A stretch of DNA of 64,000 nt from Streptomyces albogriseolus. GTDB lineage: Bacteria > Actinomycetota > Actinomycetes > Streptomycetales > Streptomycetaceae. The notes beneath the pieces are model-generated. The model was not told the DNA's origin. It did no database searches and was given only the letters and a program-made list of their open reading frames with translations. Location: the NCBI GenBank assembly GCA_014650475.1, contig BMVA01000002.1:434001-498000 (forward strand), given 5' to 3'. Every line of letters begins with the position of its first letter. The first letter of the stretch is position 1. A program made the translations under genes and the position numbers. Positions 1 to 64,000 of this stretch are shown piece after piece.

Positions 1-810
1 TTCCACCGCCCCCACGGCCACCCGTACGGCGCCGTCCCCGCGCCACATCCGGATCCGCAGCGTCTCGCCCGGGTACGTCACCCCGGCGAACCGGACGGTC
101 CAGGAGCGGACGCGGGTGACGTCACCGTCGAGAAGCGTGTCGACGACGGCCTTGAGGGTCATGCCGTAGGTGCACAGCCCGTGCAGCACCGGGCGGTCGA
201 AACCGGCGCGGCGCGCGAACTCGGGGTCGGCGTGCAGGGGGTTGAGGTCGCCGGTGAGGCGGTAGAGCAGCGCCTGGTCCTCCCGTACGGGGCGCTCGAC
301 GGTGCGGTCGGGGGCGCCCGGCTCCTCCGGTGCGCCCGCCGACGGCCCGCGGTCGCCGCCCCAGCCGCCCTCGCCGCGTACGTACACCTGCGCCTCGGCC
401 GTCCACAGCGGGCCGTCCGCGTCGGCGGCGTCGCTGCGCAGGACCATCACCGCCGCCTTGCCCTTGTCGTGCACGGCGGTGATCCGGTCGGTGCGGGTGG
501 CGGCGGCCCGCACGGGCAGGGGGCGGTGCACGCGGAGCGACTGGCCGCCGTGCAGCACACGGGCGAGGTCCACGTCGACGCCCGGCATGGACAGGGCCGC
601 GATCACCCCGGGCGGGCCGCCGCCCGCGACGGTGGCGAAGCTCGGCAGGACGTGCAGCCGGGACTCGAGGGTGTAGCGCAGTTCGCGGGGGTCGGTGGCG
701 GGGACGCCCGCGCCGATGCCGAGGTGGTAGAGCTGGACGTCCTCGGGGGTCCAGGAGATCTCGGTGGTGCGGGGCGCGGCGGCGAGCGCGCGTTCGGTGT
801 CGACGGGCAT
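1..810 (-). CDS. MaoC-type (hydratase 2) enoyl-CoA hydratase, 3' end cut by window
   Basis: The first 270 residues are visible and the C-terminus lies beyond the left edge. The protein shows the hydratase-2 signature in the second hot-dog repeat (YRLTGDLNPLHAD, about residue 188), whose Asp and His are the catalytic pair in this family. The N-terminal half is the degenerate first hot-dog repeat, so the fold is the double hot-dog of the peroxisomal MFE-2 and mycobacterial HtdY type. Such enzymes hydrate (2E)-enoyl-CoA to (3R)-3-hydroxyacyl-CoA in fatty-acid or sterol side-chain oxidation. The ATG at 810 is preceded by a short AGGAG-like site. A good promoter lies at 848-877. The gene is divergent from the histidine kinase. 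The substrate cannot be told from the sequence. Confidence 0.85.
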   Translation of the reverse strand, partial: MPVDTERALAAAPRTTEISWTPEDVQLYHLGIGAGVPATDPRELRYTLESRLHVLPSFATVAGGGPPGVIAALSMPGVDVDLARVLHGGQSLRVHRPLPVRAAATRTDRITAVHDKGKAAVMVLRSDAADADGPLWTAEAQVYVRGEGGWGGDRGPSAGAPEEPGAPDRTVERPVREDQALLYRLTGDLNPLHADPEFARRAGFDRPVLHGLCTYGMTLKAVVDTLLDGDVTRVRSWTVRFAGVTYPGETLRIRMWRGDGAVRVAVGAVE

Positions 811-847
811 GTCGCTCCTGATCGCCGGGGGTGGTCCGGACCCGACC

Positions 848-877
848 TGTATAGCCCGGCGTCCGGCGGCACGTCAG
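848..877 (-). promoter_or_regulatory. Promoter for the hydratase gene
   Basis: On the minus strand there is a -35 CTGACG (877-872) and a -10 TATACA (853-848), separated by 18 bases. This is close to the vegetative sigma consensus and is the most AT-rich spot in this intergenic region. It places transcription start about 30 bases before the ATG at 810. Confidence 0.55.
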
Positions 878-988
878 CCGGGGGGACCCAGGACATCCGT
901 ACCGGTGCGGACCGTACGGACGGCTCTGTCGGGGGCGCCGGGCCGGGCCTACCGTCGACAGGGACCGCACCCGGCCGGGTGCGGCGGA

Positions 989-1018
989 CCGGACGTACGA
1001 CGACCGGACGTACGACGA
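989..1018 (+). repeat. Perfect 15-bp tandem repeat before kinase gene
   Basis: The 15-base unit CCGGACGTACGACGA occurs twice in perfect head-to-tail order and ends 13 bases before the kinase start codon. The core CGTACG is itself palindromic, so each unit could bind a regulator dimer. The cognate response regulator is the obvious candidate, which is inference only. Confidence 0.6.
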
Positions 1019-1031
1019 CGGGGGCAGAGAC

Positions 1032-2198
1032 ATGTCGAAGACCACCTGCGAGACGTCCACGGAGGCCCGCGGTCCGCGCGGGCCGGGGCTCGGCCACCCG
1101 CGGCTGCTGCCCTGGCTGCTGCTCGCGATGGGCGCGTTCTCCAACCTCTTCCAGGGCACCACGCCCGACCCGTGGGTCGGCGCGGCGGGGCTGCTGGCCT
1201 TCAACTCCGTCTACGTCTACCTGGCGTTCACCACGCACCCGTGCGGCGCCCGGGACGCGGCGGCGCGGCGGGTGGCGCTCGGTCTGCTGGCCGCGGTGAC
1301 CTGCGCGCTCGCCGTCGCCTACGGCGGCGACTGGTTGCTGTACTTCCCGCTGCTGGGGCTGGCGACGGGCGTGGTGCTGCGCGGGCGGCCGCTGCTGGCC
1401 GTCGGCGGGGCGGTGACGGCGGTCGCGGGCGGGGTCTCCTGGTACCACGACGGCTGGGGCGGCCTCGACATCCTCTACGCGACCGCCGTCTCCGCGCTGG
1501 TGACGGCCACGATCGTGCGGCTGGCGGACACGGTGCGGGAGTTGCGGGAGGCGCGGCGGGAGCTGGCCCGGCGGGCCGTGGAGGAGGAGCGGCTGCGCTT
1601 CTCGCGCGACCTGCACGACCTGCTGGGACACACCATGTCGGTGATCGTGGTCAAGTCGGAGGCGGCCAGGCGGCTGGTGCCGCACGACCCCGAGGCGGCG
1701 CTGGCGCAGGTCACGGACATCGAGGCGGTCGGCCGGCAGGCGCTCACGGAGATCCGCGAGGCGGTGACGGGCTACCGGGAGGGCAGCCTGGACACCGAAC
1801 TGGACCGGGCCCGCTCGGCCCTCGCGGCGGCCGGCGTCGTCCCCGTGGTGCGCCGCTCGGGCCCGGCCCCGGGAGCGCGTACCGAGGTGCTGCTGGGCTG
1901 GGTGGTCCGTGAGGCGGTCACCAACGTCGTACGGCACAGCGGGGCGCGGCGCTGCGCGATCGCGATCGAGACGGACGGGGAACGGGCCCGGCTGACCGTC
2001 ACCGACGACGGCGACGGCGCCCGTGCGGACGCGGACGCGGCGGGCCCGGACGGCACGGGCCTGCGCGGGCTGGCCGAGCGGCTCGCGGCTGCGGACGGGA
2101 CGCTGCGGACGGGTGAGGGCGCCGACGGGGGGTTCGAGGTGGTCGCGGAGCTGCCGGTGCACGCGGCGGCCCGGGAGCCGTCGTCGGCGGCGGTCTGA
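1032..2198 (+). CDS. Sensor histidine kinase, HisKA_3 (NarL/DesK type)
   Basis: This is a 388-residue membrane kinase. The N-terminal half (about residues 25-160) carries five or six hydrophobic segments without a recognisable extracellular domain, as in DesK-like sensors. A short coiled coil leads to the HisKA_3 dimerisation helix with the phospho-acceptor in RDLHDLLGHT (His195). The C-terminal GHKL ATPase domain has the N box (EAVTNVVRHS) and a GTGLRGLAERL G box. The ATG at 1032 has a GGGGG stretch eight bases upstream. The gene is followed 60 bases later by its response regulator. The signal is unknown; DesK-like proteins often sense the membrane, but nothing here proves it. Confidence 0.93.
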   Translation: MSKTTCETSTEARGPRGPGLGHPRLLPWLLLAMGAFSNLFQGTTPDPWVGAAGLLAFNSVYVYLAFTTHPCGARDAAARRVALGLLAAVTCALAVAYGGDWLLYFPLLGLATGVVLRGRPLLAVGGAVTAVAGGVSWYHDGWGGLDILYATAVSALVTATIVRLADTVRELREARRELARRAVEEERLRFSRDLHDLLGHTMSVIVVKSEAARRLVPHDPEAALAQVTDIEAVGRQALTEIREAVTGYREGSLDTELDRARSALAAAGVVPVVRRSGPAPGARTEVLLGWVVREAVTNVVRHSGARRCAIAIETDGERARLTVTDDGDGARADADAAGPDGTGLRGLAERLAAADGTLRTGEGADGGFEVVAELPVHAAAREPSSAAV

Positions 2199-2258
2199 CC
2201 GGTCGTGACCCGGTCACCGCACGGGCGCGCAGGGCCTTCGGGGCCCTACGCTGCCGAC

Positions 2259-2900
2259 GTGAACCAGATGCCGCGTGAGCACCGGCCCGGCCCGTCCGTC
2301 CGGGTGCTGCTCGCGGAGGACCAGGGCATGATGCGCGGCGCGCTCGCGCTGCTGCTCGGGATGGAACCCGACATCGAGGTGGTGGCGCAGGTCGGCGCCG
2401 GGGACGCGATCGTGGACGCGGTCCTCACCCACCGTCCCGACGTCGCCCTCCTCGACATCGAACTGCCCGGCATGAGCGGGCTGGACGCCGCGGCCGTACT
2501 GCGCGAGCGGGCGCCGGACTGCCGGGTGCTGATCCTGACGACGTTCGGCCGGCCCGGTTATCTGCGGCGGGCCATGGACGCGGGAGCGGCGGGTTTCCTC
2601 GTCAAGGACGGCCCGGTGGAGGAACTGGCCTCGGCGGTCCGCCGGGTGCTGGCCGGGGAGACGGTGGTCGACCCCGGCCTTGCCGCGGCGGCGCTCAGCG
2701 CCGGCCCCAGCCCGCTCACCGCCCGCGAACGCGACGTGCTGCGGGAGTCGGCGGGCGGCTCGACCGTCGCCGACATCGCCGCCCGCCTCCACCTCTCCGA
2801 GTCGACGGTCCGCAACCACCTGTCCTCGGCCATCGGCAAGACGGACACCCGCAACCGCACGGAGGCACTGCACGAGGCACGCCACCGGGGGTGGTTGTGA
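2259..2900 (+). CDS. LuxR/NarL-family response regulator
   Basis: The protein has 213 residues. The receiver domain contains the acidic pair in LLAEDQ, the phosphorylated Asp66 (LLDIELPGMSG) and the conserved Lys in LVKDGP. The C-terminal LuxR-type HTH runs from LTARERDVL through STVADIAARLHLSEST to the end. I chose the GTG at 2259 because TACGCT sits 9 bases before it, the usual spacing for a leaderless Streptomyces transcript. An in-frame ATG at 2268 is possible. It is the partner of the kinase just upstream. The tandem repeat before the kinase is a candidate binding site. Confidence 0.92.
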   Translation: MNQMPREHRPGPSVRVLLAEDQGMMRGALALLLGMEPDIEVVAQVGAGDAIVDAVLTHRPDVALLDIELPGMSGLDAAAVLRERAPDCRVLILTTFGRPGYLRRAMDAGAAGFLVKDGPVEELASAVRRVLAGETVVDPGLAAAALSAGPSPLTARERDVLRESAGGSTVADIAARLHLSESTVRNHLSSAIGKTDTRNRTEALHEARHRGWL

Positions 2901-2942
2901 CCTGGGGCGTGGCGCGCGACCCGCAGGCGACGGCCCGCCGGT

Positions 2943-4376
2943 TCAGCCCGTCCGTCCCGCCCGTGTACGAGGCAGCCACGCCCACATCAGTACCGTGCCG
3001 AACGCCAGGACCGCGGTCCCGGTGGTGAAGACGAGGGCGTAGCCCTCGGTGAGGGCCTCAGGGGTGTCGGCGCCGTTCGTGCGGGCCGCCGCGAGCGTCG
3101 CCATCACCGCGAGGCCGAGGGAACCGCCCATCGTGCGGGAGGTGTTGACCAGGCCGGAGACCAGCCCCGCCTCCTCGGGGGCCGCTCCCGACGTGGCGAG
3201 GGAGGCCAGCGGGGTGCCGGCGAGGCCCGCGCCGAGCATCATCAGGACGCCCGGGATCATGATGGCGGTGAGGTAGTCGCCGTCCGCCGTCATCGTGGAC
3301 TGCCAGGCGAAGCCGGCCAGCGCGACGAGCGTGCCGAGCACGGCCACCGCGCGCGGTCCCGTCGCCCGCATCAGGCGGGGGGCGGCCTTGGAGCCGACGA
3401 TCACCGCGAGCGAGCTCGGCACCAGGGCGAGTCCGGCCTCCAGCGGGGTGTAGCCGAGCACGTTCTGCGCGTAGAGGGTCATGAAGAACCACATGCAGAA
3501 CATCGCGGAACCGCTCAGGAACATCGCCACGTTCGCCGAGGCCACCGACCGCAGCCGCAGCAGTCCGAGCGGCATCAGCGGGGCCTTGGCCCGCGCCTCG
3601 ACGAGGAGGAAGAGGGCGACGAGGGCGAGCCCGGCGCACAGCGGCACCACGGTGGCCGCCGCCGTCCAGCCCGCGGCCTCGGTCTGCGAGATGCCGTAGG
3701 CCAGGGTGGCGAGGCCGGCCGTCACCAAAACCGCGCCCGGCAGGTCGAGCCGCCGCCCGTCCCCCGCCCGGCTCTCGGTCAGCCACCGGGCGGCGCCGGC
3801 CAGCACCACCGCTCCGACGGGGACGTTGATCAGCAGGACCCACCGCCACGACAGGGCGTCGACCAGCACCCCGCCGACGAACCCGCCCGCCGCGCCGCCG
3901 CCCGCCCCGACGGCCGTCCAGGTCGCGATGGCCCGGGCACGGGCCGCGCCCTCCGGCACCGCCGAGGTGACGAGGGTGAGCGTGGAGGGCGCGAGGACGG
4001 CCGCCCCGAGCCCCTGCACGGCCCGCGCCACCAGCAGCTGCCACCCCTCCTGGGCGAGCCCGCCGGCCAGCGAGGCCAGGGTGAACAGCCCGAGCCCGAC
4101 GAGGAACATGCGCTTGCGTCCGTAGAGGTCGCCTGCGCGTCCGCCGAGCAGCATGAAGCCCGCGAACGCGATGGAGTACGCGTTGACCACCCACTGCAGG
4201 CCCCGCTCATCCAGCGCGAGACCGCTGCGCAGGGACGGCAGCGCGACGTTCACCACGGAGATGTCGAGGACGACGAGGAACTGGCCGGCACAGGCGAGCG
4301 CCACCACCAGCCACACGGGGGGAGCGGTACGGGCGGGGGCGCGGGTGGTGTCGGGGGTTTCGAGCATGTGCGTCAT
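2943..4376 (-). CDS. DHA2-family (14-TM) MFS drug efflux transporter
   Basis: This 477-residue protein has 14 predicted membrane segments. It carries the DHA2 signatures LDISVVNVALPSL in helix 1, the motif-A loop GGRAGDLYGRKR between helices 2 and 3, and a motif-C-like Gly-rich stretch in helix 5. Proteins of this EmrB/QacA type export drugs or small metabolites using the proton gradient. The start at 4376 is followed by a second Met at 4367, so either could be used. The gene converges on the response regulator (42-base gap) and is divergent from another MFS gene at 4738. No linked regulator is intact. The substrate is unknown. Confidence 0.9.
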   Translation of the reverse strand: MTHMLETPDTTRAPARTAPPVWLVVALACAGQFLVVLDISVVNVALPSLRSGLALDERGLQWVVNAYSIAFAGFMLLGGRAGDLYGRKRMFLVGLGLFTLASLAGGLAQEGWQLLVARAVQGLGAAVLAPSTLTLVTSAVPEGAARARAIATWTAVGAGGGAAGGFVGGVLVDALSWRWVLLINVPVGAVVLAGAARWLTESRAGDGRRLDLPGAVLVTAGLATLAYGISQTEAAGWTAAATVVPLCAGLALVALFLLVEARAKAPLMPLGLLRLRSVASANVAMFLSGSAMFCMWFFMTLYAQNVLGYTPLEAGLALVPSSLAVIVGSKAAPRLMRATGPRAVAVLGTLVALAGFAWQSTMTADGDYLTAIMIPGVLMMLGAGLAGTPLASLATSGAAPEEAGLVSGLVNTSRTMGGSLGLAVMATLAAARTNGADTPEALTEGYALVFTTGTAVLAFGTVLMWAWLPRTRAGRTG

Positions 4377-4737
4377 GTTCTCAACCGGCTCGCGGCCCCC
4401 GCATCGGCATTTCGTCCTGGTCCCCGGGTACCGAGGACCGCGGCGTCACTTGCCCTGGGTCGGGAGGGATCCTGCCGGGCAGACGCTCGAGGGCCGGGTG
4501 TTCTCCAGCCGGCCCCGCATCCAGGTGCCGAGGTCCCGCAGGCCGGCGAGCATCACGCCCACGTGTTGGCGACTTCGGGCGACAGCAGGGCGTCGAGGCG
4601 GGCGGCGCGTGCCCTGCCGGCGTCAAGGAAAGGTCAAGACATCGTTAGAGTGCCGAAGCAACGGAATAGTTGCCTCGGTGTACGGGGTTCGAGTGGCACG
4701 TACCTGAGAGCACGGCCGGCCCCCGGAGGCACCCTTC
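4377..4737. other. Intergenic region between two MFS genes, possible gene remnant
   Basis: No intact gene is visible in these 361 bases. On the minus strand, about 4620-4450, two overlapping frames read like pieces of one protein: ARAARLDALLSPEVAN in one frame, then VMLAGLRDLGTWMRGRLEN in another, followed by a stop. This could be the decayed end of a regulator that once sat between the two transporters. It could also be chance reading in GC-rich DNA. The right-hand part holds the promoter and palindrome of the MFS gene at 4738. Confidence 0.25.
4653..4678 (+). promoter_or_regulatory. Imperfect palindrome, candidate operator of MFS gene
   Basis: The arms CCGAAGCAAC and GTTGCCTCGG (9 of 10 positions complementary) flank a 6-base centre. 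The site overlaps the predicted transcription start: a -10-like TAGAGT lies at 4646-4651 and a GTCAAG at 4622-4627, 18 bases apart. The CAAC/GTTG arms would suit a MarR- or TetR-type dimer. No such regulator is encoded next to it. Confidence 0.45.
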
Positions 4738-6477
4738 ATGACGCAGACGACGCCCGACCGTCCCTCCGGAAGAGCGGGCGGGCCCGTGGTCCCGGTGCTC
4801 GCCTTCGCGGGCATCGTCGTCGCGGTGATGCAGACCCTGCTGGTCCCGGTCGTCAAGGACCTGCCGCGGCTGCTGGACAGCGCCCCCGCCGACGCCACCT
4901 GGGTGCTGACCTCGACCCTGCTGTCCGGCGCCGTGGCCACCCCGATCATGGGCCGCCTCGGCGACCTCTTCGGCAAGCGGCGGATGCTGGTCGTCAGCCT
5001 CGCGGTGATGGTGGTGGGCGCGCTGGTCAGCGCGTTCACCAGCGACCTGCTGCTGATGATCGCCGGCCGCACGCTCCAGGGCGTCGCGATGGGCGCCATC
5101 CCGCTCGGGATCGGACTGATGCGGGACATGCTGCCGCGCGAGCGGCTGGGCTCCGCGATGGCGCTGATGAGCTCCTCCATAGGCGTCGGCGGAGGTCTCG
5201 CCCTGCCCGCCGCCGCGCTGGTCGCCCAGCACTCCGACTGGCACGTCCTCTACCTGGGCGCGGCCGGCCTCGGTGTGCTCGCGATCGCCCTCACGCTGGT
5301 CCTCGTACCGGAATCCCCGGTGCGCGCCCGGGGCGCCTTCGACCTGCCGGGCGCGCTGGGCCTGTCCGCCGGGCTCGTGCTGCTCCTGCTCCCCGTCTCC
5401 AAGGGCAGCGACTGGGGCTGGACCTCGGGCACCACGCTGGGCCTGGCCGGCGCGGCGGCCGTGGTCCTGCTCCTGTGGGGCGTGATGGAACTGCGGGTGG
5501 CCGCGCCCCTGGTGGACCTGCGCACCACCGCCCGCCGCGAGGTGCTGCTCACCAACCTCGCCTCGATCATGATCGGCGTCTCCTTCTTCGTCGTCTCGCT
5601 GGTCCTCCCCCAGCTGCTCCAGCTGCCCGCCGAAACCGGCCACGGCCTCGGCCAGTCGATGGTGGTCGCCGGACTGTGCGTGGCCCCGCTCGGCCTGACG
5701 ATGATGTTCACCGCCCCCCTCTACGCGCGTCTGTCCGCCCGGTACGGCCCGAGGACCACCCTCATCCTGGGCCTGCTGGTCATCGGGGCCGGGTACGGCG
5801 GCGGCCTCGGTCTGATGGACGCCGCCTGGCAGACCGTGGTGACGTCGGTGGTCCTCGGCGCGGGCATCGGCCTCGCCTACTCCTCCCTGCCCGCGCTGAT
5901 CGTCGGCGCGGTCCCGGCCTCGGAGACCGGCGCGGCGAACGGCCTCAACACACTGATGCGGTCCATCGGCACGTCGGTGTCGAGCGCCGTCGTCGGCATG
6001 GTGCTGGCGAACACGGCGGACACCGCGGGCGGGGTGGCGGTCCCGACCATGCACGGCTTCCGCCTCTCCTTCCTGATCGCCGCGGCGGCGGTGGCCGTGG
6101 GCCTGGTGCTGGCCCTGGCCCTGCCCGCCCGCCGCCCCCCGGAGCGGCTCCGGCTGCGGGCGAGCAGCGAGGAGGAGGCGAACCTGGAGCGGGCGCGGGA
6201 GGCGCTGCAAGGCTTCGGGGGCCGGGTCCTGGACGCGTCCGGCGCGCCGGTCGCCCGCGCCCGGGTCACCCTCCTCGACCGGCACGGGCGCCGCGCGGGC
6301 GCCACGGTCTCCGCGGCCGACGGCACCTACGCCCTCGCGGTCCCGGCGCCGGGACCGTACGTCCTCGCCGCCCGCGCCCCCGGCCACGGTCCCCTCGCCT
6401 CCGCGGCGACCCACACGGGCGACGGCGACCGCGTCGACGTGGATCTGGCCCTGCCCCCGGAGACGGTCACGGCGTGA
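4738..6477 (+). CDS. MFS transporter with C-terminal carboxypeptidase-regulatory-like domain
   Basis: The protein has 579 residues. Residues 15 to about 465 form a 14-helix DHA2-type MFS core with LGDLFGKRRM as motif A between helices 2 and 3. After a basic, Glu-rich linker, residues about 495-575 form a small beta-sandwich of the carboxypeptidase regulatory-like type (GRVLDASGAPVARARVTLLD followed by ADGTYAL and GPYVLAARAPGH). That extension is unusual for a transporter. With 14 helices it would lie on the cytoplasmic side. GGAGG lies eight bases before the ATG. The upstream palindrome suggests repression by a dimeric regulator. Substrate and role of the tail are unknown. Confidence 0.88.
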   Translation: MTQTTPDRPSGRAGGPVVPVLAFAGIVVAVMQTLLVPVVKDLPRLLDSAPADATWVLTSTLLSGAVATPIMGRLGDLFGKRRMLVVSLAVMVVGALVSAFTSDLLLMIAGRTLQGVAMGAIPLGIGLMRDMLPRERLGSAMALMSSSIGVGGGLALPAAALVAQHSDWHVLYLGAAGLGVLAIALTLVLVPESPVRARGAFDLPGALGLSAGLVLLLLPVSKGSDWGWTSGTTLGLAGAAAVVLLLWGVMELRVAAPLVDLRTTARREVLLTNLASIMIGVSFFVVSLVLPQLLQLPAETGHGLGQSMVVAGLCVAPLGLTMMFTAPLYARLSARYGPRTTLILGLLVIGAGYGGGLGLMDAAWQTVVTSVVLGAGIGLAYSSLPALIVGAVPASETGAANGLNTLMRSIGTSVSSAVVGMVLANTADTAGGVAVPTMHGFRLSFLIAAAAVAVGLVLALALPARRPPERLRLRASSEEEANLERAREALQGFGGRVLDASGAPVARARVTLLDRHGRRAGATVSAADGTYALAVPAPGPYVLAARAPGHGPLASAATHTGDGDRVDVDLALPPETVTA

Positions 6478-6490
6478 CGGCGGGGTGTCT

Positions 6491-6508
6491 CCCGTGACGT
6501 ACCACGGG
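6491..6508 (+). terminator. Inverted repeat after MFS gene, possible terminator
   Basis: CCCGTG and CACGGG are perfect inverted arms around ACGTAC, 13 bases after the MFS stop codon. The stem is short and has no T run, so it may be a weak terminator or an operator for the methyltransferase gene downstream. Confidence 0.35.
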
Positions 6509-6610
6509 CGGCACACGGTTACCTGCCGGTACCCCCCTTCACCGCCCCCGCCGGGGCTACGGCAGCATGGCCCCGTGGAACGATCTGTGACCTCCGGAGA
6601 GGCGGCCCCC

Positions 6611-7270
6611 ATGGTGAAGGCGCCGGAGCCTGGGATTCTGGGCGCGTTCGAGGCGGCGAAGGGGTTCATGCCGCTGGACGAGGGGCTCGCCCTGTACGCC
6701 GCGGCGGCCGAGGCCGGGCGGCTCGGGCTGCCGCTGCTGGAGATCGGCACGTACTGCGGCCGCTCCACGATCCTGCTCGCCGACGCGGCCCGCGCGGCCG
6801 GCGTCACCGCGCTCACCGTGGACCACCACCGGGGCAGCGAGGAGCAGCAGCCGGGCTGGGAGTACCACGACCCGGAGACGGTCGACCCGGAGCTGGGCGT
6901 GATGGACACCCTGCCCACCTTCCGGCGGACGCTGCGCCGGGCCGGTCTGGAGGAGCACGTGGTGGCGCTGGTGGGCCGCTCGCCGCAGATCGCCGCCCTG
7001 TGGGGGCGCCCCCTGGGCCTGGTCTTCATCGACGGCGGCCACACCGACGAGCACGCGAGCGCCGACTACGAGGGCTGGGCCCCGCACGTCGCCGAGGGCG
7101 GGCTGCTCGTCATCCACGACGTCTTCCCCGACCCGGTGGACGAGTTCACCGGGCAGGCCCCGTACCGCGTGCACCAGCGGGCGCTGGCGTCCGGGGAGTT
7201 CACGGAGGTCTCCGCCACGGGTTCGCTGCGCGTCCTGCGCCGTACGGGTACGGCCGCCGCGCACCGTTAG
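6611..7270 (+). CDS. Class I SAM-dependent methyltransferase (Methyltransf_24 type)
   Basis: This 219-residue cytoplasmic protein has the Rossmann SAM site LLEIGTYCGRSTILLA (about residues 37-52), an acidic end of strand 2 (LTVDHH), and LVFIDGGHTDEHASADYEGW followed by LLVIHDVFPDP, where the aspartates and histidine resemble the metal-binding set of small-molecule O-methyltransferases. ATG 6611 was chosen because GGAGAGG lies eight bases upstream. A GTG at 6575 would add 12 residues and could be leaderless. The amidase gene follows after 9 bases but has its own promoter-like element. The substrate is not predictable. Confidence 0.82.
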   Translation: MVKAPEPGILGAFEAAKGFMPLDEGLALYAAAAEAGRLGLPLLEIGTYCGRSTILLADAARAAGVTALTVDHHRGSEEQQPGWEYHDPETVDPELGVMDTLPTFRRTLRRAGLEEHVVALVGRSPQIAALWGRPLGLVFIDGGHTDEHASADYEGWAPHVAEGGLLVIHDVFPDPVDEFTGQAPYRVHQRALASGEFTEVSATGSLRVLRRTGTAAAHR

Positions 7271-7279
7271 GGTGGCTGC

Positions 7280-8251
7280 GTGTCGTACACAGGTCCCGAC
7301 TTCGATCCGCCCCCGGAGCGGCGTTCCCGCCGTGGTCCGCTGACCGTGGCCCTCGCCGCGCTCGTCTGCGGCGGGCTGCTCGGCTGGGGCGTGTACGCGG
7401 CCACGGGCGGCACGGACGACAAGGGCGCGGGCGCCAAGGCCGAGGGCTCCCCCTCGGCCGCGCCCCGTACACCGTCGCCCGCCGCCTCGTCCCCCGCCGG
7501 CAGCGCCTCGCCGTCCGCGGAGGACGGGACGTCCCCCGCCGCACGGACGCCCTCCGCGTCCGCGCCCGCCGCGGCCGGCCCGCTCAAGGGCAAGGTGGTC
7601 GTCATCGACCCGGGGCACAACCCGACGAACGCCGAGCACACCGCGGAGATCAACCGGCAGGTGGACGTCGGCACCCACCGCAAGGAGTGCGACACCACCG
7701 GCACGTCGACCGACGACGGTTACGCGGAGGCCGAGTTCACCCTGGACGTCGCCCACCGGATGCGCGCCCTCCTGCAACGGCAGGGCGCGACGGTGAAGCT
7801 GACGCAGGACCGGGACCGCCCGTTCGGGCCGTGCGTGGACGAGCGGGCCCGGATCGGCAACGCGGCGAAGGCCGACGCGGTCGTCTCGATCCACGCCGAC
7901 GGCTCCGGCGCCGGCAACCGCGGCTTCCATGTGATCCTGCCCGGCCCGGTGAACGCCGGCGAGGCGGACACCCGCGCCATCGTGGGGCCTTCGCGCGCAC
8001 TGGGGGAGCGCATCGCGGGCAACTTCGTGCGCGTGACCGGCACCGCGCCGTCCAACTACATCGGCGGCGGCACCGGACTCGTCACGCGGAAGGACCTGGG
8101 CGGTCTCAATCTGTCAACGGTTCCGAAGGTGTTCATCGAGTGCGGGAACATGCGCGATAGCAAGGACGCGGCGCTGCTGACCAGCGGCGCCTGGCGGCAG
8201 AAAGCGGCGCAAGGGATTTCCGAGGGAATCGTGAGTTTCCTGCGCGGGTAG
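7280..8251 (+). CDS. N-acetylmuramoyl-L-alanine amidase (Amidase_3), membrane-anchored
   Basis: The protein has 323 residues. A basic N-terminus and one hydrophobic helix (about residues 22-42) anchor it in the membrane. A Ser/Pro/Ala-rich linker follows, then the Amidase_3 domain from about residue 105. The zinc ligands are visible as His113 (DPGHN), the Glu in YAEAEF and the His in SIHAD. The catalytic Glu287 lies in FIECGNM. The enzyme would cleave the bond between muramic acid and the stem peptide outside the cell. GTG 7280 is preceded by TAGGGT six bases upstream, so the message is probably leaderless. It is complete and of normal length. Confidence 0.92.
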   Translation: MSYTGPDFDPPPERRSRRGPLTVALAALVCGGLLGWGVYAATGGTDDKGAGAKAEGSPSAAPRTPSPAASSPAGSASPSAEDGTSPAARTPSASAPAAAGPLKGKVVVIDPGHNPTNAEHTAEINRQVDVGTHRKECDTTGTSTDDGYAEAEFTLDVAHRMRALLQRQGATVKLTQDRDRPFGPCVDERARIGNAAKADAVVSIHADGSGAGNRGFHVILPGPVNAGEADTRAIVGPSRALGERIAGNFVRVTGTAPSNYIGGGTGLVTRKDLGGLNLSTVPKVFIECGNMRDSKDAALLTSGAWRQKAAQGISEGIVSFLRG

Positions 8252-8269
8252 GGATCAGCGCGCTGATCC
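8252..8269 (+). terminator. Perfect 18-bp palindrome right after amidase stop
   Basis: GGATCAGCGCGCTGATCC is a perfect palindrome that begins at the base after the TAG stop. With no loop bases it is a poor hairpin compared with other terminators in this window. It may act as an operator for the gene at 8411. A second small inverted repeat (GGACGA/TCGTCC, about 8292-8308) holds a -10-like TAGTGT. Confidence 0.4.
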
Positions 8270-8410
8270 GGGCGGACAGCCCGATCCGGCGGACGATAGT
8301 GTCGTCCGTACGATCAGGGGCCACCCCCGCGCTTCGCACCGGACCCTACGGGGCGACCTGGTGACAGCGACGCCTCTTCCGACGACGAGACGACCTACGA
8401 AGGACCTGAA

Positions 8411-9226
8411 GTGAATATCCGCTCCCTCACTCGAGGCGACGGCGTGGTGATCGGAGCAGCCGTACTGCTGTTCATCGCGTCGTTCCTCGATCTGTACTCG
8501 ATCGAAGGCGCCTCGGACAGCGTGGACATCCCCAGCCTGTGGGCGAGCGGTCCGGTGCTGCTGAGCGTGGTGCTGGCGGGCCTCATCGCCGCGGCCCTGA
8601 TCGTCGTCGCCCGGGGTCTGCCGCAGGCGCCCAAGGTCGCGGGTCTGGAACTGGCGCCGTTCGGTGTCGCCTTCGCGGTGTTCGCCGCCTGGAGCGCGCT
8701 GGGCAACGTCTTCGACCCCGCGGGCGGCGCCGACAACTTCGACGGCGCCGGCGACGGCCCCGACGCGGGCATCGGCCTGATCCTCGCGCTCGTCGCCACC
8801 CTGGTGATGGCGGCCGCCGCCGTGGCCACGCCGCTGGTGCCGGCGCTCAAGGGCGCGCTGCTCCCGGCCGCCCGACCCGCCGCCCCGCAGCAGCCGTACG
8901 GCGCGCAGCCGCCCGGCGGTTACGGCTACCCGGGCGCCCAGCCGGCCTCCTTCGGCGGCGGCCAGCCGGGCCAGCCGTACGGCGGCGGTCAGCCGCAGCA
9001 GGGCCAGCCGGTCGCGCCGCCCGCCGCGGACTTCTCGCCGTTCTGGTTCGCCGTTCCGGTGCCGCGTCCGCTGTTCCCCGAGGACGGTTCGCCCACCCCG
9101 ATCGCCGAACTCGCCCCGGGCACCTGGTACCTGGCGGTGGAGCAGCGCGGTCAGGCGCTGGTCGCACAGACGCAGGACGGCCGCCGCGGCGTCCTCCAGG
9201 ACACGTCGGGCATCCAGCGCGGCTGA
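8411..9226 (+). CDS. Four-helix membrane protein with Gln/Pro/Gly-rich tail (DUF5336-like)
   Basis: The protein has 271 residues. Four hydrophobic segments fill about residues 12-165. A low-complexity stretch rich in Gln, Pro, Gly and Tyr (about 165-200, with repeated QPYGGGQP-like units) is followed by a compact C-terminal domain of about 65 residues (FWFAVPVPRPLFPEDG to the end) that probably lies in the cytoplasm. The layout resembles actinobacterial DUF5336 proteins, an assignment made from memory. GTG 8411 follows an AAGGAC ribosome site. The gene ends facing the nitrite reductase operon, with a strong terminator between. Function is unknown. Confidence 0.75.
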   Translation: MNIRSLTRGDGVVIGAAVLLFIASFLDLYSIEGASDSVDIPSLWASGPVLLSVVLAGLIAAALIVVARGLPQAPKVAGLELAPFGVAFAVFAAWSALGNVFDPAGGADNFDGAGDGPDAGIGLILALVATLVMAAAAVATPLVPALKGALLPAARPAAPQQPYGAQPPGGYGYPGAQPASFGGGQPGQPYGGGQPQQGQPVAPPAADFSPFWFAVPVPRPLFPEDGSPTPIAELAPGTWYLAVEQRGQALVAQTQDGRRGVLQDTSGIQRG

Positions 9227-9247
9227 TTCACCGTCCCGTCCTCGTCA

Positions 9248-9277
9248 CGGCCCCTCGCCCTCACGGGCGGGGGGCCG
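9248..9277. terminator. Bidirectional terminator between converging genes
   Basis: A 13-bp stem (CGGCCCCTCGCCC paired with GGGCGGGGGGCCG, one G-T pair) closes a TCAC loop. It lies 21 bases after the DUF5336-like gene and 8 bases beyond the nitrite reductase stop, so it can serve both. Confidence 0.75.
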
Positions 9278-9285
9278 CTGTCGTG

Positions 9286-11958
9286 TCAGCGGACGCGGAG
9301 GACGCCGTGCGCGCCCCGTTCCGCGTCGGTCATGACATGGGTGACGAAGGGGTAGTTGCCCGCCTCGGGCAGGGCCAGCTCGACGAAGCCGCCCGACGCG
9401 GGGGCCAGATCGAGGACCTGTGCGCCGCCGCGCTCCGGGCCGCCGGGGCGCAGATCGTACGCGCCCTCACGGAACACCGTGTCGAACTGCCCGCCCACGA
9501 CGTGGAAGGCGCTCGGCGTGTTCGGCCCGGCCGCCAGCACCCAGATCCGTACGCGCTCGCCGGCCTTCGCCGTCAGCGGGTCGTGGTCGTACTGGTTGGC
9601 GTACCCGTTGAAGGCGGCCATGTCGGGTTCCTTGGCGTTCACCTTGGCGGGGTCGGCGGTGCCGTGCTGGTCGCCGAGGTAGTACTCCGACTGCACCAGC
9701 AGGTACTCGCGGTCGACGCGCGGCAGGCCGGGCGGGTCGATGACGACGGCGCCGAACATGCCGTTGGCGATGTGCAGGGACATCGGCATGGTGGAGCAGT
9801 GGTACATCCACACCCCGCTGCGGGTGGCCGTGAAGCGGTACGTCAGCGACTCGCCGGGCTGGATGGTGCGCATCGGCCTGTCCGGCGCCAGCGCCCCGGC
9901 GTGGAAGTCGACGGAGTGGCCGATGGTCCCGTCGTTGACGAGGGTGATCTCGAAGGTGTCCCCGACGCGGCCGCGCAGCACGGGCCCCGGAGCCGTTCCG
10001 TCGAAGGTCCACAGCGTCTGCCGCACCCCGGGGGCGACGTCGGCCTCCGCCTCCTTCACGGTGAGGGTCCGCCTGTGCGTCCGGGGACCTGATCCTCCGG
10101 CGGCGGGCGGCAGTCGGGCGTCACGGGCGGTGAAGCCGTCGGCCGGTACGGCCATCGGGTCGAAGGCGTCCGCGGCGGATTCGCCCGTGCCCTCGGCCGC
10201 CGTCCCGCCGTGGTCGTGAGCGGTTCCCCCGCCGGTGACGCGCACCCCGAACACCATGCCCATCTGCCGGTGTCCCACCACCGAGCACCATCCGTCGAGG
10301 TTCCGGCCGACGACGCCCGCGTCCAGCGTGGCCCGCTCCCCCGGGGCGATCCGGTCGGTGCGGGCGCCGGTCTCCAGCACCAGGTCGTGGGTGTCGGTAC
10401 CGGTGTTGTGCAGCTCGATCACCAGGCGGTCGCCCGCGGGCACGTCGACGGCGGCCGGGGCGAAGCGCATGTTCCGTACCGTCACCTCGACCGTGGTGGT
10501 GCGGCCGGTCGGCGTCACCTCCCCGCCGTCCGCGCTCGTCGCCGCGGACCGTTCCAGGACCGGCAGCGACCGCACGTCCGCCGCGCCGCCGCCCGCGACG
10601 GCCACCATCACCACGGCGAGGCCGAGGGCCACGCCCCCGAGCACCCGGTGCGCGGGAGCGGAAGCGGGCGCCCGCGCAGGTACCGGCTCGGCCCCCGCGT
10701 TCCGCCGGTTCCGCAGGCTCCGTACGACGGTGAGCAGCAGCAGGACGAGGAAGTACAGCAGCATCGCCAGCAGCAGCACCGAGCAGACCACCCGGACCAC
10801 GGACGGCACCGGGAGGACGCAGAGCAGCAGCGCGGCGTTGGTGACGGTCAGGCGGGCGGGCCAGGCCCGTTCGAGTCCGGCGGTGGCCGCGCGCACGGCC
10901 AGGGGGCCGCCGCCCAGGACCACCGGCACGAGGAAGCTCAGGGCGCCGAGCAGCACCTGGGCGATCCAGCCGGCGGCGAGCGGCGCGGTGAGCAGCGCCG
11001 TGCGCTCCCCCACCGTGACCCAGGACGTGGTGGTGAGGAGGATGCCGGCCAGGAGCAGCAGGGACCCGGCGAGCCAGAGGCTGCCCGCGGCCACCGACCA
11101 GGCGGCGAAGGAACGGGGAGCCTTGGTCCGCGCCTCGCGCACCCAGGGGACACCGGCGATCACCAGCCCGGCGGCGTGGACGACCACACCGGGAGCGGCC
11201 AGCGGCGGAGGTGCGAGCAGCGCGGCGGCGACGGCCGCGCCGAGGCCGGCGAGCAGCACGGGCAGGGCCCGGCGGCCGGCCCGTTCCGCGCCGTCCGCCA
11301 CGCGGGTGCGCAGCATCGTCGGCCACAGGGTGATCAGGGTTCCGGCCACGGTGAGGCCGACCCAGCCGAGCAGGTTGATCATCTCGTGGGCGAGCAGCAG
11401 CCGTTCCGGCAGGTCACCGCCGAGGTCGCCGCGGGCCATGAGGACGCCCAGCGCGGCGCCCGCGGGCAGCAGGGCGGCGGCGGCGATGTAGTAGCGCACG
11501 GTCATGGAGAACCGTCCGGGCAGCGCCCGGCGCAGGAGCCGCACCAGCCACACGGCGTGGGCAGTGACGGCGGCCGCGACCAGACCTCCGCCGACGAGCA
11601 CGGCGGGCCATCGGTCGAGGAACATGCCCCCGATCACGGCGACGGCCCCCGCGTTCAGACAGGCGAGACGCAGGGCCGCGGGCGTGCCCCGGTTGGCCTC
11701 CGGCAGCCGCAGCACGGACGCGGCGAAGTGCCCCGACCAGATGACGACGGCGTTGGTGACCGCCCCGAGCAGCAGGGTGTGGACGAGCAGCCAGGAGGCG
11801 TGCGGCAGGAAGTGATGGGCGCTGCCGGCCACCGCGAACAGGGCGAGCCAGGCCACCACGATCGCGTTGACGCCGAGGTGCCACAGGGCACGCGGGGAGC
11901 GGCCGGGCGGCTTCGGGGCGGGTCCCTTCGCCGTGGGGGAGGACAGGTGCGCGGTCAC
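9286..11958 (-). CDS. Copper nitrite reductase (NirK-like) fused to N-terminal membrane domain
   Basis: The protein has 890 residues in three parts. Residues 1 to about 470 carry about a dozen membrane helices, resembling the NnrS-like neighbour (for example LLAHEMINLLGWVG). Residues about 495-590 are a cupredoxin with type-1 copper ligands (THD, then GWCSVVGHRQMGM). Residues about 610-890 form a two-domain multicopper oxidase with NirK-type ligands: GHSVDFHAG, YHCSTMPMSLHIANGM near residue 720, and FHVVGG near 817. All type-1 and type-2 ligands are present. It should reduce nitrite to NO on the outer face of the membrane. GTG 11958 overlaps the previous stop by four bases, which decides the start. 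Confidence 0.85.
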   Translation of the reverse strand: MTAHLSSPTAKGPAPKPPGRSPRALWHLGVNAIVVAWLALFAVAGSAHHFLPHASWLLVHTLLLGAVTNAVVIWSGHFAASVLRLPEANRGTPAALRLACLNAGAVAVIGGMFLDRWPAVLVGGGLVAAAVTAHAVWLVRLLRRALPGRFSMTVRYYIAAAALLPAGAALGVLMARGDLGGDLPERLLLAHEMINLLGWVGLTVAGTLITLWPTMLRTRVADGAERAGRRALPVLLAGLGAAVAAALLAPPPLAAPGVVVHAAGLVIAGVPWVREARTKAPRSFAAWSVAAGSLWLAGSLLLLAGILLTTTSWVTVGERTALLTAPLAAGWIAQVLLGALSFLVPVVLGGGPLAVRAATAGLERAWPARLTVTNAALLLCVLPVPSVVRVVCSVLLLAMLLYFLVLLLLTVVRSLRNRRNAGAEPVPARAPASAPAHRVLGGVALGLAVVMVAVAGGGAADVRSLPVLERSAATSADGGEVTPTGRTTTVEVTVRNMRFAPAAVDVPAGDRLVIELHNTGTDTHDLVLETGARTDRIAPGERATLDAGVVGRNLDGWCSVVGHRQMGMVFGVRVTGGGTAHDHGGTAAEGTGESAADAFDPMAVPADGFTARDARLPPAAGGSGPRTHRRTLTVKEAEADVAPGVRQTLWTFDGTAPGPVLRGRVGDTFEITLVNDGTIGHSVDFHAGALAPDRPMRTIQPGESLTYRFTATRSGVWMYHCSTMPMSLHIANGMFGAVVIDPPGLPRVDREYLLVQSEYYLGDQHGTADPAKVNAKEPDMAAFNGYANQYDHDPLTAKAGERVRIWVLAAGPNTPSAFHVVGGQFDTVFREGAYDLRPGGPERGGAQVLDLAPASGGFVELALPEAGNYPFVTHVMTDAERGAHGVLRVR

Positions 11959-13133
11959 CGGTCGTTCCTCGGGTCGGCGGGCACGGGGACAGGGCCGGCG
12001 TCGGGACCGGGCGGCGTCGTGGTGGAGACGGCGGCCGCACGCCGGGTCGCGGCCACCGACGAGGTCGCCGCCGTCAGCACGAAGAGCAGTACCGCGGCGA
12101 TGTTGAGCGCCCCGCCGAGCTGCCACGCCCCTCGGATCTCCCGCAGGTCACCGACGACCACGCGCAGGATCAGGGAGCCGTGCAGCAGCCAGGCCGCCAC
12201 CGCGAGCCCGGGGTGGTACGGGAGCGGGCGGCGCAGGACGGCGGGCAGGATCACCGGGGCGTGCGCCATGATCATCGACATCACGAAGCCGAGGAACACG
12301 GCGTGCACGACGGCGTCGTAACGGCTCCCCTCGGCGACCGGGCCGCCCAGCAGCCACAGGGCGCCGGCCAGGCTCAGCCACGCGTATCCGGCGAGCAGGC
12401 ACGCGGCGGAGAAACGGGGCAGTCCCGTGGAGCGCAGCAGCCGGCGGGCGACGTCGTGCACGACGAGCCACGCGACCAGCGCGAGCAGGGCGGCGCCGAG
12501 GAGCAGCGTGCCCGCGGCCGGCCACATCAGGGTGGTGACGACGCCGGTGACGACGGCGCCGACGCACGCCAGGAAGGCCGGCTCCGCGCGCGGCGCGAGG
12601 AGGGCCACCCGGGCGAGTTCCAGCCGCTCGCCCGCGATGGTCAGGACGAGGAAGGCGACCAGCCAGGGCAGCAGGCGCGGGACGTCGAGGCCGCCCAGCC
12701 ACAGGAGTGCCGCGCCGAGCGCCGACACGGCGCCCGCTCCCTGGGCGATCAGGGCGGGGCCGGGCTGCCGCTGCCAGAACCGCGTGTACAGCACGGTCAG
12801 GACGGTGGCCCCGGCGACGAGCAGCAGCCGCGGGACGGCCAGGTCCACGGGGGTGAGCAGCAGCAGGCCCCCGCCGCCGAGCGCGGCGGGGGCGAGGTGG
12901 GGCCAGCGGCCGCCCAGGGCGACCGCGCGTTCCAGGGCGACCAGCGTGCCGGCGAAACCGAGGACCAGCAGCACCCCGTGGACCTGCGGCAGACGGTCGC
13001 CGGTGACCGGGGCCGGCAGCCCGAGCAGGACGAGGGCGGCGTCCAGACCGGCGAGCAGGCAGACACCGGCGGCCAGCAGCAGAGGCGCCCGGCGGGCGCC
13101 CGCGCGGCGGGCGGCCGGGCCGGCGGGGCTCAT
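11955..13133 (-). CDS. NnrS-like polytopic membrane protein
   Basis: This 392-residue protein is almost entirely hydrophobic, with about twelve helices. Conserved-looking histidines sit inside helices (PQVHGVLLVLGF; AHAPVILPAVL; HAVFLGFVMSMIMAH; LLHGSLILR). This matches NnrS, a haem- and copper-containing membrane protein tied to nitric oxide tolerance in denitrifiers, though the match is by eye. The ATG at 13133 overlaps the regulator stop as ATGA, and its own stop overlaps the nitrite reductase start, so the three are translationally coupled. Its likely job is to handle NO made by the downstream reductase, or to supply copper or haem. Confidence 0.75.
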   Translation of the reverse strand: MSPAGPAARRAGARRAPLLLAAGVCLLAGLDAALVLLGLPAPVTGDRLPQVHGVLLVLGFAGTLVALERAVALGGRWPHLAPAALGGGGLLLLTPVDLAVPRLLLVAGATVLTVLYTRFWQRQPGPALIAQGAGAVSALGAALLWLGGLDVPRLLPWLVAFLVLTIAGERLELARVALLAPRAEPAFLACVGAVVTGVVTTLMWPAAGTLLLGAALLALVAWLVVHDVARRLLRSTGLPRFSAACLLAGYAWLSLAGALWLLGGPVAEGSRYDAVVHAVFLGFVMSMIMAHAPVILPAVLRRPLPYHPGLAVAAWLLHGSLILRVVVGDLREIRGAWQLGGALNIAAVLLFVLTAATSSVAATRRAAAVSTTTPPGPDAGPVPVPADPRNDR

Positions 13134-13858
13134 GAGGCCTCCCCCGGCTCGCCGCCGCCCGGACGCGGGCGCCCGCCCGTCACCGTGCCGGTGTCCAGGT
13201 GGAGGCGGCAGGCGCCTGGTTCGGCGAAGGGGAGGAGTTCGATCTCCTGGGGGTTCTCGCTGAGGGCGGCGAGGGCGGCGCGGGCCAGCCCTTCGTGGAC
13301 GCCGCAGACGACGCCGGGATGCTCGCGGGCCGTCTCGACGAACGGGCAGCGCGGCAGCCGGACGCGGCGCGCCTCCGCGTCCGCCTCCGGTGCGAAGCCG
13401 ATCTCGCCGAGGAGGTCCAGCAGCCGCCCGCGCGCCTGACGCGGATCCGCCGACGGCTCCTGCCCGGCGGTCAGGACGCGTCCCCAGTCCTCCCCCGCGG
13501 CCAGCGCGTCCGCGCGCGGATCGGCGCTGGTGCGGGCGATGCGCGCGGCCAGTACGGCGGCGAGTCCGGCGTACTCCCGGGCCGGGGACTCCTGCGGCGG
13601 GCGGGCCCGGTAGCGCCAGGCGGGCCTGCCGCGTCCCGCGGGGGCGGACCGCTCGCGGGCCGCCAGACCGTCCTCCACCAGGGCGTCCAGGTGCTCGCGG
13701 ACGGTGTTGACGTGCAGCGCGCACACCTGGGCGAGGGCGGTGGCGGTGACAGGACCGGACTGGCCGCGCAGGTACTGCAGGACGGCTGCGCGCTGCCGGG
13801 ACAGCGGGACGCGCCGTGCTCCGCTGCCGGGAAACGGTCCGTTATTTTCCACGGTCAT
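13130..13858 (-). CDS. HTH regulator with C-terminal cysteine cluster, possible Fe-S NO/O2 sensor
   Basis: The protein has 242 residues. The N-terminus is a winged helix (SRQRAAVLQYLRGQSGPVTATALAQ, then VNTVREHLDALVEDG). The C-terminal half carries cysteines in RCPFVE, VVCGVHEG and GACRLHL, spaced C-X13-C-X31-C. This matches the ArsR/SufR-like class in which such cysteines bind a 4Fe-4S cluster that senses oxygen or NO. It heads the nnrS-nirK operon with four-base overlaps and is divergent from the hemerythrin gene, so it probably controls both. A TATAGT box lies six bases before ATG 13858, suggesting a leaderless message and autoregulation. Confidence 0.82.
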   Translation of the reverse strand: MTVENNGPFPGSGARRVPLSRQRAAVLQYLRGQSGPVTATALAQVCALHVNTVREHLDALVEDGLAARERSAPAGRGRPAWRYRARPPQESPAREYAGLAAVLAARIARTSADPRADALAAGEDWGRVLTAGQEPSADPRQARGRLLDLLGEIGFAPEADAEARRVRLPRCPFVETAREHPGVVCGVHEGLARAALAALSENPQEIELLPFAEPGACRLHLDTGTVTGGRPRPGGGEPGEAS

Positions 13859-13862
13859 GTCC

Positions 13863-13880
13863 GTACTATATTGCAGGTAC
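13863..13880. promoter_or_regulatory. Divergent promoter core between regulator and hemerythrin gene
   Basis: The segment GTACTATATTGCAGGTAC is AT-rich for this genome, with GTAC at both ends. On the minus strand it holds TATAGT (13870-13865) just upstream of the regulator start. On the plus strand it gives TATATT for the gene at 13933. A regulator bound here would block both directions. Confidence 0.5.
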
Positions 13881-13932
13881 CGGCCCGGTCCGATCGGACG
13901 GGTCGTCGACGGCTGGAAGGAACGGCCCCCTG

Positions 13933-14721
13933 ATGAGCACTCTCACCCTCGCATCGGACCCCAAGGACGCGGCGGCCGTCGAAGCCGTCGAGGCCCATCA
14001 CGCGCAGCTGGCGGGTGAGCTCGCCGGACGGGTGGCGATGCTGATCGCCGCGGCGGACCGCGACCCGGCCGAGGCCGAGGAGGTCCGCACCGGACTGGTC
14101 GCCTTCTGCGACCGGGATCTGCTCCCGCACGCGGTCGCCGAGGAGAGCACGCTGTACGCCGCCGCCCGCGACCTGCCCGAGGCCCGTCTCCTCATCGACG
14201 GCATGCTCGCCGAGCACCGCAGGCTGGCCGCCCTGGTCGACGCGTTGCGCGGGACCGGATCCGCCGTGCGCGCGGCGGCCGACGGCCGGGCCCTCCAGGT
14301 GCTGTTCGAGGAGCACCTGGACAAGGAGAACGACCTCGTCCTGCCGCTCCTGGCCGGAGCCCCGGACATCTCACTGGCGGACCTGCTGGGCGGCATGCAC
14401 GAACTGCTCGGCGGCGGCGAGGAGGCCGGGGGCGAGGGCGAGCCGTCGGGCGGCGGCTGCGGCGGGACGTGCGGCTGCGGTGGCTCGGACGACGCCGACG
14501 TGCCCGAACTCGACGTACGGGAGGTGCCTCACGCGCTGCGTCACGCGACGGTCTTCGGCGCGCTGGGCGCCGTGCCGGCCGGGCGGGCCATGCTGCTCGT
14601 GGCGCCGCACGACCCGCTGCCGCTGCTGCGGCAGATCGAGGAGCGGCACCCCGGTGTCTTCTCGGTGGAGTACCAGCAGCGCGGCCCGGAGGCCTGGCGG
14701 CTGCTGCTCACCCACCGGTGA
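13933..14721 (+). CDS. Hemerythrin-like (HHE) protein with C-terminal DUF2249
   Basis: The protein has 262 residues. Residues about 15-150 form a four-helix hemerythrin bundle with candidate iron ligands in EAHHAQLAG, LPHAVAEES, LAEHRRL and EEHLDKEND. A Gly/Cys-rich linker (GGGCGGTCGCGG) leads to DUF2249 (about 187-262, starting ELDVREVPHALR). Hemerythrins of this class bind oxygen or NO, and DUF2249 is recurrent in nitrogen-oxide gene clusters. The ATG at 13933 has GAAGGA about 12 bases upstream. The promoter is shared with the cysteine-cluster regulator. The protein is cytosolic and probably scavenges or senses NO. The linker cysteines could bind an extra metal. Confidence 0.85.
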   Translation: MSTLTLASDPKDAAAVEAVEAHHAQLAGELAGRVAMLIAAADRDPAEAEEVRTGLVAFCDRDLLPHAVAEESTLYAAARDLPEARLLIDGMLAEHRRLAALVDALRGTGSAVRAAADGRALQVLFEEHLDKENDLVLPLLAGAPDISLADLLGGMHELLGGGEEAGGEGEPSGGGCGGTCGCGGSDDADVPELDVREVPHALRHATVFGALGAVPAGRAMLLVAPHDPLPLLRQIEERHPGVFSVEYQQRGPEAWRLLLTHR

Positions 14722-14799
14722 GCCGGGCCACCGCCGAACTTCCGTACGGGTCCCGGGCGTTCCTGGTTTCAAGCGGGCGTTCGGGGCCAGACGGACACC

Positions 14800-15093
14800 A
14801 TGTCCCCTCGATATCGCTCTGGTTCCACCTCCGCGGGGACGGTCATCGCGGTGATCGCGGACGTGATGGCCGTCATCCTCGGACTGTGGATTCTGATGTA
14901 CCTGTTGGACGCCAACCGGGCCAACGACCTGGTGCGGTTCGTCCATGACGCGGCCAACTGGCTGGCGGCCTGGTCGCGTGACCTGTTCACCTTCGACGAG
15001 GAGTGGGCGCGGGTCGTCTTCGGCTACGGACTCGCCGCCGTGGTCTACCTGTTCATCGGCCACGCCATCGCCGGCCGCCTCCGCCGCCACTGA
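14800..15093 (+). CDS. Small two-helix membrane protein
   Basis: The protein has 97 residues with hydrophobic helices at about 14-36 and 68-90 and an amphipathic stretch between them (NRANDLVRFVHDAANWLAAWSRDLF). The basic N-terminus suggests both ends are cytoplasmic. There is no known motif. Codon use is normal for the window, which supports a real gene. The ATG has only a weak upstream purine run. It lies 78 bases after the hemerythrin gene in the same direction but has no evident functional link. Confidence 0.65.
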   Translation: MSPRYRSGSTSAGTVIAVIADVMAVILGLWILMYLLDANRANDLVRFVHDAANWLAAWSRDLFTFDEEWARVVFGYGLAAVVYLFIGHAIAGRLRRH

Positions 15094-15120
15094 CCCGGGC
15101 GGTCCCGGGCCGGGCGGGTC
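15092..15120. terminator. Possible terminator between converging genes
   Basis: GACCCG and CGGGTC are inverted 23 bases apart around a GC-rich centre with further CCCGGG self-complementarity. It overlaps the stop codon of the small membrane protein. The weak outer stem keeps confidence low. Confidence 0.35.
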
Positions 15121-16222
15121 AGGCGTCCGGGCAGCAGTCCGGGTCCATGCCTTTCGGCAGCTGCTCCCCGCCGAAGACCGCGCAGGTCGGCTCGTGACCG
15201 CCGAGGGCGGCGACGGCCAGCAGCAGCGACCCCGCGGTCCAGGTGGTCAGCTCGCGGGGCCATATGGCGTCGTCGTCGAAGACGTAGCCCGTCCAGTAGA
15301 GGCCGCTCTCCGCATCGCGCAGGTGCTGGATCGACTGGAGCACCTCCAGCGCGCGGTCGGACTCGCCCGTCGCCCACAGGGCCAGGGCGAGTTCGGCCGA
15401 CTCCCCGCCCGTCACCCACGGGTTGGGCACCACGCAGCGCACCCCGAGGCCGGGGACCACGAACCGCTCCCAGCCCTCGTCGATGCGCTCCCTCGCCTCG
15501 GCGCCGGTCAGCGCGCCGCCGAGCACCGGGTAGTACCAGTCCATCGAGTAGCGGTCCTTGTCCAGGAACCGCTCGGGGTGGCGCCGGATGGCGTGCCGCA
15601 GCGCGCCCACGGCCAGCTCCCAGTCGGGCTGGGGCTCCTCGCGCTGCTCGGCGATCGCGAGAGCGCAGCGCAGGGCGTGGTGCACGGAGGAGGAGCCGGT
15701 GAGCAGCGCGTCCGTGGCGGGCGTGCCGTCGTCGTCGCGCCGCCAGCCGATCTGCCCGCCGGGCTGCTGGAGCCTCAGCACGAACTCCACGGCCGCGCAC
15801 ACGGCGGGCCACATGCGGTCCAGGAAGGTGTCGTCGCCGGTGGCGAGGTAGTGGTGCCACACGCCGACCGCGATGTAGGCGACGAAGTTGGTCTCCCGGC
15901 CCCGGTCGGTGACGTCGTCCGGGTCCCCGTCGGCGTAGGCCGCGTACCAGGAGCCGTCGTCGAGCTGGTGCCGGGCCAGCCACAGGTAGGCCCGCTCGGC
16001 CGCCTCGTGCTCGCCCGCCGTGTCCAGCGCCATCGCGGCCTCGACGTGGTCCCACGGGTCGAGGTGGTGACCCCGGAACCACGGGATGGCGCCGTCCTCC
16101 CGCTGCACGGCGAGGATGCCGGCGACGGTCTGCGCCGCCTGCCCGGGCGTCAGCACGCCCGTGAGGACGAGGTGTTCGAAGCTGGGGGTGCGGGGGTCGC
16201 CGGCCGGCCGGGAGGTCGTCAC
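15119..16222 (-). CDS. Alpha-toroid protein of the prenyltransferase/terpenoid-cyclase fold
   Basis: The protein has 367 residues made of repeated helix pairs with short repeats such as QREDGAIPWF, RHQLDDGSWYAAY and RLQQPGGQIGW. These mark the alpha/alpha toroid seen in prenyltransferases, terpene cyclases and several glycosidases. No DxDD or DDxxD cyclase motif is evident, so the name prenyltransferase would be a fold name only. It has no signal peptide. GTG 16222 overlaps the stop of the methyltransferase gene by four bases. It is the last gene of the GT4-methyltransferase operon and may act on the same glycosylated product, perhaps as a glycan-processing enzyme. Confidence 0.7.
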   Translation of the reverse strand: MTTSRPAGDPRTPSFEHLVLTGVLTPGQAAQTVAGILAVQREDGAIPWFRGHHLDPWDHVEAAMALDTAGEHEAAERAYLWLARHQLDDGSWYAAYADGDPDDVTDRGRETNFVAYIAVGVWHHYLATGDDTFLDRMWPAVCAAVEFVLRLQQPGGQIGWRRDDDGTPATDALLTGSSSVHHALRCALAIAEQREEPQPDWELAVGALRHAIRRHPERFLDKDRYSMDWYYPVLGGALTGAEARERIDEGWERFVVPGLGVRCVVPNPWVTGGESAELALALWATGESDRALEVLQSIQHLRDAESGLYWTGYVFDDDAIWPRELTTWTAGSLLLAVAALGGHEPTCAVFGGEQLPKGMDPDCCPDA

Positions 16223-16959
16223 GTGGCGTCCGCCTCGGCGCGCGGCAGGTGCGGCTTGGTCGCGTAGGCCACGAAGCTCTTGCCGATCACCGGGTTCAGC
16301 GCCCGCTCGGCGACCCGGGTGGCCAGCGGCTTCTTCATGATGTCCCAGACCAGCAGCTTGTGGTACGCGCGCACCGGCAGCGCCTTGTCGTTGTCGACGC
16401 CGAACGCGCACTTCAGCCACCAGTACGGCGAGTGCAGGGCGTGGGCGTGGTGGGTGCCGTAGGGGCGCAGGCCCGCCTCGCGGATCTTGGCGAGGAGTTC
16501 GTCCGCCTTGTAGATGCGAATGTGGCCGCCCTCGACCTCGTGGTAGGCGTCCGACAGGGTCCAGCAGACCTTCTCCGGGCCGTAGCGCGGGACGGTGATC
16601 GCGATGCGGCCGCCCGGCTTGAGCACGCGCACCATCTCGGCGAGCACGCCCTTGTCGTCGGGGATGTGCTCCATCACCTCGGAGATGATGACGACGTCGA
16701 AGGACTCGTCGGGGAAGGGCAGGGCGAGCGCGTCGCCCTCCATGGCGGTGGCGGTGGCCCCGACGGGCGCCTCGCCGGCCTCCTTCATCGCCGCGAACCA
16801 CTTGGCGACCTCGCGGATCTCCTCGCCGTTCTGGTCCAGCGCGACGACCCGCGCGCCGCGCCGGTAGCACTCGAAGGCGTGCCGTCCGGCGCCGCAGCCG
16901 AGGTCCAGGACGCGGTCGCCCGGGGCGAGCGGGAACCGGGAGAAGTCGACGGTCAGCAC
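16219..16959 (-). CDS. Class I SAM-dependent methyltransferase
   Basis: The protein has 246 residues. The SAM site is clear: VLDLGCGAGRHAFEC (motif I), VVALDQN, GDALALPFPDESFDVVIISEVMEHI and LKPGGRIAITVPR. This is the Methyltransf_11 pattern. A C-terminal region with WWLKCAFGVDN and DIMKKPLATRV gives specificity and suggests contact with membrane lipid or a large glycan. GTG 16959 overlaps the glycosyltransferase stop by seven bases, and its own stop overlaps the next gene, so the three are co-translated. The acceptor is not known. Confidence 0.88.
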   Translation of the reverse strand: MLTVDFSRFPLAPGDRVLDLGCGAGRHAFECYRRGARVVALDQNGEEIREVAKWFAAMKEAGEAPVGATATAMEGDALALPFPDESFDVVIISEVMEHIPDDKGVLAEMVRVLKPGGRIAITVPRYGPEKVCWTLSDAYHEVEGGHIRIYKADELLAKIREAGLRPYGTHHAHALHSPYWWLKCAFGVDNDKALPVRAYHKLLVWDIMKKPLATRVAERALNPVIGKSFVAYATKPHLPRAEADAT

Positions 16960-18410
16960 GTGGCCCTGCTTTCACGGTCGGAGGTGTCGGCCGCGGTCAC
17001 GGGTACGCCGCCCGTGTCCGCGAGAGCGTCGGGGACGAGGCCGGGGCCCGCGGGCGCCGGGGCCTGCAGGGCCGGGGTCGTCACGCGCGGGGCCGTGCCC
17101 CGGCCGGCGCGGGCGGTCTCGATGGCCTCGCGGTAGCGGGCGACGGTGCCCTCGGCGGCGCGCGCCCAGGTGAAGTTGGCCAGCACCCGGTCGCGTCCGG
17201 CGGCGCCGAGGCGGGCGCGCAGACCGTCGTCGCCGAGCAGCCGGGTGAGTGCGGCGGCCAGGGCGCCCGCGTCGCCGGGCGGGACGGCCAGGCAGGTCTC
17301 CCCGTCGCGTCCCGCGACCTCGGGGATGGCGCCGCCGGTGGTGGCGACGAGCGGGGTGCCGGTGGCCATGGCCTCGGCGGCCGGGAGGGAGAAGCCCTCG
17401 TAGAGCGACGGCACGCAGGCGACCTGCGCGGAGCGCACCAGATCGACGAGTTCGGCGTCGGAGATGCCCTTGACGAACTCGACGGCGCCTTCGAGGCCGT
17501 AGCGCTCGATCGCCTGGGCCACGGGCCCCTCGGCGGGGCGCTTGCCGACCACGACGAGGTGGGCGCCGGGCTGTTCGGCACGCACCTTGGCAAGCGCCTC
17601 GACGAGGAAGACGAGGCCCTTCAGCGGCACGTCGGCGCTGGAGGTGGTGACGATCCGGCCCGGGACGACCGCGACGGACGGGTCCGGGGAGAACAGGTCG
17701 GTGTCGGCGCCGATGTGGACGACGTGGACGCGGTCGGGCCGTACGCCGAGGTCCTCGACGATCTCGGCGCGGGAGCTGCCGGAGACGGTGAGCACGGACG
17801 GCAGTCGGCGCGCGACGCGCTTCTGCATGCGGGTGAAGGCGTACCAGCGGCGCACCGACAGACGGCGCTTCCAGTCGGCGGCGGCGTCCAGTTCGAGACG
17901 GCGGTCGACGGTGATGGGGTGGTGGATCGTGGTCACCAGGGGCGCGCCGAGGCCGCCGAGCAGGCCGTAGCCGAGGGTCTGGTTGTCGTGGACGACGTCG
18001 AAGTCGCCGCGGCGGGCGCGCAGATGGCGGCGGGCGCGCAGCGAGAAGGTCAGCGGCTCGGGGAAGCCGCCGGTCCACATGGTGGAGACCTCGAGGGCGT
18101 CGATCCAGTCGCGGTACTCGTCGCGCTTCGGGGTGCGGAAGGGGTCCGGCTGCCGGTAGAGGTCGAGGCTGGGCAGCTCGGTGAGACTCAGCCCGTCGTA
18201 CCCCTCGTCGAGCACCGGGTAGGGCTGGGCGCCGATGACCTCGACGCGGTGCCCCAGCCTGGCCAGTTCGCGGGAGAGGTGGCGCACGTAGACGCCCTGG
18301 CCGCCGCAGAACGGGTTTCCCTTGTAGGTGAGGAGCGCGATGCGGAGCGGTCGCGAGCCGTCGGATGCGGGGCCTGCCGAGGGCCCGGCCTGACTGGCCT
18401 CAGCGGTCAC
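16953..18410 (-). CDS. Glycosyltransferase family 4
   Basis: The protein has 485 residues with the GT-B layout. The N-terminal acceptor domain begins LRIALLTYKGNPFCGGQGVYVRHL (here as two parts: LRIALLTYKG and GGQGVYVRHLSREL). The C-terminal donor domain has the retaining EX7E motif region in VPSLYEGFSLPAAEAMA and GTPLVATTGGAIPE. I chose GTG 18410 because GAAGGGGG lies just upstream; a GTG at 18434 would add eight residues without a ribosome site. It heads an operon with a methyltransferase and an alpha-toroid protein. A KstR-like operator overlaps its predicted -35 box. A likely product is a methylated glycoside of lipid or envelope, by inference. Confidence 0.9.
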   Translation of the reverse strand: MTAEASQAGPSAGPASDGSRPLRIALLTYKGNPFCGGQGVYVRHLSRELARLGHRVEVIGAQPYPVLDEGYDGLSLTELPSLDLYRQPDPFRTPKRDEYRDWIDALEVSTMWTGGFPEPLTFSLRARRHLRARRGDFDVVHDNQTLGYGLLGGLGAPLVTTIHHPITVDRRLELDAAADWKRRLSVRRWYAFTRMQKRVARRLPSVLTVSGSSRAEIVEDLGVRPDRVHVVHIGADTDLFSPDPSVAVVPGRIVTTSSADVPLKGLVFLVEALAKVRAEQPGAHLVVVGKRPAEGPVAQAIERYGLEGAVEFVKGISDAELVDLVRSAQVACVPSLYEGFSLPAAEAMATGTPLVATTGGAIPEVAGRDGETCLAVPPGDAGALAAALTRLLGDDGLRARLGAAGRDRVLANFTWARAAEGTVARYREAIETARAGRGTAPRVTTPALQAPAPAGPGLVPDALADTGGVPVTAADTSDRESRATC

Positions 18411-18443
18411 TCTGGGACCCCCTTCTGCCTGCACTGTCCCGCG

Positions 18444-18481
18444 ACAGTACGACGGGACGCCGATCTAGAACAAGTTTCAGA
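18444..18481 (-). promoter_or_regulatory. Promoter with KstR-like operator between GT4 operon and TetR gene
   Basis: TAGAACAAGTTTCA (18466-18479) fits every fixed position of the KstR consensus TNNAACNNGTTNNA. It overlaps a minus-strand -35 TTGTTC (18473-18468), and a -10 TACTGT lies at 18449-18444, 18 bases away. Binding of the adjacent KstR-like TetR protein would block the glycosyltransferase operon and perhaps its own gene. Confidence 0.65.
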
Positions 18482-18617
18482 GTTGATCGTTCGGAGGAAC
18501 CGAATCTACCGGCAGGTAAGAACGTCGGCAGCGGTGGATCAGGTGATTCACGCCACGGCGGACGCCGTGCCATGCTGTCCGATCATCGATCCTCACCGAC
18601 TGTCACGGACGGGACCC

Positions 18618-19268
18618 ATGCCCGCGGATGCCCACAGGACCAAGGCGGCGCCGGACGCCGGGCGCGCCGAGCCGGCCTCCCCGCTCACGGAGCGGCAGGA
18701 GGCCCGGCGGCGGCGCATCCTCGAGGCGTGCGCGCGGCTGGCCTCGCGGGGCGGTTTCGACGCGGTGCAGATGCGCGAGGTCGCGGAGTCCTCGCAGGTG
18801 GCGCTGGGCACGCTGTACCGGTACTTCCCGTCGAAGATCCATCTGCTGGTGGCGACGATGCAGGACCAGCTGGAGCATCTGCACGCGACGCTGCGGAAGA
18901 AGCCGCCGGCCGGCGAGACGGCGGCGGAGCGGGTCGCCGGGACGCTGATGCGGGCGTTCCGCGCGCTCCAGCGCGACCCGCTGCTGGCCGACGCGATGGT
19001 GCGGGCGCTGACCTTCGCGGACCGCAGTGTGAGCGCGGAGGTGGAGCAGGTCTTCCGGCGGACGACGGCGATCATCCTGGACGCGACGGACCTGGCCGAC
19101 CCGACGCCCGAGCAGCTGTCGGCGGTGCGGGTGATCGGGCACACCTGGCACTCGACGCTGATCACCTGGCTGTCGGGGCGGGCCTCCATCGAGCAGGTGG
19201 GCGCGGACATCGAAACGGTGTGCCGGCTGATCGACCTGACGGCGCCGCCGCGCTCCCGGCAGAGCTGA
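18618..19268 (+). CDS. TetR-family regulator resembling KstR
   Basis: The protein has 216 residues. The N-terminal HTH reads RRRRILEACARLASRGGFDAVQ then VALGTLYRYFPSKIHLLVA, very close to the pattern of KstR, the mycobacterial repressor of sterol catabolism. The C-terminal ligand domain (about 85-210) is helical and ends with SGRASIEQVGADIETVCRLID. KstR responds to sterol CoA esters; whether this protein does is not known. Start ATG 18618 has little ribosome-site signal. It is divergent from the GT4-methyltransferase-toroid operon, and a KstR-type operator lies in the shared region. No sterol-degradation gene is nearby apart from the distant hydratase at the left edge. Confidence 0.85.
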   Translation: MPADAHRTKAAPDAGRAEPASPLTERQEARRRRILEACARLASRGGFDAVQMREVAESSQVALGTLYRYFPSKIHLLVATMQDQLEHLHATLRKKPPAGETAAERVAGTLMRAFRALQRDPLLADAMVRALTFADRSVSAEVEQVFRRTTAIILDATDLADPTPEQLSAVRVIGHTWHSTLITWLSGRASIEQVGADIETVCRLIDLTAPPRSRQS

Positions 19269-19279
19269 CGAAAATTTCG
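19269..19279 (+). promoter_or_regulatory. Xylanase promoter box 1 (CGAAA-N-TTTCG palindrome)
   Basis: CGAAAATTTCG is a perfect odd palindrome directly after the TetR stop and about 80 bases upstream of the xylanase -35. It resembles short GAAA-N-TTTC-type elements that I recall from Streptomyces xylanase promoters. A LacI-like half-palindrome GAAAGCGCTTCC follows at 19279-19290. Confidence 0.6.
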
Positions 19280-19358
19280 AAAGCGCTTCCGTCCCCGGTC
19301 GCCCACCTCTCTCACCGGCCCCTCTTCGGCCAGGTCCACATCCGGCGTGCGCGAACGG

Positions 19359-20931
<1,573 letters not shown>

Positions 20932-20950
20932 CGTACCCGCACCCCCCTCG

Positions 20951-20977
20951 GCCCGCACCCGTCCCCCGGGTGCGGGC
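20951..20977 (+). terminator. Xylanase terminator
   Basis: GCCCGCACCC and GGGTGCGGGC form a perfect 10-bp stem around a 7-base loop, 20 bases after the xylanase stop codon. Confidence 0.8.
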
Positions 20978-21082
20978 CGTCTCACGGGTGCCGTGACCCT
21001 CGTCACCTCCCGCGTCCGTGCCTCTCCCCCGCGCACGCGGCCGCCCCGGACGCCCGTTCTACGGGCGGGTAGAGTGGCCGCG

Positions 21083-21180
21083 TCGTATCACAGCCGTACG
21101 GGGGGAAGCCGGTGCGAATCCGGCGCTGACCCGCAACCGTGAGCCGTCCTGGAGACGGTGAGCCGGAATGCCCCGCACGG
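21083..21180 (+). ncRNA. Cobalamin riboswitch (compact form)
   Basis: The leader holds the conserved core blocks of the adenosyl/other-cobalamin aptamer: GGGGGAAGCCGGTGCGAATC, then CCGGCGCTGACCCGCAACC with GTGA, and a closing GGTGAGCCGGAATGCC. It is compact and lacks the long peripheral arm. A -10-like TAGAGT (21070-21075) puts the transcript start near 21082. About 120 bases later the ribosome site AGGGAGAGG can pair in part with CCTCT (21276-21280), so control may act on translation: with cobalamin bound, the downstream uptake operon would be shut off. No strong terminator is seen in the leader. Confidence 0.92.
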
Positions 21181-21303
21181 ATCGTGACCGGCTCACGTGC
21201 CCGGCATCCCGCCGGCGCACGGGCACCGTCGAGGTATACGGAGCCGAGCCGCCGGGGTGTCCCGCGCTGCCCGGCCCTCTTCAGGGAGAGGCACCCGCCC
21301 GTC

Positions 21304-22524
21304 ATGAACGTCCGCCGCAGCGCAGCGGTGCTGGCCGCCGTCGCCGTCCTCGGCGCCGCCGCACCGGCCGCAGCCGACTCGTCCCCGTCGCCGACCCCGC
21401 AGCCGCTGCCGTCCGCGCTGTACGGCGACACCGACCCGCAGTACGACGGGGTGTGGCGTCAGTCGCTCGCCCTGCTCGCCCAGCACGCCGCCGGCGCCGA
21501 GCCGCCGAAGGCCGCCGTCGGCTGGCTGACCGGCCAGCAGTGCGCCGACGGCTCGTTCGCGCCGTTCCGGGCCGACCCGTCCGTCGCGTGCGACGCCAAG
21601 ACGATGGTCGACACCAACCAGACCGCCGCCGCCGTGCAGGCGCTCGCCGCGCTCGGCGGCCACGACGCCGTCATCGGGAAGGCCGTCGGCTGGCTGAAGT
21701 CCGTGCAGAACAAGGACGGCGGCTGGGGCTACACCGCGGGCGGCCCCAGCGACACCAACTCCACGTCCGTCGTCGTCGGCGCGCTCGCCGCCGCCGGTGA
21801 GAAGCCGGGCGAGGTGAAGAAGGGCGGCAAGTCCCCCTACGACGCGCTGCTCGGCCTGGAGCTGCCCTGCACCGGCGAGGGCGCGGGCGCGTTCGCGTAC
21901 CAGCCGGAGAAGGACGGCTCGCTGACCGCCAACGCGGACGCGACGGCGGCGGGCGTGCTCGGTGCGCTCGGCCAGGGCCTGCTGGTGGAGCCCGGCAAGG
22001 GCGACGGCGCGGCGGCCGGCTCCTGCGTCAAGGCGACCACCCCGGAGCAGGCCGCCGCCAACGGCGCCGCCCACCTGGCCGGCGAGCTCGCCGCCAAGGG
22101 CTACCTGCTCGCCGCGACGCCCGGCGCCGAGGACCAGCCCGACGTCGGCAACACCGCCGACGCGGTGGTCGCGCTCGCCGCGCAGGGCGACACGGCCCAG
22201 GCGAAGAAGTCGTACGCCTGGCTGGAGAAGAACGCCGCCGACTGGGCCGCGCAGAGCGGTCCCGCCGCCTACGCGCAGCTCGTCCTCGCCGCCCACGCGA
22301 CCGGCGCGGACCCGCGCGACTTCGGCGGCACGGACCTGGTGAAGCAGCTCCAGGCCGCCGGCCCGGCCGCCCCGGAGAAGACCACGAAGGCGGCGGAGGA
22401 GGCCGAGGACGAGAAGGACGCGGACTCCCCGTTCGGCGTCTGGTGGTTCGTCGGCGTCTGCCTGGTCGCCGGCATCGGCATCGGCTTCCTGGTCAGCAAC
22501 CGCGCCAAGAGGCAGCAGCCGTGA
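21304..22524 (+). CDS. Secreted, membrane-anchored alpha-toroid protein, candidate corrinoid binder
   Basis: The protein has 406 residues. A signal peptide (to about AAAD) is followed by repeated helix pairs with toroid repeats such as WLTGQQCADGSFAPF, WLKSVQNKDGGWGY and NTADAVVALAAQG. A charged linker then precedes one C-terminal helix (WWFVGVCLVAGIGIGFLVS) and a basic tail, so it is fixed to the outer face of the membrane. The alpha/alpha toroid is the fold of the large domain of animal transcobalamin and intrinsic factor. As first gene behind a cobalamin riboswitch it is a good candidate for catching corrinoids. No catalytic motif of a cyclase is seen. Its stop overlaps the next start (GTGA). 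Confidence 0.8.
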   Translation: MNVRRSAAVLAAVAVLGAAAPAAADSSPSPTPQPLPSALYGDTDPQYDGVWRQSLALLAQHAAGAEPPKAAVGWLTGQQCADGSFAPFRADPSVACDAKTMVDTNQTAAAVQALAALGGHDAVIGKAVGWLKSVQNKDGGWGYTAGGPSDTNSTSVVVGALAAAGEKPGEVKKGGKSPYDALLGLELPCTGEGAGAFAYQPEKDGSLTANADATAAGVLGALGQGLLVEPGKGDGAAAGSCVKATTPEQAAANGAAHLAGELAAKGYLLAATPGAEDQPDVGNTADAVVALAAQGDTAQAKKSYAWLEKNAADWAAQSGPAAYAQLVLAAHATGADPRDFGGTDLVKQLQAAGPAAPEKTTKAAEEAEDEKDADSPFGVWWFVGVCLVAGIGIGFLVSNRAKRQQP

Positions 22525-23186
22525 TCCGCCGGGCCACCGTGCTGTTCCTGGCCGCGCTGCTCCCCCTGCTGGCGGGCGCCGGCCAGGCCCAGGCCGCCGG
22601 GTACCGCTACTGGTCCTTCTGGGAGCGGGACGGCTCGGCGTGGACGTACGCCACCGTGGGTCCGTCGCTGTCGCGGCCCGCGGACGGTGACGTCCAGGGC
22701 TTCCGCTTCTCGGTCAGCGAGGACTCGGGCGACGCGGCCAAGCCCCGCGGCGCCGCCGGTTTCGACACGATCTGCGCGAAGACCCCCGCGAAGGACGGCA
22801 CGAAGCGGGTCGCCCTGGTGATCGACTTCGGCACGCCCGGCGACGCCCCGTCCGGGGAGAAGCCGCCGGCCGGCCGCACGGCCTGCGCGCAGGTGGCGGA
22901 GGACGCCACGACGGCGGAGGCGCTGGCCTCGGTCGCCGAGCCGCTGCGCTACGACAGCAACGCGCTGCTGTGCGCGATCGCGGGCTACCCGGCGAAGGGC
23001 TGCGGCGAGCAGGTGGCCACGGACGGGAAGGACTCGTCCCCCACGGAGACCGCCGGGACCGCCGAGACCGCCGGGTCCGCCGAGGACGACGGCGGCTCCG
23101 GGCCCTCCGTGGGTCTGATCGCGGGCGCCGCGGTGGTGGTCGTGCTGGGCGCCGCCGCCGTCTGGCAGGTCCGTCGCCGTGCGTGA
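22521..23186 (+). CDS. Secreted, membrane-anchored 'SCO2322 family' protein
   Basis: The protein has 221 residues: signal peptide (to about AQA|AG), a soluble domain of roughly 130 residues, an acidic Ser/Thr/Glu-rich stalk, and a C-terminal helix with basic tail. The soluble domain starts YRYWSFWERDGSAWTYATVG and has DGDVQGFRF; this aromatic/Gly/DGD pattern is reminiscent of DUF4430, the small beta domain of transcobalamin, though weakly. I recall the family name from S. coelicolor. GTG 22521 overlaps the preceding stop, and the ECF T-component start overlaps its end. It probably works with the toroid protein to pass a corrinoid to the transporter. Cysteines (about four) may form disulfides. 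Confidence 0.78.
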   Translation: MIRRATVLFLAALLPLLAGAGQAQAAGYRYWSFWERDGSAWTYATVGPSLSRPADGDVQGFRFSVSEDSGDAAKPRGAAGFDTICAKTPAKDGTKRVALVIDFGTPGDAPSGEKPPAGRTACAQVAEDATTAEALASVAEPLRYDSNALLCAIAGYPAKGCGEQVATDGKDSSPTETAGTAETAGSAEDDGGSGPSVGLIAGAAVVVVLGAAAVWQVRRRA

Positions 23187-24363
23187 GGCACGCGGCTCCG
23201 GGCGTGCGGGCCTCGCCCGGCCGCGCCCGGAGCGGGGGACCCCGCCCGCCGGCGTCCCCGTCCCGCGTGCGCGCCGCGCCCAGCTGCACCCCGGCGCGTG
23301 GTGGCTGTGGGCCCTCGCGCTGGGCACCGCGGCGACCCGCACCACCAACCCGCTCCTGCTCGCCCTGCTGATCACCGTCTCCGGGTACGTCGTGGCCGTC
23401 CGCCGCCCGCACACGCCGTGGGCCCGCTCCTACGGCGCCTTCGTGAAGCTCGCCGCCGCCGTGCTGCTGCTGCGGCTCGCCTTCGCGGTCTTCCTGGGCT
23501 CGCCGATCCCCGGCACCCACACCCTGTTCACGCTGCCCGAGGTGCCGCTGCCCGACTGGGCGCAGGGCATCCGCCTGGGCGGCCGGGTCACCGCGGAGGG
23601 CCTCACCTTCGCCCTGTACGACGCGCTGCGGCTGGCCGCGCTGCTGATCTGCGTGGGCGCCGCGAACGCCCTCGCCAGCCCGTCCCGCCTGCTGAAGTCG
23701 CTGCCCGGCGCCCTGTACGAGCTGGGCGTGGCCGTGGTGGTGGCGCTGACCTTCGCGCCGAACCTGATCGCCGACGTACGCCGGCTGCGTGCCGCCCGCC
23801 GGCTGCGCGGGCGCCCCGACAAGGGCGTGCGCGGTCTGGTGCAGGTGGGGCTGCCGGTCCTCGAGGGCGCGCTGGAGCGCTCGGTGTCCCTGGCCGCCGC
23901 GATGGACGCGCGCGGGTACGGCCGTACCGCCGAGGTGCCGCCCGCCGTGCGGCGCACCACCGCCGCCCTCACGCTCGGCGGTCTGCTGGGCGTGTGCGCG
24001 GGGACGTACGGGCTGCTCACCGCCGAGGGCGGCAGTTACGGGCTGCCCGTGCTGCTCGTCGGGCTGGCGTCGGCGCTCGCGGGGCTCCGGCTCGGCGGGC
24101 GGCGCACCCTGCGCACCCGCTACCGCCCGGACCCGTGGGACGCCCGCGCCTGGCTGGTCTCCGCCTCGGGCGCCGCCGTGGCGGCCCTCCTGATCCTGGC
24201 CGGCTCGCTGGACCCCGGGGCCCTGCGCCCCGGTGTGGTCCCGCTGGAGCCGCCCACCCTGCCCCTGTGGCCGGCGGCGGCCGTGCTGCTCGGCCTGCTG
24301 CCCGCCTTCGTCACCCCCGCCCCCGAGGCGGCCCCCGACCCCCGCAAGGAGCCGACGACGTGA
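23179..24363 (+). CDS. ECF transporter T component (CbiQ-like)
   Basis: The protein has 394 residues with about eight hydrophobic segments. The cytoplasmic coupling helices carry the two ARR-like signatures of EcfT: RLRAARRLRGRP and AAAMDARGYGRTAEV. The first 35 residues are basic and probably cytoplasmic. GTG 23179 overlaps the previous gene by eight bases; GTG use and the overlap support it. It connects the substrate-binding S component to the ATPases. The family also serves cobalt, biotin and other vitamins, but the cobalamin riboswitch points to a corrinoid here. Confidence 0.9.
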   Translation: MREARGSGRAGLARPRPERGTPPAGVPVPRARRAQLHPGAWWLWALALGTAATRTTNPLLLALLITVSGYVVAVRRPHTPWARSYGAFVKLAAAVLLLRLAFAVFLGSPIPGTHTLFTLPEVPLPDWAQGIRLGGRVTAEGLTFALYDALRLAALLICVGAANALASPSRLLKSLPGALYELGVAVVVALTFAPNLIADVRRLRAARRLRGRPDKGVRGLVQVGLPVLEGALERSVSLAAAMDARGYGRTAEVPPAVRRTTAALTLGGLLGVCAGTYGLLTAEGGSYGLPVLLVGLASALAGLRLGGRRTLRTRYRPDPWDARAWLVSASGAAVAALLILAGSLDPGALRPGVVPLEPPTLPLWPAAAVLLGLLPAFVTPAPEAAPDPRKEPTT

Positions 24364-26021
24364 TCCGCTTCGAGAACGTGTCGGTGACCTACGACGGCGC
24401 GGCGCGGCCCGCCGTGCGGGACGTCGACCTGGAGGTCCCCGAGGGCGAACTGGTGCTGGTGGTGGGCCCGTCCGGCGTCGGCAAGTCGACGGTGCTGGGC
24501 GCGGTCAGCGGACTGGTGCCGCACTTCACCGGCGGCACCCTGCACGGCCGCGTGACGGTCGCGGGCCGCGACACCCGCACCCACAAGCCGCGCGAACTGG
24601 CCGACGTGGTGGGCACGGTGGGCCAGGACCCGCTGTCCCACTTCGTGACGGACACGGTGGAGGACGAACTCGCCTACGGCATGGAGTCGCTGGGCCTGCC
24701 GCCGGACGTGATGCGCCGCCGCGTGGAGGAGACCCTGGACCTGCTGGGCCTGGCCGATCTGCGGGACCGGCACATCTCCACGCTGTCCGGCGGCCAGCAG
24801 CAGCGGGTGGCCATCGGCTCGGTCCTCACCCCGCACCCGAAGGTGCTGGTCCTGGACGAGCCGACGTCCGCCCTGGACCCCGCGGCCGCCGAGGAGGTCC
24901 TCGCCGTCCTCCAGCGCCTGGTGCACGACCTGGGCACCACGATCCTGATGGCCGAGCACCGCCTGGAGCGGGTGGTGCAGTACGCGGACCAGGTCGTGCT
25001 GCTGCCGCCCGGCGAGCGGCCCCGGATGGGCGCCCCGGCGGACGTCATGGCGGTCTCCCCGGTCTGCCCGCCGGTGGTCGAGCTGGGCCGCCTGGCCGGC
25101 TGGGCCCCGCTGCCCCTGACGGTCCGCGACGCCCGCCGCAGGGCGGCCCCGCTGCGGGACCGCCTGGAGGGCAGGCAGCCCGAGCGGCATACGACCGAGC
25201 CCCGGACGGCTCCCCCGGTGAAGCGCCTCTTCGGTCGGGCGAAGAAGCCGCACGACGGCGCTCCCGAGCCGGTGGCCGAGGTGCGCTCGCTCGCCGTCCG
25301 CCGCGACCGGGTGCGGGCGCTCACCCACGTGGACCTCACGGTGTCGCCCGGCGAGACGATCGCGCTCATGGGCCGCAACGGCGCCGGCAAGTCGACGCTG
25401 CTCGGCGCGATGGTGGGGCTGGTCGCCCCGTCCTCGGGATCGGTCCGCACCGGGGGCGCGGTCCCCCACCGCACCCGCCCCCGCGACCTGGTCCGCAAGG
25501 TCGGCCTGGTCCCGCAGGAGCCCCGCGACCTGCTGTACGCGGACACGGTGGCGGCGGAGTGCGCGGCCGCCGACCGGGACGCGGAGGCGGAGCCCGGCAC
25601 CTGCCGCGCGCTGCTCACCGAGCTGCTGCCGTCGGTGGCCGACGACAGCCATCCCCGCGACCTGTCCGAGGGGCAGCGGCTCACGCTCGCCCTCGCGGTG
25701 GTGCTCACCGCCCGGCCGCCCCTGCTGCTGCTCGACGAGCCGACCCGCGGACTGGACTACGCGGCGAAGGCACGGCTGACGGCGATCCTGCGCCGGCTGG
25801 CCGCCGAGGGCCACGCCATCGTCATGGCCACGCACGACGTGGAGCTGGCGGCGGAACTGGCGCACCGGGTGGTGCTGCTCGCCGAGGGCGAGGTGATCGC
25901 GGACGGCCCGTCGGCGGAGGTCGTCGTGGCGTCCCCGGCGTTCGCCCCGCAGGTGGCGAAGATCCTGGCGCCGCAGCCCTGGCTCACGGTCGCCCAGGTG
26001 AAGGAGGCGCTGGAGCGATGA
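24360..26021 (+). CDS. ECF transporter ATPase with two fused ABC domains
   Basis: The protein has 553 residues. Domain 1 (about 1-240): Walker A GPSGVGKST, signature LSGGQQQR, Walker B VLVLDEPT and switch His in MAEHRLE. Domain 2 (about 300-545): Walker A GRNGAGKST, signature LSEGQRL, Walker B LLLLDEPT, switch His in MATHDVE. The second signature has Glu in place of Gly, so the two ATP sites may differ. The linker is basic. Fusing A and A' in one chain is common for vitamin ECF systems in actinobacteria. GTG 24360 overlaps the T-component stop (GTGA) and the end overlaps the S component (ATGA). Confidence 0.95.
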   Translation: MIRFENVSVTYDGAARPAVRDVDLEVPEGELVLVVGPSGVGKSTVLGAVSGLVPHFTGGTLHGRVTVAGRDTRTHKPRELADVVGTVGQDPLSHFVTDTVEDELAYGMESLGLPPDVMRRRVEETLDLLGLADLRDRHISTLSGGQQQRVAIGSVLTPHPKVLVLDEPTSALDPAAAEEVLAVLQRLVHDLGTTILMAEHRLERVVQYADQVVLLPPGERPRMGAPADVMAVSPVCPPVVELGRLAGWAPLPLTVRDARRRAAPLRDRLEGRQPERHTTEPRTAPPVKRLFGRAKKPHDGAPEPVAEVRSLAVRRDRVRALTHVDLTVSPGETIALMGRNGAGKSTLLGAMVGLVAPSSGSVRTGGAVPHRTRPRDLVRKVGLVPQEPRDLLYADTVAAECAAADRDAEAEPGTCRALLTELLPSVADDSHPRDLSEGQRLTLALAVVLTARPPLLLLDEPTRGLDYAAKARLTAILRRLAAEGHAIVMATHDVELAAELAHRVVLLAEGEVIADGPSAEVVVASPAFAPQVAKILAPQPWLTVAQVKEALER

Positions 26022-26866
26022 GCACGCCGACCACCCCCGCACGGCCCGCGGACCGCCAGGCCCGAGCGCTGCGCCTCGGCCCCCGCACCTGGCTGGCGCT
26101 GGCCCTGGTGAGCTTGGTGGGCGTGGCCGGCTTCGGCTGGCCGTTCCTCGCCCCGCCCGAGTCGGCGGTGAACGCGCACGAGGGCGACGCCCCGTGGCTG
26201 TTCGCCGGGCTGCTCGTGCTGCTGGTCGCCGTGGTGGCGGCGGCCCTGTCGGAGTCGGACCTGGGCGCGAAGGCGGTGGCGATGCTCGGCGTCCTCGCGG
26301 CGGCGGGCGCGGCCCTGCGCCCCGTGGGCGCGGGCACGGCCGGTCTTGAACCCATGTTCTTCCTGATGGTGCTCAGCGGCCGGGTCCTCGGCCCGGGGTT
26401 CGGCTTCGCCCTGGGCTCGGTCACGATGTTCGCGTCCGCGCTGCTCACCGGCGGGGTGGGCCCCTGGCTGCCGTTCCAGATGCTGGCGATGGGCTGGTTC
26501 ACCATGGGCGCGGGCTTCCTGCCCGGCCCGGACCGGCTGCGGGGCCGCAGGGAGGTGTGGATGCTCGCCGTGTACGGCTTCCTGGCCGCCTTCGCCTACG
26601 GCACGGCGATGAACCTGGCGGGCTGGACCTTCATGAGCTCGCTCGCCTCGAACATCTCCTTCGACGGCGACGACCCGGTGGCCGCCAACCTGGCCCGCTT
26701 CGTCGCGTACTGCCTGGCCACCTCCCTGGGCTGGGACCTGGGGCGGGCCGTGATCACGGTGGTGCTGACGCTGACCGTCGGCGCGACGGTGCTGCGGGCG
26801 CTGCGCCGCGCCACGCGCAGGGCCGCCTTCGAGGCGCCGGTCACATTCGGCGACGCCCCTCGGTGA
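26018..26866 (+). CDS. ECF transporter S (substrate-binding) component, probably corrinoid
   Basis: The protein has 282 residues with about seven hydrophobic segments and a disordered N-terminus. The segment GLEPMFFLMVLSGRVLGPGFGFALGSVTMFASALLTGGVGPWLPFQMLAMGW has the Gly/Pro-rich loops of S components that grip a vitamin (read as GRVLGPGFGFALGSVTMF and GVGPWLPFQMLAMGW). ATG 26018 overlaps the ATPase stop, making a five-gene coupled operon under the cobalamin riboswitch. Cobalamin or a precursor is therefore the likely substrate. A short hairpin (GGCGCG/CGCGCC, 26868-26881) follows the stop. Confidence 0.85.
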   Translation: MSTPTTPARPADRQARALRLGPRTWLALALVSLVGVAGFGWPFLAPPESAVNAHEGDAPWLFAGLLVLLVAVVAAALSESDLGAKAVAMLGVLAAAGAALRPVGAGTAGLEPMFFLMVLSGRVLGPGFGFALGSVTMFASALLTGGVGPWLPFQMLAMGWFTMGAGFLPGPDRLRGRREVWMLAVYGFLAAFAYGTAMNLAGWTFMSSLASNISFDGDDPVAANLARFVAYCLATSLGWDLGRAVITVVLTLTVGATVLRALRRATRRAAFEAPVTFGDAPR

Positions 26867-27169
26867 GGGCGCGTGCGCGCCGTGTGGGCGAGACGGTGAA
26901 GCACCCCACATGACCGGCGTCACATACGAAGGAGGGTCGTAGGCGGTCCGCGCGCCCCCTTACGGCCACGTGCGCGAAATCGGACGTTGCGGACATTGAA
27001 CCCGGGTCGCCTCCGACCATCGGTAGTAAAAGGGACCTTTGCGGGCGATCCGGGGATTTGCTTCTGTGGAGCAGTCGCCAGGCGCCGACGAACCCCACGG
27101 GTCGCGGCGCCGACGTATGCCCCCGCCGGACGGCGGGGCCGCCCCCTGCTTCCGACCGAAAGGCCGCCT
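26867..27169 (+). other. Intergenic region with structured leader of the transglycosylase gene
   Basis: These 303 bases hold no gene. TACGA/TCGTA arms flank a GGAGG at 26925-26941. A -10-like TAGTAA sits at 27024-27029 without a well-spaced -35. Downstream lie nested complementary segments: GGCGA...TCGCC enclosing TTGCT...AGCA (about 27043-27079), then GGCGCCG...CGGCGCC (about 27081-27111), then GCCCCCGCC/GGCGGGGC (about 27119-27139). This is a well-structured 5' leader. Cell-wall hydrolase genes in Streptomyces often have a c-di-AMP (ydaO) riboswitch, but I do not find its conserved blocks here, so its identity is open. Confidence 0.45.
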
Positions 27170-27598
27170 GTGTCCGCCGTTTCCCTCCTCCGCTCCGTCG
27201 CCACCCCGAAGAAGGCTGTGCTCGGCGCCGCCCTGACGGCCGCCACGTGCGGCACGCTGATCGCCGCCGCGCCCGCGCAGGCCGCGACCACGGCGGCCCC
27301 CGCCTCCGCCGCCTCGGCCCAGGCGACCGCGAAGAAGATGATCGGCAACTCGGCCGAGTTCCAGTGCTTCTCCAACATCGTGTCGCACGAGAGCGGCTGG
27401 AACCCGCAGGCCACCAACGCCTCCAGCGGCGCCTACGGCCTGGTCCAGGCGCTCCCGGCCTCGAAGATGGCCTCGGCCGGCTCCGACTGGAAGACCAACC
27501 CGGCCACCCAGATCAAGTGGGGCCTGGACTACATGAAGGACCGCTACGGCAGCGCCTGTGACGCCTGGTCCTTCTGGCAGGCCAACAACTGGTACTGA
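27170..27598 (+). CDS. Secreted lytic transglycosylase, SLT domain
   Basis: The protein has 142 residues. A signal peptide ends near APAQA|AT. The mature part is a minimal SLT (lysozyme-like) domain with the catalytic Glu in IVSHESGWNPQATNASSGAYGLVQ and the closing YMKDRYGSACDAWSFW. It resembles the short SLT proteins of Streptomyces that act during spore germination and growth, cutting the glycan backbone of peptidoglycan. GTG 27170 has GAAAGG six bases upstream; the longer reading upstream crosses the structured leader and was rejected. A strong terminator follows. Confidence 0.9.
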   Translation: MSAVSLLRSVATPKKAVLGAALTAATCGTLIAAAPAQAATTAAPASAASAQATAKKMIGNSAEFQCFSNIVSHESGWNPQATNASSGAYGLVQALPASKMASAGSDWKTNPATQIKWGLDYMKDRYGSACDAWSFWQANNWY

Positions 27599-27618
27599 CG
27601 AGCGTCACCCCTGATACC

Positions 27619-27657
27619 GAAGGCGGCGTCCCCCTGATCCCCGGGGCCGCCGCCTTC
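27619..27657. terminator. Terminator between converging genes
   Basis: GAAGGCGGCG and CGCCGCCTTC form a perfect 10-bp stem, with CCCC/GGGG pairing inside the loop. It lies 20 bases after the transglycosylase stop and just before the end of the converging gene. Confidence 0.8.
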
Positions 27658-27664
27658 GTCTGCC

Positions 27665-28336
27665 TCAGCCCAGGATCAGCGGCAGCCGCGCGGTGAGGCC
27701 GCCCAGGGCTGCGGTCTCGCCGGCGGTGGGCGCACGCCGGCCCGTGCCGGTCAACAGGGCGTCGGTGTCGGACAGTTCGCCGGGGAACGGGGCGTCCGCG
27801 ATCCGTTCCAGCGCCGTGCGGGCCGCCGCGAGGGTTCTGGCCGGGGGCCTCGGGGCGGAGGGCAGGCGGGCGATCAGGTCCAGGTGGTGCAGGGTCCATT
27901 CCAGGACGTACGCCGCGAGGTAGTCGCCGGCGGTCAGCACCTTGCCCTTGGTGCTCACCAGGGCTGCGGGGTCGGCCAGTTCCGCCGCCCGCCCGGCCGC
28001 GGAGCCCACGTCGTCCAGATGGAACTTCAGCAGCGCGGGGTCGCCGTACGCGGCGGCCAGCCGCGGGATCAGCGCGTCCAGCGGGTCGTCCCCGGTGGGC
28101 GGCTCCACGAGGTCCCAGTACGTCGTCGCGTCCGCCGTCGGCCCGGAGCCGGCCGGGGTGACGAGCGTGATGAGGACGTCCTGCGCGTCGGTGACGAGAT
28201 GGCGGACGAGGTCCCGCACCAGCCAGCCCCGGCAGCCGGACGGCTGGTCGAAGTCCTCGTCGGGGACGGCGGCGACGGCAGCCAGCAGCGCGCTCCAGCT
28301 GCGGGAGAAGTCACCGGTCACCACGTCACGCGCCAT
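27665..28336 (-). CDS. Maleylpyruvate isomerase/mycothiol-dependent (DinB-like) protein
   Basis: The protein has 223 residues in the four-helix DinB/MDMPI bundle: an opening like SWSALLAAVAAVPDEDFDQPSG, then GWLVRDLVRHLVTDAQDV with a metal His, and LEWTLHHLDLIARL with two more. Members use mycothiol and a divalent metal to isomerise or conjugate small electrophiles, and actinobacteria have many copies, so the substrate is unknown. ATG 28336 was chosen because TAGGAT sits seven bases upstream (leaderless). A longer reading begins in low-complexity sequence and was rejected. Confidence 0.78.
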   Translation of the reverse strand: MARDVVTGDFSRSWSALLAAVAAVPDEDFDQPSGCRGWLVRDLVRHLVTDAQDVLITLVTPAGSGPTADATTYWDLVEPPTGDDPLDALIPRLAAAYGDPALLKFHLDDVGSAAGRAAELADPAALVSTKGKVLTAGDYLAAYVLEWTLHHLDLIARLPSAPRPPARTLAAARTALERIADAPFPGELSDTDALLTGTGRRAPTAGETAALGGLTARLPLILG

Positions 28337-28401
28337 GCTCCGGATCCTAGGCGCGGCGCCCGCCGCGCCGCAGGGAATCCGGGCGCCCACGGGACGCGGC
28401 C

Positions 28402-29007
28402 CTAGATCTCCCCCACCGCCCGCAGCCACGCCGTGAAGTCCTCGATCAGCTCGGGAGGGTTGGCGGCCTCGGTGGCGTGCGCCTCCCAGCCGGGGTGGGC
28501 CATGTCGAAGACGACGACCGGCAGCGGGCGGCCGAGGACGCGCTCGATCACACCGTCGGCGTGCAGATGCCGGGCCAGGTCGATCACGGCGTCGCGGAAG
28601 TGCGCGCGCAGCAGTCCGGCGCGGGCGGCCACGTCCTCGTCGTCCAGCACCCGGTCGAGGTCGAACTCACCGTCGTACCAGGCGCCCAGGGCGCGCACCT
28701 CCTCGACGTACACCTGGCTGCCGACCGGGTCCTCGGGGACGTTGCCGAGGATCTCGAAGCCCTCGAGGAGCCAGTAGGCGTAGTTCCAGCGCGCCTCGCC
28801 GTCGTCGCCCGGGGTGTGCTCCCGTTCGTACTGGCTCTCGGTGTTGTACCCGATGGCCACGTACGGGCGGCGGTCGTCGTCGTCCACCCGCCAGATGCGG
28901 AAGGACAGGGCGTAGATCTCGGGCCTGAGTCCTGCGGGGAAGCGTTCGAGGACGCCGACGGCCGCGGTCCGCAGATGGGCGAGGAAGGTCTCCGGTCGAT
29001 CCGTCAC
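28402..29007 (-). CDS. Conserved hypothetical protein, possibly DUF4303-like
   Basis: The protein has 201 residues, is soluble and acidic, with no signal. It opens with a helix (TFLAHLRTAAVGVLERFPAG) and a strand-rich core (IYALSFRIWRVDDDDRRPYVAIGYNTESQYERE, in parts), then ARWNYAYWLLEGFEIL. The 'YALSF ... NTE' pattern recalls DUF4303 proteins of the SUKH-like immunity group, a tentative link. GTG 29007 follows a GGGATGCT stretch that could be a leaderless promoter. The gene stands alone between the isomerase-like gene and a membrane protein on the other strand. No toxin gene is seen beside it. Confidence 0.65.
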   Translation of the reverse strand: MTDRPETFLAHLRTAAVGVLERFPAGLRPEIYALSFRIWRVDDDDRRPYVAIGYNTESQYEREHTPGDDGEARWNYAYWLLEGFEILGNVPEDPVGSQVYVEEVRALGAWYDGEFDLDRVLDDEDVAARAGLLRAHFRDAVIDLARHLHADGVIERVLGRPLPVVVFDMAHPGWEAHATEAANPPELIEDFTAWLRAVGEI

Positions 29008-29088
29008 GGCAGCAGCATCCCATCCGTCAACGACAACGCACGGGACCCCCCTTGAGGAGTGAACGCGGGGGCGGAGTATGACGTCTTC

Positions 29089-30762
29089 ATGATCGTGCCT
29101 TCTGCCGACCTCGCCCTGCTCCGGCGGCCGGCCCCGGCCACGGAGCGGAGGCAGACCCTCCGCTCCTTCTGCCGGCGTCGTCGCGTACCGCTCCTGGCCA
29201 CCCTGGCCGTGCTGCCGCTGTACGCGCTGTGGTGGGCGGTGCTGGCGACCGGCGGCGGTGACCTGGCCGCCCAGGACGCGTGGGCGGGGTTCGCGGAGCG
29301 GCACGGCTCGTCGGCGTACAACCTGTTCTGGTACGGCGGCATGCACACCGCCAACTACAGCCTGATATCGCCGTACTTGATGGCGGCCGTCGGGGTGCGG
29401 GCGCTCACCGTGGCGTCCGGTCTCGCCGCCACCTGGATCGCGGCGGTGCTGGTGCGGCGGGTGGTGCCGCGCCGGCCGCTCGCGCCCGCGCTGCTCGCCG
29501 CGCTCGGCCTGTGGGGCAACGTGGCCTCGGGGCGCACCACGTTCGCCCTCGGGGTCGCCTTCGGACTGGCCGCGTGCCTGTACCTCACCGAGCACCTGAC
29601 CGAGCACCTGACCGGGCGCCCGACCCAGCGGAAACGTCTCTTCCTCATCGGTTCCCACGCCGCCCTCGCCACCATGGCGTCCCCGGTCGCGGGCCTGTTC
29701 CTCGCCGTGGTCGGCGCCGGGTACGCGCTGGTGCGGCGGCCGGGCCCCGCCGTCGCCCTGCTCGCCCCGCCCGCGCTGGTGGTGGGCGCGACCAGTGCGC
29801 TGTTCCCTTTCCAGGGCGAGCAGTTGATGCCCGCGGGCCGCATATGGATACCCGCGTCCCTCGGCCTCGCGGTCGCCGTGCTGTCCCCGCGGTCCTGGCG
29901 GGCGGCGCGGTGGAGCGGCGCCGTCTACGCGGCCGGGACCGTGCTGGTGTATCTGGTTCCGTCCCCCATCGGCACGAACGTCGAGCGGTTCGCCGAGTAC
30001 GCCGCCCCCGTCGCGCTGCTGGCGGCCCTCCTCGCGCAGCCGCGGCTGCGGCCGGTGCGCCGCGCCCTGCTCGTGGCGGCGCTGCTGTTCTCCGCCGGGT
30101 GGACCGGCAAGAAGACCGTCGACGACCTGAAGGTGTCCACCGACGTCCCGGCCTGGGCGGCGCAGACGGACGGCGTCGTGCGCGCCCTGGAGTCGCTGGG
30201 CGCCGACCGGACGCGGGTGGAGGCGGTGCCCGCCCGCAACCACCGGGAGGCGGTGGCGCTCGCCCCGCACGTGCATCTCGCGCGGGGCTGGAACCGGCAG
30301 CTCGACATGGAGCGGGCCCGGCTGTTCTACGACGGCTCGTTCTCCGCCGCCACCTACCGGGCGTGGCTGGACCGGTGGGCGGTCGGATTCGTCGTGCTGC
30401 ACGACGGCAAGCCCGACGGGTACGCCGAGGAGGAGGCGCGGCTGCTGCGGGAGCGGCGGCCCGACTGGCTGGTCCCGGTCTGGCGGGACGCGCACTGGGA
30501 GGTGTTCCGGGTCCGCGACGCGGTGCCGCTGGTGTCCGCGCCGGGGTCGGTGGTGCGGACCTCCGGCGCGGAACTGGTGCTGCGGGTGGCGCGGCCGGGC
30601 GCGGTGACCGTGCGGATCGCGTACTCGCCGTGGCTGCGGGTGGACGGCGGCGGGTGTCTGTCGCGCGCGGGCGAGTTCACCCGGCTCACCGTGTCCGCGC
30701 CCGGCGCGTACCGGATCAGCTCGGAGTACGGTCCTTCTCCGGCACCGGCTGCCCGCTGCTGA
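29089..30762 (+). CDS. Polytopic membrane protein with C-terminal extracytoplasmic domain
   Basis: The protein has 557 residues. About ten hydrophobic helices fill residues 35-345, followed by a soluble region of about 200 residues with WAVGFVVLHDG, WLVPVWRDAHWEVFRV and a final beta-rich part. This architecture fits a GT-C-like or lipid-carrier-dependent envelope enzyme, but no DxD-type catalytic loop is certain (candidates AAQDAWAGF and FPFQGE). ATG 29089 follows TATGAC by six bases (leaderless). A GTG at 29059 would add ten residues. Its 3' end overlaps the converging GT87-PAP2 gene by 47 bases. Confidence 0.72.
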   Translation: MIVPSADLALLRRPAPATERRQTLRSFCRRRRVPLLATLAVLPLYALWWAVLATGGGDLAAQDAWAGFAERHGSSAYNLFWYGGMHTANYSLISPYLMAAVGVRALTVASGLAATWIAAVLVRRVVPRRPLAPALLAALGLWGNVASGRTTFALGVAFGLAACLYLTEHLTEHLTGRPTQRKRLFLIGSHAALATMASPVAGLFLAVVGAGYALVRRPGPAVALLAPPALVVGATSALFPFQGEQLMPAGRIWIPASLGLAVAVLSPRSWRAARWSGAVYAAGTVLVYLVPSPIGTNVERFAEYAAPVALLAALLAQPRLRPVRRALLVAALLFSAGWTGKKTVDDLKVSTDVPAWAAQTDGVVRALESLGADRTRVEAVPARNHREAVALAPHVHLARGWNRQLDMERARLFYDGSFSAATYRAWLDRWAVGFVVLHDGKPDGYAEEEARLLRERRPDWLVPVWRDAHWEVFRVRDAVPLVSAPGSVVRTSGAELVLRVARPGAVTVRIAYSPWLRVDGGGCLSRAGEFTRLTVSAPGAYRISSEYGPSPAPAARC

Positions 30763-32785
30763 CCTCCTTCTTCCCCTCCTCCTCGGCCGCCGCCGTGACC
30801 GTGCGGGCCCGGGGTCCCTGGAACAGGTAGGTCAGGCCGAAGCCGCCGACGACGACGACCGCGCCGCCGGCCGCGTCCAGGATCCAGTGGTTGCCGGTGG
30901 CGACGATCGCGGCGGCCGTGAACAGCGGGTGCAGCAGCCCGAGGGCCTTCATCCACGCCCTGGGCGCGATGATCGCGATGACCAGGCCGCACCACAGCGA
31001 CCAGCCGAAGTGCAGCGAGGGCATCGCCGCGTACTGGTTGGTGAGCGCGGTCAGCGTGCCGTAGTCGGGCTGGGAGAAGTCCTGCACGCCGTGGACCGTG
31101 TCGATGATGCCGAGGTCCGGCATCAGGCGCGGCGGGGCCAGCGGGTACAGCCAGAAGCCGACCAGGGCGAGCAGGGTGGCGAAGCCGAGGGCGGAGCGCG
31201 CCCAGCGGTAGTGGACGGGGCGGCGCCAGTACAGCAGGCCGAGCACGGTCAGCGGCACGATGAAATGGAACGACGTGTAGTAGAAGTCGAAGAACTCCCG
31301 CAGCCAGCCGGTCTTCACCACGGCGTGGTTGACGGCGTGCTCGATGTCCAGGCGCAGCACGCGCTCCAGGTCGAGGATCTGCTGTCCGTGCTCCTCGGCG
31401 CGGGCGCGGCCCGCCTCGTTGCTGCCGCCGGTCGCGGCGAGGCGCACCTTGGCGTACGCGGCGTAGGTGACGCGGATGAGCAGCATCTCCAGCAGCAGGT
31501 TCGGCCTGATCAGCACCCGCCGCAGGAACGGCAGCAGCGGCACGAACGCGAACCGGGCCGGCACGGGCGGGGCGTACGGCGTGGGCACCGGGTCGCGGAA
31601 GTACGGCGAGGTGCGGCTGAGGAACGGCACGGCGGTGGCGGCGGCCAGCGCGGCGAGCAGCACCACGTTGTCCCGCAGCGGGTGCAGGAACGCCATGTTC
31701 GGCAGCATCATCTTGGCCGGCAGCGTCATCACCAGGACGACGGCGACGGGCCACACCAGCCGGTCGCGGGCCCGCTTGCCGACCCGGCCGACGACGGTGA
31801 GCAGCACCCACAGCAGCTGGTGCTGCCAGGCGGTCGGGGACACCGCTATGGCGGCGCACCCGGTGATGCCGACGGCGAGGAGCAGCTGGCCGTCACGGGC
31901 GTAGTGGACGGCGCGCCTCAGGCCGAGGGTCACGACGACGGCGCCCAGCAGCAGGACCAGGCCGATCTCCAGTGGGCCCGCGAGGCCGAGGCGGAGCAGC
32001 GCGCCGTGCAGGGACTGGTTGGCGAGGGCGTCGGCGGGGCCGCCGAGCCCGACGCCCGACAGGTGGTGCGCCCAGTAGGCGGCGGAGTCCTGCGGCATGG
32101 CGGCCCAGGCGAGCGCGGTGGCCGAGGCGAAGGTGACGGCGGTCACGGTGGCGGCCTGGCGGCGGCCGGTGAGCCACAGCAGCGGCGCGAAGAGCAGCAG
32201 GGTCGGCTGGAGGGCCGCCGCGACGCCGACGAGGACGCCGCCGGCCCGCTGGCCGTGGGCGACGAAGCAGCCGAGCAGGACGAGCAGCACCGGGATGATG
32301 CTGGTCTGGCCGAGCCAGAGGGTGTTGCGCACCGGCAGGGACATCATGAGCAGGCTGACCGCGACGGGCGCGGCGAGCAGCGCGGTGCGCCGGCCGACCG
32401 GCTGGGGCAGGGCGCGGGCGGCGATCAGCGCCAGCGCCACCACCAGCAGCAGGGTGCCGAAGGTCCAGCCCCAGCCGAGGGTCTGTTCGGCCGATCTGGT
32501 GAGCGGTTTGAGGACCAGCCCGCCGAAGGGCGTGCCGGTGAACTCGGTGGAGTCGTAGAGGGAGCCGCTGACGTGCAGCACGCCCTCGGGGCCCACCCAG
32601 GTCTCCAGGTCGGTCAGGCGTTCACCGCTCGGGGTGGTGAGGACGAGGGCGACCTGGCGCACCGCGAGGACGGCGGCGAGCAGCCACAGTCCGAGGCGTG
32701 CCGCCCGCAGCCGCGCCCGGGTGCCGCCCACGGCCGTCGCGCCGAACGCCTCGGCCGGTCGCCCACTGTGTTCCGCATTCGCCAC
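30716..32785 (-). CDS. Fusion of GT87-like mannosyltransferase and PAP2 phosphatase
   Basis: The protein has 689 residues. Residues about 20-400 form a GT-C-type polytopic transferase of the GT87 kind (LETWVGPEGVLHVSG, then RNTLWLGQTSIIPVLLVLLG). Residues about 430-670 are a PAP2 lipid phosphatase with AAMPSLHFGWSLW and TGNHWILDAAGG; the first KxxxxxRP motif is not evident, which is usual for this subgroup. A polyprenyl-phosphate sugar donor could be used by the first half and the lipid phosphate processed by the second. GTG 32785 has GGGAGG ten bases upstream; an upstream GTG at 32866 is possible. The end overlaps the converging gene by 47 bases. Confidence 0.82.
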   Translation of the reverse strand: MANAEHSGRPAEAFGATAVGGTRARLRAARLGLWLLAAVLAVRQVALVLTTPSGERLTDLETWVGPEGVLHVSGSLYDSTEFTGTPFGGLVLKPLTRSAEQTLGWGWTFGTLLLVVALALIAARALPQPVGRRTALLAAPVAVSLLMMSLPVRNTLWLGQTSIIPVLLVLLGCFVAHGQRAGGVLVGVAAALQPTLLLFAPLLWLTGRRQAATVTAVTFASATALAWAAMPQDSAAYWAHHLSGVGLGGPADALANQSLHGALLRLGLAGPLEIGLVLLLGAVVVTLGLRRAVHYARDGQLLLAVGITGCAAIAVSPTAWQHQLLWVLLTVVGRVGKRARDRLVWPVAVVLVMTLPAKMMLPNMAFLHPLRDNVVLLAALAAATAVPFLSRTSPYFRDPVPTPYAPPVPARFAFVPLLPFLRRVLIRPNLLLEMLLIRVTYAAYAKVRLAATGGSNEAGRARAEEHGQQILDLERVLRLDIEHAVNHAVVKTGWLREFFDFYYTSFHFIVPLTVLGLLYWRRPVHYRWARSALGFATLLALVGFWLYPLAPPRLMPDLGIIDTVHGVQDFSQPDYGTLTALTNQYAAMPSLHFGWSLWCGLVIAIIAPRAWMKALGLLHPLFTAAAIVATGNHWILDAAGGAVVVVGGFGLTYLFQGPRARTVTAAAEEEGKKEVSSGQPVPEKDRTPS

Positions 32786-33175
32786 GCCTCGTCGGCCTCC
32801 CGCCCCGTTGTCGCCCCGCGCGTCCCGTGCGGGGGTTGTGCCGTGCGCGGCCCAGGAGGCGCGCACCCCTCGACAAGGACGCCGGACACCGCCGCTTCAC
32901 CTGACGGCCCTCTCTCTTTTGTCCGGATGACGATAGTCCGCAGGGGATGCGGTTGCCTCGGGACGACGCGAGAAGGATCACAACCGGCCACCCTCGGCGG
33001 AGATCGCCGGGACCGCGACGTGCCTGCACACGGCACATTTCCGTGCAGTATGCATCGACTTTCGTACCGTACGTAACAGGGGAAACGCCGCCTATCGTCG
33101 CTGGCTTCGGCCCGCCCGACAGTGCCGCCGCGCGGACCCGCCCCTGTTCCCGACGAAAGGCAGGCGAGCGAAGTC
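32786..33175. other. Divergent promoter region, GT87-PAP2 and MHS transporter
   Basis: No gene is seen here. On the minus strand TATCGT (32935-32930) may be the -10 of the GT87-PAP2 gene. On the plus side CTGCAC/GTGCAG arms (33024-33029 and 33043-33048) flank an AT-rich centre and precede TATCGT-like sequence near 33092, a plausible start for the transporter transcript. Confidence 0.35.
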
Positions 33176-34612
33176 TTGTCGACTGCTCAGGTCGCCCCTC
33201 ACTCCGTCGCCCCCGGTCCCGCCGGCTCTCCCGCCCCCGGGAAGGCCGGTGCGGCACAGGCACCCGATCCCGCCGTCGGCCCCCCGACGGTCACCGACCC
33301 CGCGCTGGTCAAGCGCGCCGTGAAGGCGGCCGCGCTCGGCAACGCCATGGAATGGTTCGACTTCGGTGTCTACAGCTACATCGCCGTCACCCTCGGCAAG
33401 GTCTTCTTCCCCACGGGGAACGCCACCGCCCAGCTGCTGTCCACGTTCGGCGCCTTCGCCGCGGCCTTCCTGGTCCGCCCGCTCGGCGGCATGGTCTTCG
33501 GCCCGCTCGGCGACCGCGTGGGCCGCCAGAAGGTCCTCGCGCTCACGATGATCATGATGGCCGCGGGCACCTTTGCCATCGGCCTGATCCCCTCCTACGC
33601 CGCGATCGGCGTGGGCGCCCCGATCCTGCTGCTGGCGGCCCGCCTGGTGCAGGGCTTCTCCACCGGCGGCGAGTACGCGGGCGCCTCCACCTTCATCGCC
33701 GAGTACGCCCCCGACAAGCGGCGCGGCTTCCTCGGCAGCTGGCTGGAGTTCGGCACGCTCGCCGGGTACATCGGCGGCGCGGGCCTGGTGACCCTGATGA
33801 CGGCGCTGCTGTCCACCGACGACCTGCTCTCCTGGGGCTGGCGCATCCCGTTCCTGATCGCGGGCCCGATGGGCATCATCGGCCTCTACCTGCGCATGCG
33901 GCTGGAGGAGACACCCGCCTTCGCGGCCGAGGCCGCCAGGGCCGGGAGCGAGCGCCCGAAGGTGCCCCTGCGCGAGATGGTCACCGGCCAGTGGCGCGCG
34001 CTGCTGCTGTGCGTGGGCCTGGTGCTCGTCTTCAACGTCACCGACTACATGCTGCTGTCGTACATGCCGAGCTACCTCACCGGTGAGCTGGGCTACGACG
34101 CGACGCACGGCCTGGTCGTCGTGCTCGGCGTGATGGTGCTGATGATGGCCGTGCAGCCGTTCGTGGGCGCGCTGACCGACCGCGTGGGCCGCCGCCCGGT
34201 GATGGCGGCCGGCTGCGCGGGCTTCCTCGCGCTGTCCGTGCCGGCGCTGCTGCTGATCCGCGACGGCGGGCTGCTCGCGGTCGCCGCCGGCATGGGCGCG
34301 CTCGGCCTGCTGCTGGTCTGCTTCACCGCCGCGATGCCGTCCGCGCTGCCCGCCCTGTTCCCCACCCGGGTCCGCTACGGCTCGCTGTCGATCGGCTTCA
34401 ACGTCTCGGTGTCCCTCTTCGGCGGCACCACCCCGCTGGTGGTCACCGCGCTGATCGGCGCGACCGGCGACCTGATGATGCCCGCCTACTACATGATGGC
34501 GGCCGCCGTGATCGGCGGGTTCGCGGTGTGGCGCATGGCCGAGTCGGCCGGCCGCCCGCTGCCCGGCTCGCCCCCGTCGCTGGAGCCCGGGACACACCCG
34601 GAAAAGGTCTGA
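33176..34612 (+). CDS. MFS transporter of the metabolite:H+ symporter (ProP-like) family
   Basis: The protein has 478 residues and twelve helices. Family marks are ALGNAMEWFDFGVYSYIA in helix 1, LGDRVGRQKVL as motif A, and FSTGGEYAGASTFIAEYAP with RRGFLGSWLEFGT in helices 4-5, typical of proline/betaine and alpha-ketoglutarate symporters. The long C-terminal coiled coil of E. coli ProP is absent. The start is uncertain: TTG 33176 has AGGCGAG seven bases upstream; a GTG at 33122 would add 18 residues without a ribosome site. An osmolyte such as proline or betaine is the likely cargo, by family. Confidence 0.88.
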   Translation: MSTAQVAPHSVAPGPAGSPAPGKAGAAQAPDPAVGPPTVTDPALVKRAVKAAALGNAMEWFDFGVYSYIAVTLGKVFFPTGNATAQLLSTFGAFAAAFLVRPLGGMVFGPLGDRVGRQKVLALTMIMMAAGTFAIGLIPSYAAIGVGAPILLLAARLVQGFSTGGEYAGASTFIAEYAPDKRRGFLGSWLEFGTLAGYIGGAGLVTLMTALLSTDDLLSWGWRIPFLIAGPMGIIGLYLRMRLEETPAFAAEAARAGSERPKVPLREMVTGQWRALLLCVGLVLVFNVTDYMLLSYMPSYLTGELGYDATHGLVVVLGVMVLMMAVQPFVGALTDRVGRRPVMAAGCAGFLALSVPALLLIRDGGLLAVAAGMGALGLLLVCFTAAMPSALPALFPTRVRYGSLSIGFNVSVSLFGGTTPLVVTALIGATGDLMMPAYYMMAAAVIGGFAVWRMAESAGRPLPGSPPSLEPGTHPEKV

Positions 34613-34691
34613 CGGCCCAGGGCCGCGCCCCGTATCTTCGACAGCCGATCCGGCCGGGCAGGTCCGGCCGGCCCGACGGAAGGCACCCTGC

Positions 34692-35369
34692 ATGAGCGAG
34701 GCGCGGACCTGGAACGCGGTGGACGACTGGTTCACCGGACGGCTCCTGGGCGACGACCCGGACGAGGCCCTGGCGGCGGCGCTGCGCGACAGCGACGCCG
34801 CCGGCCTCCCGCCCATCGCCGTCTCCCCCCTCCAGGGCAAGCTGCTCCAGCTCCTCGCCCGGCTCACGGGCGCGCGGCGGGTCCTGGAGATCGGCACGCT
34901 CGGCGGCTACAGCACGATCTGGCTGGGCCGCGCGCTGCCCGCCGACGGGCGGCTGGTCACCCTGGAGTACGACCCCCGGCACGCCGAGGTCGCCGTCCGT
35001 AACATCGCCCGCGCCGGTCTCGCCGAGCGGGTGGAGGTGCGGGTCGGCCCGGCGCTGGAGTCGCTGCCGAAGCTCGCGGACGAGCAGCCGCCGCCGTTCG
35101 ACCTGGTGTTCATCGACGCCGACAAGGCGAACAACCCGCACTACGTCGAGTGGGCGCTGCGCCTGACGGCCGCGGGCAGCCTGATCGTCCTCGACAACGT
35201 GGTGCGCGGCGGCCAGGTGGCCGACCCGGAGAACACCGACCCGGACGTGGTGGGCACCCGCGCCGCCCTGGACCTGCTCGGCAGCCACCCGCGGCTCGAC
35301 GCCACGGCCGTCCAGACCGTCGGGGCCAAGGGCTACGACGGGTTCGCCCTGGCGCGCGTGGTGGCCTGA
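34692..35369 (+). CDS. O-methyltransferase (CCoAOMT/catechol type)
   Basis: The protein has 225 residues. The SAM fold shows RRVLEIGTLGGYSTIWLGRAL, LVTLEYDPRHAEVA and the metal site LVFIDADKANNPHYVEWAL with LIVLDNVVRGG (Asp, Asp, Asn as metal ligands). This is the bacterial family-3 O-methyltransferase that methylates a catechol-like hydroxyl with Mg2+. ATG 34692 is preceded by GGAAGG. It lies 79 bases after the transporter in the same direction, with a TATCTT-like -10 in between, so it may have its own promoter. It is complete; the substrate is not known. Confidence 0.9.
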   Translation: MSEARTWNAVDDWFTGRLLGDDPDEALAAALRDSDAAGLPPIAVSPLQGKLLQLLARLTGARRVLEIGTLGGYSTIWLGRALPADGRLVTLEYDPRHAEVAVRNIARAGLAERVEVRVGPALESLPKLADEQPPPFDLVFIDADKANNPHYVEWALRLTAAGSLIVLDNVVRGGQVADPENTDPDVVGTRAALDLLGSHPRLDATAVQTVGAKGYDGFALARVVA

Positions 35370-35371
35370 GC

Positions 35372-35395
35372 GGACGGGCGGACGGGCGGACGGGC
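35372..35395 (+). repeat. Three tandem copies of GGACGGGC
   Basis: The 8-base unit is repeated three times exactly, directly after the methyltransferase stop. It is a short simple repeat likely to vary in copy number. No role is evident. Confidence 0.7.
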
Positions 35396-35419
35396 GGGCA
35401 CGCGAAGGGCCCGGCGGGC

Positions 35420-35812
35420 TCACACCTCGTGGTAGAAGCCCACGTTGACGCTGCGCGGGGCGGTGCGGTCCTGGATCACGACCTCGCCGCTGCCGCCCCG
35501 GGGCAGCGGCACGGTCCCGCCGTACGCGACCGGCTGGGCGTACTCCCCGACGGTCAGCCGCACCTCCGACGACGGCTCGGGCAGCGAGCCGCGCAGCCAG
35601 GTCAGCTGCCAACTGCCGTCCTGCGCGCACTGGAACTCCAGGTGCACACGGGAGACGAACAGCCAGTCGTCCGGCGTCGCCAGCCGGCACAGGGACGTGT
35701 CCCGGCCCACCCGCAGCACGGTGCCCGGCTCGCTGGGCGCGTCGGCCATCAGCATCCCGGCCGTGGCGCCCGCTTCCGCCGCGGACACCGCGGCCATGGT
35801 GAGTTCGAGCAC
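35420..35812 (-). CDS. Small FHA-domain-like protein
   Basis: The protein has 130 residues. The core VLRVGRDTSLCRLATPDDWLFVSRVHLEFQ (in parts: VGRDTS, VSRVHLEF) matches the FHA pattern GR...SRxH, the phosphothreonine-binding fold, followed by DGSWQLTWLRGS and a C-terminal strand set. The protein is a single domain with no membrane segment. GTG 35812 has AGGAGGAGC just upstream. It could read phosphorylation by Ser/Thr kinases, none of which is in this window. The gene is isolated, with a divergent DUF1992 gene upstream. Confidence 0.7.
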   Translation of the reverse strand: MLELTMAAVSAAEAGATAGMLMADAPSEPGTVLRVGRDTSLCRLATPDDWLFVSRVHLEFQCAQDGSWQLTWLRGSLPEPSSEVRLTVGEYAQPVAYGGTVPLPRGGSGEVVIQDRTAPRSVNVGFYHEV

Positions 35813-35914
35813 GTGCGCTCCTCCTGAGAGGTCCCGGGGCCGGGGCGGCCGGATCGGCTGCCCGCCGCCAGATGATAAAACGCCCGGCCGTACCGCGTCC
35901 GGCACAATGGGGTC

Positions 35915-36364
35915 ATGACCGAGCGGAAGCCACCGGGCGTCGACTTCGAGAGCTGGGTCGACAAGCAGATCCGCGACGCCGACGCGCGCGGGGAGTTCGA
36001 ACGGCTCGAAGGCGCCGGCCGACCGCTGCCGCCCGAGGTCGAGAGCACCTACGACGAACTGTGGTGGGTGAAGCGGAAGATGGTCCGCGAGGGCATGTCG
36101 GTGCTGCCGCCGACGCTGGCCCTGCGCAAGGAGGCCGAGGACGCGCTGGAGGCGGCCCTCGCGGCCCCCTCGGAGCGGATCGTGCGGAAGATCCTCGCGG
36201 ACGTCAACGCGAGGATCAGCGACATGATGTTCAAGCCGCCGCCCGGCCCCCCGCTGGGCAAGAAGCCGTACGACGTCGAGGACGTCGTACGCCGGTGGCG
36301 GGAGCGCCGGGCGGCGTCGGACGGACAGGGCGGACCGGGCGGGCGGGGCGGCTCAGACGCCTAG
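35915..36364 (+). CDS. DUF1992 (DnaJC28-like) family protein
   Basis: The protein has 149 residues. It shows the DUF1992 pattern: FESWVDKQIRDADARGEFERLEGAGRPLP then WVKRKMVREG (read in parts) and a long helix, ending in a Gly-rich tail. The family is widespread and relates to the C-terminal half of DnaJC28; no J domain is present and function is unknown. A CACAAT box six bases before ATG 35915 suggests a leaderless message. Its last 12 bases overlap the 3' end of the converging gene. Confidence 0.88.
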   Translation: MTERKPPGVDFESWVDKQIRDADARGEFERLEGAGRPLPPEVESTYDELWWVKRKMVREGMSVLPPTLALRKEAEDALEAALAAPSERIVRKILADVNARISDMMFKPPPGPPLGKKPYDVEDVVRRWRERRAASDGQGGPGGRGGSDA

Positions 36365-37144
36365 CAGGCGCTCCGCCAGCTGGCGGTAGTCCCGCAGCGC
36401 GAGCCGCAGTTGCTCGGTGTCGGCGGCCGGGGCGGCGTCGCCCTTCTTCGGGTCGCCGGAGGCGGGAGCCTTCCAGTTCTGCGCGAGGGCGCGGCGGCGC
36501 TCGGTGAGCGCGTCGGTCAGCCGCTCGGTGATCTCGTGCAGGACGAGGTCGGCCTCCTCCACGGCGTCCCGCGGCCGGTCCACGAACCCGGCGACGGCCT
36601 GCCGCAGCTGCGCGGAGAGACGGTCACAGGTGTCGTCGGCGAGGAGCCGGGCGTCGGGGCCGTGACGGCCGGTGTGGCCGGTCGTCCCCTTCGCGACGGG
36701 CGTGGTGGCGTGGTCGCCGGTGCCGTCCGGGCCGGGTACGGAGGTGCGGTCGGCGGTGCCGGGCGCGGCGCCGTGGGTTCCGGCAGGGGTGCCGTCGCCG
36801 GTCTGCGGGTGGGCCGCGACCAGCGGGCTCCCGGCGCCGGCGGAGCCGCTCCCCGTGCCGCCGCCGGACCGGTGCGCGGTGTCCGTGCCCCCGGCGGCGG
36901 AGGGCGTCTCCGTACCGCCGCGGCCGTACGGCGCGTCCGGCTCGCCGGGGAGGGTGCCCGCGCCGCCGGAGCGGCCCGGGGAGGTCTCGGCCCTGCGGCC
37001 TGTCTCCGTCCTGTGGTCGAGCGTGGCCCTGTGGTCGAGCGTGGCCGCCTCGCGGCCGGGGTCCGCGGAGGCGGGACCGGCCGGCGGGGTGTCCGGGCCG
37101 TTCGGGATCCAGGTGTCCTGGGTGTGACGGGGTGCCTCGGGCAT
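36353..37144 (-). CDS. Hypothetical protein with low-complexity N-half and helical C-terminal module
   Basis: The protein has 263 residues. The first 150 are a disordered Gly/Thr/Ala/Asp-rich region with a duplicated ATLDHR element. The last 110 form helices with GFVDRPRDAVEEADLVLHEI, and a final LRLALRDYRQLAERLLGV. The first of these resembles RFVDAPREAVAEADRLIAEL in the gene just upstream, so the two share a module. ATG 37144 has GGAGA upstream and lies 5 bases after the partner stop, so they form an operon. No signal or membrane segment is seen. Function is unknown. Confidence 0.72.
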   Translation of the reverse strand: MPEAPRHTQDTWIPNGPDTPPAGPASADPGREAATLDHRATLDHRTETGRRAETSPGRSGGAGTLPGEPDAPYGRGGTETPSAAGGTDTAHRSGGGTGSGSAGAGSPLVAAHPQTGDGTPAGTHGAAPGTADRTSVPGPDGTGDHATTPVAKGTTGHTGRHGPDARLLADDTCDRLSAQLRQAVAGFVDRPRDAVEEADLVLHEITERLTDALTERRRALAQNWKAPASGDPKKGDAAPAADTEQLRLALRDYRQLAERLLGV

Positions 37145-37149
37145 GACGA

Positions 37150-37818
37150 TCAGCTCTCCTTCGCCTGGCGGCGGTGCAGCAGCGACGGGGTGCGGTGACC
37201 CTCGCGGCGGGTGGCGGGGGCGGCCGTACGCTCGCCGGCGGCGCCACGGCGTCCGCCGTCGTGCCGCGACGGCCGGACCAGTTCCTCGAACAGCGCCCGC
37301 GCCTCGACCATCGCCTCGCGCATGTCCTCCGTGCCGGCGGCGCCGTCGTGCGCGCCGTCCGGGTGGGCCTGCGCGACGCGGTGGACGCGGCGGTAGCCCT
37401 CGACGTGGTGGGCGTGGTGCACGGACAGCGCCGCGACCTGCTCCTCGTACTGCCCGCCGGCGGGGAAGCCGCGCGTGCCGGCGAGTTCGGCGATCAGGCG
37501 GTCGGCCTCGGCGACCGCCTCCCGCGGCGCGTCGACGAACCGCTCCTGGGCGGCCGTCCAGCGCGCCTCGTAGCGCTCGCGCTCGGCCGGCTCCAGCGGC
37601 CGTACCCGGAGGGAGCCGTGGCGCTCCACGCGCTCGGACAGCTCCCGCTCGGCGGCCTTGGTGTCCCCGTCGTGCCGGGCGACGGCACGCTCGTACTCGG
37701 GACCGAAGCGCCGCTTGAGGCTCGCGCCGTGTCGCGGGCCGCGTGCGCGCAGGGTCAGGACGGCCGCGACGGCGACCGCGACAATCACGATCAACGCAAT
37801 GATCAGGCCAGTGGACAT
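37150..37818 (-). CDS. Single-pass membrane protein with FVDxPRxAVxEAD module
   Basis: The protein has 222 residues. The N-terminal helix (LIIALIVIVAVAVAAVLTL) anchors it, with the rest in the cytoplasm. A charged helical region contains RFGPEYERAVARHDGDTKAAERELSERVERHG and RFVDAPREAVAEADRLIAELAGTRGF (read in parts), followed by a His-rich stretch (SVHHAHHVEGYRRVH). The same FVD-PR-AV-EAD module occurs in the next gene. ATG 37818 has GGAAGG six bases upstream. The family is common in Streptomyces but I know of no assigned role. Confidence 0.78.
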   Translation of the reverse strand: MSTGLIIALIVIVAVAVAAVLTLRARGPRHGASLKRRFGPEYERAVARHDGDTKAAERELSERVERHGSLRVRPLEPAERERYEARWTAAQERFVDAPREAVAEADRLIAELAGTRGFPAGGQYEEQVAALSVHHAHHVEGYRRVHRVAQAHPDGAHDGAAGTEDMREAMVEARALFEELVRPSRHDGGRRGAAGERTAAPATRREGHRTPSLLHRRQAKES

Positions 37819-37995
37819 GAATGCCTTCCGGGGTTCTCGTCCCAACCGGCACTCCTCGCGAGCCGGTTCGCCCCAACGGGTTGCCCGTTGCACCGCGCAC
37901 AAACTGCGCGGCGCAGACGCCCGCGTCGTTGCCGGTGCCGCCCGGCGCCCCAATTCGCTTGCGCCGAGGGCCGGCCGGGGACACAGAATGCGGCC

Positions 37996-38490
37996 ATGAC
38001 CTGGACCGTCGCCCCGGAGCCCGCCGACTCGCCCGCCGCCCTCGCGCTCTGGCGGGCGTACTACACGGAGGTCAGCGACCGCTGGTACCTGCTGCACGAG
38101 GGGCGCAGGACCGATCCGGACGAGCTGGAGCGGGAGATCGCCGCGGCGTCGGGCGCCGGCCTCACTCCGCCGCGCGGGCTGCTGCTGGTCGCGCGGTACG
38201 GCGGGGAGCCGGCGGGCAGCGCCGGGTTCCGCCTGTCACCGGACGGCACGGCCGCCGAGCTGACCCGGGTGTTCCTGTACGAGGGGATGCGCGGCCGGGG
38301 CGGGGCGGCGCTGCTGGTGCGGGCCGCGGAGGAGGCGGCACGCGCCCGCGGAGCCCGCCGGATGATCCTGGACACCCGCAGGGACCTGGTCGAGGCACGC
38401 GCCCTGTACGCCCGCCTCGGGTACGCCGAGACCGAGCCGCACAACGACGACCCGTACGCGGAGCACTGGTTCGCCAAGCAGCTGGGCTGA
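37996..38490 (+). CDS. GNAT-family N-acetyltransferase
   Basis: The protein has 164 residues. The acetyl-CoA site is clear in TRVFLYEGMRGRGGAALLVRAAEEAARARGARRMILDT (motif A, RGRGGA), followed by EARALYARLGYAETEPHND, the GNAT motif B. The N-terminal part gives substrate choice and is not diagnostic. A CAGAAT box six bases before ATG 37996 points to a leaderless message. The gene is divergent from the two-gene hypothetical operon and converges with the MFS pump. Substrate unknown. Confidence 0.88.
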   Translation: MTWTVAPEPADSPAALALWRAYYTEVSDRWYLLHEGRRTDPDELEREIAAASGAGLTPPRGLLLVARYGGEPAGSAGFRLSPDGTAAELTRVFLYEGMRGRGGAALLVRAAEEAARARGARRMILDTRRDLVEARALYARLGYAETEPHNDDPYAEHWFAKQLG

Positions 38491-38508
38491 GGCCGGGTCA
38501 GCCGTGGC

Positions 38509-43236
<4,728 letters not shown>

Positions 43237-43258
43237 TCACCGGCGGGACCGCCGCGCG

Positions 43259-43840
43259 TCACCCGGCGACCGCCTCCCACAGGCTCCACACGCCCAGGCT
43301 CAGCATGAGCAGCGCGGCGATCCGCGTGATCAGCTTCAGCGGCACCCGCTTCATCAGCGCCTTGCCGCCGACGATGCCGAGACCGGCCACCGCCCACAGC
43401 GCCAGCACCGCGCCCAGGCCCACGGAGAGCGGGTCGTCGTAGCGGGCGGCGAGGTTGGCCGTCATGATCTGCGTCAGGTCGCCGAACTCGGCGACCAGGA
43501 TGAGCATGAACCCGGCCCCGGCGACCTTCCAGAAGGACTGGTCCTCGGGCTTGCGGATCTCCTCCTCGTCCTCGTCCTTCTTGAGCAGCAGCATCGCCGC
43601 GCCCGCGAGGAAGAGCACACCCGTGATCGCGTGGACGAGCTGCTGCGGCAGCAGGGTCAGCACACTGCCCGCGGCCACGGCCAGCGCGACGTGCACCGCG
43701 AAGGCGGCGGCGACGCCGGCGAAGACGTACGAGGCGCGGTAGCGGGTGCCGAGGACGAGACCGGCGAGCGCGGTCTTGTCGGGCAGTTCGGCCAGGAAGA
43801 CGACGCCGAAGACGACGGCCGTCACGGTCAGGCTGATCAA
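43259..43840 (-). CDS. GDT1/TMEM165-family Mn2+/Ca2+ exporter
   Basis: The protein has 193 residues with six helices in two repeats. Each repeat has the family signature: AELPDKTALAGLV in helix 1 and AEFGDLTQIMTANLA in helix 4, whose acidic residues bind the cation. A charged loop KKDEDEEEIRKPEDQ separates the halves. TTG 43840 is preceded by GAGGA; no ATG or GTG fits better, and upstream sequence is a riboswitch leader. Control by a yybP-ykoY RNA element points to manganese export when Mn2+ is high. Confidence 0.9.
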   Translation of the reverse strand: MISLTVTAVVFGVVFLAELPDKTALAGLVLGTRYRASYVFAGVAAAFAVHVALAVAAGSVLTLLPQQLVHAITGVLFLAGAAMLLLKKDEDEEEIRKPEDQSFWKVAGAGFMLILVAEFGDLTQIMTANLAARYDDPLSVGLGAVLALWAVAGLGIVGGKALMKRVPLKLITRIAALLMLSLGVWSLWEAVAG

Positions 43841-43949
43841 CGGTTCCTCAATCGGTCGGGGCCGCCCCGCCGAGAGTGATGAGCTTTCGCGCAAGACGCC
43901 TCGGCACGGCAGCACACTCGGCGCCCGCACCGTACGGCGCGGGCGTGCA

Positions 43950-44065
43950 CTGCTTGCCGAAGGTCTCGCCGGCAGGACCCGTCACGGGTCTGCCTCCGGG
44001 CGCCGGCTCAGGCGGGCTGAGCAGTATGTCGACGGTCCGGCACAGGGCTACTCCCCTTCTGCGCC
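43950..44065 (-). ncRNA. yybP-ykoY manganese riboswitch
   Basis: On the minus strand the leader shows the aptamer core: AAGGGGAGTAGC (about 44060-44048), GTCGACATACTGC, then GCCCGGAGGC and the closing GCGAGACCTTCGGC (43969-43956). These are the loops that bind Mn2+ in this class. A -10-like TACGAT (44075-44070) starts the transcript at the aptamer. A hairpin (CGCCCGC/GCGGGCG, 43945-43922) follows and could be the expression platform. The exporter TTG start is about 110 bases further on. Confidence 0.9.
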
Positions 44066-44075
44066 GTCCATCGTA

Positions 44076-44274
44076 CGCGAGACCCGGCCCGGCTCCGGAA
44101 ACGGCCGCCGGGGCGGACCCGGCCACCGCCGTGCGCGGAAACTTCACACCGGAACCGTAGACGTGTCATGTGCGCGTCATTAACTTCTTACCGGACCCTC
44201 GCCTCCCGGCAACACGGCGCCGCGAGCATTCCCCTGCACGCACGCCAACGCCCGCACCCCACAAGGGAGTTCGC
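44076..44274. other. Divergent upstream region of GDT1 leader and HNH nuclease gene
   Basis: No gene is seen. A relatively AT-rich stretch (GTCATTAACTTCTTACC, about 44177-44193) probably contains the nuclease promoter, though no well-spaced pair of boxes is certain. AAGGGAG lies upstream of the nuclease ATG. Confidence 0.4.
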
Positions 44275-44919
44275 ATGTCGAAGTTCTACGCGCGTCGACG
44301 GCTCAGCATAGCCGCGGCGCTCACCGGACTCATAGCCTCCGCCGGGCTCTTCAACGCCCCGGCCGCCTCCGCCGCCCTCCCCACCCCGGTGAGCGCCGCC
44401 ACCGCACGCGGCTATCTCGCCACCCTCCCCGTCCGCACCGAGAGCCGGACCGGCTACAACCGCGACCTGTTCCCGCACTGGATCACGATCAGCGGCAGCT
44501 GCAACACCCGCGAGACGGTCCTCAAGCGCGACGGCACCAACGTCGTCACCGACTCCGCCTGCGCCTCCACCAGCGGCAGCTGGTACTCCCCCTACGACGG
44601 CGCCACCTGGTCCGCCGCCTCCGACGTGGACATCGACCATCTGGTGCCGCTCGCCGAGGCCTGGGACTCCGGCGCGGGCTCCTGGACCACCGCCCAGCGC
44701 CAGGCCTTCGCCAACGACCTGACCCGCCCGCAGCTCCTCGCCGTCACCGACAACGTCAACCAGGCCAAGGGCGACCAGGACCCCGCCACCTGGATGCCGT
44801 CCCGCACGGCCTACCGCTGCACCTACGTCCGCGCGTGGGTCCAGGTGAAGTACCACTACAACCTGGCGGTCGACTCGGCCGAGAAGTCCGCCCTCCAGGG
44901 GTACCTCAACAACTGCTGA
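44275..44919 (+). CDS. Secreted HNH endonuclease-family protein
   Basis: The protein has 214 residues. A signal peptide ends near AASA|AL. The mature part has the HNH/DUF1524-type core DVDIDHLVPLAEAWDSGA, with the Asp-His pair, and LLAVTDNVNQAKGDQDPATWMPSR, with the Asn and Lys of the metal site. Four cysteines (two near CNTRE and CAST, two near YRCTY and the C-terminus) could form two disulfides, as expected outside the cell. Such Streptomyces nucleases degrade extracellular DNA. ATG 44275 has AAGGGAG upstream. Confidence 0.9.
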   Translation: MSKFYARRRLSIAAALTGLIASAGLFNAPAASAALPTPVSAATARGYLATLPVRTESRTGYNRDLFPHWITISGSCNTRETVLKRDGTNVVTDSACASTSGSWYSPYDGATWSAASDVDIDHLVPLAEAWDSGAGSWTTAQRQAFANDLTRPQLLAVTDNVNQAKGDQDPATWMPSRTAYRCTYVRAWVQVKYHYNLAVDSAEKSALQGYLNNC

Positions 44920-45009
44920 GGCAGCACGGACCGAACCGCCGGGTGCGCCGATCTCCCCGGTGGCCTCCGTCGCTGCGTACCGTACGGGGCGACGGAGGAA
45001 GGGGTCACC

Positions 45010-46656
45010 ATGGCCGGACTGCGGCTCGGACCGCTGCTGAGGTACGTCGACGGGTCGTCCGCGACCGTCTGGGCGGAGACGGACGGCCCGGGCACCGTGG
45101 AGGTGCGCTGCCCGGACGGCGCCGGGGGGACCTCCGGCACCTTCCAGGTGTGCGGCCACCACTACGCGCTGGTCCGGGTCACCGGCCTCGCCCCGGGCAC
45201 GGCCACCCCCTACGAGGTCCATGTGGACGGCGAGCGCGTGTGGCCGCTCGCCCGGGAGCCGTTCCCGTCGTTCCCGCCGTCGGTGATCCGCACCCCGGCC
45301 GACGACGACCGGGCGCGCATCTCCTTCGGCTCCTGCCGCTGGGCCTCCCCGCCCACCGGGGAGCCCGACCCGGTGGGACCGGACGCCCTGGACGCCCTCG
45401 CGAAACGCATCGCCGCCGACCCCGAGGGCGAACGCCCCGACGTCCTGCTGCTCCTCGGCGACCAGGTGTACGCCGACGAGACGTCCGACGCCACGAAGGA
45501 GTGGCTCGCCGCGCGCCGCGACCTGGGCGAGCCGCCGGGCAGCCAGGTGGCGGACTACGAGGAGTACACCCACCTCTATTACGAGTCCTGGCTCGACCCT
45601 CAGGTGCGCTGGCTGCTGTCCACCGTCCCCACCTGCATGATCTTCGACGACCACGACGTCATCGACGACTGGAACACCTCCGCCTCCTGGGTCGAGGACA
45701 TGCGCGCCACCTCGTGGTGGCGGGAGCGGGTGCTCAGCGGACTGATGTCGTACTGGGTGTACCAGCACCTGGGCAACCTCTCCCCCGCCGACGTCGACGC
45801 CGACCCCGTCTACGCGGCCGTGCGCGAGGCCCCCGACGGCACCGGCGCGCTGCGCGACCTCGCCGCCCGGGCGGAGGCCGACGCGACAGCCGTGCGCTGG
45901 AGCTACCGGCGCGACTTCGGCCGGGTGCGGCTGGTCATGGTGGACAGCCGCGCGGCGCGGGTGCTGGAGGAGGGACGGCGCTCGATGCTCGACCGGGACG
46001 AGGCCGACTGGCTGCGCGCCCAGGTGTTCGACGACCGCGGCTCCTACGACCATCTGCTCGTCGGCACGTCCCTGCCCTGGCTGCTCCCCCATCTGGTGCA
46101 CGACGTGGAGGTGTGGAGCTCCGCGCTGTGCCGGGGCGACAAGGGCCCGCGCTGGGCGCGGCTCGGGGAGAAGCTGCGGCGCGCGGCGGACCTGGAGCAC
46201 TGGTCGGCGTTCCCGGACTCGTTCGCCGAGCTGGCGGAGCTGCTCGCCGACGCGGGCAGCGGCCCGGACGCGCCCGCCACGGTGTGCGTGCTGTCCGGCG
46301 ACGTCCATCACGCCTATGTCGCCGAGCCGAGCTGGCCGGGGCGGGCGGAACCGGAGGCGCGGGTGGTGCAGCTGACCTGCTCGCCGGTGCACAACTCCAT
46401 CCCCGCCTCGATGCGGGTGGGCTTCCGGTTCGGCTGGAGCGCGGCCGCCCGGTCGCTGGGCCGGGTCTTCCGGCGGCACGGCGGCCTCGGCCGGCCGCCG
46501 GTCGGCTGGCGCAGGACGGGCGGGCCGTGGTTCGGCAACCAGCTCATGACACTGGCCACCCGGGGGCGTTCGGCGGTGCTGCGGCTCGAACACGCCCAGG
46601 AGGAGCGGGCCGGGGTGCGGCTGCGGCGCGTGATGGAACGGCGGCTGAGCCGCTGA
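45010..46656 (+). CDS. PhoD-like metallophosphatase, no signal peptide
   Basis: The protein has 548 residues. An N-terminal Ig-like PhoD_N domain (to about 95) is followed by the phosphatase core with ISFGSCRWA, LLLGDQVYADE, FDDHDVIDDWN and LSGDVHHAYVAE, which supply the metal ligands. No twin-Arg signal is present, unlike secreted PhoD, so it seems to act in the cytoplasm. Family members hydrolyse phosphodiesters or phosphomonoesters with Fe/Ca. The C-terminal 100 residues are basic. GGAGGAAGGGG lies upstream of ATG 45010. No PHO box is evident. Confidence 0.88.
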   Translation: MAGLRLGPLLRYVDGSSATVWAETDGPGTVEVRCPDGAGGTSGTFQVCGHHYALVRVTGLAPGTATPYEVHVDGERVWPLAREPFPSFPPSVIRTPADDDRARISFGSCRWASPPTGEPDPVGPDALDALAKRIAADPEGERPDVLLLLGDQVYADETSDATKEWLAARRDLGEPPGSQVADYEEYTHLYYESWLDPQVRWLLSTVPTCMIFDDHDVIDDWNTSASWVEDMRATSWWRERVLSGLMSYWVYQHLGNLSPADVDADPVYAAVREAPDGTGALRDLAARAEADATAVRWSYRRDFGRVRLVMVDSRAARVLEEGRRSMLDRDEADWLRAQVFDDRGSYDHLLVGTSLPWLLPHLVHDVEVWSSALCRGDKGPRWARLGEKLRRAADLEHWSAFPDSFAELAELLADAGSGPDAPATVCVLSGDVHHAYVAEPSWPGRAEPEARVVQLTCSPVHNSIPASMRVGFRFGWSAAARSLGRVFRRHGGLGRPPVGWRRTGGPWFGNQLMTLATRGRSAVLRLEHAQEERAGVRLRRVMERRLSR

Positions 46657-46814
46657 GCCGCCAAGCCCTTTGGGCACCTGTGCGTCCGCTGTGCAACGAG
46701 GGGCGGTTCCGGTCACCCCGGTGATCAAGGGAGGGCCGCGGGGTGCCCGGTGACGTGCGGCGGGGGCGCGCGGGAGGGGGCAAAAGGGGCCGACGTCATG
46801 GCCAAATGTTGAAC

Positions 46815-46844
46815 TTGCAACCAAGATTTAGGCACACCTAACGT
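46815..46844 (+). promoter_or_regulatory. Promoter with iron-box-like operator upstream of DoxX gene
   Basis: TTAGGCACACCTAA (46828-46841) has perfect TTAGG/CCTAA arms with the 4-base spacing found in the core of DmdR/IdeR iron boxes. It overlaps a -10 TAACGT (46839-46844), itself 18 bases from TTGCAA (46815-46820). Iron-loaded DmdR1/IdeR would be expected to repress here. Confidence 0.6.
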
Positions 46845-46919
46845 GGGGTCTCCGACTCGGTTCCGCCCCCCTCTGGACCGGCCTCGTCCAGCGGCCGGCC
46901 CGACCGAAGGAGACCCCCC

Positions 46920-47372
46920 ATGAACGGACGCCTCACCAGCGCCCAGCCCTATGCCCTGGGCCTGTTCCGCATGGTCGTCGGCCTGCTCTTCGCCTGTCAC
47001 GGCGCCGTGTCCCTGCTCGGCCTGTTCGGCGGCACGAACGGCAACGGCGGCACCGTCGGCACCGGCGCCTGGCCGGGCTGGTACGCCGCCGTCATCGAAC
47101 TCGTCGGCGGCGGACTCGTCCTGCTCGGCCTCGCCACCCGGGCCGCCGCGTTCATATCGTCCGGCGCGATGGCGTACGCGTACTTCAAGGTGCACCAGCC
47201 CGAGGCCCTGTGGCCCATCGAGAACCACGGCGAGAGCGCGGCCATCTACTGCTGGGCCATGTTCCTGCTGATCTTCACCGGCTCCGGGGCCTTCGGCCTG
47301 GACCGCCTGCTCGCCCGCCGCGCCTCCGCGCGCGACGGGCAGCCGGCGGAACACACCCCCGTCACCGCCTGA
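46920..47372 (+). CDS. DoxX-family membrane protein
   Basis: The protein has 150 residues with four helices. DoxX traits are ALGLFRMVVGLLFACHGAVSLLG in helix 1, a Gly-rich periplasmic loop, ELVGGGLVLLGLATRAAAFISSGAMAYAYFKVH (in parts) and the final WAMFLLIFTGSGAFGLDRLL. In mycobacteria DoxX joins a thiol-redox complex with superoxide dismutase, but bacterial DoxX proteins are diverse. GAAGGAG precedes ATG 46920. The leader of about 70 bases follows an iron-box promoter, so expression may rise under iron starvation. Confidence 0.85.
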   Translation: MNGRLTSAQPYALGLFRMVVGLLFACHGAVSLLGLFGGTNGNGGTVGTGAWPGWYAAVIELVGGGLVLLGLATRAAAFISSGAMAYAYFKVHQPEALWPIENHGESAAIYCWAMFLLIFTGSGAFGLDRLLARRASARDGQPAEHTPVTA

Positions 47373-47457
47373 CCGCACCGCACCACCGCACACACCCGCA
47401 CGACCGCCGACGCCTCCCCACGGCAACCGCCTCCCCTACGGCACACCGAGTCGCACC

Positions 47458-47489
47458 GGGCGCCCCCCGCGCACACGCGGGGGGCGCCC
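47458..47489 (+). terminator. DoxX terminator
   Basis: A perfect 14-bp stem (GGGCGCCCCCCGCG paired with its complement) closes a 4-base loop 85 bases after the DoxX stop. It is among the strongest hairpins in the window. Confidence 0.85.
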
Positions 47490-47649
47490 TGGCGTACGGC
47501 GAGTGCCGGGCACACGAACCCCCCGTGACACTTCTGTCACTGACCGGGCGTACGCTGTATGGCTGTCATCGGCCTCTGCTGCCACTCCTGCCGCCTCCGC
47601 CGCGACAGCGCGGCAGGCACGGGCCCACGGGGGCGTACGGGGAGTGCGA

Positions 47650-48249
47650 GTGGAGAGTGTCGGGTCGCTGGTCGGCAGCCCGTGGATCTACGCGGTGGTG
47701 GCCCTGTCGGTCCTGCTCGACGTCTTCCTCCCGGTGCTGCCCAGCGGGGTGCTGGTGATCACCGCGGCCACCGCGGCCGCCGCGAGCACCGCCGCCTACG
47801 TGCCCGACATCCTGGTGCTGACGCTCTGCGCCGCGACCGCCTCGGTCCTCGGCGACCTGGTCGCCTACCGCCTCGCCTGGCGCGGCGGCGCCCGTCTGGA
47901 CCGGGCCCTCGCCCGCTCCCGCCGGCTGCGGGGCGCGCAGGAACGTCTCGGCGCGGCGCTGGCCCGGGGCGGCGGCGGCCTCGTCGTCCTCGCACGGTTC
48001 GCGCCGGCCGGCCGCTCGGTGGTCTCCCTCGGCGCCGGCGCCGCCCGCCACCGCGCCCGCGACTTCCTCCCCTGGTCCGCCCTCGCGGGCCTGACCTGGG
48101 CCGGCTACAGCGTCGCCCTCGGCTATCTGGGCGGCCAGTGGCTCGGCGCGACGTGGCTCGCCGCGGCGGTCTCGGTGGGCGCCCTGTGCGCGGCAGGCGC
48201 GGGCGCGGGCTACTTGATGCGCAAGCCGCAGCCGTCGGAGGCGGGGTAG
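47650..48249 (+). CDS. DedA (VTT-domain) membrane protein
   Basis: The protein has 199 residues. It has the DedA layout: an opening re-entrant region (SVLLDVFLPVLPSGVLVITAA), a helix with GDLVAYRLAWRGG, and the conserved RFAPAGRSVVSLGAGAARHRARDFLPWSALAGLTWAGY (in parts), with Arg and Gly in the signature place. DedA proteins flip undecaprenyl phosphate or phospholipids. GTG 47650 has GGGGAG five bases upstream; a GTG at 47644 is also possible. Two DedA genes lie in this window; this one is the more divergent in sequence. Confidence 0.8.
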   Translation: MESVGSLVGSPWIYAVVALSVLLDVFLPVLPSGVLVITAATAAAASTAAYVPDILVLTLCAATASVLGDLVAYRLAWRGGARLDRALARSRRLRGAQERLGAALARGGGGLVVLARFAPAGRSVVSLGAGAARHRARDFLPWSALAGLTWAGYSVALGYLGGQWLGATWLAAAVSVGALCAAGAGAGYLMRKPQPSEAG

Positions 48250-48273
48250 CCCCCTCCGGGGCGGGGGTGTTGC

Positions 48274-48507
48274 TCAGCTTGCCGGTCGGCGGGCCGGGGC
48301 GCCCCTGACCTCCAGGCTTTCCAGCAGCTCGGCCGTGGCCTCGGCGATCGCCTCGACCGCGCGGTCGAACACCTCGCGGTTGTGGGCGGCCGGCGCGCGG
48401 AAGCCGGACACCTTCCGCACGTACTGAAGGGCGGCCGCGCGGATGTCCTCCTCCGTGGCCTCCTCGGGGAGCGCGGGCGGACGCAGGGTCTTGATACTCC
48501 GGCACAT
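48274..48507 (-). CDS. DUF2277 family small protein
   Basis: The protein has 77 residues. It starts MCRSIKTLRPP and continues EEDIRAAALQYVRKVSGFRAP, AHNREVFDRAVEAIAEATAELLESL, which matches the DUF2277 family closely. The family has no known function; the opening Cys is conserved. It resembles one half of a two-helix DNA-associated protein but that is not proven. ATG 48507 follows a GAGACT-GGGGTC pattern typical of leaderless messages here. A longer upstream reading lacks family match and was rejected. Confidence 0.85.
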   Translation of the reverse strand: MCRSIKTLRPPALPEEATEEDIRAAALQYVRKVSGFRAPAAHNREVFDRAVEAIAEATAELLESLEVRGAPARRPAS

Positions 48508-48617
48508 GACCCCAGTCTCGCGCCTCCCGCCCCCGCGGGGCCACGAAAGAGTGAAGACCGCCCACGAGACCCCGGAACACCTCGCCACCCAAATTCGAAC
48601 AGGCGTATCATTGGGGC

Positions 48618-48968
48618 GTGGCTGCGACCTATGACTTTCCGAGTGACCTCCTTGCCGGTCAGGAGGAACTGCATCAGGTCCGGGCCGAGCTGTCGGCCCT
48701 GCTGAAGCGGCTCCCCTGGTCGGTCGAACCCCTCGACGGGTTCAGCGACGACAACGGCTGGCGCAAGGTCGAGCGCCCCGCCTCGCCCGGCTGGACCGAG
48801 GACGAGCAGGCCGAGGTCGAGAAGCTCCGGCGCCGCGAGCACGAACTCGCGGTGTTCGTCAGCACCCACCGCTACTGGTCGGAACTCACCGGCTCCGACC
48901 GCGTGCAGGCGCGCTCCGCGCTGAAGCACGCCCAAGAGGAGGGCGCGGACGGGGAAGAGTCGCCGTAG
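48618..48968 (+). CDS. Conserved hypothetical protein, soluble and helical
   Basis: The protein has 116 residues and is acidic and mostly helical: LLAGQEELHQVRAELSALLKRLPW, then a WRKVERPASPGWTEDEQAEVEKLRRREHELAVFVSTHRYW region (read in parts). The aromatic residues around WSV, GWRK and YWSEL may mark a ligand or protein contact. No family is recognised. GTG 48618 follows TATCAT by six bases, a strong leaderless promoter arrangement. It is divergent from DUF2277 and ends at a strong terminator facing tRNA-Val. Confidence 0.75.
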   Translation: MAATYDFPSDLLAGQEELHQVRAELSALLKRLPWSVEPLDGFSDDNGWRKVERPASPGWTEDEQAEVEKLRRREHELAVFVSTHRYWSELTGSDRVQARSALKHAQEEGADGEESP

Positions 48969-48986
48969 CGGCTCCCCCCGACGGCA

Positions 48987-49017
48987 CAGGGCCCCCGGAG
49001 ATGCTCCGGGGGCCCTG
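48987..49017. terminator. Bidirectional terminator between hypothetical gene and tRNA-Val
   Basis: CAGGGCCCCCGGAG and its exact complement form a 14-bp stem around a 3-base ATG loop. It is placed to stop both the gene at 48618 and the tRNA transcript on the other strand. Confidence 0.85.
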
Positions 49018-49024
49018 TCGTGTG

Positions 49025-49096
<72 letters not shown>

Positions 49097-49129
49097 GTGA
49101 CCCGTGCTCGCCGCCCGGGTCGAGTGGAC

Positions 49130-49160
49130 AGACTACATGGCCGGGGTCACGGTCCCGCAA
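49130..49160 (-). promoter_or_regulatory. Probable tRNA-Val promoter
   Basis: On the minus strand TTGCGG (49160-49155) and TAGTCT (49135-49130) are spaced 19 bases apart, about 30 bases upstream of the mature tRNA 5' end. The spacing is slightly long. Confidence 0.45.
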
Positions 49161-49313
49161 ACCCCGTACGCCCCGGCCCGGGGGATATCCCCACCCCGGA
49201 TCCGCCGGTCGGCCGGATCCCCTGCGGGCCCCCTCCTCCGTACGGTCGAAGACACCCGAAGCCGCCGCACCGCGCGGCCGTCCGTCCGCCGTACGCCCTG
49301 GGGGGAGCCCGTC

Positions 49314-50120
49314 ATGACCGCCACCGCCCGCACCACCTCGCCCACCCGCAGATCCCGTCCCGTACGGGCGCCTGCCCTCGTGCTCGCCGGGGCCGCCGTG
49401 GTGCTCGGCGCGGCGCTGAGCGCGTGCGGGGCGTCGGCGGCCGACGACGACGAGCCCGAGCACCGCGCCTTCGACCTGCCCGGCGCGAGCCTCACCGTGG
49501 ACTCCGACGACTCCGCCCTGGAGATCGTCGCCTCGGACGAGCAGCCGGAGGGCGAGATCGCGGTCACCCGGTGGTTCCAGGGGACCGTCGCCATCGGCTC
49601 GGACCCGAAGGTCACCTGGTCCATGGACGGCGACCGGCTGGTGCTGCGCGAGCACTGCTCGGGCGTCGTCGCCGACTGCTCCGCCAAGCACCGCGTCGTG
49701 GTGCCGCGCGGCGTCACCGTCACCGTCGAGAGCGACGACGGCAGCGTCCGGGCCGACGGCTTCCGCGACGCGCTGAGCGTCCGCACCAAGGACGGCTCGG
49801 TCCGCGTCACGGACACCAGCGGCCCGCTGGAACTGCGCAGCGGCGACGGATCGGTGCGCGCCGAGGTCTCCTCCCGCACCGTGCGCGCCCACAGCGGTGA
49901 CGGCTCGATGCACCTCGTCCTCACCGCCGTGCCGGACCGGGTGGAGTCCCGCAGCGGCGACGGCTCGACGACCATCGACCTGCCGCGCGGCGCCTACCGG
50001 GTGGACACCTCCACCGGCGACGGCGCCGAGGACGTGTCCGTCCCGCACGACGACTCCAGCTCCCACGTGGTGACCGCGCGCACCGGCGACGGCAAACTCA
50101 CCGTCCGCACGGCGAACTGA
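49314..50120 (+). CDS. Lipoprotein with DUF4097 beta-strand repeats
   Basis: The protein has 268 residues. A lipoprotein signal ends LGAALSAC|GAS, with the Cys as lipid site. The mature part is a right-handed beta-helix-like DUF4097 domain with about seven repeats of an S/T-G-D-G-S type turn (DDGSVRA, KDGSVRV, GDGSVRA, GDGSMHL, GDGSTTI, GDGAEDV, GDGKLTV). Such domains occur in envelope-stress proteins, but the ligand is unknown. GGGGGGAG lies before ATG 49314. The following coiled-coil gene is 74 bases downstream in the same direction. Confidence 0.9.
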   Translation: MTATARTTSPTRRSRPVRAPALVLAGAAVVLGAALSACGASAADDDEPEHRAFDLPGASLTVDSDDSALEIVASDEQPEGEIAVTRWFQGTVAIGSDPKVTWSMDGDRLVLREHCSGVVADCSAKHRVVVPRGVTVTVESDDGSVRADGFRDALSVRTKDGSVRVTDTSGPLELRSGDGSVRAEVSSRTVRAHSGDGSMHLVLTAVPDRVESRSGDGSTTIDLPRGAYRVDTSTGDGAEDVSVPHDDSSSHVVTARTGDGKLTVRTAN

Positions 50121-50194
50121 CGGGCCCGTGTGTTCGTCCTGTACCGGTGGGAGAATGACAACGGGCAGGGCGAACGACAGTACGGGAGAGGGAT

Positions 50195-51592
50195 GTGACG
50201 GCGACACCAGCACAGCCGTACTCGCCGTCGGAGCCGCGCGCGCCTCGCCTGCGCCGCACCCTGTCCCCCGGACCTCTGCGTGACGCGCTCGCCCTGGCCG
50301 CCCTGCCGCTGGTCGCGGCGCTGGTGCTGCCCGCCGCGTTCGCCGGCGGGGGCACCCGGCGCTGGTTCGGCGGGCGGGCGGAGAACCAGCGCGCCGAGGC
50401 GCAGGCCGCCAAGGACGCCGCGGCCGCCGCCTTCTACGAACTCGACACCGCCCAGCGCGATCTGCGCATCTCCATCGAGACGATCACCGTCGTCGACGAC
50501 TCGCCCGCGGCCCGCCGGGCCGTCGAGGACTTCGCGGCGCTGGGCCGGCGCATCGACGAGGCCAGCCACCGTTACATCAGTGCCGTCGACGCCCACGACC
50601 TCGACCGCGACGACCTGGACGCCTCGACGGCCTCCCGGGCCCGTGCCGACCTGACCGCCGCCAAGGACGAACTGGGGCGGGTCAAGCAGGACCTGGACCG
50701 GTTCGCCGACGGGCTCGGCCCGCTGCTCGGCAAGGCGGAGACCCAGCTGGCCCGGCTCGCGCCCGCCGTCGAACGCGCCCGGCAGGCACTGCTCGCCGCC
50801 TCCCAGGCCCTCGACTCCGCCCGCGGCTCCGGACTGAAGGCCGACGACCTGGCCGCCCGGCTTGCCGCCCTCTCCCCCGAGCTGACCAAGCTGAACCAGG
50901 GCGCCGGTCAGCACGGCGTGCCCGCCACCCTGGACCGGGCCGCGCGCGTCACCCGGGAGGCCGAGGCGATCCGCGTGGAGGCGGAGCGGCTGCCGGAGCG
51001 GGCCGCCGAGATCGACCACCGGCTGGTCTCCCTGCGCACCCGCGCCCAGGCCCTCACCACCCGCTCCGAGCAGGTCGAACCCGTCCTGAGCGAACTGCGG
51101 CGGCGCTTCACCGCCGCCTGCTGGCAGGACCTCCAGGGCGTGCCCGAGCTCGCCGAGCGCAACGTCCGGCAGGCGGAGGCCCGGCTCGCCGAGGCCCGCA
51201 CGGCCCGCGACGAACAGCGCTGGGCCGACGCCACCTCCCTGCTGTCCACCGCGCGGGCCCTGCTGAACACCACCGACGAGGCCGTGTCCGCCGCCGGGGA
51301 CCGCCTGCGCCGGCTGAACGCCGTGCAGAAGGACCCCGAGCAGGAGATCGAACGCACCCGGTTCGCCATCCGGGACGCCCAGCGGCTCGCCATGGCCGGC
51401 CGCAACACCCCCGACCCGCGCCACGCCCGCCCGCTCGACGACGCCGTGGCCCGGCTGGAGCGCGCCGTCGCCGGGCTGGAGGGCCGTCACCCCGACTACT
51501 GGCACTTCCTCACCGAGACGGAGGCGGTCCGGGAGACCGTGAGCCGCGTGGTGGCCCAGATCCGCGAGGAGCGCGGCGCCGGCGCCCACTGA
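50195..51592 (+). CDS. Membrane-anchored coiled-coil protein
   Basis: The protein has 465 residues. A Pro-rich cytoplasmic or N-terminal stretch is followed by one hydrophobic helix (ALALAALPLVAALVLPAAFA, about 31-50) and then more than 400 residues of helical heptads rich in Ala, Glu, Arg and Leu, with few prolines, typical of long coiled coils. No enzyme motif is present. GTG 50195 follows a GAGAGGG ribosome site. The layout suits a scaffold at the membrane. Orthologues seem common in Streptomyces by my recollection, without assigned function. Confidence 0.8.
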   Translation: MTATPAQPYSPSEPRAPRLRRTLSPGPLRDALALAALPLVAALVLPAAFAGGGTRRWFGGRAENQRAEAQAAKDAAAAAFYELDTAQRDLRISIETITVVDDSPAARRAVEDFAALGRRIDEASHRYISAVDAHDLDRDDLDASTASRARADLTAAKDELGRVKQDLDRFADGLGPLLGKAETQLARLAPAVERARQALLAASQALDSARGSGLKADDLAARLAALSPELTKLNQGAGQHGVPATLDRAARVTREAEAIRVEAERLPERAAEIDHRLVSLRTRAQALTTRSEQVEPVLSELRRRFTAACWQDLQGVPELAERNVRQAEARLAEARTARDEQRWADATSLLSTARALLNTTDEAVSAAGDRLRRLNAVQKDPEQEIERTRFAIRDAQRLAMAGRNTPDPRHARPLDDAVARLERAVAGLEGRHPDYWHFLTETEAVRETVSRVVAQIREERGAGAH

Positions 51593-51628
51593 CCGGCCCT
51601 CTCTCGCCGGTCCGGTTAACCTGTGCCC

Positions 51629-51850
51629 ATGCCTCGCTACGAGTTCCGCTGCCGCACCTGCGGCGACACGTTCGAACTGAGCCGTCCGATGGCGGAGTCC
51701 TCCGCCCCCGCGGCCTGCCCGGCGGGTCACGACGACACGGTCAAGCTCCTCTCCACGGTCGCGGTCGGCGGCACCGCCTCGGCGGCGGCCCCGGCGCCCC
51801 GCGCGGGCGGCGGAGGCGGCGGCTGCTGCGGCGGGGGCTGCTGCGGCTGA
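51629..51850 (+). CDS. FmdB-family small zinc-ribbon protein
   Basis: The protein has 73 residues. It starts MPRYEFRCRTCGDTFELSRPM and has a second half-site near ACPAGH, the CxxC...C pattern of FmdB regulatory proteins. The C-terminal tail is Gly/Cys-rich (GGGGGGCCGGGCCG), as often seen in actinobacterial members, and may bind more metal. TAACCT lies seven bases before ATG 51629, so it is probably leaderless. A GTG two codons earlier is possible. The role is not known. Confidence 0.85.
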   Translation: MPRYEFRCRTCGDTFELSRPMAESSAPAACPAGHDDTVKLLSTVAVGGTASAAAPAPRAGGGGGGCCGGGCCG

Positions 51851-51874
51851 CCTCGCGCCGCCCGGCCCAGCGGG

Positions 51875-52522
51875 TCAGCTGCCCAGGTAGCGGAGCACCG
51901 CGAGCACTCTGCGCGAATAGCCCTCCCCTCCGCCCGCCAGCTCGAGCTTGTCGAAGATCGCGTTGGTGTGCTTCTCCACCGCGCTCTGCGAGATGTGCAG
52001 CCGCCGTGCGATGGCCGCGTTGGTGTGCCCCTGCGCCATCTCGGCCAGCACCGAGCGCTCCCGCGCGCTGAGCCGGGCCAGGGGGTCGACGTGGGTGGTG
52101 CGGCCGAGCAGCTGCCGGACGACCTCCGAGTCGAAGGCGGCCCGCCCGGCGGCCACCCTCTCCAGCGCGTCCAGGAACTCGTCGACCTGGACGACCCGGT
52201 CCTTCAGCAGATAGCCCACTCCTTCCGACTCACCCGTCAGCAGCTCCGTCGCATACCGCTTCTCCACGTACTGCGAGAGCACCAGCACCCCCACCTCGGG
52301 CCGGCTGCGGCGGATCTCCAGGGCCGCGCGCAGTCCCTCGTCCGTGTGGGTGGGCGGCATCCGGACGTCGGCGACCACCACGTCCGGCGGGGTCGCGGCG
52401 ACCGCCTGCAGCAGCCGGTCGGCGTCGCCGACGGCGGCGATCACCTCGTGCCCCTCCTCCGTCAGCAGCCGCACCAGGCCCTCCCGCAGCAGGATGGAGT
52501 CCTCGGCCAGGATCACGCGCAC
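51875..52522 (-). CDS. LuxR/NarL-family response regulator
   Basis: The protein has 215 residues. The receiver has LAEDS, phosphorylated Asp52 in VVVADVRMPP and the conserved Lys in YLLKDRV. The C-terminal HTH reads LSARERSVLAEMAQGHTNAAIARRLHISQSAVEKHTNAIFDKL (in parts). GTG 52522 lies inside the kinase gene, whose stop it overlaps by ten bases, so the pair are co-translated. The three 22-bp-spaced palindromes upstream of the kinase are the most likely DNA target. Confidence 0.93.
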   Translation of the reverse strand: MRVILAEDSILLREGLVRLLTEEGHEVIAAVGDADRLLQAVAATPPDVVVADVRMPPTHTDEGLRAALEIRRSRPEVGVLVLSQYVEKRYATELLTGESEGVGYLLKDRVVQVDEFLDALERVAAGRAAFDSEVVRQLLGRTTHVDPLARLSARERSVLAEMAQGHTNAAIARRLHISQSAVEKHTNAIFDKLELAGGGEGYSRRVLAVLRYLGS

Positions 52523-53655
52523 GGCAGCTCCGCGGTCACCAGCGTCGGCCCGCCCGGGGGACTGCGCACCTCGAGCCTCCCGTCCAGCGCGGCCACCCGC
52601 CGGGCCAGCCCGAACAGGCCGCTGCCCGACGCGTTCGCCCCGCCCCGGCCGTCGTCCTCGACACTCACCCGCAACGCTCCTTCCTCCGATCCGACCGCGA
52701 CGACTATCCGGCTCGGCGCCGCGTGCTTCACCGCGTTGGTCACGGCCTCGCAGACGACGAAGTAGACGACCGTCGCCACCGGCCGCGCCGGCTCCCCGCT
52801 CAGCCCGTACTCCACCCGCACCGGGACCGACGCCCGCTCGGCGACCGTCTCCAGCGCCGCCCGCAGCCCCGCCTCGTCGAGGGTCGTGGGGTAGATCCGC
52901 CAGGCCACTTCCCGCAGGTCGTCCAGGGCCTGCCGGCTCTCCTCGTGCGCCTGGCGCAGCAGCCGGTCCGCGCGCTCGGGGTCCTGGCTGCGCAGGGCCC
53001 GGCCCAGCAGCATGCCGAGCGCGACCAGGCGCTGCTGCACGCCGTCGTGCAGGTCCCGCTCGATGCGTCGCCGCTCGTCGTTCACCGCGTCGACCACGGC
53101 CGCGCGGCTCGCGGACAGCTCGGCGATGCGCCGCTCCAGCTCCTCCTGATGGCGGGGACCGAGCATGCGGCGGGCCAGCTTCCCCTCCAGCTCGGCGACC
53201 GCGAGTATCCCCTGCACGGTGAGGAAGAGCAGGAAGAGCCCGGCGAGGGACGTGTAGACGACCGCGCCCGTGTTCCGCACGTCGTCGACCAGTAGCCACA
53301 GATACATCCAGGACGTGCCGTAGCCGAGGCCGACCGCCGCCGAGAGCATCACCACCGCGCCCAGCACGCCGAGGGCCCAGCGGCAGGCCAGATACCGCAG
53401 GGCCTGCGTGTCCTCGTACACGGGAGAGGTGTGGGCCCGGAGCCAGACCCGCAGCCGGGCCCGCTCCAGCTCCGTCACTCTCCGCGCGCACGCGAGGACC
53501 GGGCGGAGCACGGCCCGGCGGGGCCGCGGCCAGGCCACGACGAGCAGGAGCAGCAGGCCGGCCAGGGCCGTGCCGAGCAGCTCGACGACGGCCGCGGCGG
53601 CCCCCCACATGAGACCGACCGCGCACCGCACCACACGCCGCGCCATGACTCGCAT
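52513..53655 (-). CDS. Sensor histidine kinase, HisKA_3 type
   Basis: The protein has 380 residues. The N-terminal third carries hydrophobic pairs (about 5-45 and 90-165) with a loop holding VYEDTQALRYLACRWALG. A coiled coil leads to the dimerisation helix with the phospho-acceptor His in RDLHDGVQQRLVALGMLL. The GHKL domain has EAVTNAVKHA (N box) and DDGRGGANASGSGLFGLARRVAAL (G1/G2 in parts). TAGTCT seven bases before ATG 53655 suggests a leaderless message. The signal is unknown. Confidence 0.93.
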   Translation of the reverse strand: MRVMARRVVRCAVGLMWGAAAAVVELLGTALAGLLLLLVVAWPRPRRAVLRPVLACARRVTELERARLRVWLRAHTSPVYEDTQALRYLACRWALGVLGAVVMLSAAVGLGYGTSWMYLWLLVDDVRNTGAVVYTSLAGLFLLFLTVQGILAVAELEGKLARRMLGPRHQEELERRIAELSASRAAVVDAVNDERRRIERDLHDGVQQRLVALGMLLGRALRSQDPERADRLLRQAHEESRQALDDLREVAWRIYPTTLDEAGLRAALETVAERASVPVRVEYGLSGEPARPVATVVYFVVCEAVTNAVKHAAPSRIVVAVGSEEGALRVSVEDDGRGGANASGSGLFGLARRVAALDGRLEVRSPPGGPTLVTAELPCA

Positions 53656-53692
53656 GATCGCGAGACTAGCCGGGCCGGTCGGGGGCACACAC

Positions 53693-53764
53693 TGCGGAAA
53701 ACCGCAATTCCTCCTGCGGAGAACCGCAAGAAATCCTGCGGACGATCGCACCTCGTCGTGCGGC
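53693..53764. promoter_or_regulatory. Array of three 14-bp palindromes at exact 22-bp spacing
   Basis: TGCGGAAAACCGCA (53693-53706), TGCGGAGAACCGCA (53715-53728) and TGCGGACGATCGCA (53737-53750) start exactly 22 bp apart; a fourth half-site TGCGG starts at 53759, again 22 bp on. The array lies between the kinase (minus) and DedA (plus) genes and covers both upstream regions. Spacing of two helical turns places all sites on one face of the DNA, fitting cooperative binding of a dimer such as the adjacent NarL-type regulator. Confidence 0.85.
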
Positions 53765-53808
53765 TTTCCTCAGCGACCCTTCAGCTCCGATTTCCTAGCG
53801 TGGACGAC

Positions 53809-54615
53809 ATGACAGCCATCGCAGCGCAGACGATCACGGCCTCAGGCGCGGACGCCGGGCCGCAGTGGGTCAACGACCTCATGGACGCCCTCGGCGCCCC
53901 CGGGGCGGGCCTCGCCATCGCGCTCGAGAACCTGTTCCCGCCCGTGCCGAGCGAGGTGATCCTGCCGCTGGCCGGCTTCGCCGCGAGCAACGGACGGATG
54001 AGCCTGATCGCCGCGCTGCTGTGGACCACCGCCGGCTCGGTGATCGGCGCGCTCGCCCTGTACGGGGTGGGGGCGCTGCTGGGCCGGGAGCGGACGCTGG
54101 CGCTGGCGGGACGCCTGCCGCTGGTGAAGGTCGCGGACGTGGAGAAGACGGAGGCGTGGTTCCTGCGGCACGGGTCGAAGGCGGTGTTCTTCGGCCGGAT
54201 GATCCCGCTGTTCCGCAGCCTCGTGTCCATACCGGCCGGGGTGGAGCGGATGCCGCTGCCGCTGTTCCTCGGCCTGACCACGCTGGGCAGCGCGATATGG
54301 AACACGGCGTTCGTGATCGCGGGCTACGCGCTCGGGGACAACTGGACGCAGGTGACGTCCGTCGTGTCGGCCTACTCGAAGGCGGTGCTGGCGGCCGCGG
54401 CCCTGGCCCTCGTGGCCTTCGTCGTCATACGCCTGTTCCGCTCGGGCGGCGGCAGCCGTCGCGCGGGCCGGGGCCCGGCGGGCGCCGGCTCCCGCGGCGC
54501 GGACGCCGACGCCCATGCCGGTGCCGACGAGGCCGGGGTGGCCGGCGCCCCGTCCGGGCAGGTCCGCCCGGCGGACTCGGCCGCCGACACCCTGAGCCTG
54601 CGCCGCCCCCGCTGA
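53809..54615 (+). CDS. DedA-family membrane protein
   Basis: The protein has 268 residues. The DedA core has ALENLFPPVPSEVILPLAGFAA, a TAGSVIGALALYGVGALLGRE helix and the signature FFGRMIPLFRSLVSIPAGVERMPLPLFLGLTTLGSAIWN (in parts). It should flip a lipid carrier such as undecaprenyl phosphate. The last 60 residues are a disordered Gly/Ala/Asp-rich cytoplasmic tail, longer than usual. TAGCGT seven bases before ATG 53809 marks a leaderless start. The 22-bp-spaced palindromes lie upstream, so the two-component system probably controls it. Confidence 0.9.
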   Translation: MTAIAAQTITASGADAGPQWVNDLMDALGAPGAGLAIALENLFPPVPSEVILPLAGFAASNGRMSLIAALLWTTAGSVIGALALYGVGALLGRERTLALAGRLPLVKVADVEKTEAWFLRHGSKAVFFGRMIPLFRSLVSIPAGVERMPLPLFLGLTTLGSAIWNTAFVIAGYALGDNWTQVTSVVSAYSKAVLAAAALALVAFVVIRLFRSGGGSRRAGRGPAGAGSRGADADAHAGADEAGVAGAPSGQVRPADSAADTLSLRRPR

Positions 54616-54616
54616 T

Positions 54617-54638
54617 CCCGCCGCCGGCTCCCGGCGGG
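54617..54638. terminator. Terminator between DedA and the Ter-island HAD gene
   Basis: CCCGCCG and CGGCGGG arms around an 8-base loop, two bases after the DedA stop and just beyond the end of the converging HAD gene. Confidence 0.6.
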
Positions 54639-54646
54639 GACCGGCC

Positions 54647-55456
54647 TCAGCGGGAGCGGACGGTGCGGAGGAACTCGCGGAGGATGCGTTCGCCCGCCGC
54701 GACGCCCCGCTCGGGCAGGGTCCGGACGCCGGGGGCCGTCCAGGAGGCCTCGGCGAGTTCGCCGTGGCCCGGGCGCCAGCCCAGGTCGGCGGCGAGGAGC
54801 AGGTCCGCGTCGAGGAGGGAGTCGCCCGCGGCGAGGGTCAGGTCGGCGCCGGTGCGCCGGGCGACCTCCCGCATGGCCGCGCTCTTGGTGAGCGGCTTGG
54901 GCACGGCGTAGATCTTGCGGCCCTGCAGGGACACCGTCCAGCCGCGGTTCTCCGCCCACTCCCCGAGTTCCTTCACCCACTCCTCGCGCAGCAGCTCGCG
55001 CTCCACGACGAGGTAGGCGAAGAGGTCCTCGGCGGTCCGGTGCTTGCGCACCCACACGGGGTCGGCGGTGCGCAGCAAATGGTCCTGCACCTCGGACAGC
55101 GGGGCGCACTCGTCGGCCAGCCGGGCCTGGACGCGTCCGTGCCAGTCCCGGTCGGAGACGCCGTCGACGAGCAGATGGCCGCCGTTGGCGCAGATCGCGT
55201 AGGTGGGGGCGGGGCCTGGGAGGTTGATGCGCTGGTACTGCTTGCGGGTGCGGGTGGTGGTGGGGACGAACAGGGCCTCGTCGCCCAGCTCGGTGAGGAG
55301 CTGGCCTGCGGTCTCCGTCAGGTAGGACAGGGGCCGGCTCTCGTGGACCTCCACGCACAGCAGTCGCGGCGCCCGCGCGTCGGGCATGGTCAGGGCGAGC
55401 GCGGCGGCGGAGTAGATGAGGGTGCGGTCGAGGTCGCTGGCGACGATGACGGGCAT
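54647..55456 (-). CDS. HAD-family phosphatase of the Ter stress island
   Basis: The protein has 269 residues. It opens with the HAD nucleophile motif ASDLDRTLIYS, has a threonine-rich motif II region (VPTTTRTRKQYQ), the Lys near LTKSAAM and motif IV in LAAGDSLLDADLLLAAD, close to sucrose-6-phosphatase-like Cof hydrolases. Its ATG overlaps the stop of the PRTase-StiP gene (TGATG), so it is translationally coupled. In Ter-type clusters such phosphatases occur with PRTases and HpcH/HpaI-like proteins, possibly handling a nucleotide-derived product. Substrate unknown. Confidence 0.85.
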   Translation of the reverse strand: MPVIVASDLDRTLIYSAAALALTMPDARAPRLLCVEVHESRPLSYLTETAGQLLTELGDEALFVPTTTRTRKQYQRINLPGPAPTYAICANGGHLLVDGVSDRDWHGRVQARLADECAPLSEVQDHLLRTADPVWVRKHRTAEDLFAYLVVERELLREEWVKELGEWAENRGWTVSLQGRKIYAVPKPLTKSAAMREVARRTGADLTLAAGDSLLDADLLLAADLGWRPGHGELAEASWTAPGVRTLPERGVAAGERILREFLRTVRSR

Positions 55457-57960
55457 CAGCGGGTCACCGCCGTGCCGTCGGCGCCGGTGGCGCCCCGGGT
55501 GTAGCGGGGGTGGATCAGGCCGACGCAGGTGTACGGCAGGTCGGCGACCTCCTCCACGGGGACGCCCCGCTGCTCGGCGAGGAGACGGACGTGGTCGAGG
55601 TCGCTGCCGGCCCCGGCGCGGGCGAGCACCTTCCAGGGCACCCGGCGCAGCAGCACACGGGTGGTCTCGCCGACGCCGGGCTTGACGAGGTTCACGTCGT
55701 GGATGCCGTACTCCTCGCTGATGCGCTCCACGGCGGCCCAGCCCTCCCAGGTGGGTGTGCGGTCGGCGGCGAGCAGGTCCTTGGCCTCGGCGCGGGCGGC
55801 CTCGGTGACCTCGTCGAAGCGGGCGGAGACGGCGTCCAGGAAGGCCACGGACAGGTCGGCGTCCGCGAGTTCGCGGTAGTACTTGGCGCCGTGGTAGTCG
55901 TCGGGGCCGACCAGGTCGGCGCGGAGCACGGTGCGCGAGATCAGGCCGGAGACCGTGGAGTTGAGGCAGGCGGACGGGATGAGATAGTCCTCGCGGGTGC
56001 CGTAGGTGCGCACGCAGGAGCCGGGGTCGGCGAGGACCGCGATCTCCGGGTCGAAGCCGGAGACGCCATGGGTCTTCTCGAACTCCTCGACGGCCTGGGC
56101 GAGTTCGCGGGTGATGGCGCCCTTGCCGGTCCAGCCGTCGACGAACACCACGTCGCGCGGGTCGTGGTGGGCGGCCAGCCAGCGCAGGGCGTTGGCGTCG
56201 ATGCCGCGGCCGCGGACGATGGAGACGGCGTAGTGCGGCAGGTCGAGGCCGTGGCGGTGCCGCGCCCAGCGGCGCATCAGGATGCCCACCGGGGTGCCCG
56301 CGCGGGCCAGCGACACCAGCACCGGGCGGGGCGGCCTCTCGGCGAGGACGGTCTCGGTGACCACGCCGACGGCGTGCGCCAGCCGGGCGGCCGAGGCGTC
56401 CAGGGCGTTGTGGAAGAGCTGCTGGTACTGCTCGCTGGGCTGGTACTCCACGGGCAGCGACTCGGCGTAGTGGGCGCCGCCGCTCTGGATGGCCTCCTCG
56501 CGCTCCTCGGTCGGCGCCTCCAGCGTCACGTCCGAGAGGTCCTGGAGCAGCCAGCCGACCTCCTCGGGCGCGTACGAGGAGAAGGCGGGGCCGCGGAGGG
56601 GCTCGGGCAGCATGGTGGCGGGCCTTTCGGGGGCGTCCTGGGCGACGGCGGGCACGGCCGGCATGTACGACGGTACGACCGCCAGGAGGACGTGCGGGGT
56701 GTGTTCGGCGAGCCGGGCGAGCAGGCCGTCGGGTGCGTGCAGCGCGGGGGTGTCGGCGACCGAGTCGACGACGGCGACCACGGCGTCGAAACCGGCGCCG
56801 GCGACGTTGTAGGCGTAGCGCTCGCCGGGGCCGTCGGCGGGGTCGTCGTGGGCGGGGAAGACGAGGCGGGTGCGGATGGCGTAGCCGGGGTCGTCGACGG
56901 CGAGGACGGGTGAGCGGGTGGTGGTGCTGTAGCGCACGTCGGCGGTGGTGGTGCGCTCCAGTTCCGCGGCGAGCCGCAGGGGGGCGTACATGAGTTCCTC
57001 GAAGCCGAGGATGAGGACGCGGTGCGCGTCGTGCGGGAGGGCGGTGGCTATTCGGGACGCCATGGCGGGGAGGGCGGTGTCCAGCCGGGTGCGGTGGGTC
57101 GGGGTGAACCCGTGACGGCCCCCGTCGGGGAGGCCCGCCGGCCAACGCAAGTCGACTCGGGCGATGCGGTCGGACGGCGTCCGCGGCCCGGTGGGGGCTT
57201 GTCGCGCAGTTCCCCGCGCCCCTGAGGGTGCTGTCCCCGAGGCGCCCTCGAGCGCCGCCGCCGTCTCGAACCGCGCGACCAGCTCCTGCCCCTTCTCCAG
57301 GACGCCGTCAGGCAGCCGCACCGTCCCCGACGCGACCGTCACCAGGTCGATCCGTGCCCCGATCTCCCGGGCGAACTCCTCCAGCCGCCCGGCGTCGGCC
57401 GCCGACCGCATGTCGACCAGGGCGACGACGACATACCGTTCCCGCGGATACCGCGCATGAAGATCGCGCACGGTGTTCAGCACCGTGTTCCCCGTCGAGA
57501 ACTCGTCGTCGACCAGCACCAGCGGCCCGGCCCCGGCCAGCAGGGACGGGTCCTCCGGCAGCAGCAGGTGGGAGGTGGCGTGCGAGTGGGACTCCTCGAA
57601 ACCGCCGGCGGTGGCGACCCCGGCGACCGGCCGGCGTGTGGAGTGCAGGTAGGGCGCGGCGCCCAGGCCGTCGGCGACGGAGTGGCCGAGGCCGGTCGCG
57701 GTCTCGGCGTACCCGAGGACGACGGCCTCCCCGGCCGCGTCGCCCAGCAGCTCCCGCACCCGGCGGCCGAGCTCGACGCCGTGCCCGTACACCACGGACG
57801 GCGCCTGGGGTACGTGCTTGCCGAGGACGTTCGACACGAGCAGGTGGGCCCGCTTGGGGTTGCGCCGCAGCGCCAGCCCCAGCATCCCGCGCAGCCGTTC
57901 GTCGCCGGCCAGCTCGACGCCGAGCCGCTCGGCGACCCAGGTGCCGGACCAGGTGTTCAC
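55456..57960 (-). CDS. Phosphoribosyltransferase (TRSP) fused to StiP-type PRTase-like protein
   Basis: The protein has 834 residues. Residues 1 to about 235 are a PRTase with the PRPP loop LVLVDDEFSTGNTVLNT, followed by a TRSP-type element (VDLRWPAGL, GRHGFT). Residues about 275-440 form a second Rossmann-like domain (VLILGFEELMYAPLRLAAELE). Residues about 480-834 match the StiP family, with another PRPP-loop-like motif VVFVDGWTGKGAITREL and DPGSCVRTYGTREDYLIPSACLN. Many relatives have these as two genes. GTG 57960 has GGGAGAGAAGA upstream; a GTG at 58002 overlaps the upstream stop. The island suggests nucleotide-derived metabolite synthesis under stress. Confidence 0.85.
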   Translation of the reverse strand: MNTWSGTWVAERLGVELAGDERLRGMLGLALRRNPKRAHLLVSNVLGKHVPQAPSVVYGHGVELGRRVRELLGDAAGEAVVLGYAETATGLGHSVADGLGAAPYLHSTRRPVAGVATAGGFEESHSHATSHLLLPEDPSLLAGAGPLVLVDDEFSTGNTVLNTVRDLHARYPRERYVVVALVDMRSAADAGRLEEFAREIGARIDLVTVASGTVRLPDGVLEKGQELVARFETAAALEGASGTAPSGARGTARQAPTGPRTPSDRIARVDLRWPAGLPDGGRHGFTPTHRTRLDTALPAMASRIATALPHDAHRVLILGFEELMYAPLRLAAELERTTTADVRYSTTTRSPVLAVDDPGYAIRTRLVFPAHDDPADGPGERYAYNVAGAGFDAVVAVVDSVADTPALHAPDGLLARLAEHTPHVLLAVVPSYMPAVPAVAQDAPERPATMLPEPLRGPAFSSYAPEEVGWLLQDLSDVTLEAPTEEREEAIQSGGAHYAESLPVEYQPSEQYQQLFHNALDASAARLAHAVGVVTETVLAERPPRPVLVSLARAGTPVGILMRRWARHRHGLDLPHYAVSIVRGRGIDANALRWLAAHHDPRDVVFVDGWTGKGAITRELAQAVEEFEKTHGVSGFDPEIAVLADPGSCVRTYGTREDYLIPSACLNSTVSGLISRTVLRADLVGPDDYHGAKYYRELADADLSVAFLDAVSARFDEVTEAARAEAKDLLAADRTPTWEGWAAVERISEEYGIHDVNLVKPGVGETTRVLLRRVPWKVLARAGAGSDLDHVRLLAEQRGVPVEEVADLPYTCVGLIHPRYTRGATGADGTAVTR

Positions 57961-57998
57961 TCTTCTCTCCCTCTCGGTCGCTCCGCCGGACGCCTCGC

Positions 57999-59165
57999 TC
58001 ACTCGGCCAGGCCGGCCGCGAGCAGTTCGACGAAGCCGATGTCCTCGTTGGTGACGCCGAAGACCTCGGCGCGCACCAGGGTCCGCTCCGCCCAGGCGCG
58101 GTGCGGCTTCACCTCGTTCATCTTGTTCGTGTACGCGGAGCGCAGTACACCCCCGCCGTCGCGTTCCGGCCGGAGGATGTCCTGGGCGTCGCTGAACTCC
58201 TCGTGACTGACGACGGACAGCGCGTGCACGGGCAGGACGTGGGAGGGGTGGATGCAGGTCTTGCCGAGGAGGCCGTTGGCGCGGTCCAGGGAGATCTCGC
58301 GGAGCAGGCCGTCCATGGCGTGCTCGATGAGCTTCTGGCGCAGCGCCGTGGCCTCCACCTCCAGGAACGGGCTCTGCCGCAGCTGCGGCTTGAACATGCG
58401 CTCCTGCACCCGGAAGTACTCCCAGACGGGCCCGGTGACGGTGAACCCGGTGCCGTCGGCGCGGCCCAGCATGTTCACCACGTCGGAGATCACGGAGGCG
58501 ACGACCTGGATGTCGTACGCGGTCATGTCGGGGCCGCGGCGCAGCCCGTAGGAGGAGCAGAAGTCGGTGACGCCCAGGCGCAGGGCGAGCACGCGGTCGC
58601 GGTACTTGTCGACGGCGCGGAAGATGCCCTCGAGGGTCTCGACGCGGCTCTCGCGGTAGAGCAGCTCGGGCGACTCCAGCACCGGCATGGCGAACAGCCG
58701 GCGGCCGCAGGCGGACTCGGCGGCGGTGAGCGCCTCGAGGAACGGCAGGCCGCGCTCGGCGGTGAACTTGGGCAGCACGAATCCGGACAGCACCGCGACG
58801 GCGGGGCCGAGCCGGCGGACCAGGTCGCCGATCTGCCCGGGCTCGCGGACCCGGACGAACAGCAGCGGCAGGTCCGCTCCGGGCCGTCCGGCGAGGTCGG
58901 TGAGCTGGCGGACCAGGTTCTCCTCGCCGGCGACGACGTCGGCGTCGCTGATGGAGTCCTCCAGGCACAGCACCATGGAGACCACGCCGCGGGCGCCCTG
59001 CTTGAGGACGTCGTCGGCGAGCCGGGGCCGGGTGGCGGGGCTGTAGAGCGTGGCGCCGAGCGCCACCGAGAGCAGCCGGGCCGGGGAGTCGGCGGTGAAC
59101 TCGCAGGGCTCCCGATAGAAGAGACGTTTCCGCACCTCAGGGGCGATGTGCCCGAAATGACGCAT
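57999..59165 (-). CDS. HpcH/HpaI aldolase/citrate-lyase-like protein
   Basis: The protein has 388 residues in the CitE/HpcH TIM-barrel style: VLCLEDSISDADV, FVRVREPGQI, FVLPKFTAERGLPFL and AMPVLESPELLYRE, where Glu and Asp would bind Mg2+. The later part has LGVTDFCSSYGLRRG and KTCIHPSHVLPVH. This subfamily occurs with PRTases and TerD genes and probably makes or breaks a C-C bond in the Ter-linked metabolite. GGGGGAG lies before ATG 59165. Minus-strand TACTAT (59226-59221) is a likely -10. It heads the three-gene operon. Confidence 0.88.
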   Translation of the reverse strand: MRHFGHIAPEVRKRLFYREPCEFTADSPARLLSVALGATLYSPATRPRLADDVLKQGARGVVSMVLCLEDSISDADVVAGEENLVRQLTDLAGRPGADLPLLFVRVREPGQIGDLVRRLGPAVAVLSGFVLPKFTAERGLPFLEALTAAESACGRRLFAMPVLESPELLYRESRVETLEGIFRAVDKYRDRVLALRLGVTDFCSSYGLRRGPDMTAYDIQVVASVISDVVNMLGRADGTGFTVTGPVWEYFRVQERMFKPQLRQSPFLEVEATALRQKLIEHAMDGLLREISLDRANGLLGKTCIHPSHVLPVHALSVVSHEEFSDAQDILRPERDGGGVLRSAYTNKMNEVKPHRAWAERTLVRAEVFGVTNEDIGFVELLAAGLAE

Positions 59166-59339
59166 TGAACTCCCCCGTGGGCAGTGGTGGACTCTGTGGA
59201 GTGCCGGAAGGTGGCCGGTAATAGTACGTAGATGTCCGTGTCGGCGGTTCCCGCCGGGCATGAACTTCAGGTAACCCCGTGATGTCGGAGCCAACCCCCC
59301 GCATTGTCGTGACCAGGACGGAGAAGGCAGGATGACCGC

Positions 59340-60299
59340 ATGACGCACGCGATGCTGAAGGGGTCGAACGTTCCTCTCGAGGCCACCACGGTACGCGCCG
59401 TGCTGCGCTGGTCGCCCGGGCAGGGGGTGCCGGACGTGGACGCCTCCGCGCTGCTCCTCGGTCTCGACGGCCGTGTGCGCTCCGACGAGGACTTCGTCTT
59501 CTACAACCAGCCCCGGCACCCGTCCGGGAAGGTGTGGCGGCTCGGCAAGAAGCGCGTCGCCGAGGGCCTGACCGACACGATCCAGACAGATCTGGCCGGT
59601 GTCGAGTCCGGTGTCGGCCGGATTCTGATCGTCGCATCGGCGGACGGGGTCGCCTTCGACCGCGTACAGGCGCTGCGCATCCTGCTGTACGACGCGCAGA
59701 ACCCGGACGGGGAGGCGCTGGCGTACTTCGACGTGAAGCCGGAGACGGGCCAGGAGACCGCGCTGATCTGCGGCGAGCTGTACCGGCGCGGGGAGGGCTG
59801 GAAGTTCCGCGCGCTCGGCGAGGGCTACTCGAACGGGCTGAAGGGCCTGGCGACCGACTTCGGCATCTCGGTGGACGAGTCGGAGGCCGCCGAGGATCCG
59901 GACGCGTCCGCCGCGCCGGGCACGCCCGAGCCGCCCGCGCGGACCCCCGAGTCCGCCTCACCGGACGCGGTGACGCAGGCGCAGGCCCCGGCGGCGCCGC
60001 CGGTCCCGGAGGTGTCCCGCCCGCTGCCGCCCGAGCAGCCGCCCACGGGCGTGCCCACGCAGCCCGCGTACGGCTACCCGCCGCAGCAGCCCCCGGCCGC
60101 CCCGCCCGCCGCCGCGCAGCCCGCCTACGGCTACCCGCACCCGGCGAGCCCGCCCGCGTACGGCTATCCGGCGCCCGCGCCCGCCACGGCGGCCGCCCAG
60201 GCGACGCAGGACCGGTACGGCTTCCCGCCGCCGGCCACGGGCGCGCCCGACCCGGACTTCCGGCTGCCGCCGCAGGGGCCGCAGTTCATCGGACGCTGA
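59340..60299 (+). CDS. TerD-family protein with Pro/Tyr-rich tail
   Basis: The protein has 319 residues. Residues 1-185 are a TerD domain with the calcium-binding [15 protein letters not shown] and [17 protein letters not shown], ending [26 protein letters not shown] (in parts). The remaining 135 residues are disordered, with repeats of AYGYP (four or more copies) and Pro/Ala-rich spacers, unlike ordinary TerD. The tail may drive membrane or protein contact. ATG 59340 has AGAAGGCAGG upstream. It is divergent from the HpcH-PRTase-HAD operon and ends at a strong terminator. Confidence 0.9.
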
Positions 60300-60313
60300 G
60301 CGGACCGCATCCG

Positions 60314-60339
60314 GGCCGGCCGCCGTTCAGCGGCCGGCC
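60314..60339. terminator. Bidirectional terminator between TerD and TerA-like genes
   Basis: GGCCGGCCGC and GCGGCCGGCC form a perfect 10-bp stem around CGTTCA. The loop contains the TCA that is the stop codon of the TerA-like gene on the minus strand. Confidence 0.8.
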
Positions 60340-61064
60340 TTGGTCTTGAAGCCCCGGCCCCACTGCAGGCCCCAGCCGTACAGCCGGTCCAGCTCGGCCT
60401 GGAAGCCGTAGACGAACCGCACCTCGCGGCGCACGACGATCTCGTTCTTCACGTTCTCGATCAGCACCACCGCGCAGGAGCGAGCCTGCGGCTGGCGTTC
60501 GTCGAGGGAGATCTCGATGCGCGGGCCGTTGCTCGGGTAGAGCGTGACGACGGCCTTGGTGCGGTCGAAGGCCGGGGTCTGGTCGTAGATGTAGGCGAAG
60601 ACCAGCAGGCGTTTGATGTGCTCCCGCTGGTCGAGGTTGACGTAGATCGTCTCGCCGGAGGCGGAGCCGAACCGGTCGTCGCCGCTGAGCTTCACGTACG
60701 GCGGGCCGTTGACGTCGCCGAGGTAGCCGCCGAGGGGCTGCACCACGCCCTTGGTGCCGTCCTGCAGCTCGTACAGGCAGCCCAGGTCGAGGTCGACGTT
60801 GACCATGGACTGGCTGTGTCCGACGACCTCCGGCGGCTTGAGCGCCTTGAACGGGTGGCGCAGCAGGCTCTCCCGCTGCGGGCCCCCGAAGTCGGAGGTG
60901 CGCATCTGCCAGCTCAGGTTGATCCGCAGATGGCCGGTGGCCGCGCCCTGCCTGGTCAGCGACACATGGCCGTGCCGCTTGGTCAGCTCGATGGCGTTGG
61001 TGGCCGCGTTGCCGGAGTCGAAGTCGTCGTTCCGGCCGCGTCGCAGTCCGTCCAGCAAACCCAT
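60327..61064 (-). CDS. TerA-like stress protein (divergent TerD superfamily)
   Basis: The protein has 245 residues. It shows the TerD-superfamily layout without full calcium motifs: LTKRHGHVSL near the start, then VNVDLDLGCLYELQDGTKGVVQ, LSGDDRFGSASGETIYVNLD and LVFAYIYDQTPAFDRTKAVVTLYPSNGP, ending RFVYGFQAELDRLYGWGLQWGRGFKTK (all in parts). This matches TerA-type proteins of Ter systems. GGGGGCGGGA lies before ATG 61064. A 136-base gap separates it from the DUF475 gene upstream, so it may have its own promoter. Confidence 0.85.
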   Translation of the reverse strand: MGLLDGLRRGRNDDFDSGNAATNAIELTKRHGHVSLTRQGAATGHLRINLSWQMRTSDFGGPQRESLLRHPFKALKPPEVVGHSQSMVNVDLDLGCLYELQDGTKGVVQPLGGYLGDVNGPPYVKLSGDDRFGSASGETIYVNLDQREHIKRLLVFAYIYDQTPAFDRTKAVVTLYPSNGPRIEISLDERQPQARSCAVVLIENVKNEIVVRREVRFVYGFQAELDRLYGWGLQWGRGFKTKAGR

Positions 61065-61200
61065 TCCCGCCCCCAGTCCACTCGTCGAACCCCCGCCGGT
61101 GGCCGCGGGGCGCCGGTGCGCCGCACGGCCGACGGGACGGCCTTGCGAGGACTGCTCCTCGTGGCCGCCCCGTCGAGAGCGTTCCTCACCCGGAGGGCTG

Positions 61201-62340
61201 TCACACCCCGGACGACACCTCGGTCTTCTCGCCCGCCTGTGCCTCGGCCGCCGCGATCCGCTTGTTGCGGCGCACGGAGGACCAGAAGGAGGCGCCGATC
61301 AGGACGACGCCGATGAGACCGGTGATGATCTCGTTGATCTCGTACTGGATGGTGACGAGCAGGATCAGCGCCAGGGCGCCGATCGCGTAGTGCGCGCCGT
61401 GCTCCAGGTAGACGTAGTCGTCCAGGGTGCCCTGGCGGACCAGGTAGACCGTGAGCGACCGGACGTACATGGCGCCGATGCCGAGGCCGAGCGCCATGAG
61501 GACGATGTCGTTGGTGATGGCGAAGGCGCCGATGACGCCGTCGAAGGAGAAGGACGCGTCCAGCACCTCGAGGTAGAGGAACATGAAGAACGCGGCCTTG
61601 CCGGCCAGGGCGACCGCCGACTTGGGCTTGCCCTCGCGTGCGGCCTTCTCCTCCTCCTCGTGTTCGTGCTCCTCCTCCTCTTCGAGCTTGTCCTCGAAGT
61701 AGCCGGAGAGCCCGCCCACGATCATGTAGGTGACCAGACCGGCGATACCGGCCAGCAGGACGGTCTCCGCCTTGTCCACGTGCGCGCCGCCGTGCTGGTG
61801 GGCGTGGGTGGCGAAGGTCATGGCGGAGATCAGCAGGATGATCAGCGCGATGCAGACCGACAGCATGTCGACCTTGCCGAGCTTGGCCAGCGGCCGCTCC
61901 AGCCAGGCCAGCCACTTGATCTCCCGGTCCTCGAAGATGAAGTCCAGGAAGATCATGAGCAGGAACATGCCGCCGAAGGCCGCGATGGCCGGGTGGGCGT
62001 CGGTGACGAGCTCCTGGTACCGGTCCTTGTCGCTGAGCGCGAGGTCGACCGCCTCGATCGGACCGAGCTGCGCGCTGATCGCGACGATGACGACGGGGAA
62101 CACCAGTCGCATGCCGAAGACGGCGATCAGGATGCCGATGGTGAGGAAGATCTTCTGCCAGAAGGCATTCATCTTCTTCAGGATCCCGGCGTTGACCACC
62201 GCGTTGTCGAAGGACAGCGAAATCTCGAGGATCGAGAGGATCGCCACGATTCCGAAGGCGGTCCACCCCCCGAAGAGGAATGCTGCGACCAGGCCGAGCG
62301 CGGTCACCGCGAACGACCAGCCGAAGGTTTTCAGAACCAC
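61201..62340 (-). CDS. DUF475/TerC-like membrane protein
   Basis: The protein has 379 residues and about nine helices in two repeats. The repeat signatures SLSFDNAVVNAGIL and SFSFDGVIGAFAITNDIVL contain the acidic and Asn residues of the TerC/LysE-type cation family; EDREIKWL and a His-rich loop (THAHQHGGAHV) suggest metal handling. A Glu-rich cytoplasmic loop (EEEEEHEHEEEE) separates the halves. GTG 62340 is weakly supported by GGGG upstream. Like TerC it is thought to export or balance divalent metal and work with TerD proteins. Metal identity is not shown. Confidence 0.88.
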   Translation of the reverse strand: MVLKTFGWSFAVTALGLVAAFLFGGWTAFGIVAILSILEISLSFDNAVVNAGILKKMNAFWQKIFLTIGILIAVFGMRLVFPVVIVAISAQLGPIEAVDLALSDKDRYQELVTDAHPAIAAFGGMFLLMIFLDFIFEDREIKWLAWLERPLAKLGKVDMLSVCIALIILLISAMTFATHAHQHGGAHVDKAETVLLAGIAGLVTYMIVGGLSGYFEDKLEEEEEHEHEEEEKAAREGKPKSAVALAGKAAFFMFLYLEVLDASFSFDGVIGAFAITNDIVLMALGLGIGAMYVRSLTVYLVRQGTLDDYVYLEHGAHYAIGALALILLVTIQYEINEIITGLIGVVLIGASFWSSVRRNKRIAAAEAQAGEKTEVSSGV

Positions 62341-62389
62341 TGGCTACCCCATGTGTGTGTACGGGTCTCCCCCGCCCGCCGTGGCGGCT

Positions 62390-62965
62390 TTACGAAACGT
62401 TGACCCCGAAGTCTAGAGCGATGCCCCGCAGACCCGACGCGTACCCCTGTCCTACTGCACGGAACTTCCACTCGCCCTGGTAGCGGTACAGCTCGCCGAA
62501 GATCATCGCTGTCTCCGTGGAGGCGTCCTCGCTGAGGTCGTAGCGGGCGAGCTCCTGGCCGTCCGCCTGGTTCACCACGCGGATGAAGGCGTTGCTGACC
62601 TGGCCGAAGGTCTGGCCGCGCTCGTCCGCCATATGGATGGAGACCGGGAAGACGATCTTGTCGCACTGCGACGGCACCTTGGACAGGTCCACCAGCAGGG
62701 ACTCGTCGTCGCCCTCGCCCTCACCGGTGAGGTTGTCACCGGTGTGCTCCACGGAGCCGTCGGGGCTCTTGAGCTGGTTGTAGAAGACGAACCACTCGTC
62801 CCCCATGACCCGGCCGCCGCTGCACATCAGCGCACTGGCGTCGAGGTCGAAGTCGGCGCCCGTGGTGGAGCGCGCGTCCCAGCCGAGCCCGACCATCACC
62901 TGCGTGAGGTTGGGTGCGGCCTTGGACAGGGAGACGTTTCCCCCTTTGGCAAGCGTGACGCCCAT
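62390..62965 (-). CDS. terD: TerD-family calcium-binding stress protein
   Basis: The protein has 191 residues. TerD signatures are [35 protein letters not shown] and [33 protein letters not shown] (in parts), carrying the two calcium sites, and the end [23 protein letters not shown]. It is a near twin of the next gene at 63117. GGAGGGGG lies upstream of ATG 62965; the longer reading upstream is unsupported. It is soluble. In Streptomyces TerD proteins are linked to tellurite, oxidative stress and differentiation. Confidence 0.93.
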
Positions 62966-63116
62966 GATGCTGGTCCCCCTCCGGGTGGTGTTTCCAGGTG
63001 GTCCTGCACTCCCCCGCGAGGGGGCGTCCCCGGGCGCCGCACGCGGCATGCGCGCGACGCCCGGGCGGTGGCCGTACGGGACGGCCGCTCGGGTCTGTAC
63101 CCGGGACGTGCCCCTC

Positions 63117-63692
63117 TCAGACGTTCACGCCGAAGTCCTGCGCGATGCCGCGCAGGCCGGAGGCGTAGCCCTGGCCGATGGCACGGAACTTCCACTCCGC
63201 GCCGTGGCGGTACAGCTCGCCGAAGACCATGGCGGTCTCGGTCGAGGCGTCCTCCGACAGGTCGTAACGGGCGATCTCGGCGCCGCCGGCCTGGTTGACG
63301 ACGCGGATGAACGCGTTGCGCACCTGGCCGAAGGACTGCTGGCGGTTCTCGGCGTCGTAGATGGAGACCGGGAAGACGATCTTCTCCACGTCGGCCGGGA
63401 CGGTGGCCAGGTTGACCTTGATCTGCTCGTCGTCGCCCTCGCCCTCACCGGTGAGGTTGTCACCGGTGTGCTCGACGGAGCCGTCGGGGCTCTTGAGGTT
63501 GTTGAAGAAGACGAAGTGCGCGTCGCTGGCGACCTTGCCCGAGCTGTTCAGCAGGAGGGCGCTGGCGTCCAGGTCGAAGTCGGTGCCGGTCGTGGTACGG
63601 ACGTCCCACCCCAGTCCGACGATGACCGCGGTCAGGCCCGGCGCCTCCTTGCTCAGCGATACGTTGCCGCCCTTGCTGAGGCTGACTCCCAC
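63117..63692 (-). CDS. terD: TerD-family calcium-binding stress protein (paralogue)
   Basis: The protein has 191 residues, the same length as its neighbour, with [36 protein letters not shown] and [32 protein letters not shown] (in parts). Most of the sequence matches the gene at 62390, so this is a tandem duplication. GTG 63692 has AGGGAGGA eight bases upstream. The 151-base gap between the two has GC-rich hairpins (for example CCGGGCG/CGCCCGG near 63018-63055) that could attenuate transcription. It follows a peroxiredoxin gene on the same strand with 112 bases between. Confidence 0.93.
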
Positions 63693-63804
63693 GAGTCCTC
63701 CCTTGGTGTCCCGGGGGCGGGATGCCCCGTTGTGCATGGATGTCGGATCAACGAGTCGATCCTAGTGACGGGTTCCCCGGACCCGCAGGCCCTGGGACGG
63801 ACGT

Positions 63805-64000
63805 TCACAGGGTGTCGAGCGCCGCGAGGTACTCGCCGGGGTCACGGGCGTCCGCCATGCCGCTGCTCACGGTGGCGCGCACGACGCCCTGCCGGTCGAT
63901 CACGAAGGTTCCCCGCACCGCGCAGCCCTTGTCCTCGTCGAAGACGCCGTAGGCGCGCGAGACGTTGCCGTGCGGCCAGAAGTCGCTGAGCAGCGGGAAG
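63805..64000 (-). CDS. AhpE-like peroxiredoxin, N-terminal part cut by window
   Basis: Only the C-terminal 64 residues are visible, ending ...AALDTL. FPLLSDFWPHGNVSRAYGVFDE and GCAVRGTFVIDRQGVVR (in parts) match one-Cys peroxiredoxins of the AhpE type; the peroxidatic Cys would lie beyond the right edge. It would reduce peroxides and fits the stress theme of the Ter genes beside it. Its stop is followed by about 110 bases before the terD start on the same strand. Confidence 0.85.
   Translation of the reverse strand, partial: FPLLSDFWPHGNVSRAYGVFDEDKGCAVRGTFVIDRQGVVRATVSSGMADARDPGEYLAALDTL

Follow-up and report, generated by a model that had tools for sequence, protein, structure and literature searches.

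What does this riboswitch-controlled operon of Streptomyces albogriseolus import, and are its two secreted proteins the two parts of a transcobalamin, an alpha/alpha toroid and a small beta domain, encoded as separate genes? We addressed this within the window, the whole stretch of 64,000 nucleotides that was analysed, and in relatives of the operon.

Results

A cobalamin riboswitch and five overlapping genes

As an earlier note on this DNA had described, a cobalamin riboswitch precedes five genes that overlap by 4, 8, 4 and 4 bases; the first two encode secreted, C-terminally anchored proteins and the next three the T component, a fused double ATPase and the S component of an ECF transporter. 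The features are:

21057-21192, + strand: cobalamin riboswitch aptamer (Rfam RF00174, 35.2 bits; core 21083-21188)
21304-22524, + strand: secreted, membrane-anchored toroid protein, SCO2321 family (NCBIfam NF053823, 608 bits, cut-off 300; toroid matches)
21418-22350, + strand: alpha/alpha toroid domain, predicted to be circularly permuted (rotation scan against usual-order toroids)
22521-23186, + strand: secreted, membrane-anchored beta-domain protein, SCO2322 family (NCBIfam NF040672, 235 bits, cut-off 85; GPS-CTERM)
22575-22721, + strand: beta domain half B (YWSFW...DGDVQGFRFSV), positions 64-113 of the usual-order profile A4; first here, second in the usual order
22800-23018, + strand: beta domain half A (KRVALVIDFG...LLCAIAGYP..GCG), positions 4-70 of A4; second here, first in the usual order
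23179-24363, + strand: ECF T component, CbiQ family (Pfam PF02361, 37.2 bits, cut-off 25)
24360-26021, + strand: fused double ECF ATPase (PF00005, ABC_tran, two stretches, 190 bits)
26018-26866, + strand: substrate-specific ECF S component (ECF_trnsprt, Pfam PF12822, 32.1 bits, cut-off 30.7)

Coordinates of the beta halves are contig coordinates minus 434000.

The RF00174 match exceeds the gathering score of 31.5 bits (E 2.8e-5). A covariance model, R1, built from 21 operon leaders, matched 21083-21188 with 110.7 bits, the window being one of its training rows. Under a structure derived from the very alignment tested, 28 cells of these leaders carried both-sided changes (shuffled mean 8.6), and 96.4% of cells were paired with a covariation score of 0.203, none of 500 shuffles being as high in either case; the number of covarying pairs (6, shuffled mean 4.5) was equalled in 86 of 500. 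The model was applied to 74 of the 80 named loci (6 were not given to it) and matched upstream of the operon in 68, 20 of them training rows, and also gave a match in 37 of 39 phylum/class loci; for these counts it replaced a strict regular expression that had matched only 31 of 69 named loci, 11 of the 80 lying outside that test. The segment 21190-21320 showed no unusual folding stability (z -0.47).

All ECF parts scored over their cut-offs, PF00005 twice, and PF12822 was the sole Pfam family found for the S component at E up to 1. Anchoring is indicated by hydrophobic segments at both ends of the 21304 protein (residues 6-24 and 379-397) and of the 22521 protein (1-19 and 196-214), the C-terminal one being followed by a basic tail in each. 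Both proteins are full-length members of their NCBIfam families, SCO2321_fam and SCO2322_fam, entries that give names only and no function. The SCO2322 family is present in 177 of the 197 genomes searched of the order, so the operon is more than a chance observation.

Both surface proteins appear to be circularly permuted

The toroid assignment of the 21304 protein is supported by squalene-cyclase/prenyltransferase matches in Pfam, one of which reached 29.5 bits and so passed its cut-off of 26.1; PDB sequences searched with the toroid profile returned squalene cyclases and not transcobalamin. Against usual-order toroids the rotated domain aligned over 283 columns with a score of 420, compared with 183 columns and a score of 296 unrotated. 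Of the 15 toroids picked for this set, 10 were kept, L125 was swapped for a typed copy and 4 were dropped for a wrong automatic start.

In the 22521 protein half B precedes half A, unlike the usual DUF4430 order, and the same arrangement was found in 67 of the 75 named loci with a readable order (2 of the 75 read by eye). When 56 window-type domains were rotated and compared with usual-order relatives they aligned over 104 columns with E 3e-28, as against only 42 columns unrotated; a 57th had failed the rotation rule and was dropped. Here and below, each hhalign E-value is that of one comparison, and the seeds of some toroid and half profiles included loci to which these profiles were later applied. 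The circular permutation of the 22521 protein had not been noticed in the earlier note.

The toroid and the beta protein in relatives

The proposal that toroid and beta protein are transcobalamin parts split over two genes finds support in relatives that carry them as one chain, namely toroid-beta-beta-CWB2 in L065, toroid-beta-CWB2 in L069 and, behind its own riboswitch, beta-toroid-SLH in L203 (half B read by eye). The idea of an obligatory pair did not hold, since 12 of 19 genomes searched have a beta gene and gave no match to the toroid profile, and from gene content the toroid seems dispensable. It is on these genomes that the strongest alternative draws, in which the beta protein would by itself receive corrinoids for the ECF transporter and the toroid would be an optional accessory, for example in wall presentation or ligand protection, without a transcobalamin-like sandwich. 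In L129 and L130, moreover, the riboswitch is followed by a beta gene with no toroid between, and the solved 5no0, a 108-residue chain named Transcobalamin-2, has about the size of a lone beta domain. The fusions, which occur in both orders, speak against a merely accessory toroid, as do three genomes in which a separately placed toroid gene is adjoined by a riboswitch, and we regard this alternative as possible but unlikely. Gene content varies further: L209 has a riboswitch followed by T, A and S genes with no beta gene found, and for the permuted beta genes of L136 and L137 no T gene was found within 13-14 kb, L136 also giving no riboswitch match with the covariance model.

The likely substrate

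B12 riboswitches also control cobalt transport, and two genes recognised by eye in the window's genome, a CbtA-like one and a CbiM-like one for cobalt, stand behind riboswitches, in the CbiM-like case another than the operon's. Import of cobalt, of a lower-ligand base or of some other molecule related to B12, in place of a corrinoid, would fit these facts, as it would the lack of any characterised sequence relative for the S component: profile A6 of that component gave weak matches only among PDB sequences (such as a FolT-type S component, E 5.7) and no solved B12 S component. The CbiM-like gene with its other riboswitch also counts in favour of corrinoid uptake by the operon. However, the S component matches PF12822 and no CbiM family in Pfam, and the two surface proteins appear to group with a cobalamin-binding superfamily (see below). 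We therefore consider cobalt an unlikely substrate and this whole class of non-corrinoid substrates improbable.

A CobJ match over cut-off was absent from 23 of the 32 genomes with the family, including all 13 f99 genomes, so if these organisms use B12, import is probably obligatory. Less in favour of corrinoid uptake here, the window's genome has CobJ, so that this host probably makes B12, and it has a BtuF-like gene behind a riboswitch.

Profiles link the beta protein to DUF4430

The likeness of the 22521 protein to DUF4430 proposed in the earlier note stood for its usual-order relatives: in hhalign, 54 usual-order beta domains matched 30 DUF4430 domains with E 1.8e-6, in order over 75 columns. 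E was 4.9e-6 after addition of three Streptomyces DUF4430 rows, and 8.9e-8 (score 45.6; best of 100 shuffles 18.9) when the L126 row was also added. The 22521 protein itself gave no PF14478 match in Pfam as a single sequence, either native or rotated by hand, nor did three single beta proteins. As the version with swapped halves was missed too, the permutation explains the Pfam miss only in part. At profile level the link runs through the usual-order relatives; compared directly with DUF4430, the rotated window-type set gave weak values (E 2.3e-4 or 0.002 in two comparisons, 48 columns). PDB sequences searched with the 22521 protein and with the beta profiles yielded nothing credible, transcobalamin being reached directly by neither beta profile. 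A DUF4430 profile found transcobalamin-2 (E 0.0023) and transcobalamin-1 (E 0.013) in the PDB, with an unrelated SUI1 factor (E 0.017) ranked among the transcobalamins.

That the likeness is due to chance or composition, SCO2322 being an unrelated small secreted fold, seems very improbable to us: the single-sequence and PDB searches just described, the weaker values of smaller comparisons (E 4.7e-4 and 0.019) and the dependence of the best E-value on one added row, L126, would favour it, but the E of 1.8e-6 was obtained without that row, shuffled and reversed controls scored far lower, and L125, L143 and L126 carry Pfam DUF4430 genes within this very riboswitch operon. The comparisons support a reading of the 22521 protein as a circularly permuted DUF4430/transcobalamin-type beta domain, linked to that family by profiles through its relatives.

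Origin of the permutations

In loci L163 and L208 the toroid is permuted but the beta domain has the usual order, and both loci are nested among usual-order toroids (clade support 100/95 and 100/99); we therefore rejected the idea that the two proteins were permuted jointly in one event. For the beta permutation, a single origin was not rejected (p-AU 0.148), though the fewest changes came to 3 for either trait on the careful tree and to 2 and 3 on the quick tree; the tree of T components comprised 78 of 117 rows and left out most Streptomyces, L076 (which covers the region of L125) and the short rows.

Discussion

Judged from sequence comparison, the operon as a whole is likely to serve B12-repressed corrinoid uptake, with a split and permuted transcobalamin-type surface binder feeding an ECF importer. 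When cobalamin is scarce the riboswitch, going by its RNA family, would permit expression. Two surface-anchored proteins would then supply the alpha/alpha toroid and the beta-grasp domain (DUF4430/SLBB, the C-terminal domain of transcobalamin) of the binder, separately encoded and, by the profiles, each permuted relative to its relatives. Together they may trap corrinoid outside the membrane, with the beta protein probably the essential part and the toroid perhaps assisting it by closing over the ligand. Operon structure and ECF biochemistry suggest that the corrinoid would be passed on to the S component and imported by the ATP-dependent T/A/A module.

More tentatively, and with somewhat more doubt than belief, we suggest that Actinomycetota widely use ECF importers in which, against the rule that such importers have no binding protein, a transcobalamin-type receptor anchored to wall or membrane feeds the S component, and that the Streptomyces branch split and permuted both parts. 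The toroid would have been permuted or replaced at least twice (its cut sites look similar by eye). The beta domain would have been permuted probably via tandem duplication, of which L065 probably keeps an [AB][AB] copy. The permuted beta protein would have come to suffice as a docking adaptor, and this would have let some lineages drop the toroid altogether.

By the textbook view, ECF systems work without an extracellular binding protein; a surface receptor dedicated to an ECF importer, if confirmed, would qualify that view. SCO2321 and SCO2322, named but uncharacterised Streptomyces families, now have a testable function, and the transcobalamin lineage would extend to Actinomycetota. Circular permutation would be one reason why domain databases miss this lineage, and two adjacent permuted proteins would offer an unusual natural case of how binding halves tolerate permutation.

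Among known systems, those described by Burroughs et al. 2007 (PMC1796856) come close. In the available part of that paper, bacterial operons with an SLBB domain of a transcobalamin-like clade, a toroid and CbiO/CbiQ are predicted to scavenge B12, often in organisms without B12 enzymes, and the clade is placed in low-GC Gram-positives, planctomycetes and euryarchaea; some actinobacteria (C. glutamicum, K. radiotolerans, Mycobacterium sp. MCS) also appear in its figure legends, for this or another clade, and the words 'Streptomyces', 'circular', 'permut' and 'riboswitch' do not occur in that portion of the text. The window's operon appears to share with these systems a secreted or anchored beta-grasp protein, an alpha/alpha toroid (fused on either side there) and a CbiO/CbiQ-type transporter; it differs in belonging to Actinomycetota, in being split and apparently permuted and in being missed by Pfam DUF4430. 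ECF-CbrT of Lactobacillus delbrueckii, which moves cobalamin and cobinamide, is an ECF-type importer like the window's, with no surface capture protein described in the accessible sections of its report (PMC5997447). The BtuH-type surface proteins of Bacteroidetes bind B12 for an uptake system, in another phylum and as part of another system (PMC8941943; the word transcobalamin is absent from the available main text). Transcobalamin holds its cobalamin sandwiched between toroid and beta domain, and the transcobalamin-like SLBB clade is marked by a beta-hairpin insert ahead of strand 3 that touches the ligand. Animal transcobalamin and intrinsic factor combine a toroid with a DUF4430-type beta domain, as the window appears to do; in the animal proteins the two form one polypeptide in the usual order (PMC1796856), whereas in the window they would be two anchored proteins, both permuted.

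Operon organization and riboswitch

The window carries a cobalamin riboswitch and, 3' of it, five genes with successive overlaps of 4, 8, 4 and 4 bases:

21057-21192, cobalamin riboswitch
21304-22524 (+), toroid protein, SCO2321 family
22521-23186 (+), small beta-domain protein, SCO2322 family
23179-24363 (+), ECF T component
24360-26021 (+), ECF fused double ATPase
26018-26866 (+), ECF S component

The first two products are secreted, each with an anchor helix at its C-terminus, and the four cysteines of the SCO2322-family protein are kept in 68 of 68 aligned rows. The earlier note had described this arrangement of riboswitch, overlapping genes, two secreted anchored proteins and ECF components, and its description was correct wherever it could be checked. 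The window's T component shares 96% identity with its S. althioticus JCM 4344 counterpart (locus L214). A CbrTUV cobalamin ECF system is reported to be predicted here in SEED/RegPrecise. Immediately upstream of the riboswitch lies a gene for a GH10 xylanase-type protein with a CBM2 domain (19525-20931, +), for which no tie to the operon was found. On the other side, a long leader at 26950-27600 (+) precedes a gene, its frame read by eye, for a secreted transglycosylase-like protein; a c-di-AMP riboswitch was suspected in this leader, but Rfam gave no match even at relaxed threshold.

The operon is real, widespread and placed behind a B12-type riboswitch. For comparison we named the best 80 of 560 confirmed candidate loci, fetched by way of the T component. 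A model of the operon leader had matches in the window and in 68 of the 74 named loci searched (E <=1e-5), upstream and on the operon strand; 20 of the 68 were training rows of the model and 6 of the 80 loci lay outside the search. Three of the misses are near contig edges (L150, L204, L215) and three are not (L168, L189, L221). At E 0.01 the model also matched 37 of 39 phylum and class loci (misses L063 and L136), a set that includes L127, L136 and L137, where no T component was found. Rfam families at gathering score matched in 24 of 40 phylum and class loci; in L076/L125 (one region) and L132 the match is on the opposite strand only, so that this riboswitch belongs to another gene.

The genome of the window holds at least six RF00174 matches (150 scored of 715 first-look candidates). 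Judged by eye, the frames downstream of those other than the operon's own are BtuF-like, CbiM-like cobalt, cobD/cobQ-like, ribonucleotide-reductase-like and CbtA-like genes. One of the two strongest cobalamin riboswitches of the genome (C1:561631-562742, 94.2 bits) stands before the BtuF-like binding protein, at whose position Peripla_BP_2 matches, and this pair reads as a second, classical B12 uptake route. According to PMC4991794, eight more genes or clusters besides nrdABS have been proposed to carry B12 riboswitches in S. coelicolor. ECF T and ATP-binding genes are annotated on a linear Streptomyces plasmid (NZ_CP108001.1, L269 3818-6636); what is annotated as ATP-binding resembles the operon's ATPase, and no riboswitch match was obtained at this locus.

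Profile evidence for circular permutation of both putative receptor proteins

By profile comparison the window beta protein is circularly permuted. A search of the phylum with the SCO2322 model matched proteins of four distant genomes (G575, G327, G552 and G472) as two halves in swapped order. In the proteins read, half A (VxxVVDxG...LLCxIDGYP..C) precedes half B (YWSYW...GxVEGWRF) in the distant genomes, the usual order, and follows it in Streptomyces. After rotation, 56 of 57 window-type domains aligned over 104 columns with a set of 20 domains in the usual order (probability 99.8, E 3e-28), against only 42 columns (E 1.7e-15) for the same 57 unrotated. When profile A4, built from usual-order domains, was run on 386 genomes, the beta gene appeared as two swapped pieces in 12 of 12 sampled same-genus genomes; in the window gene profile positions 64-113 come first and 4-70 second. 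Among the best 80 of the 560 loci, 67 have a permuted beta domain and 6 a usual-order one, 2 gave half B only (usual-order by eye) and 5, of which 4 are at contig edges, lack a complete beta gene at the locus. Permuted beta genes also occur at L136 (5757-6137, +) and L137 (6350-6775, +) with no T component within 13-14 kb; L137 keeps a toroid and a riboswitch, L136 neither.

By the same approach the window toroid is circularly permuted too. When a 56-row window-type alignment was rotated in steps of 20 and compared with 11 toroids of usual order, the score peaked once, at cut 200 (283 columns, score 420), against 183 columns and a score of 296 unrotated and a scan minimum of 214; as toroids consist of repeats, some score is expected at every rotation and the informative feature is the single peak. 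Of 116 T-containing loci, 59 combine permuted beta and permuted toroid, 21 usual beta and usual toroid (20 distinct, L076 and L125 being the same region), 2 usual beta and permuted toroid (L163, L208) and none the reverse, with 34 lacking a clear call for at least one part. On a T tree of 78 rows L163 and L208 are nested among relatives whose toroids are in the usual order (support 100/95 and 100/99), which means that the toroid underwent permutation, or replacement, at least twice. Each trait requires a minimum of 3 changes on this tree, and the hypothesis that the beta permutation arose just once is not rejected (p-AU 0.148). The permuted toroids of L163 (1863-3551) and L208 (3135-4973, +) end in LPETG-type sortase motifs; the toroids of the other clade members are in the usual order, and their ends are SLH-like (by eye) or of another kind.

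Some relatives join the parts in one reading frame. L065 (3397-6279, +; 961 residues) encodes a toroid, two tandem beta domains, [AB][AB], and cell-wall-binding repeats, and L069 (771 residues) a toroid followed by a single beta domain and by wall repeats; in these two the toroids were assigned by tblastn with the window protein, the beta domains by A4 and the wall repeats by Pfam. Tandem duplication as in L065 is the kind of source from which a B-A domain could arise. In L203 beta, toroid and S-layer domains are encoded together; half A of its beta domain was found by profile and half B by eye, and a riboswitch match lies on the same strand.

Relationship to DUF4430

The usual-order beta domain is DUF4430-like by profile comparison (E-values per single comparison, not per database). 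Fifty-four usual-order domains aligned in order with 30 Pfam DUF4430 (PF14478) domains over 75 columns (probability 89.8, E 1.8e-6). Adding three Streptomyces DUF4430 rows gave E 4.9e-6, and further inclusion of the L126 row, only just above the Pfam cut-off, E 8.9e-8 and a score of 45.6, against 18.9 for the best of 100 column shuffles and 10.8 for a reversed profile. Smaller sets gave E 4.7e-4 (20 versus 30 domains; score 25.7, best of 30 shuffles 16.8) and E 0.019 (12 versus 13). The earlier note had suggested that the 22521 product may be DUF4430-like; this is supported by way of its usual-order relatives, while the rotated window-type set alone reached only E 2.3e-4 or 0.002 in two comparisons.

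Searched against the PDB, a DUF4430 profile built on 11 domains and the rows of L125 and L143 matched 3u7z, a putative metal-binding protein (E 1.3e-4), transcobalamin-2 (5no0, E 0.0023) and transcobalamin-1 (4kki, E 0.013); full-length transcobalamin-2 (E 0.038) ranked below an unrelated SUI1 factor (E 0.017). Neither beta profile matched transcobalamin in the PDB directly and the window-type score against DUF4430 is weak, so that the link runs through relatives. At L125 and L143 a riboswitch is followed by a usual-order beta gene, T, A, S, the toroid and a gene above the Pfam DUF4430 cut-off; both are same-genus genomes that hold a permuted copy in addition. At L126 the DUF4430 gene (24.4 bits, cut-off 23.8) stands first, ahead of toroid and beta. 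In another same-genus genome a DUF4430 gene stands alone (L127 8598-9287, -), with a cobalamin riboswitch match at its start; within 16 kb no ECF gene was found.

Proposed function

Corrinoid uptake fits as the likely role of the operon, in which the surface protein would hand its ligand over to the S component. Cobalt uptake fits less well, because the S component matches PF12822 and a separate CbiM-like system exists. With CobJ as sole marker, a match above the family cut-off is missing in 23 of 32 family-holding genomes, including 13 of 13 f99 species, and is present in the window's genome; the operon thus occurs in likely B12 non-makers and in makers alike.

The toroid appears not to be obligatory, since 12 of the 19 genomes searched have a beta match but none to the toroid profile (loci read for 7, the other 5 known from the beta match alone). 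The toroid profile matched in 4 of 4 genomes with a toroid adjoining the beta gene and in 3 with the toroid elsewhere (L265/L268, L266, L267), where a riboswitch lies upstream of that separate place. At L209 a riboswitch (3849-4020, +) is followed directly by T, A and S, and no beta or toroid gene was recognised at the locus.

Comparison with known systems

No account of this operon system in Actinomycetota appeared among the papers listed by our literature searches. In the main text of PMC1796856 (Burroughs et al. 2007) the words 'Streptomyces', 'circular', 'permut' and 'riboswitch' are all absent, and a few actinobacteria are named in its figure legends. Animals are proposed there to have obtained the SLBB/toroid pair from low-GC Gram-positives. 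A second paper from the group (PMC1949818) describes circular permutation in a different beta-grasp family. The known system of Burroughs et al. 2007 comprises operons of transcobalamin-like SLBB, toroids and CbiO/CbiQ, proposed as B12 scavengers in low-GC Gram-positives, whereas in the window both putative receptor parts are circularly permuted by profile comparison.
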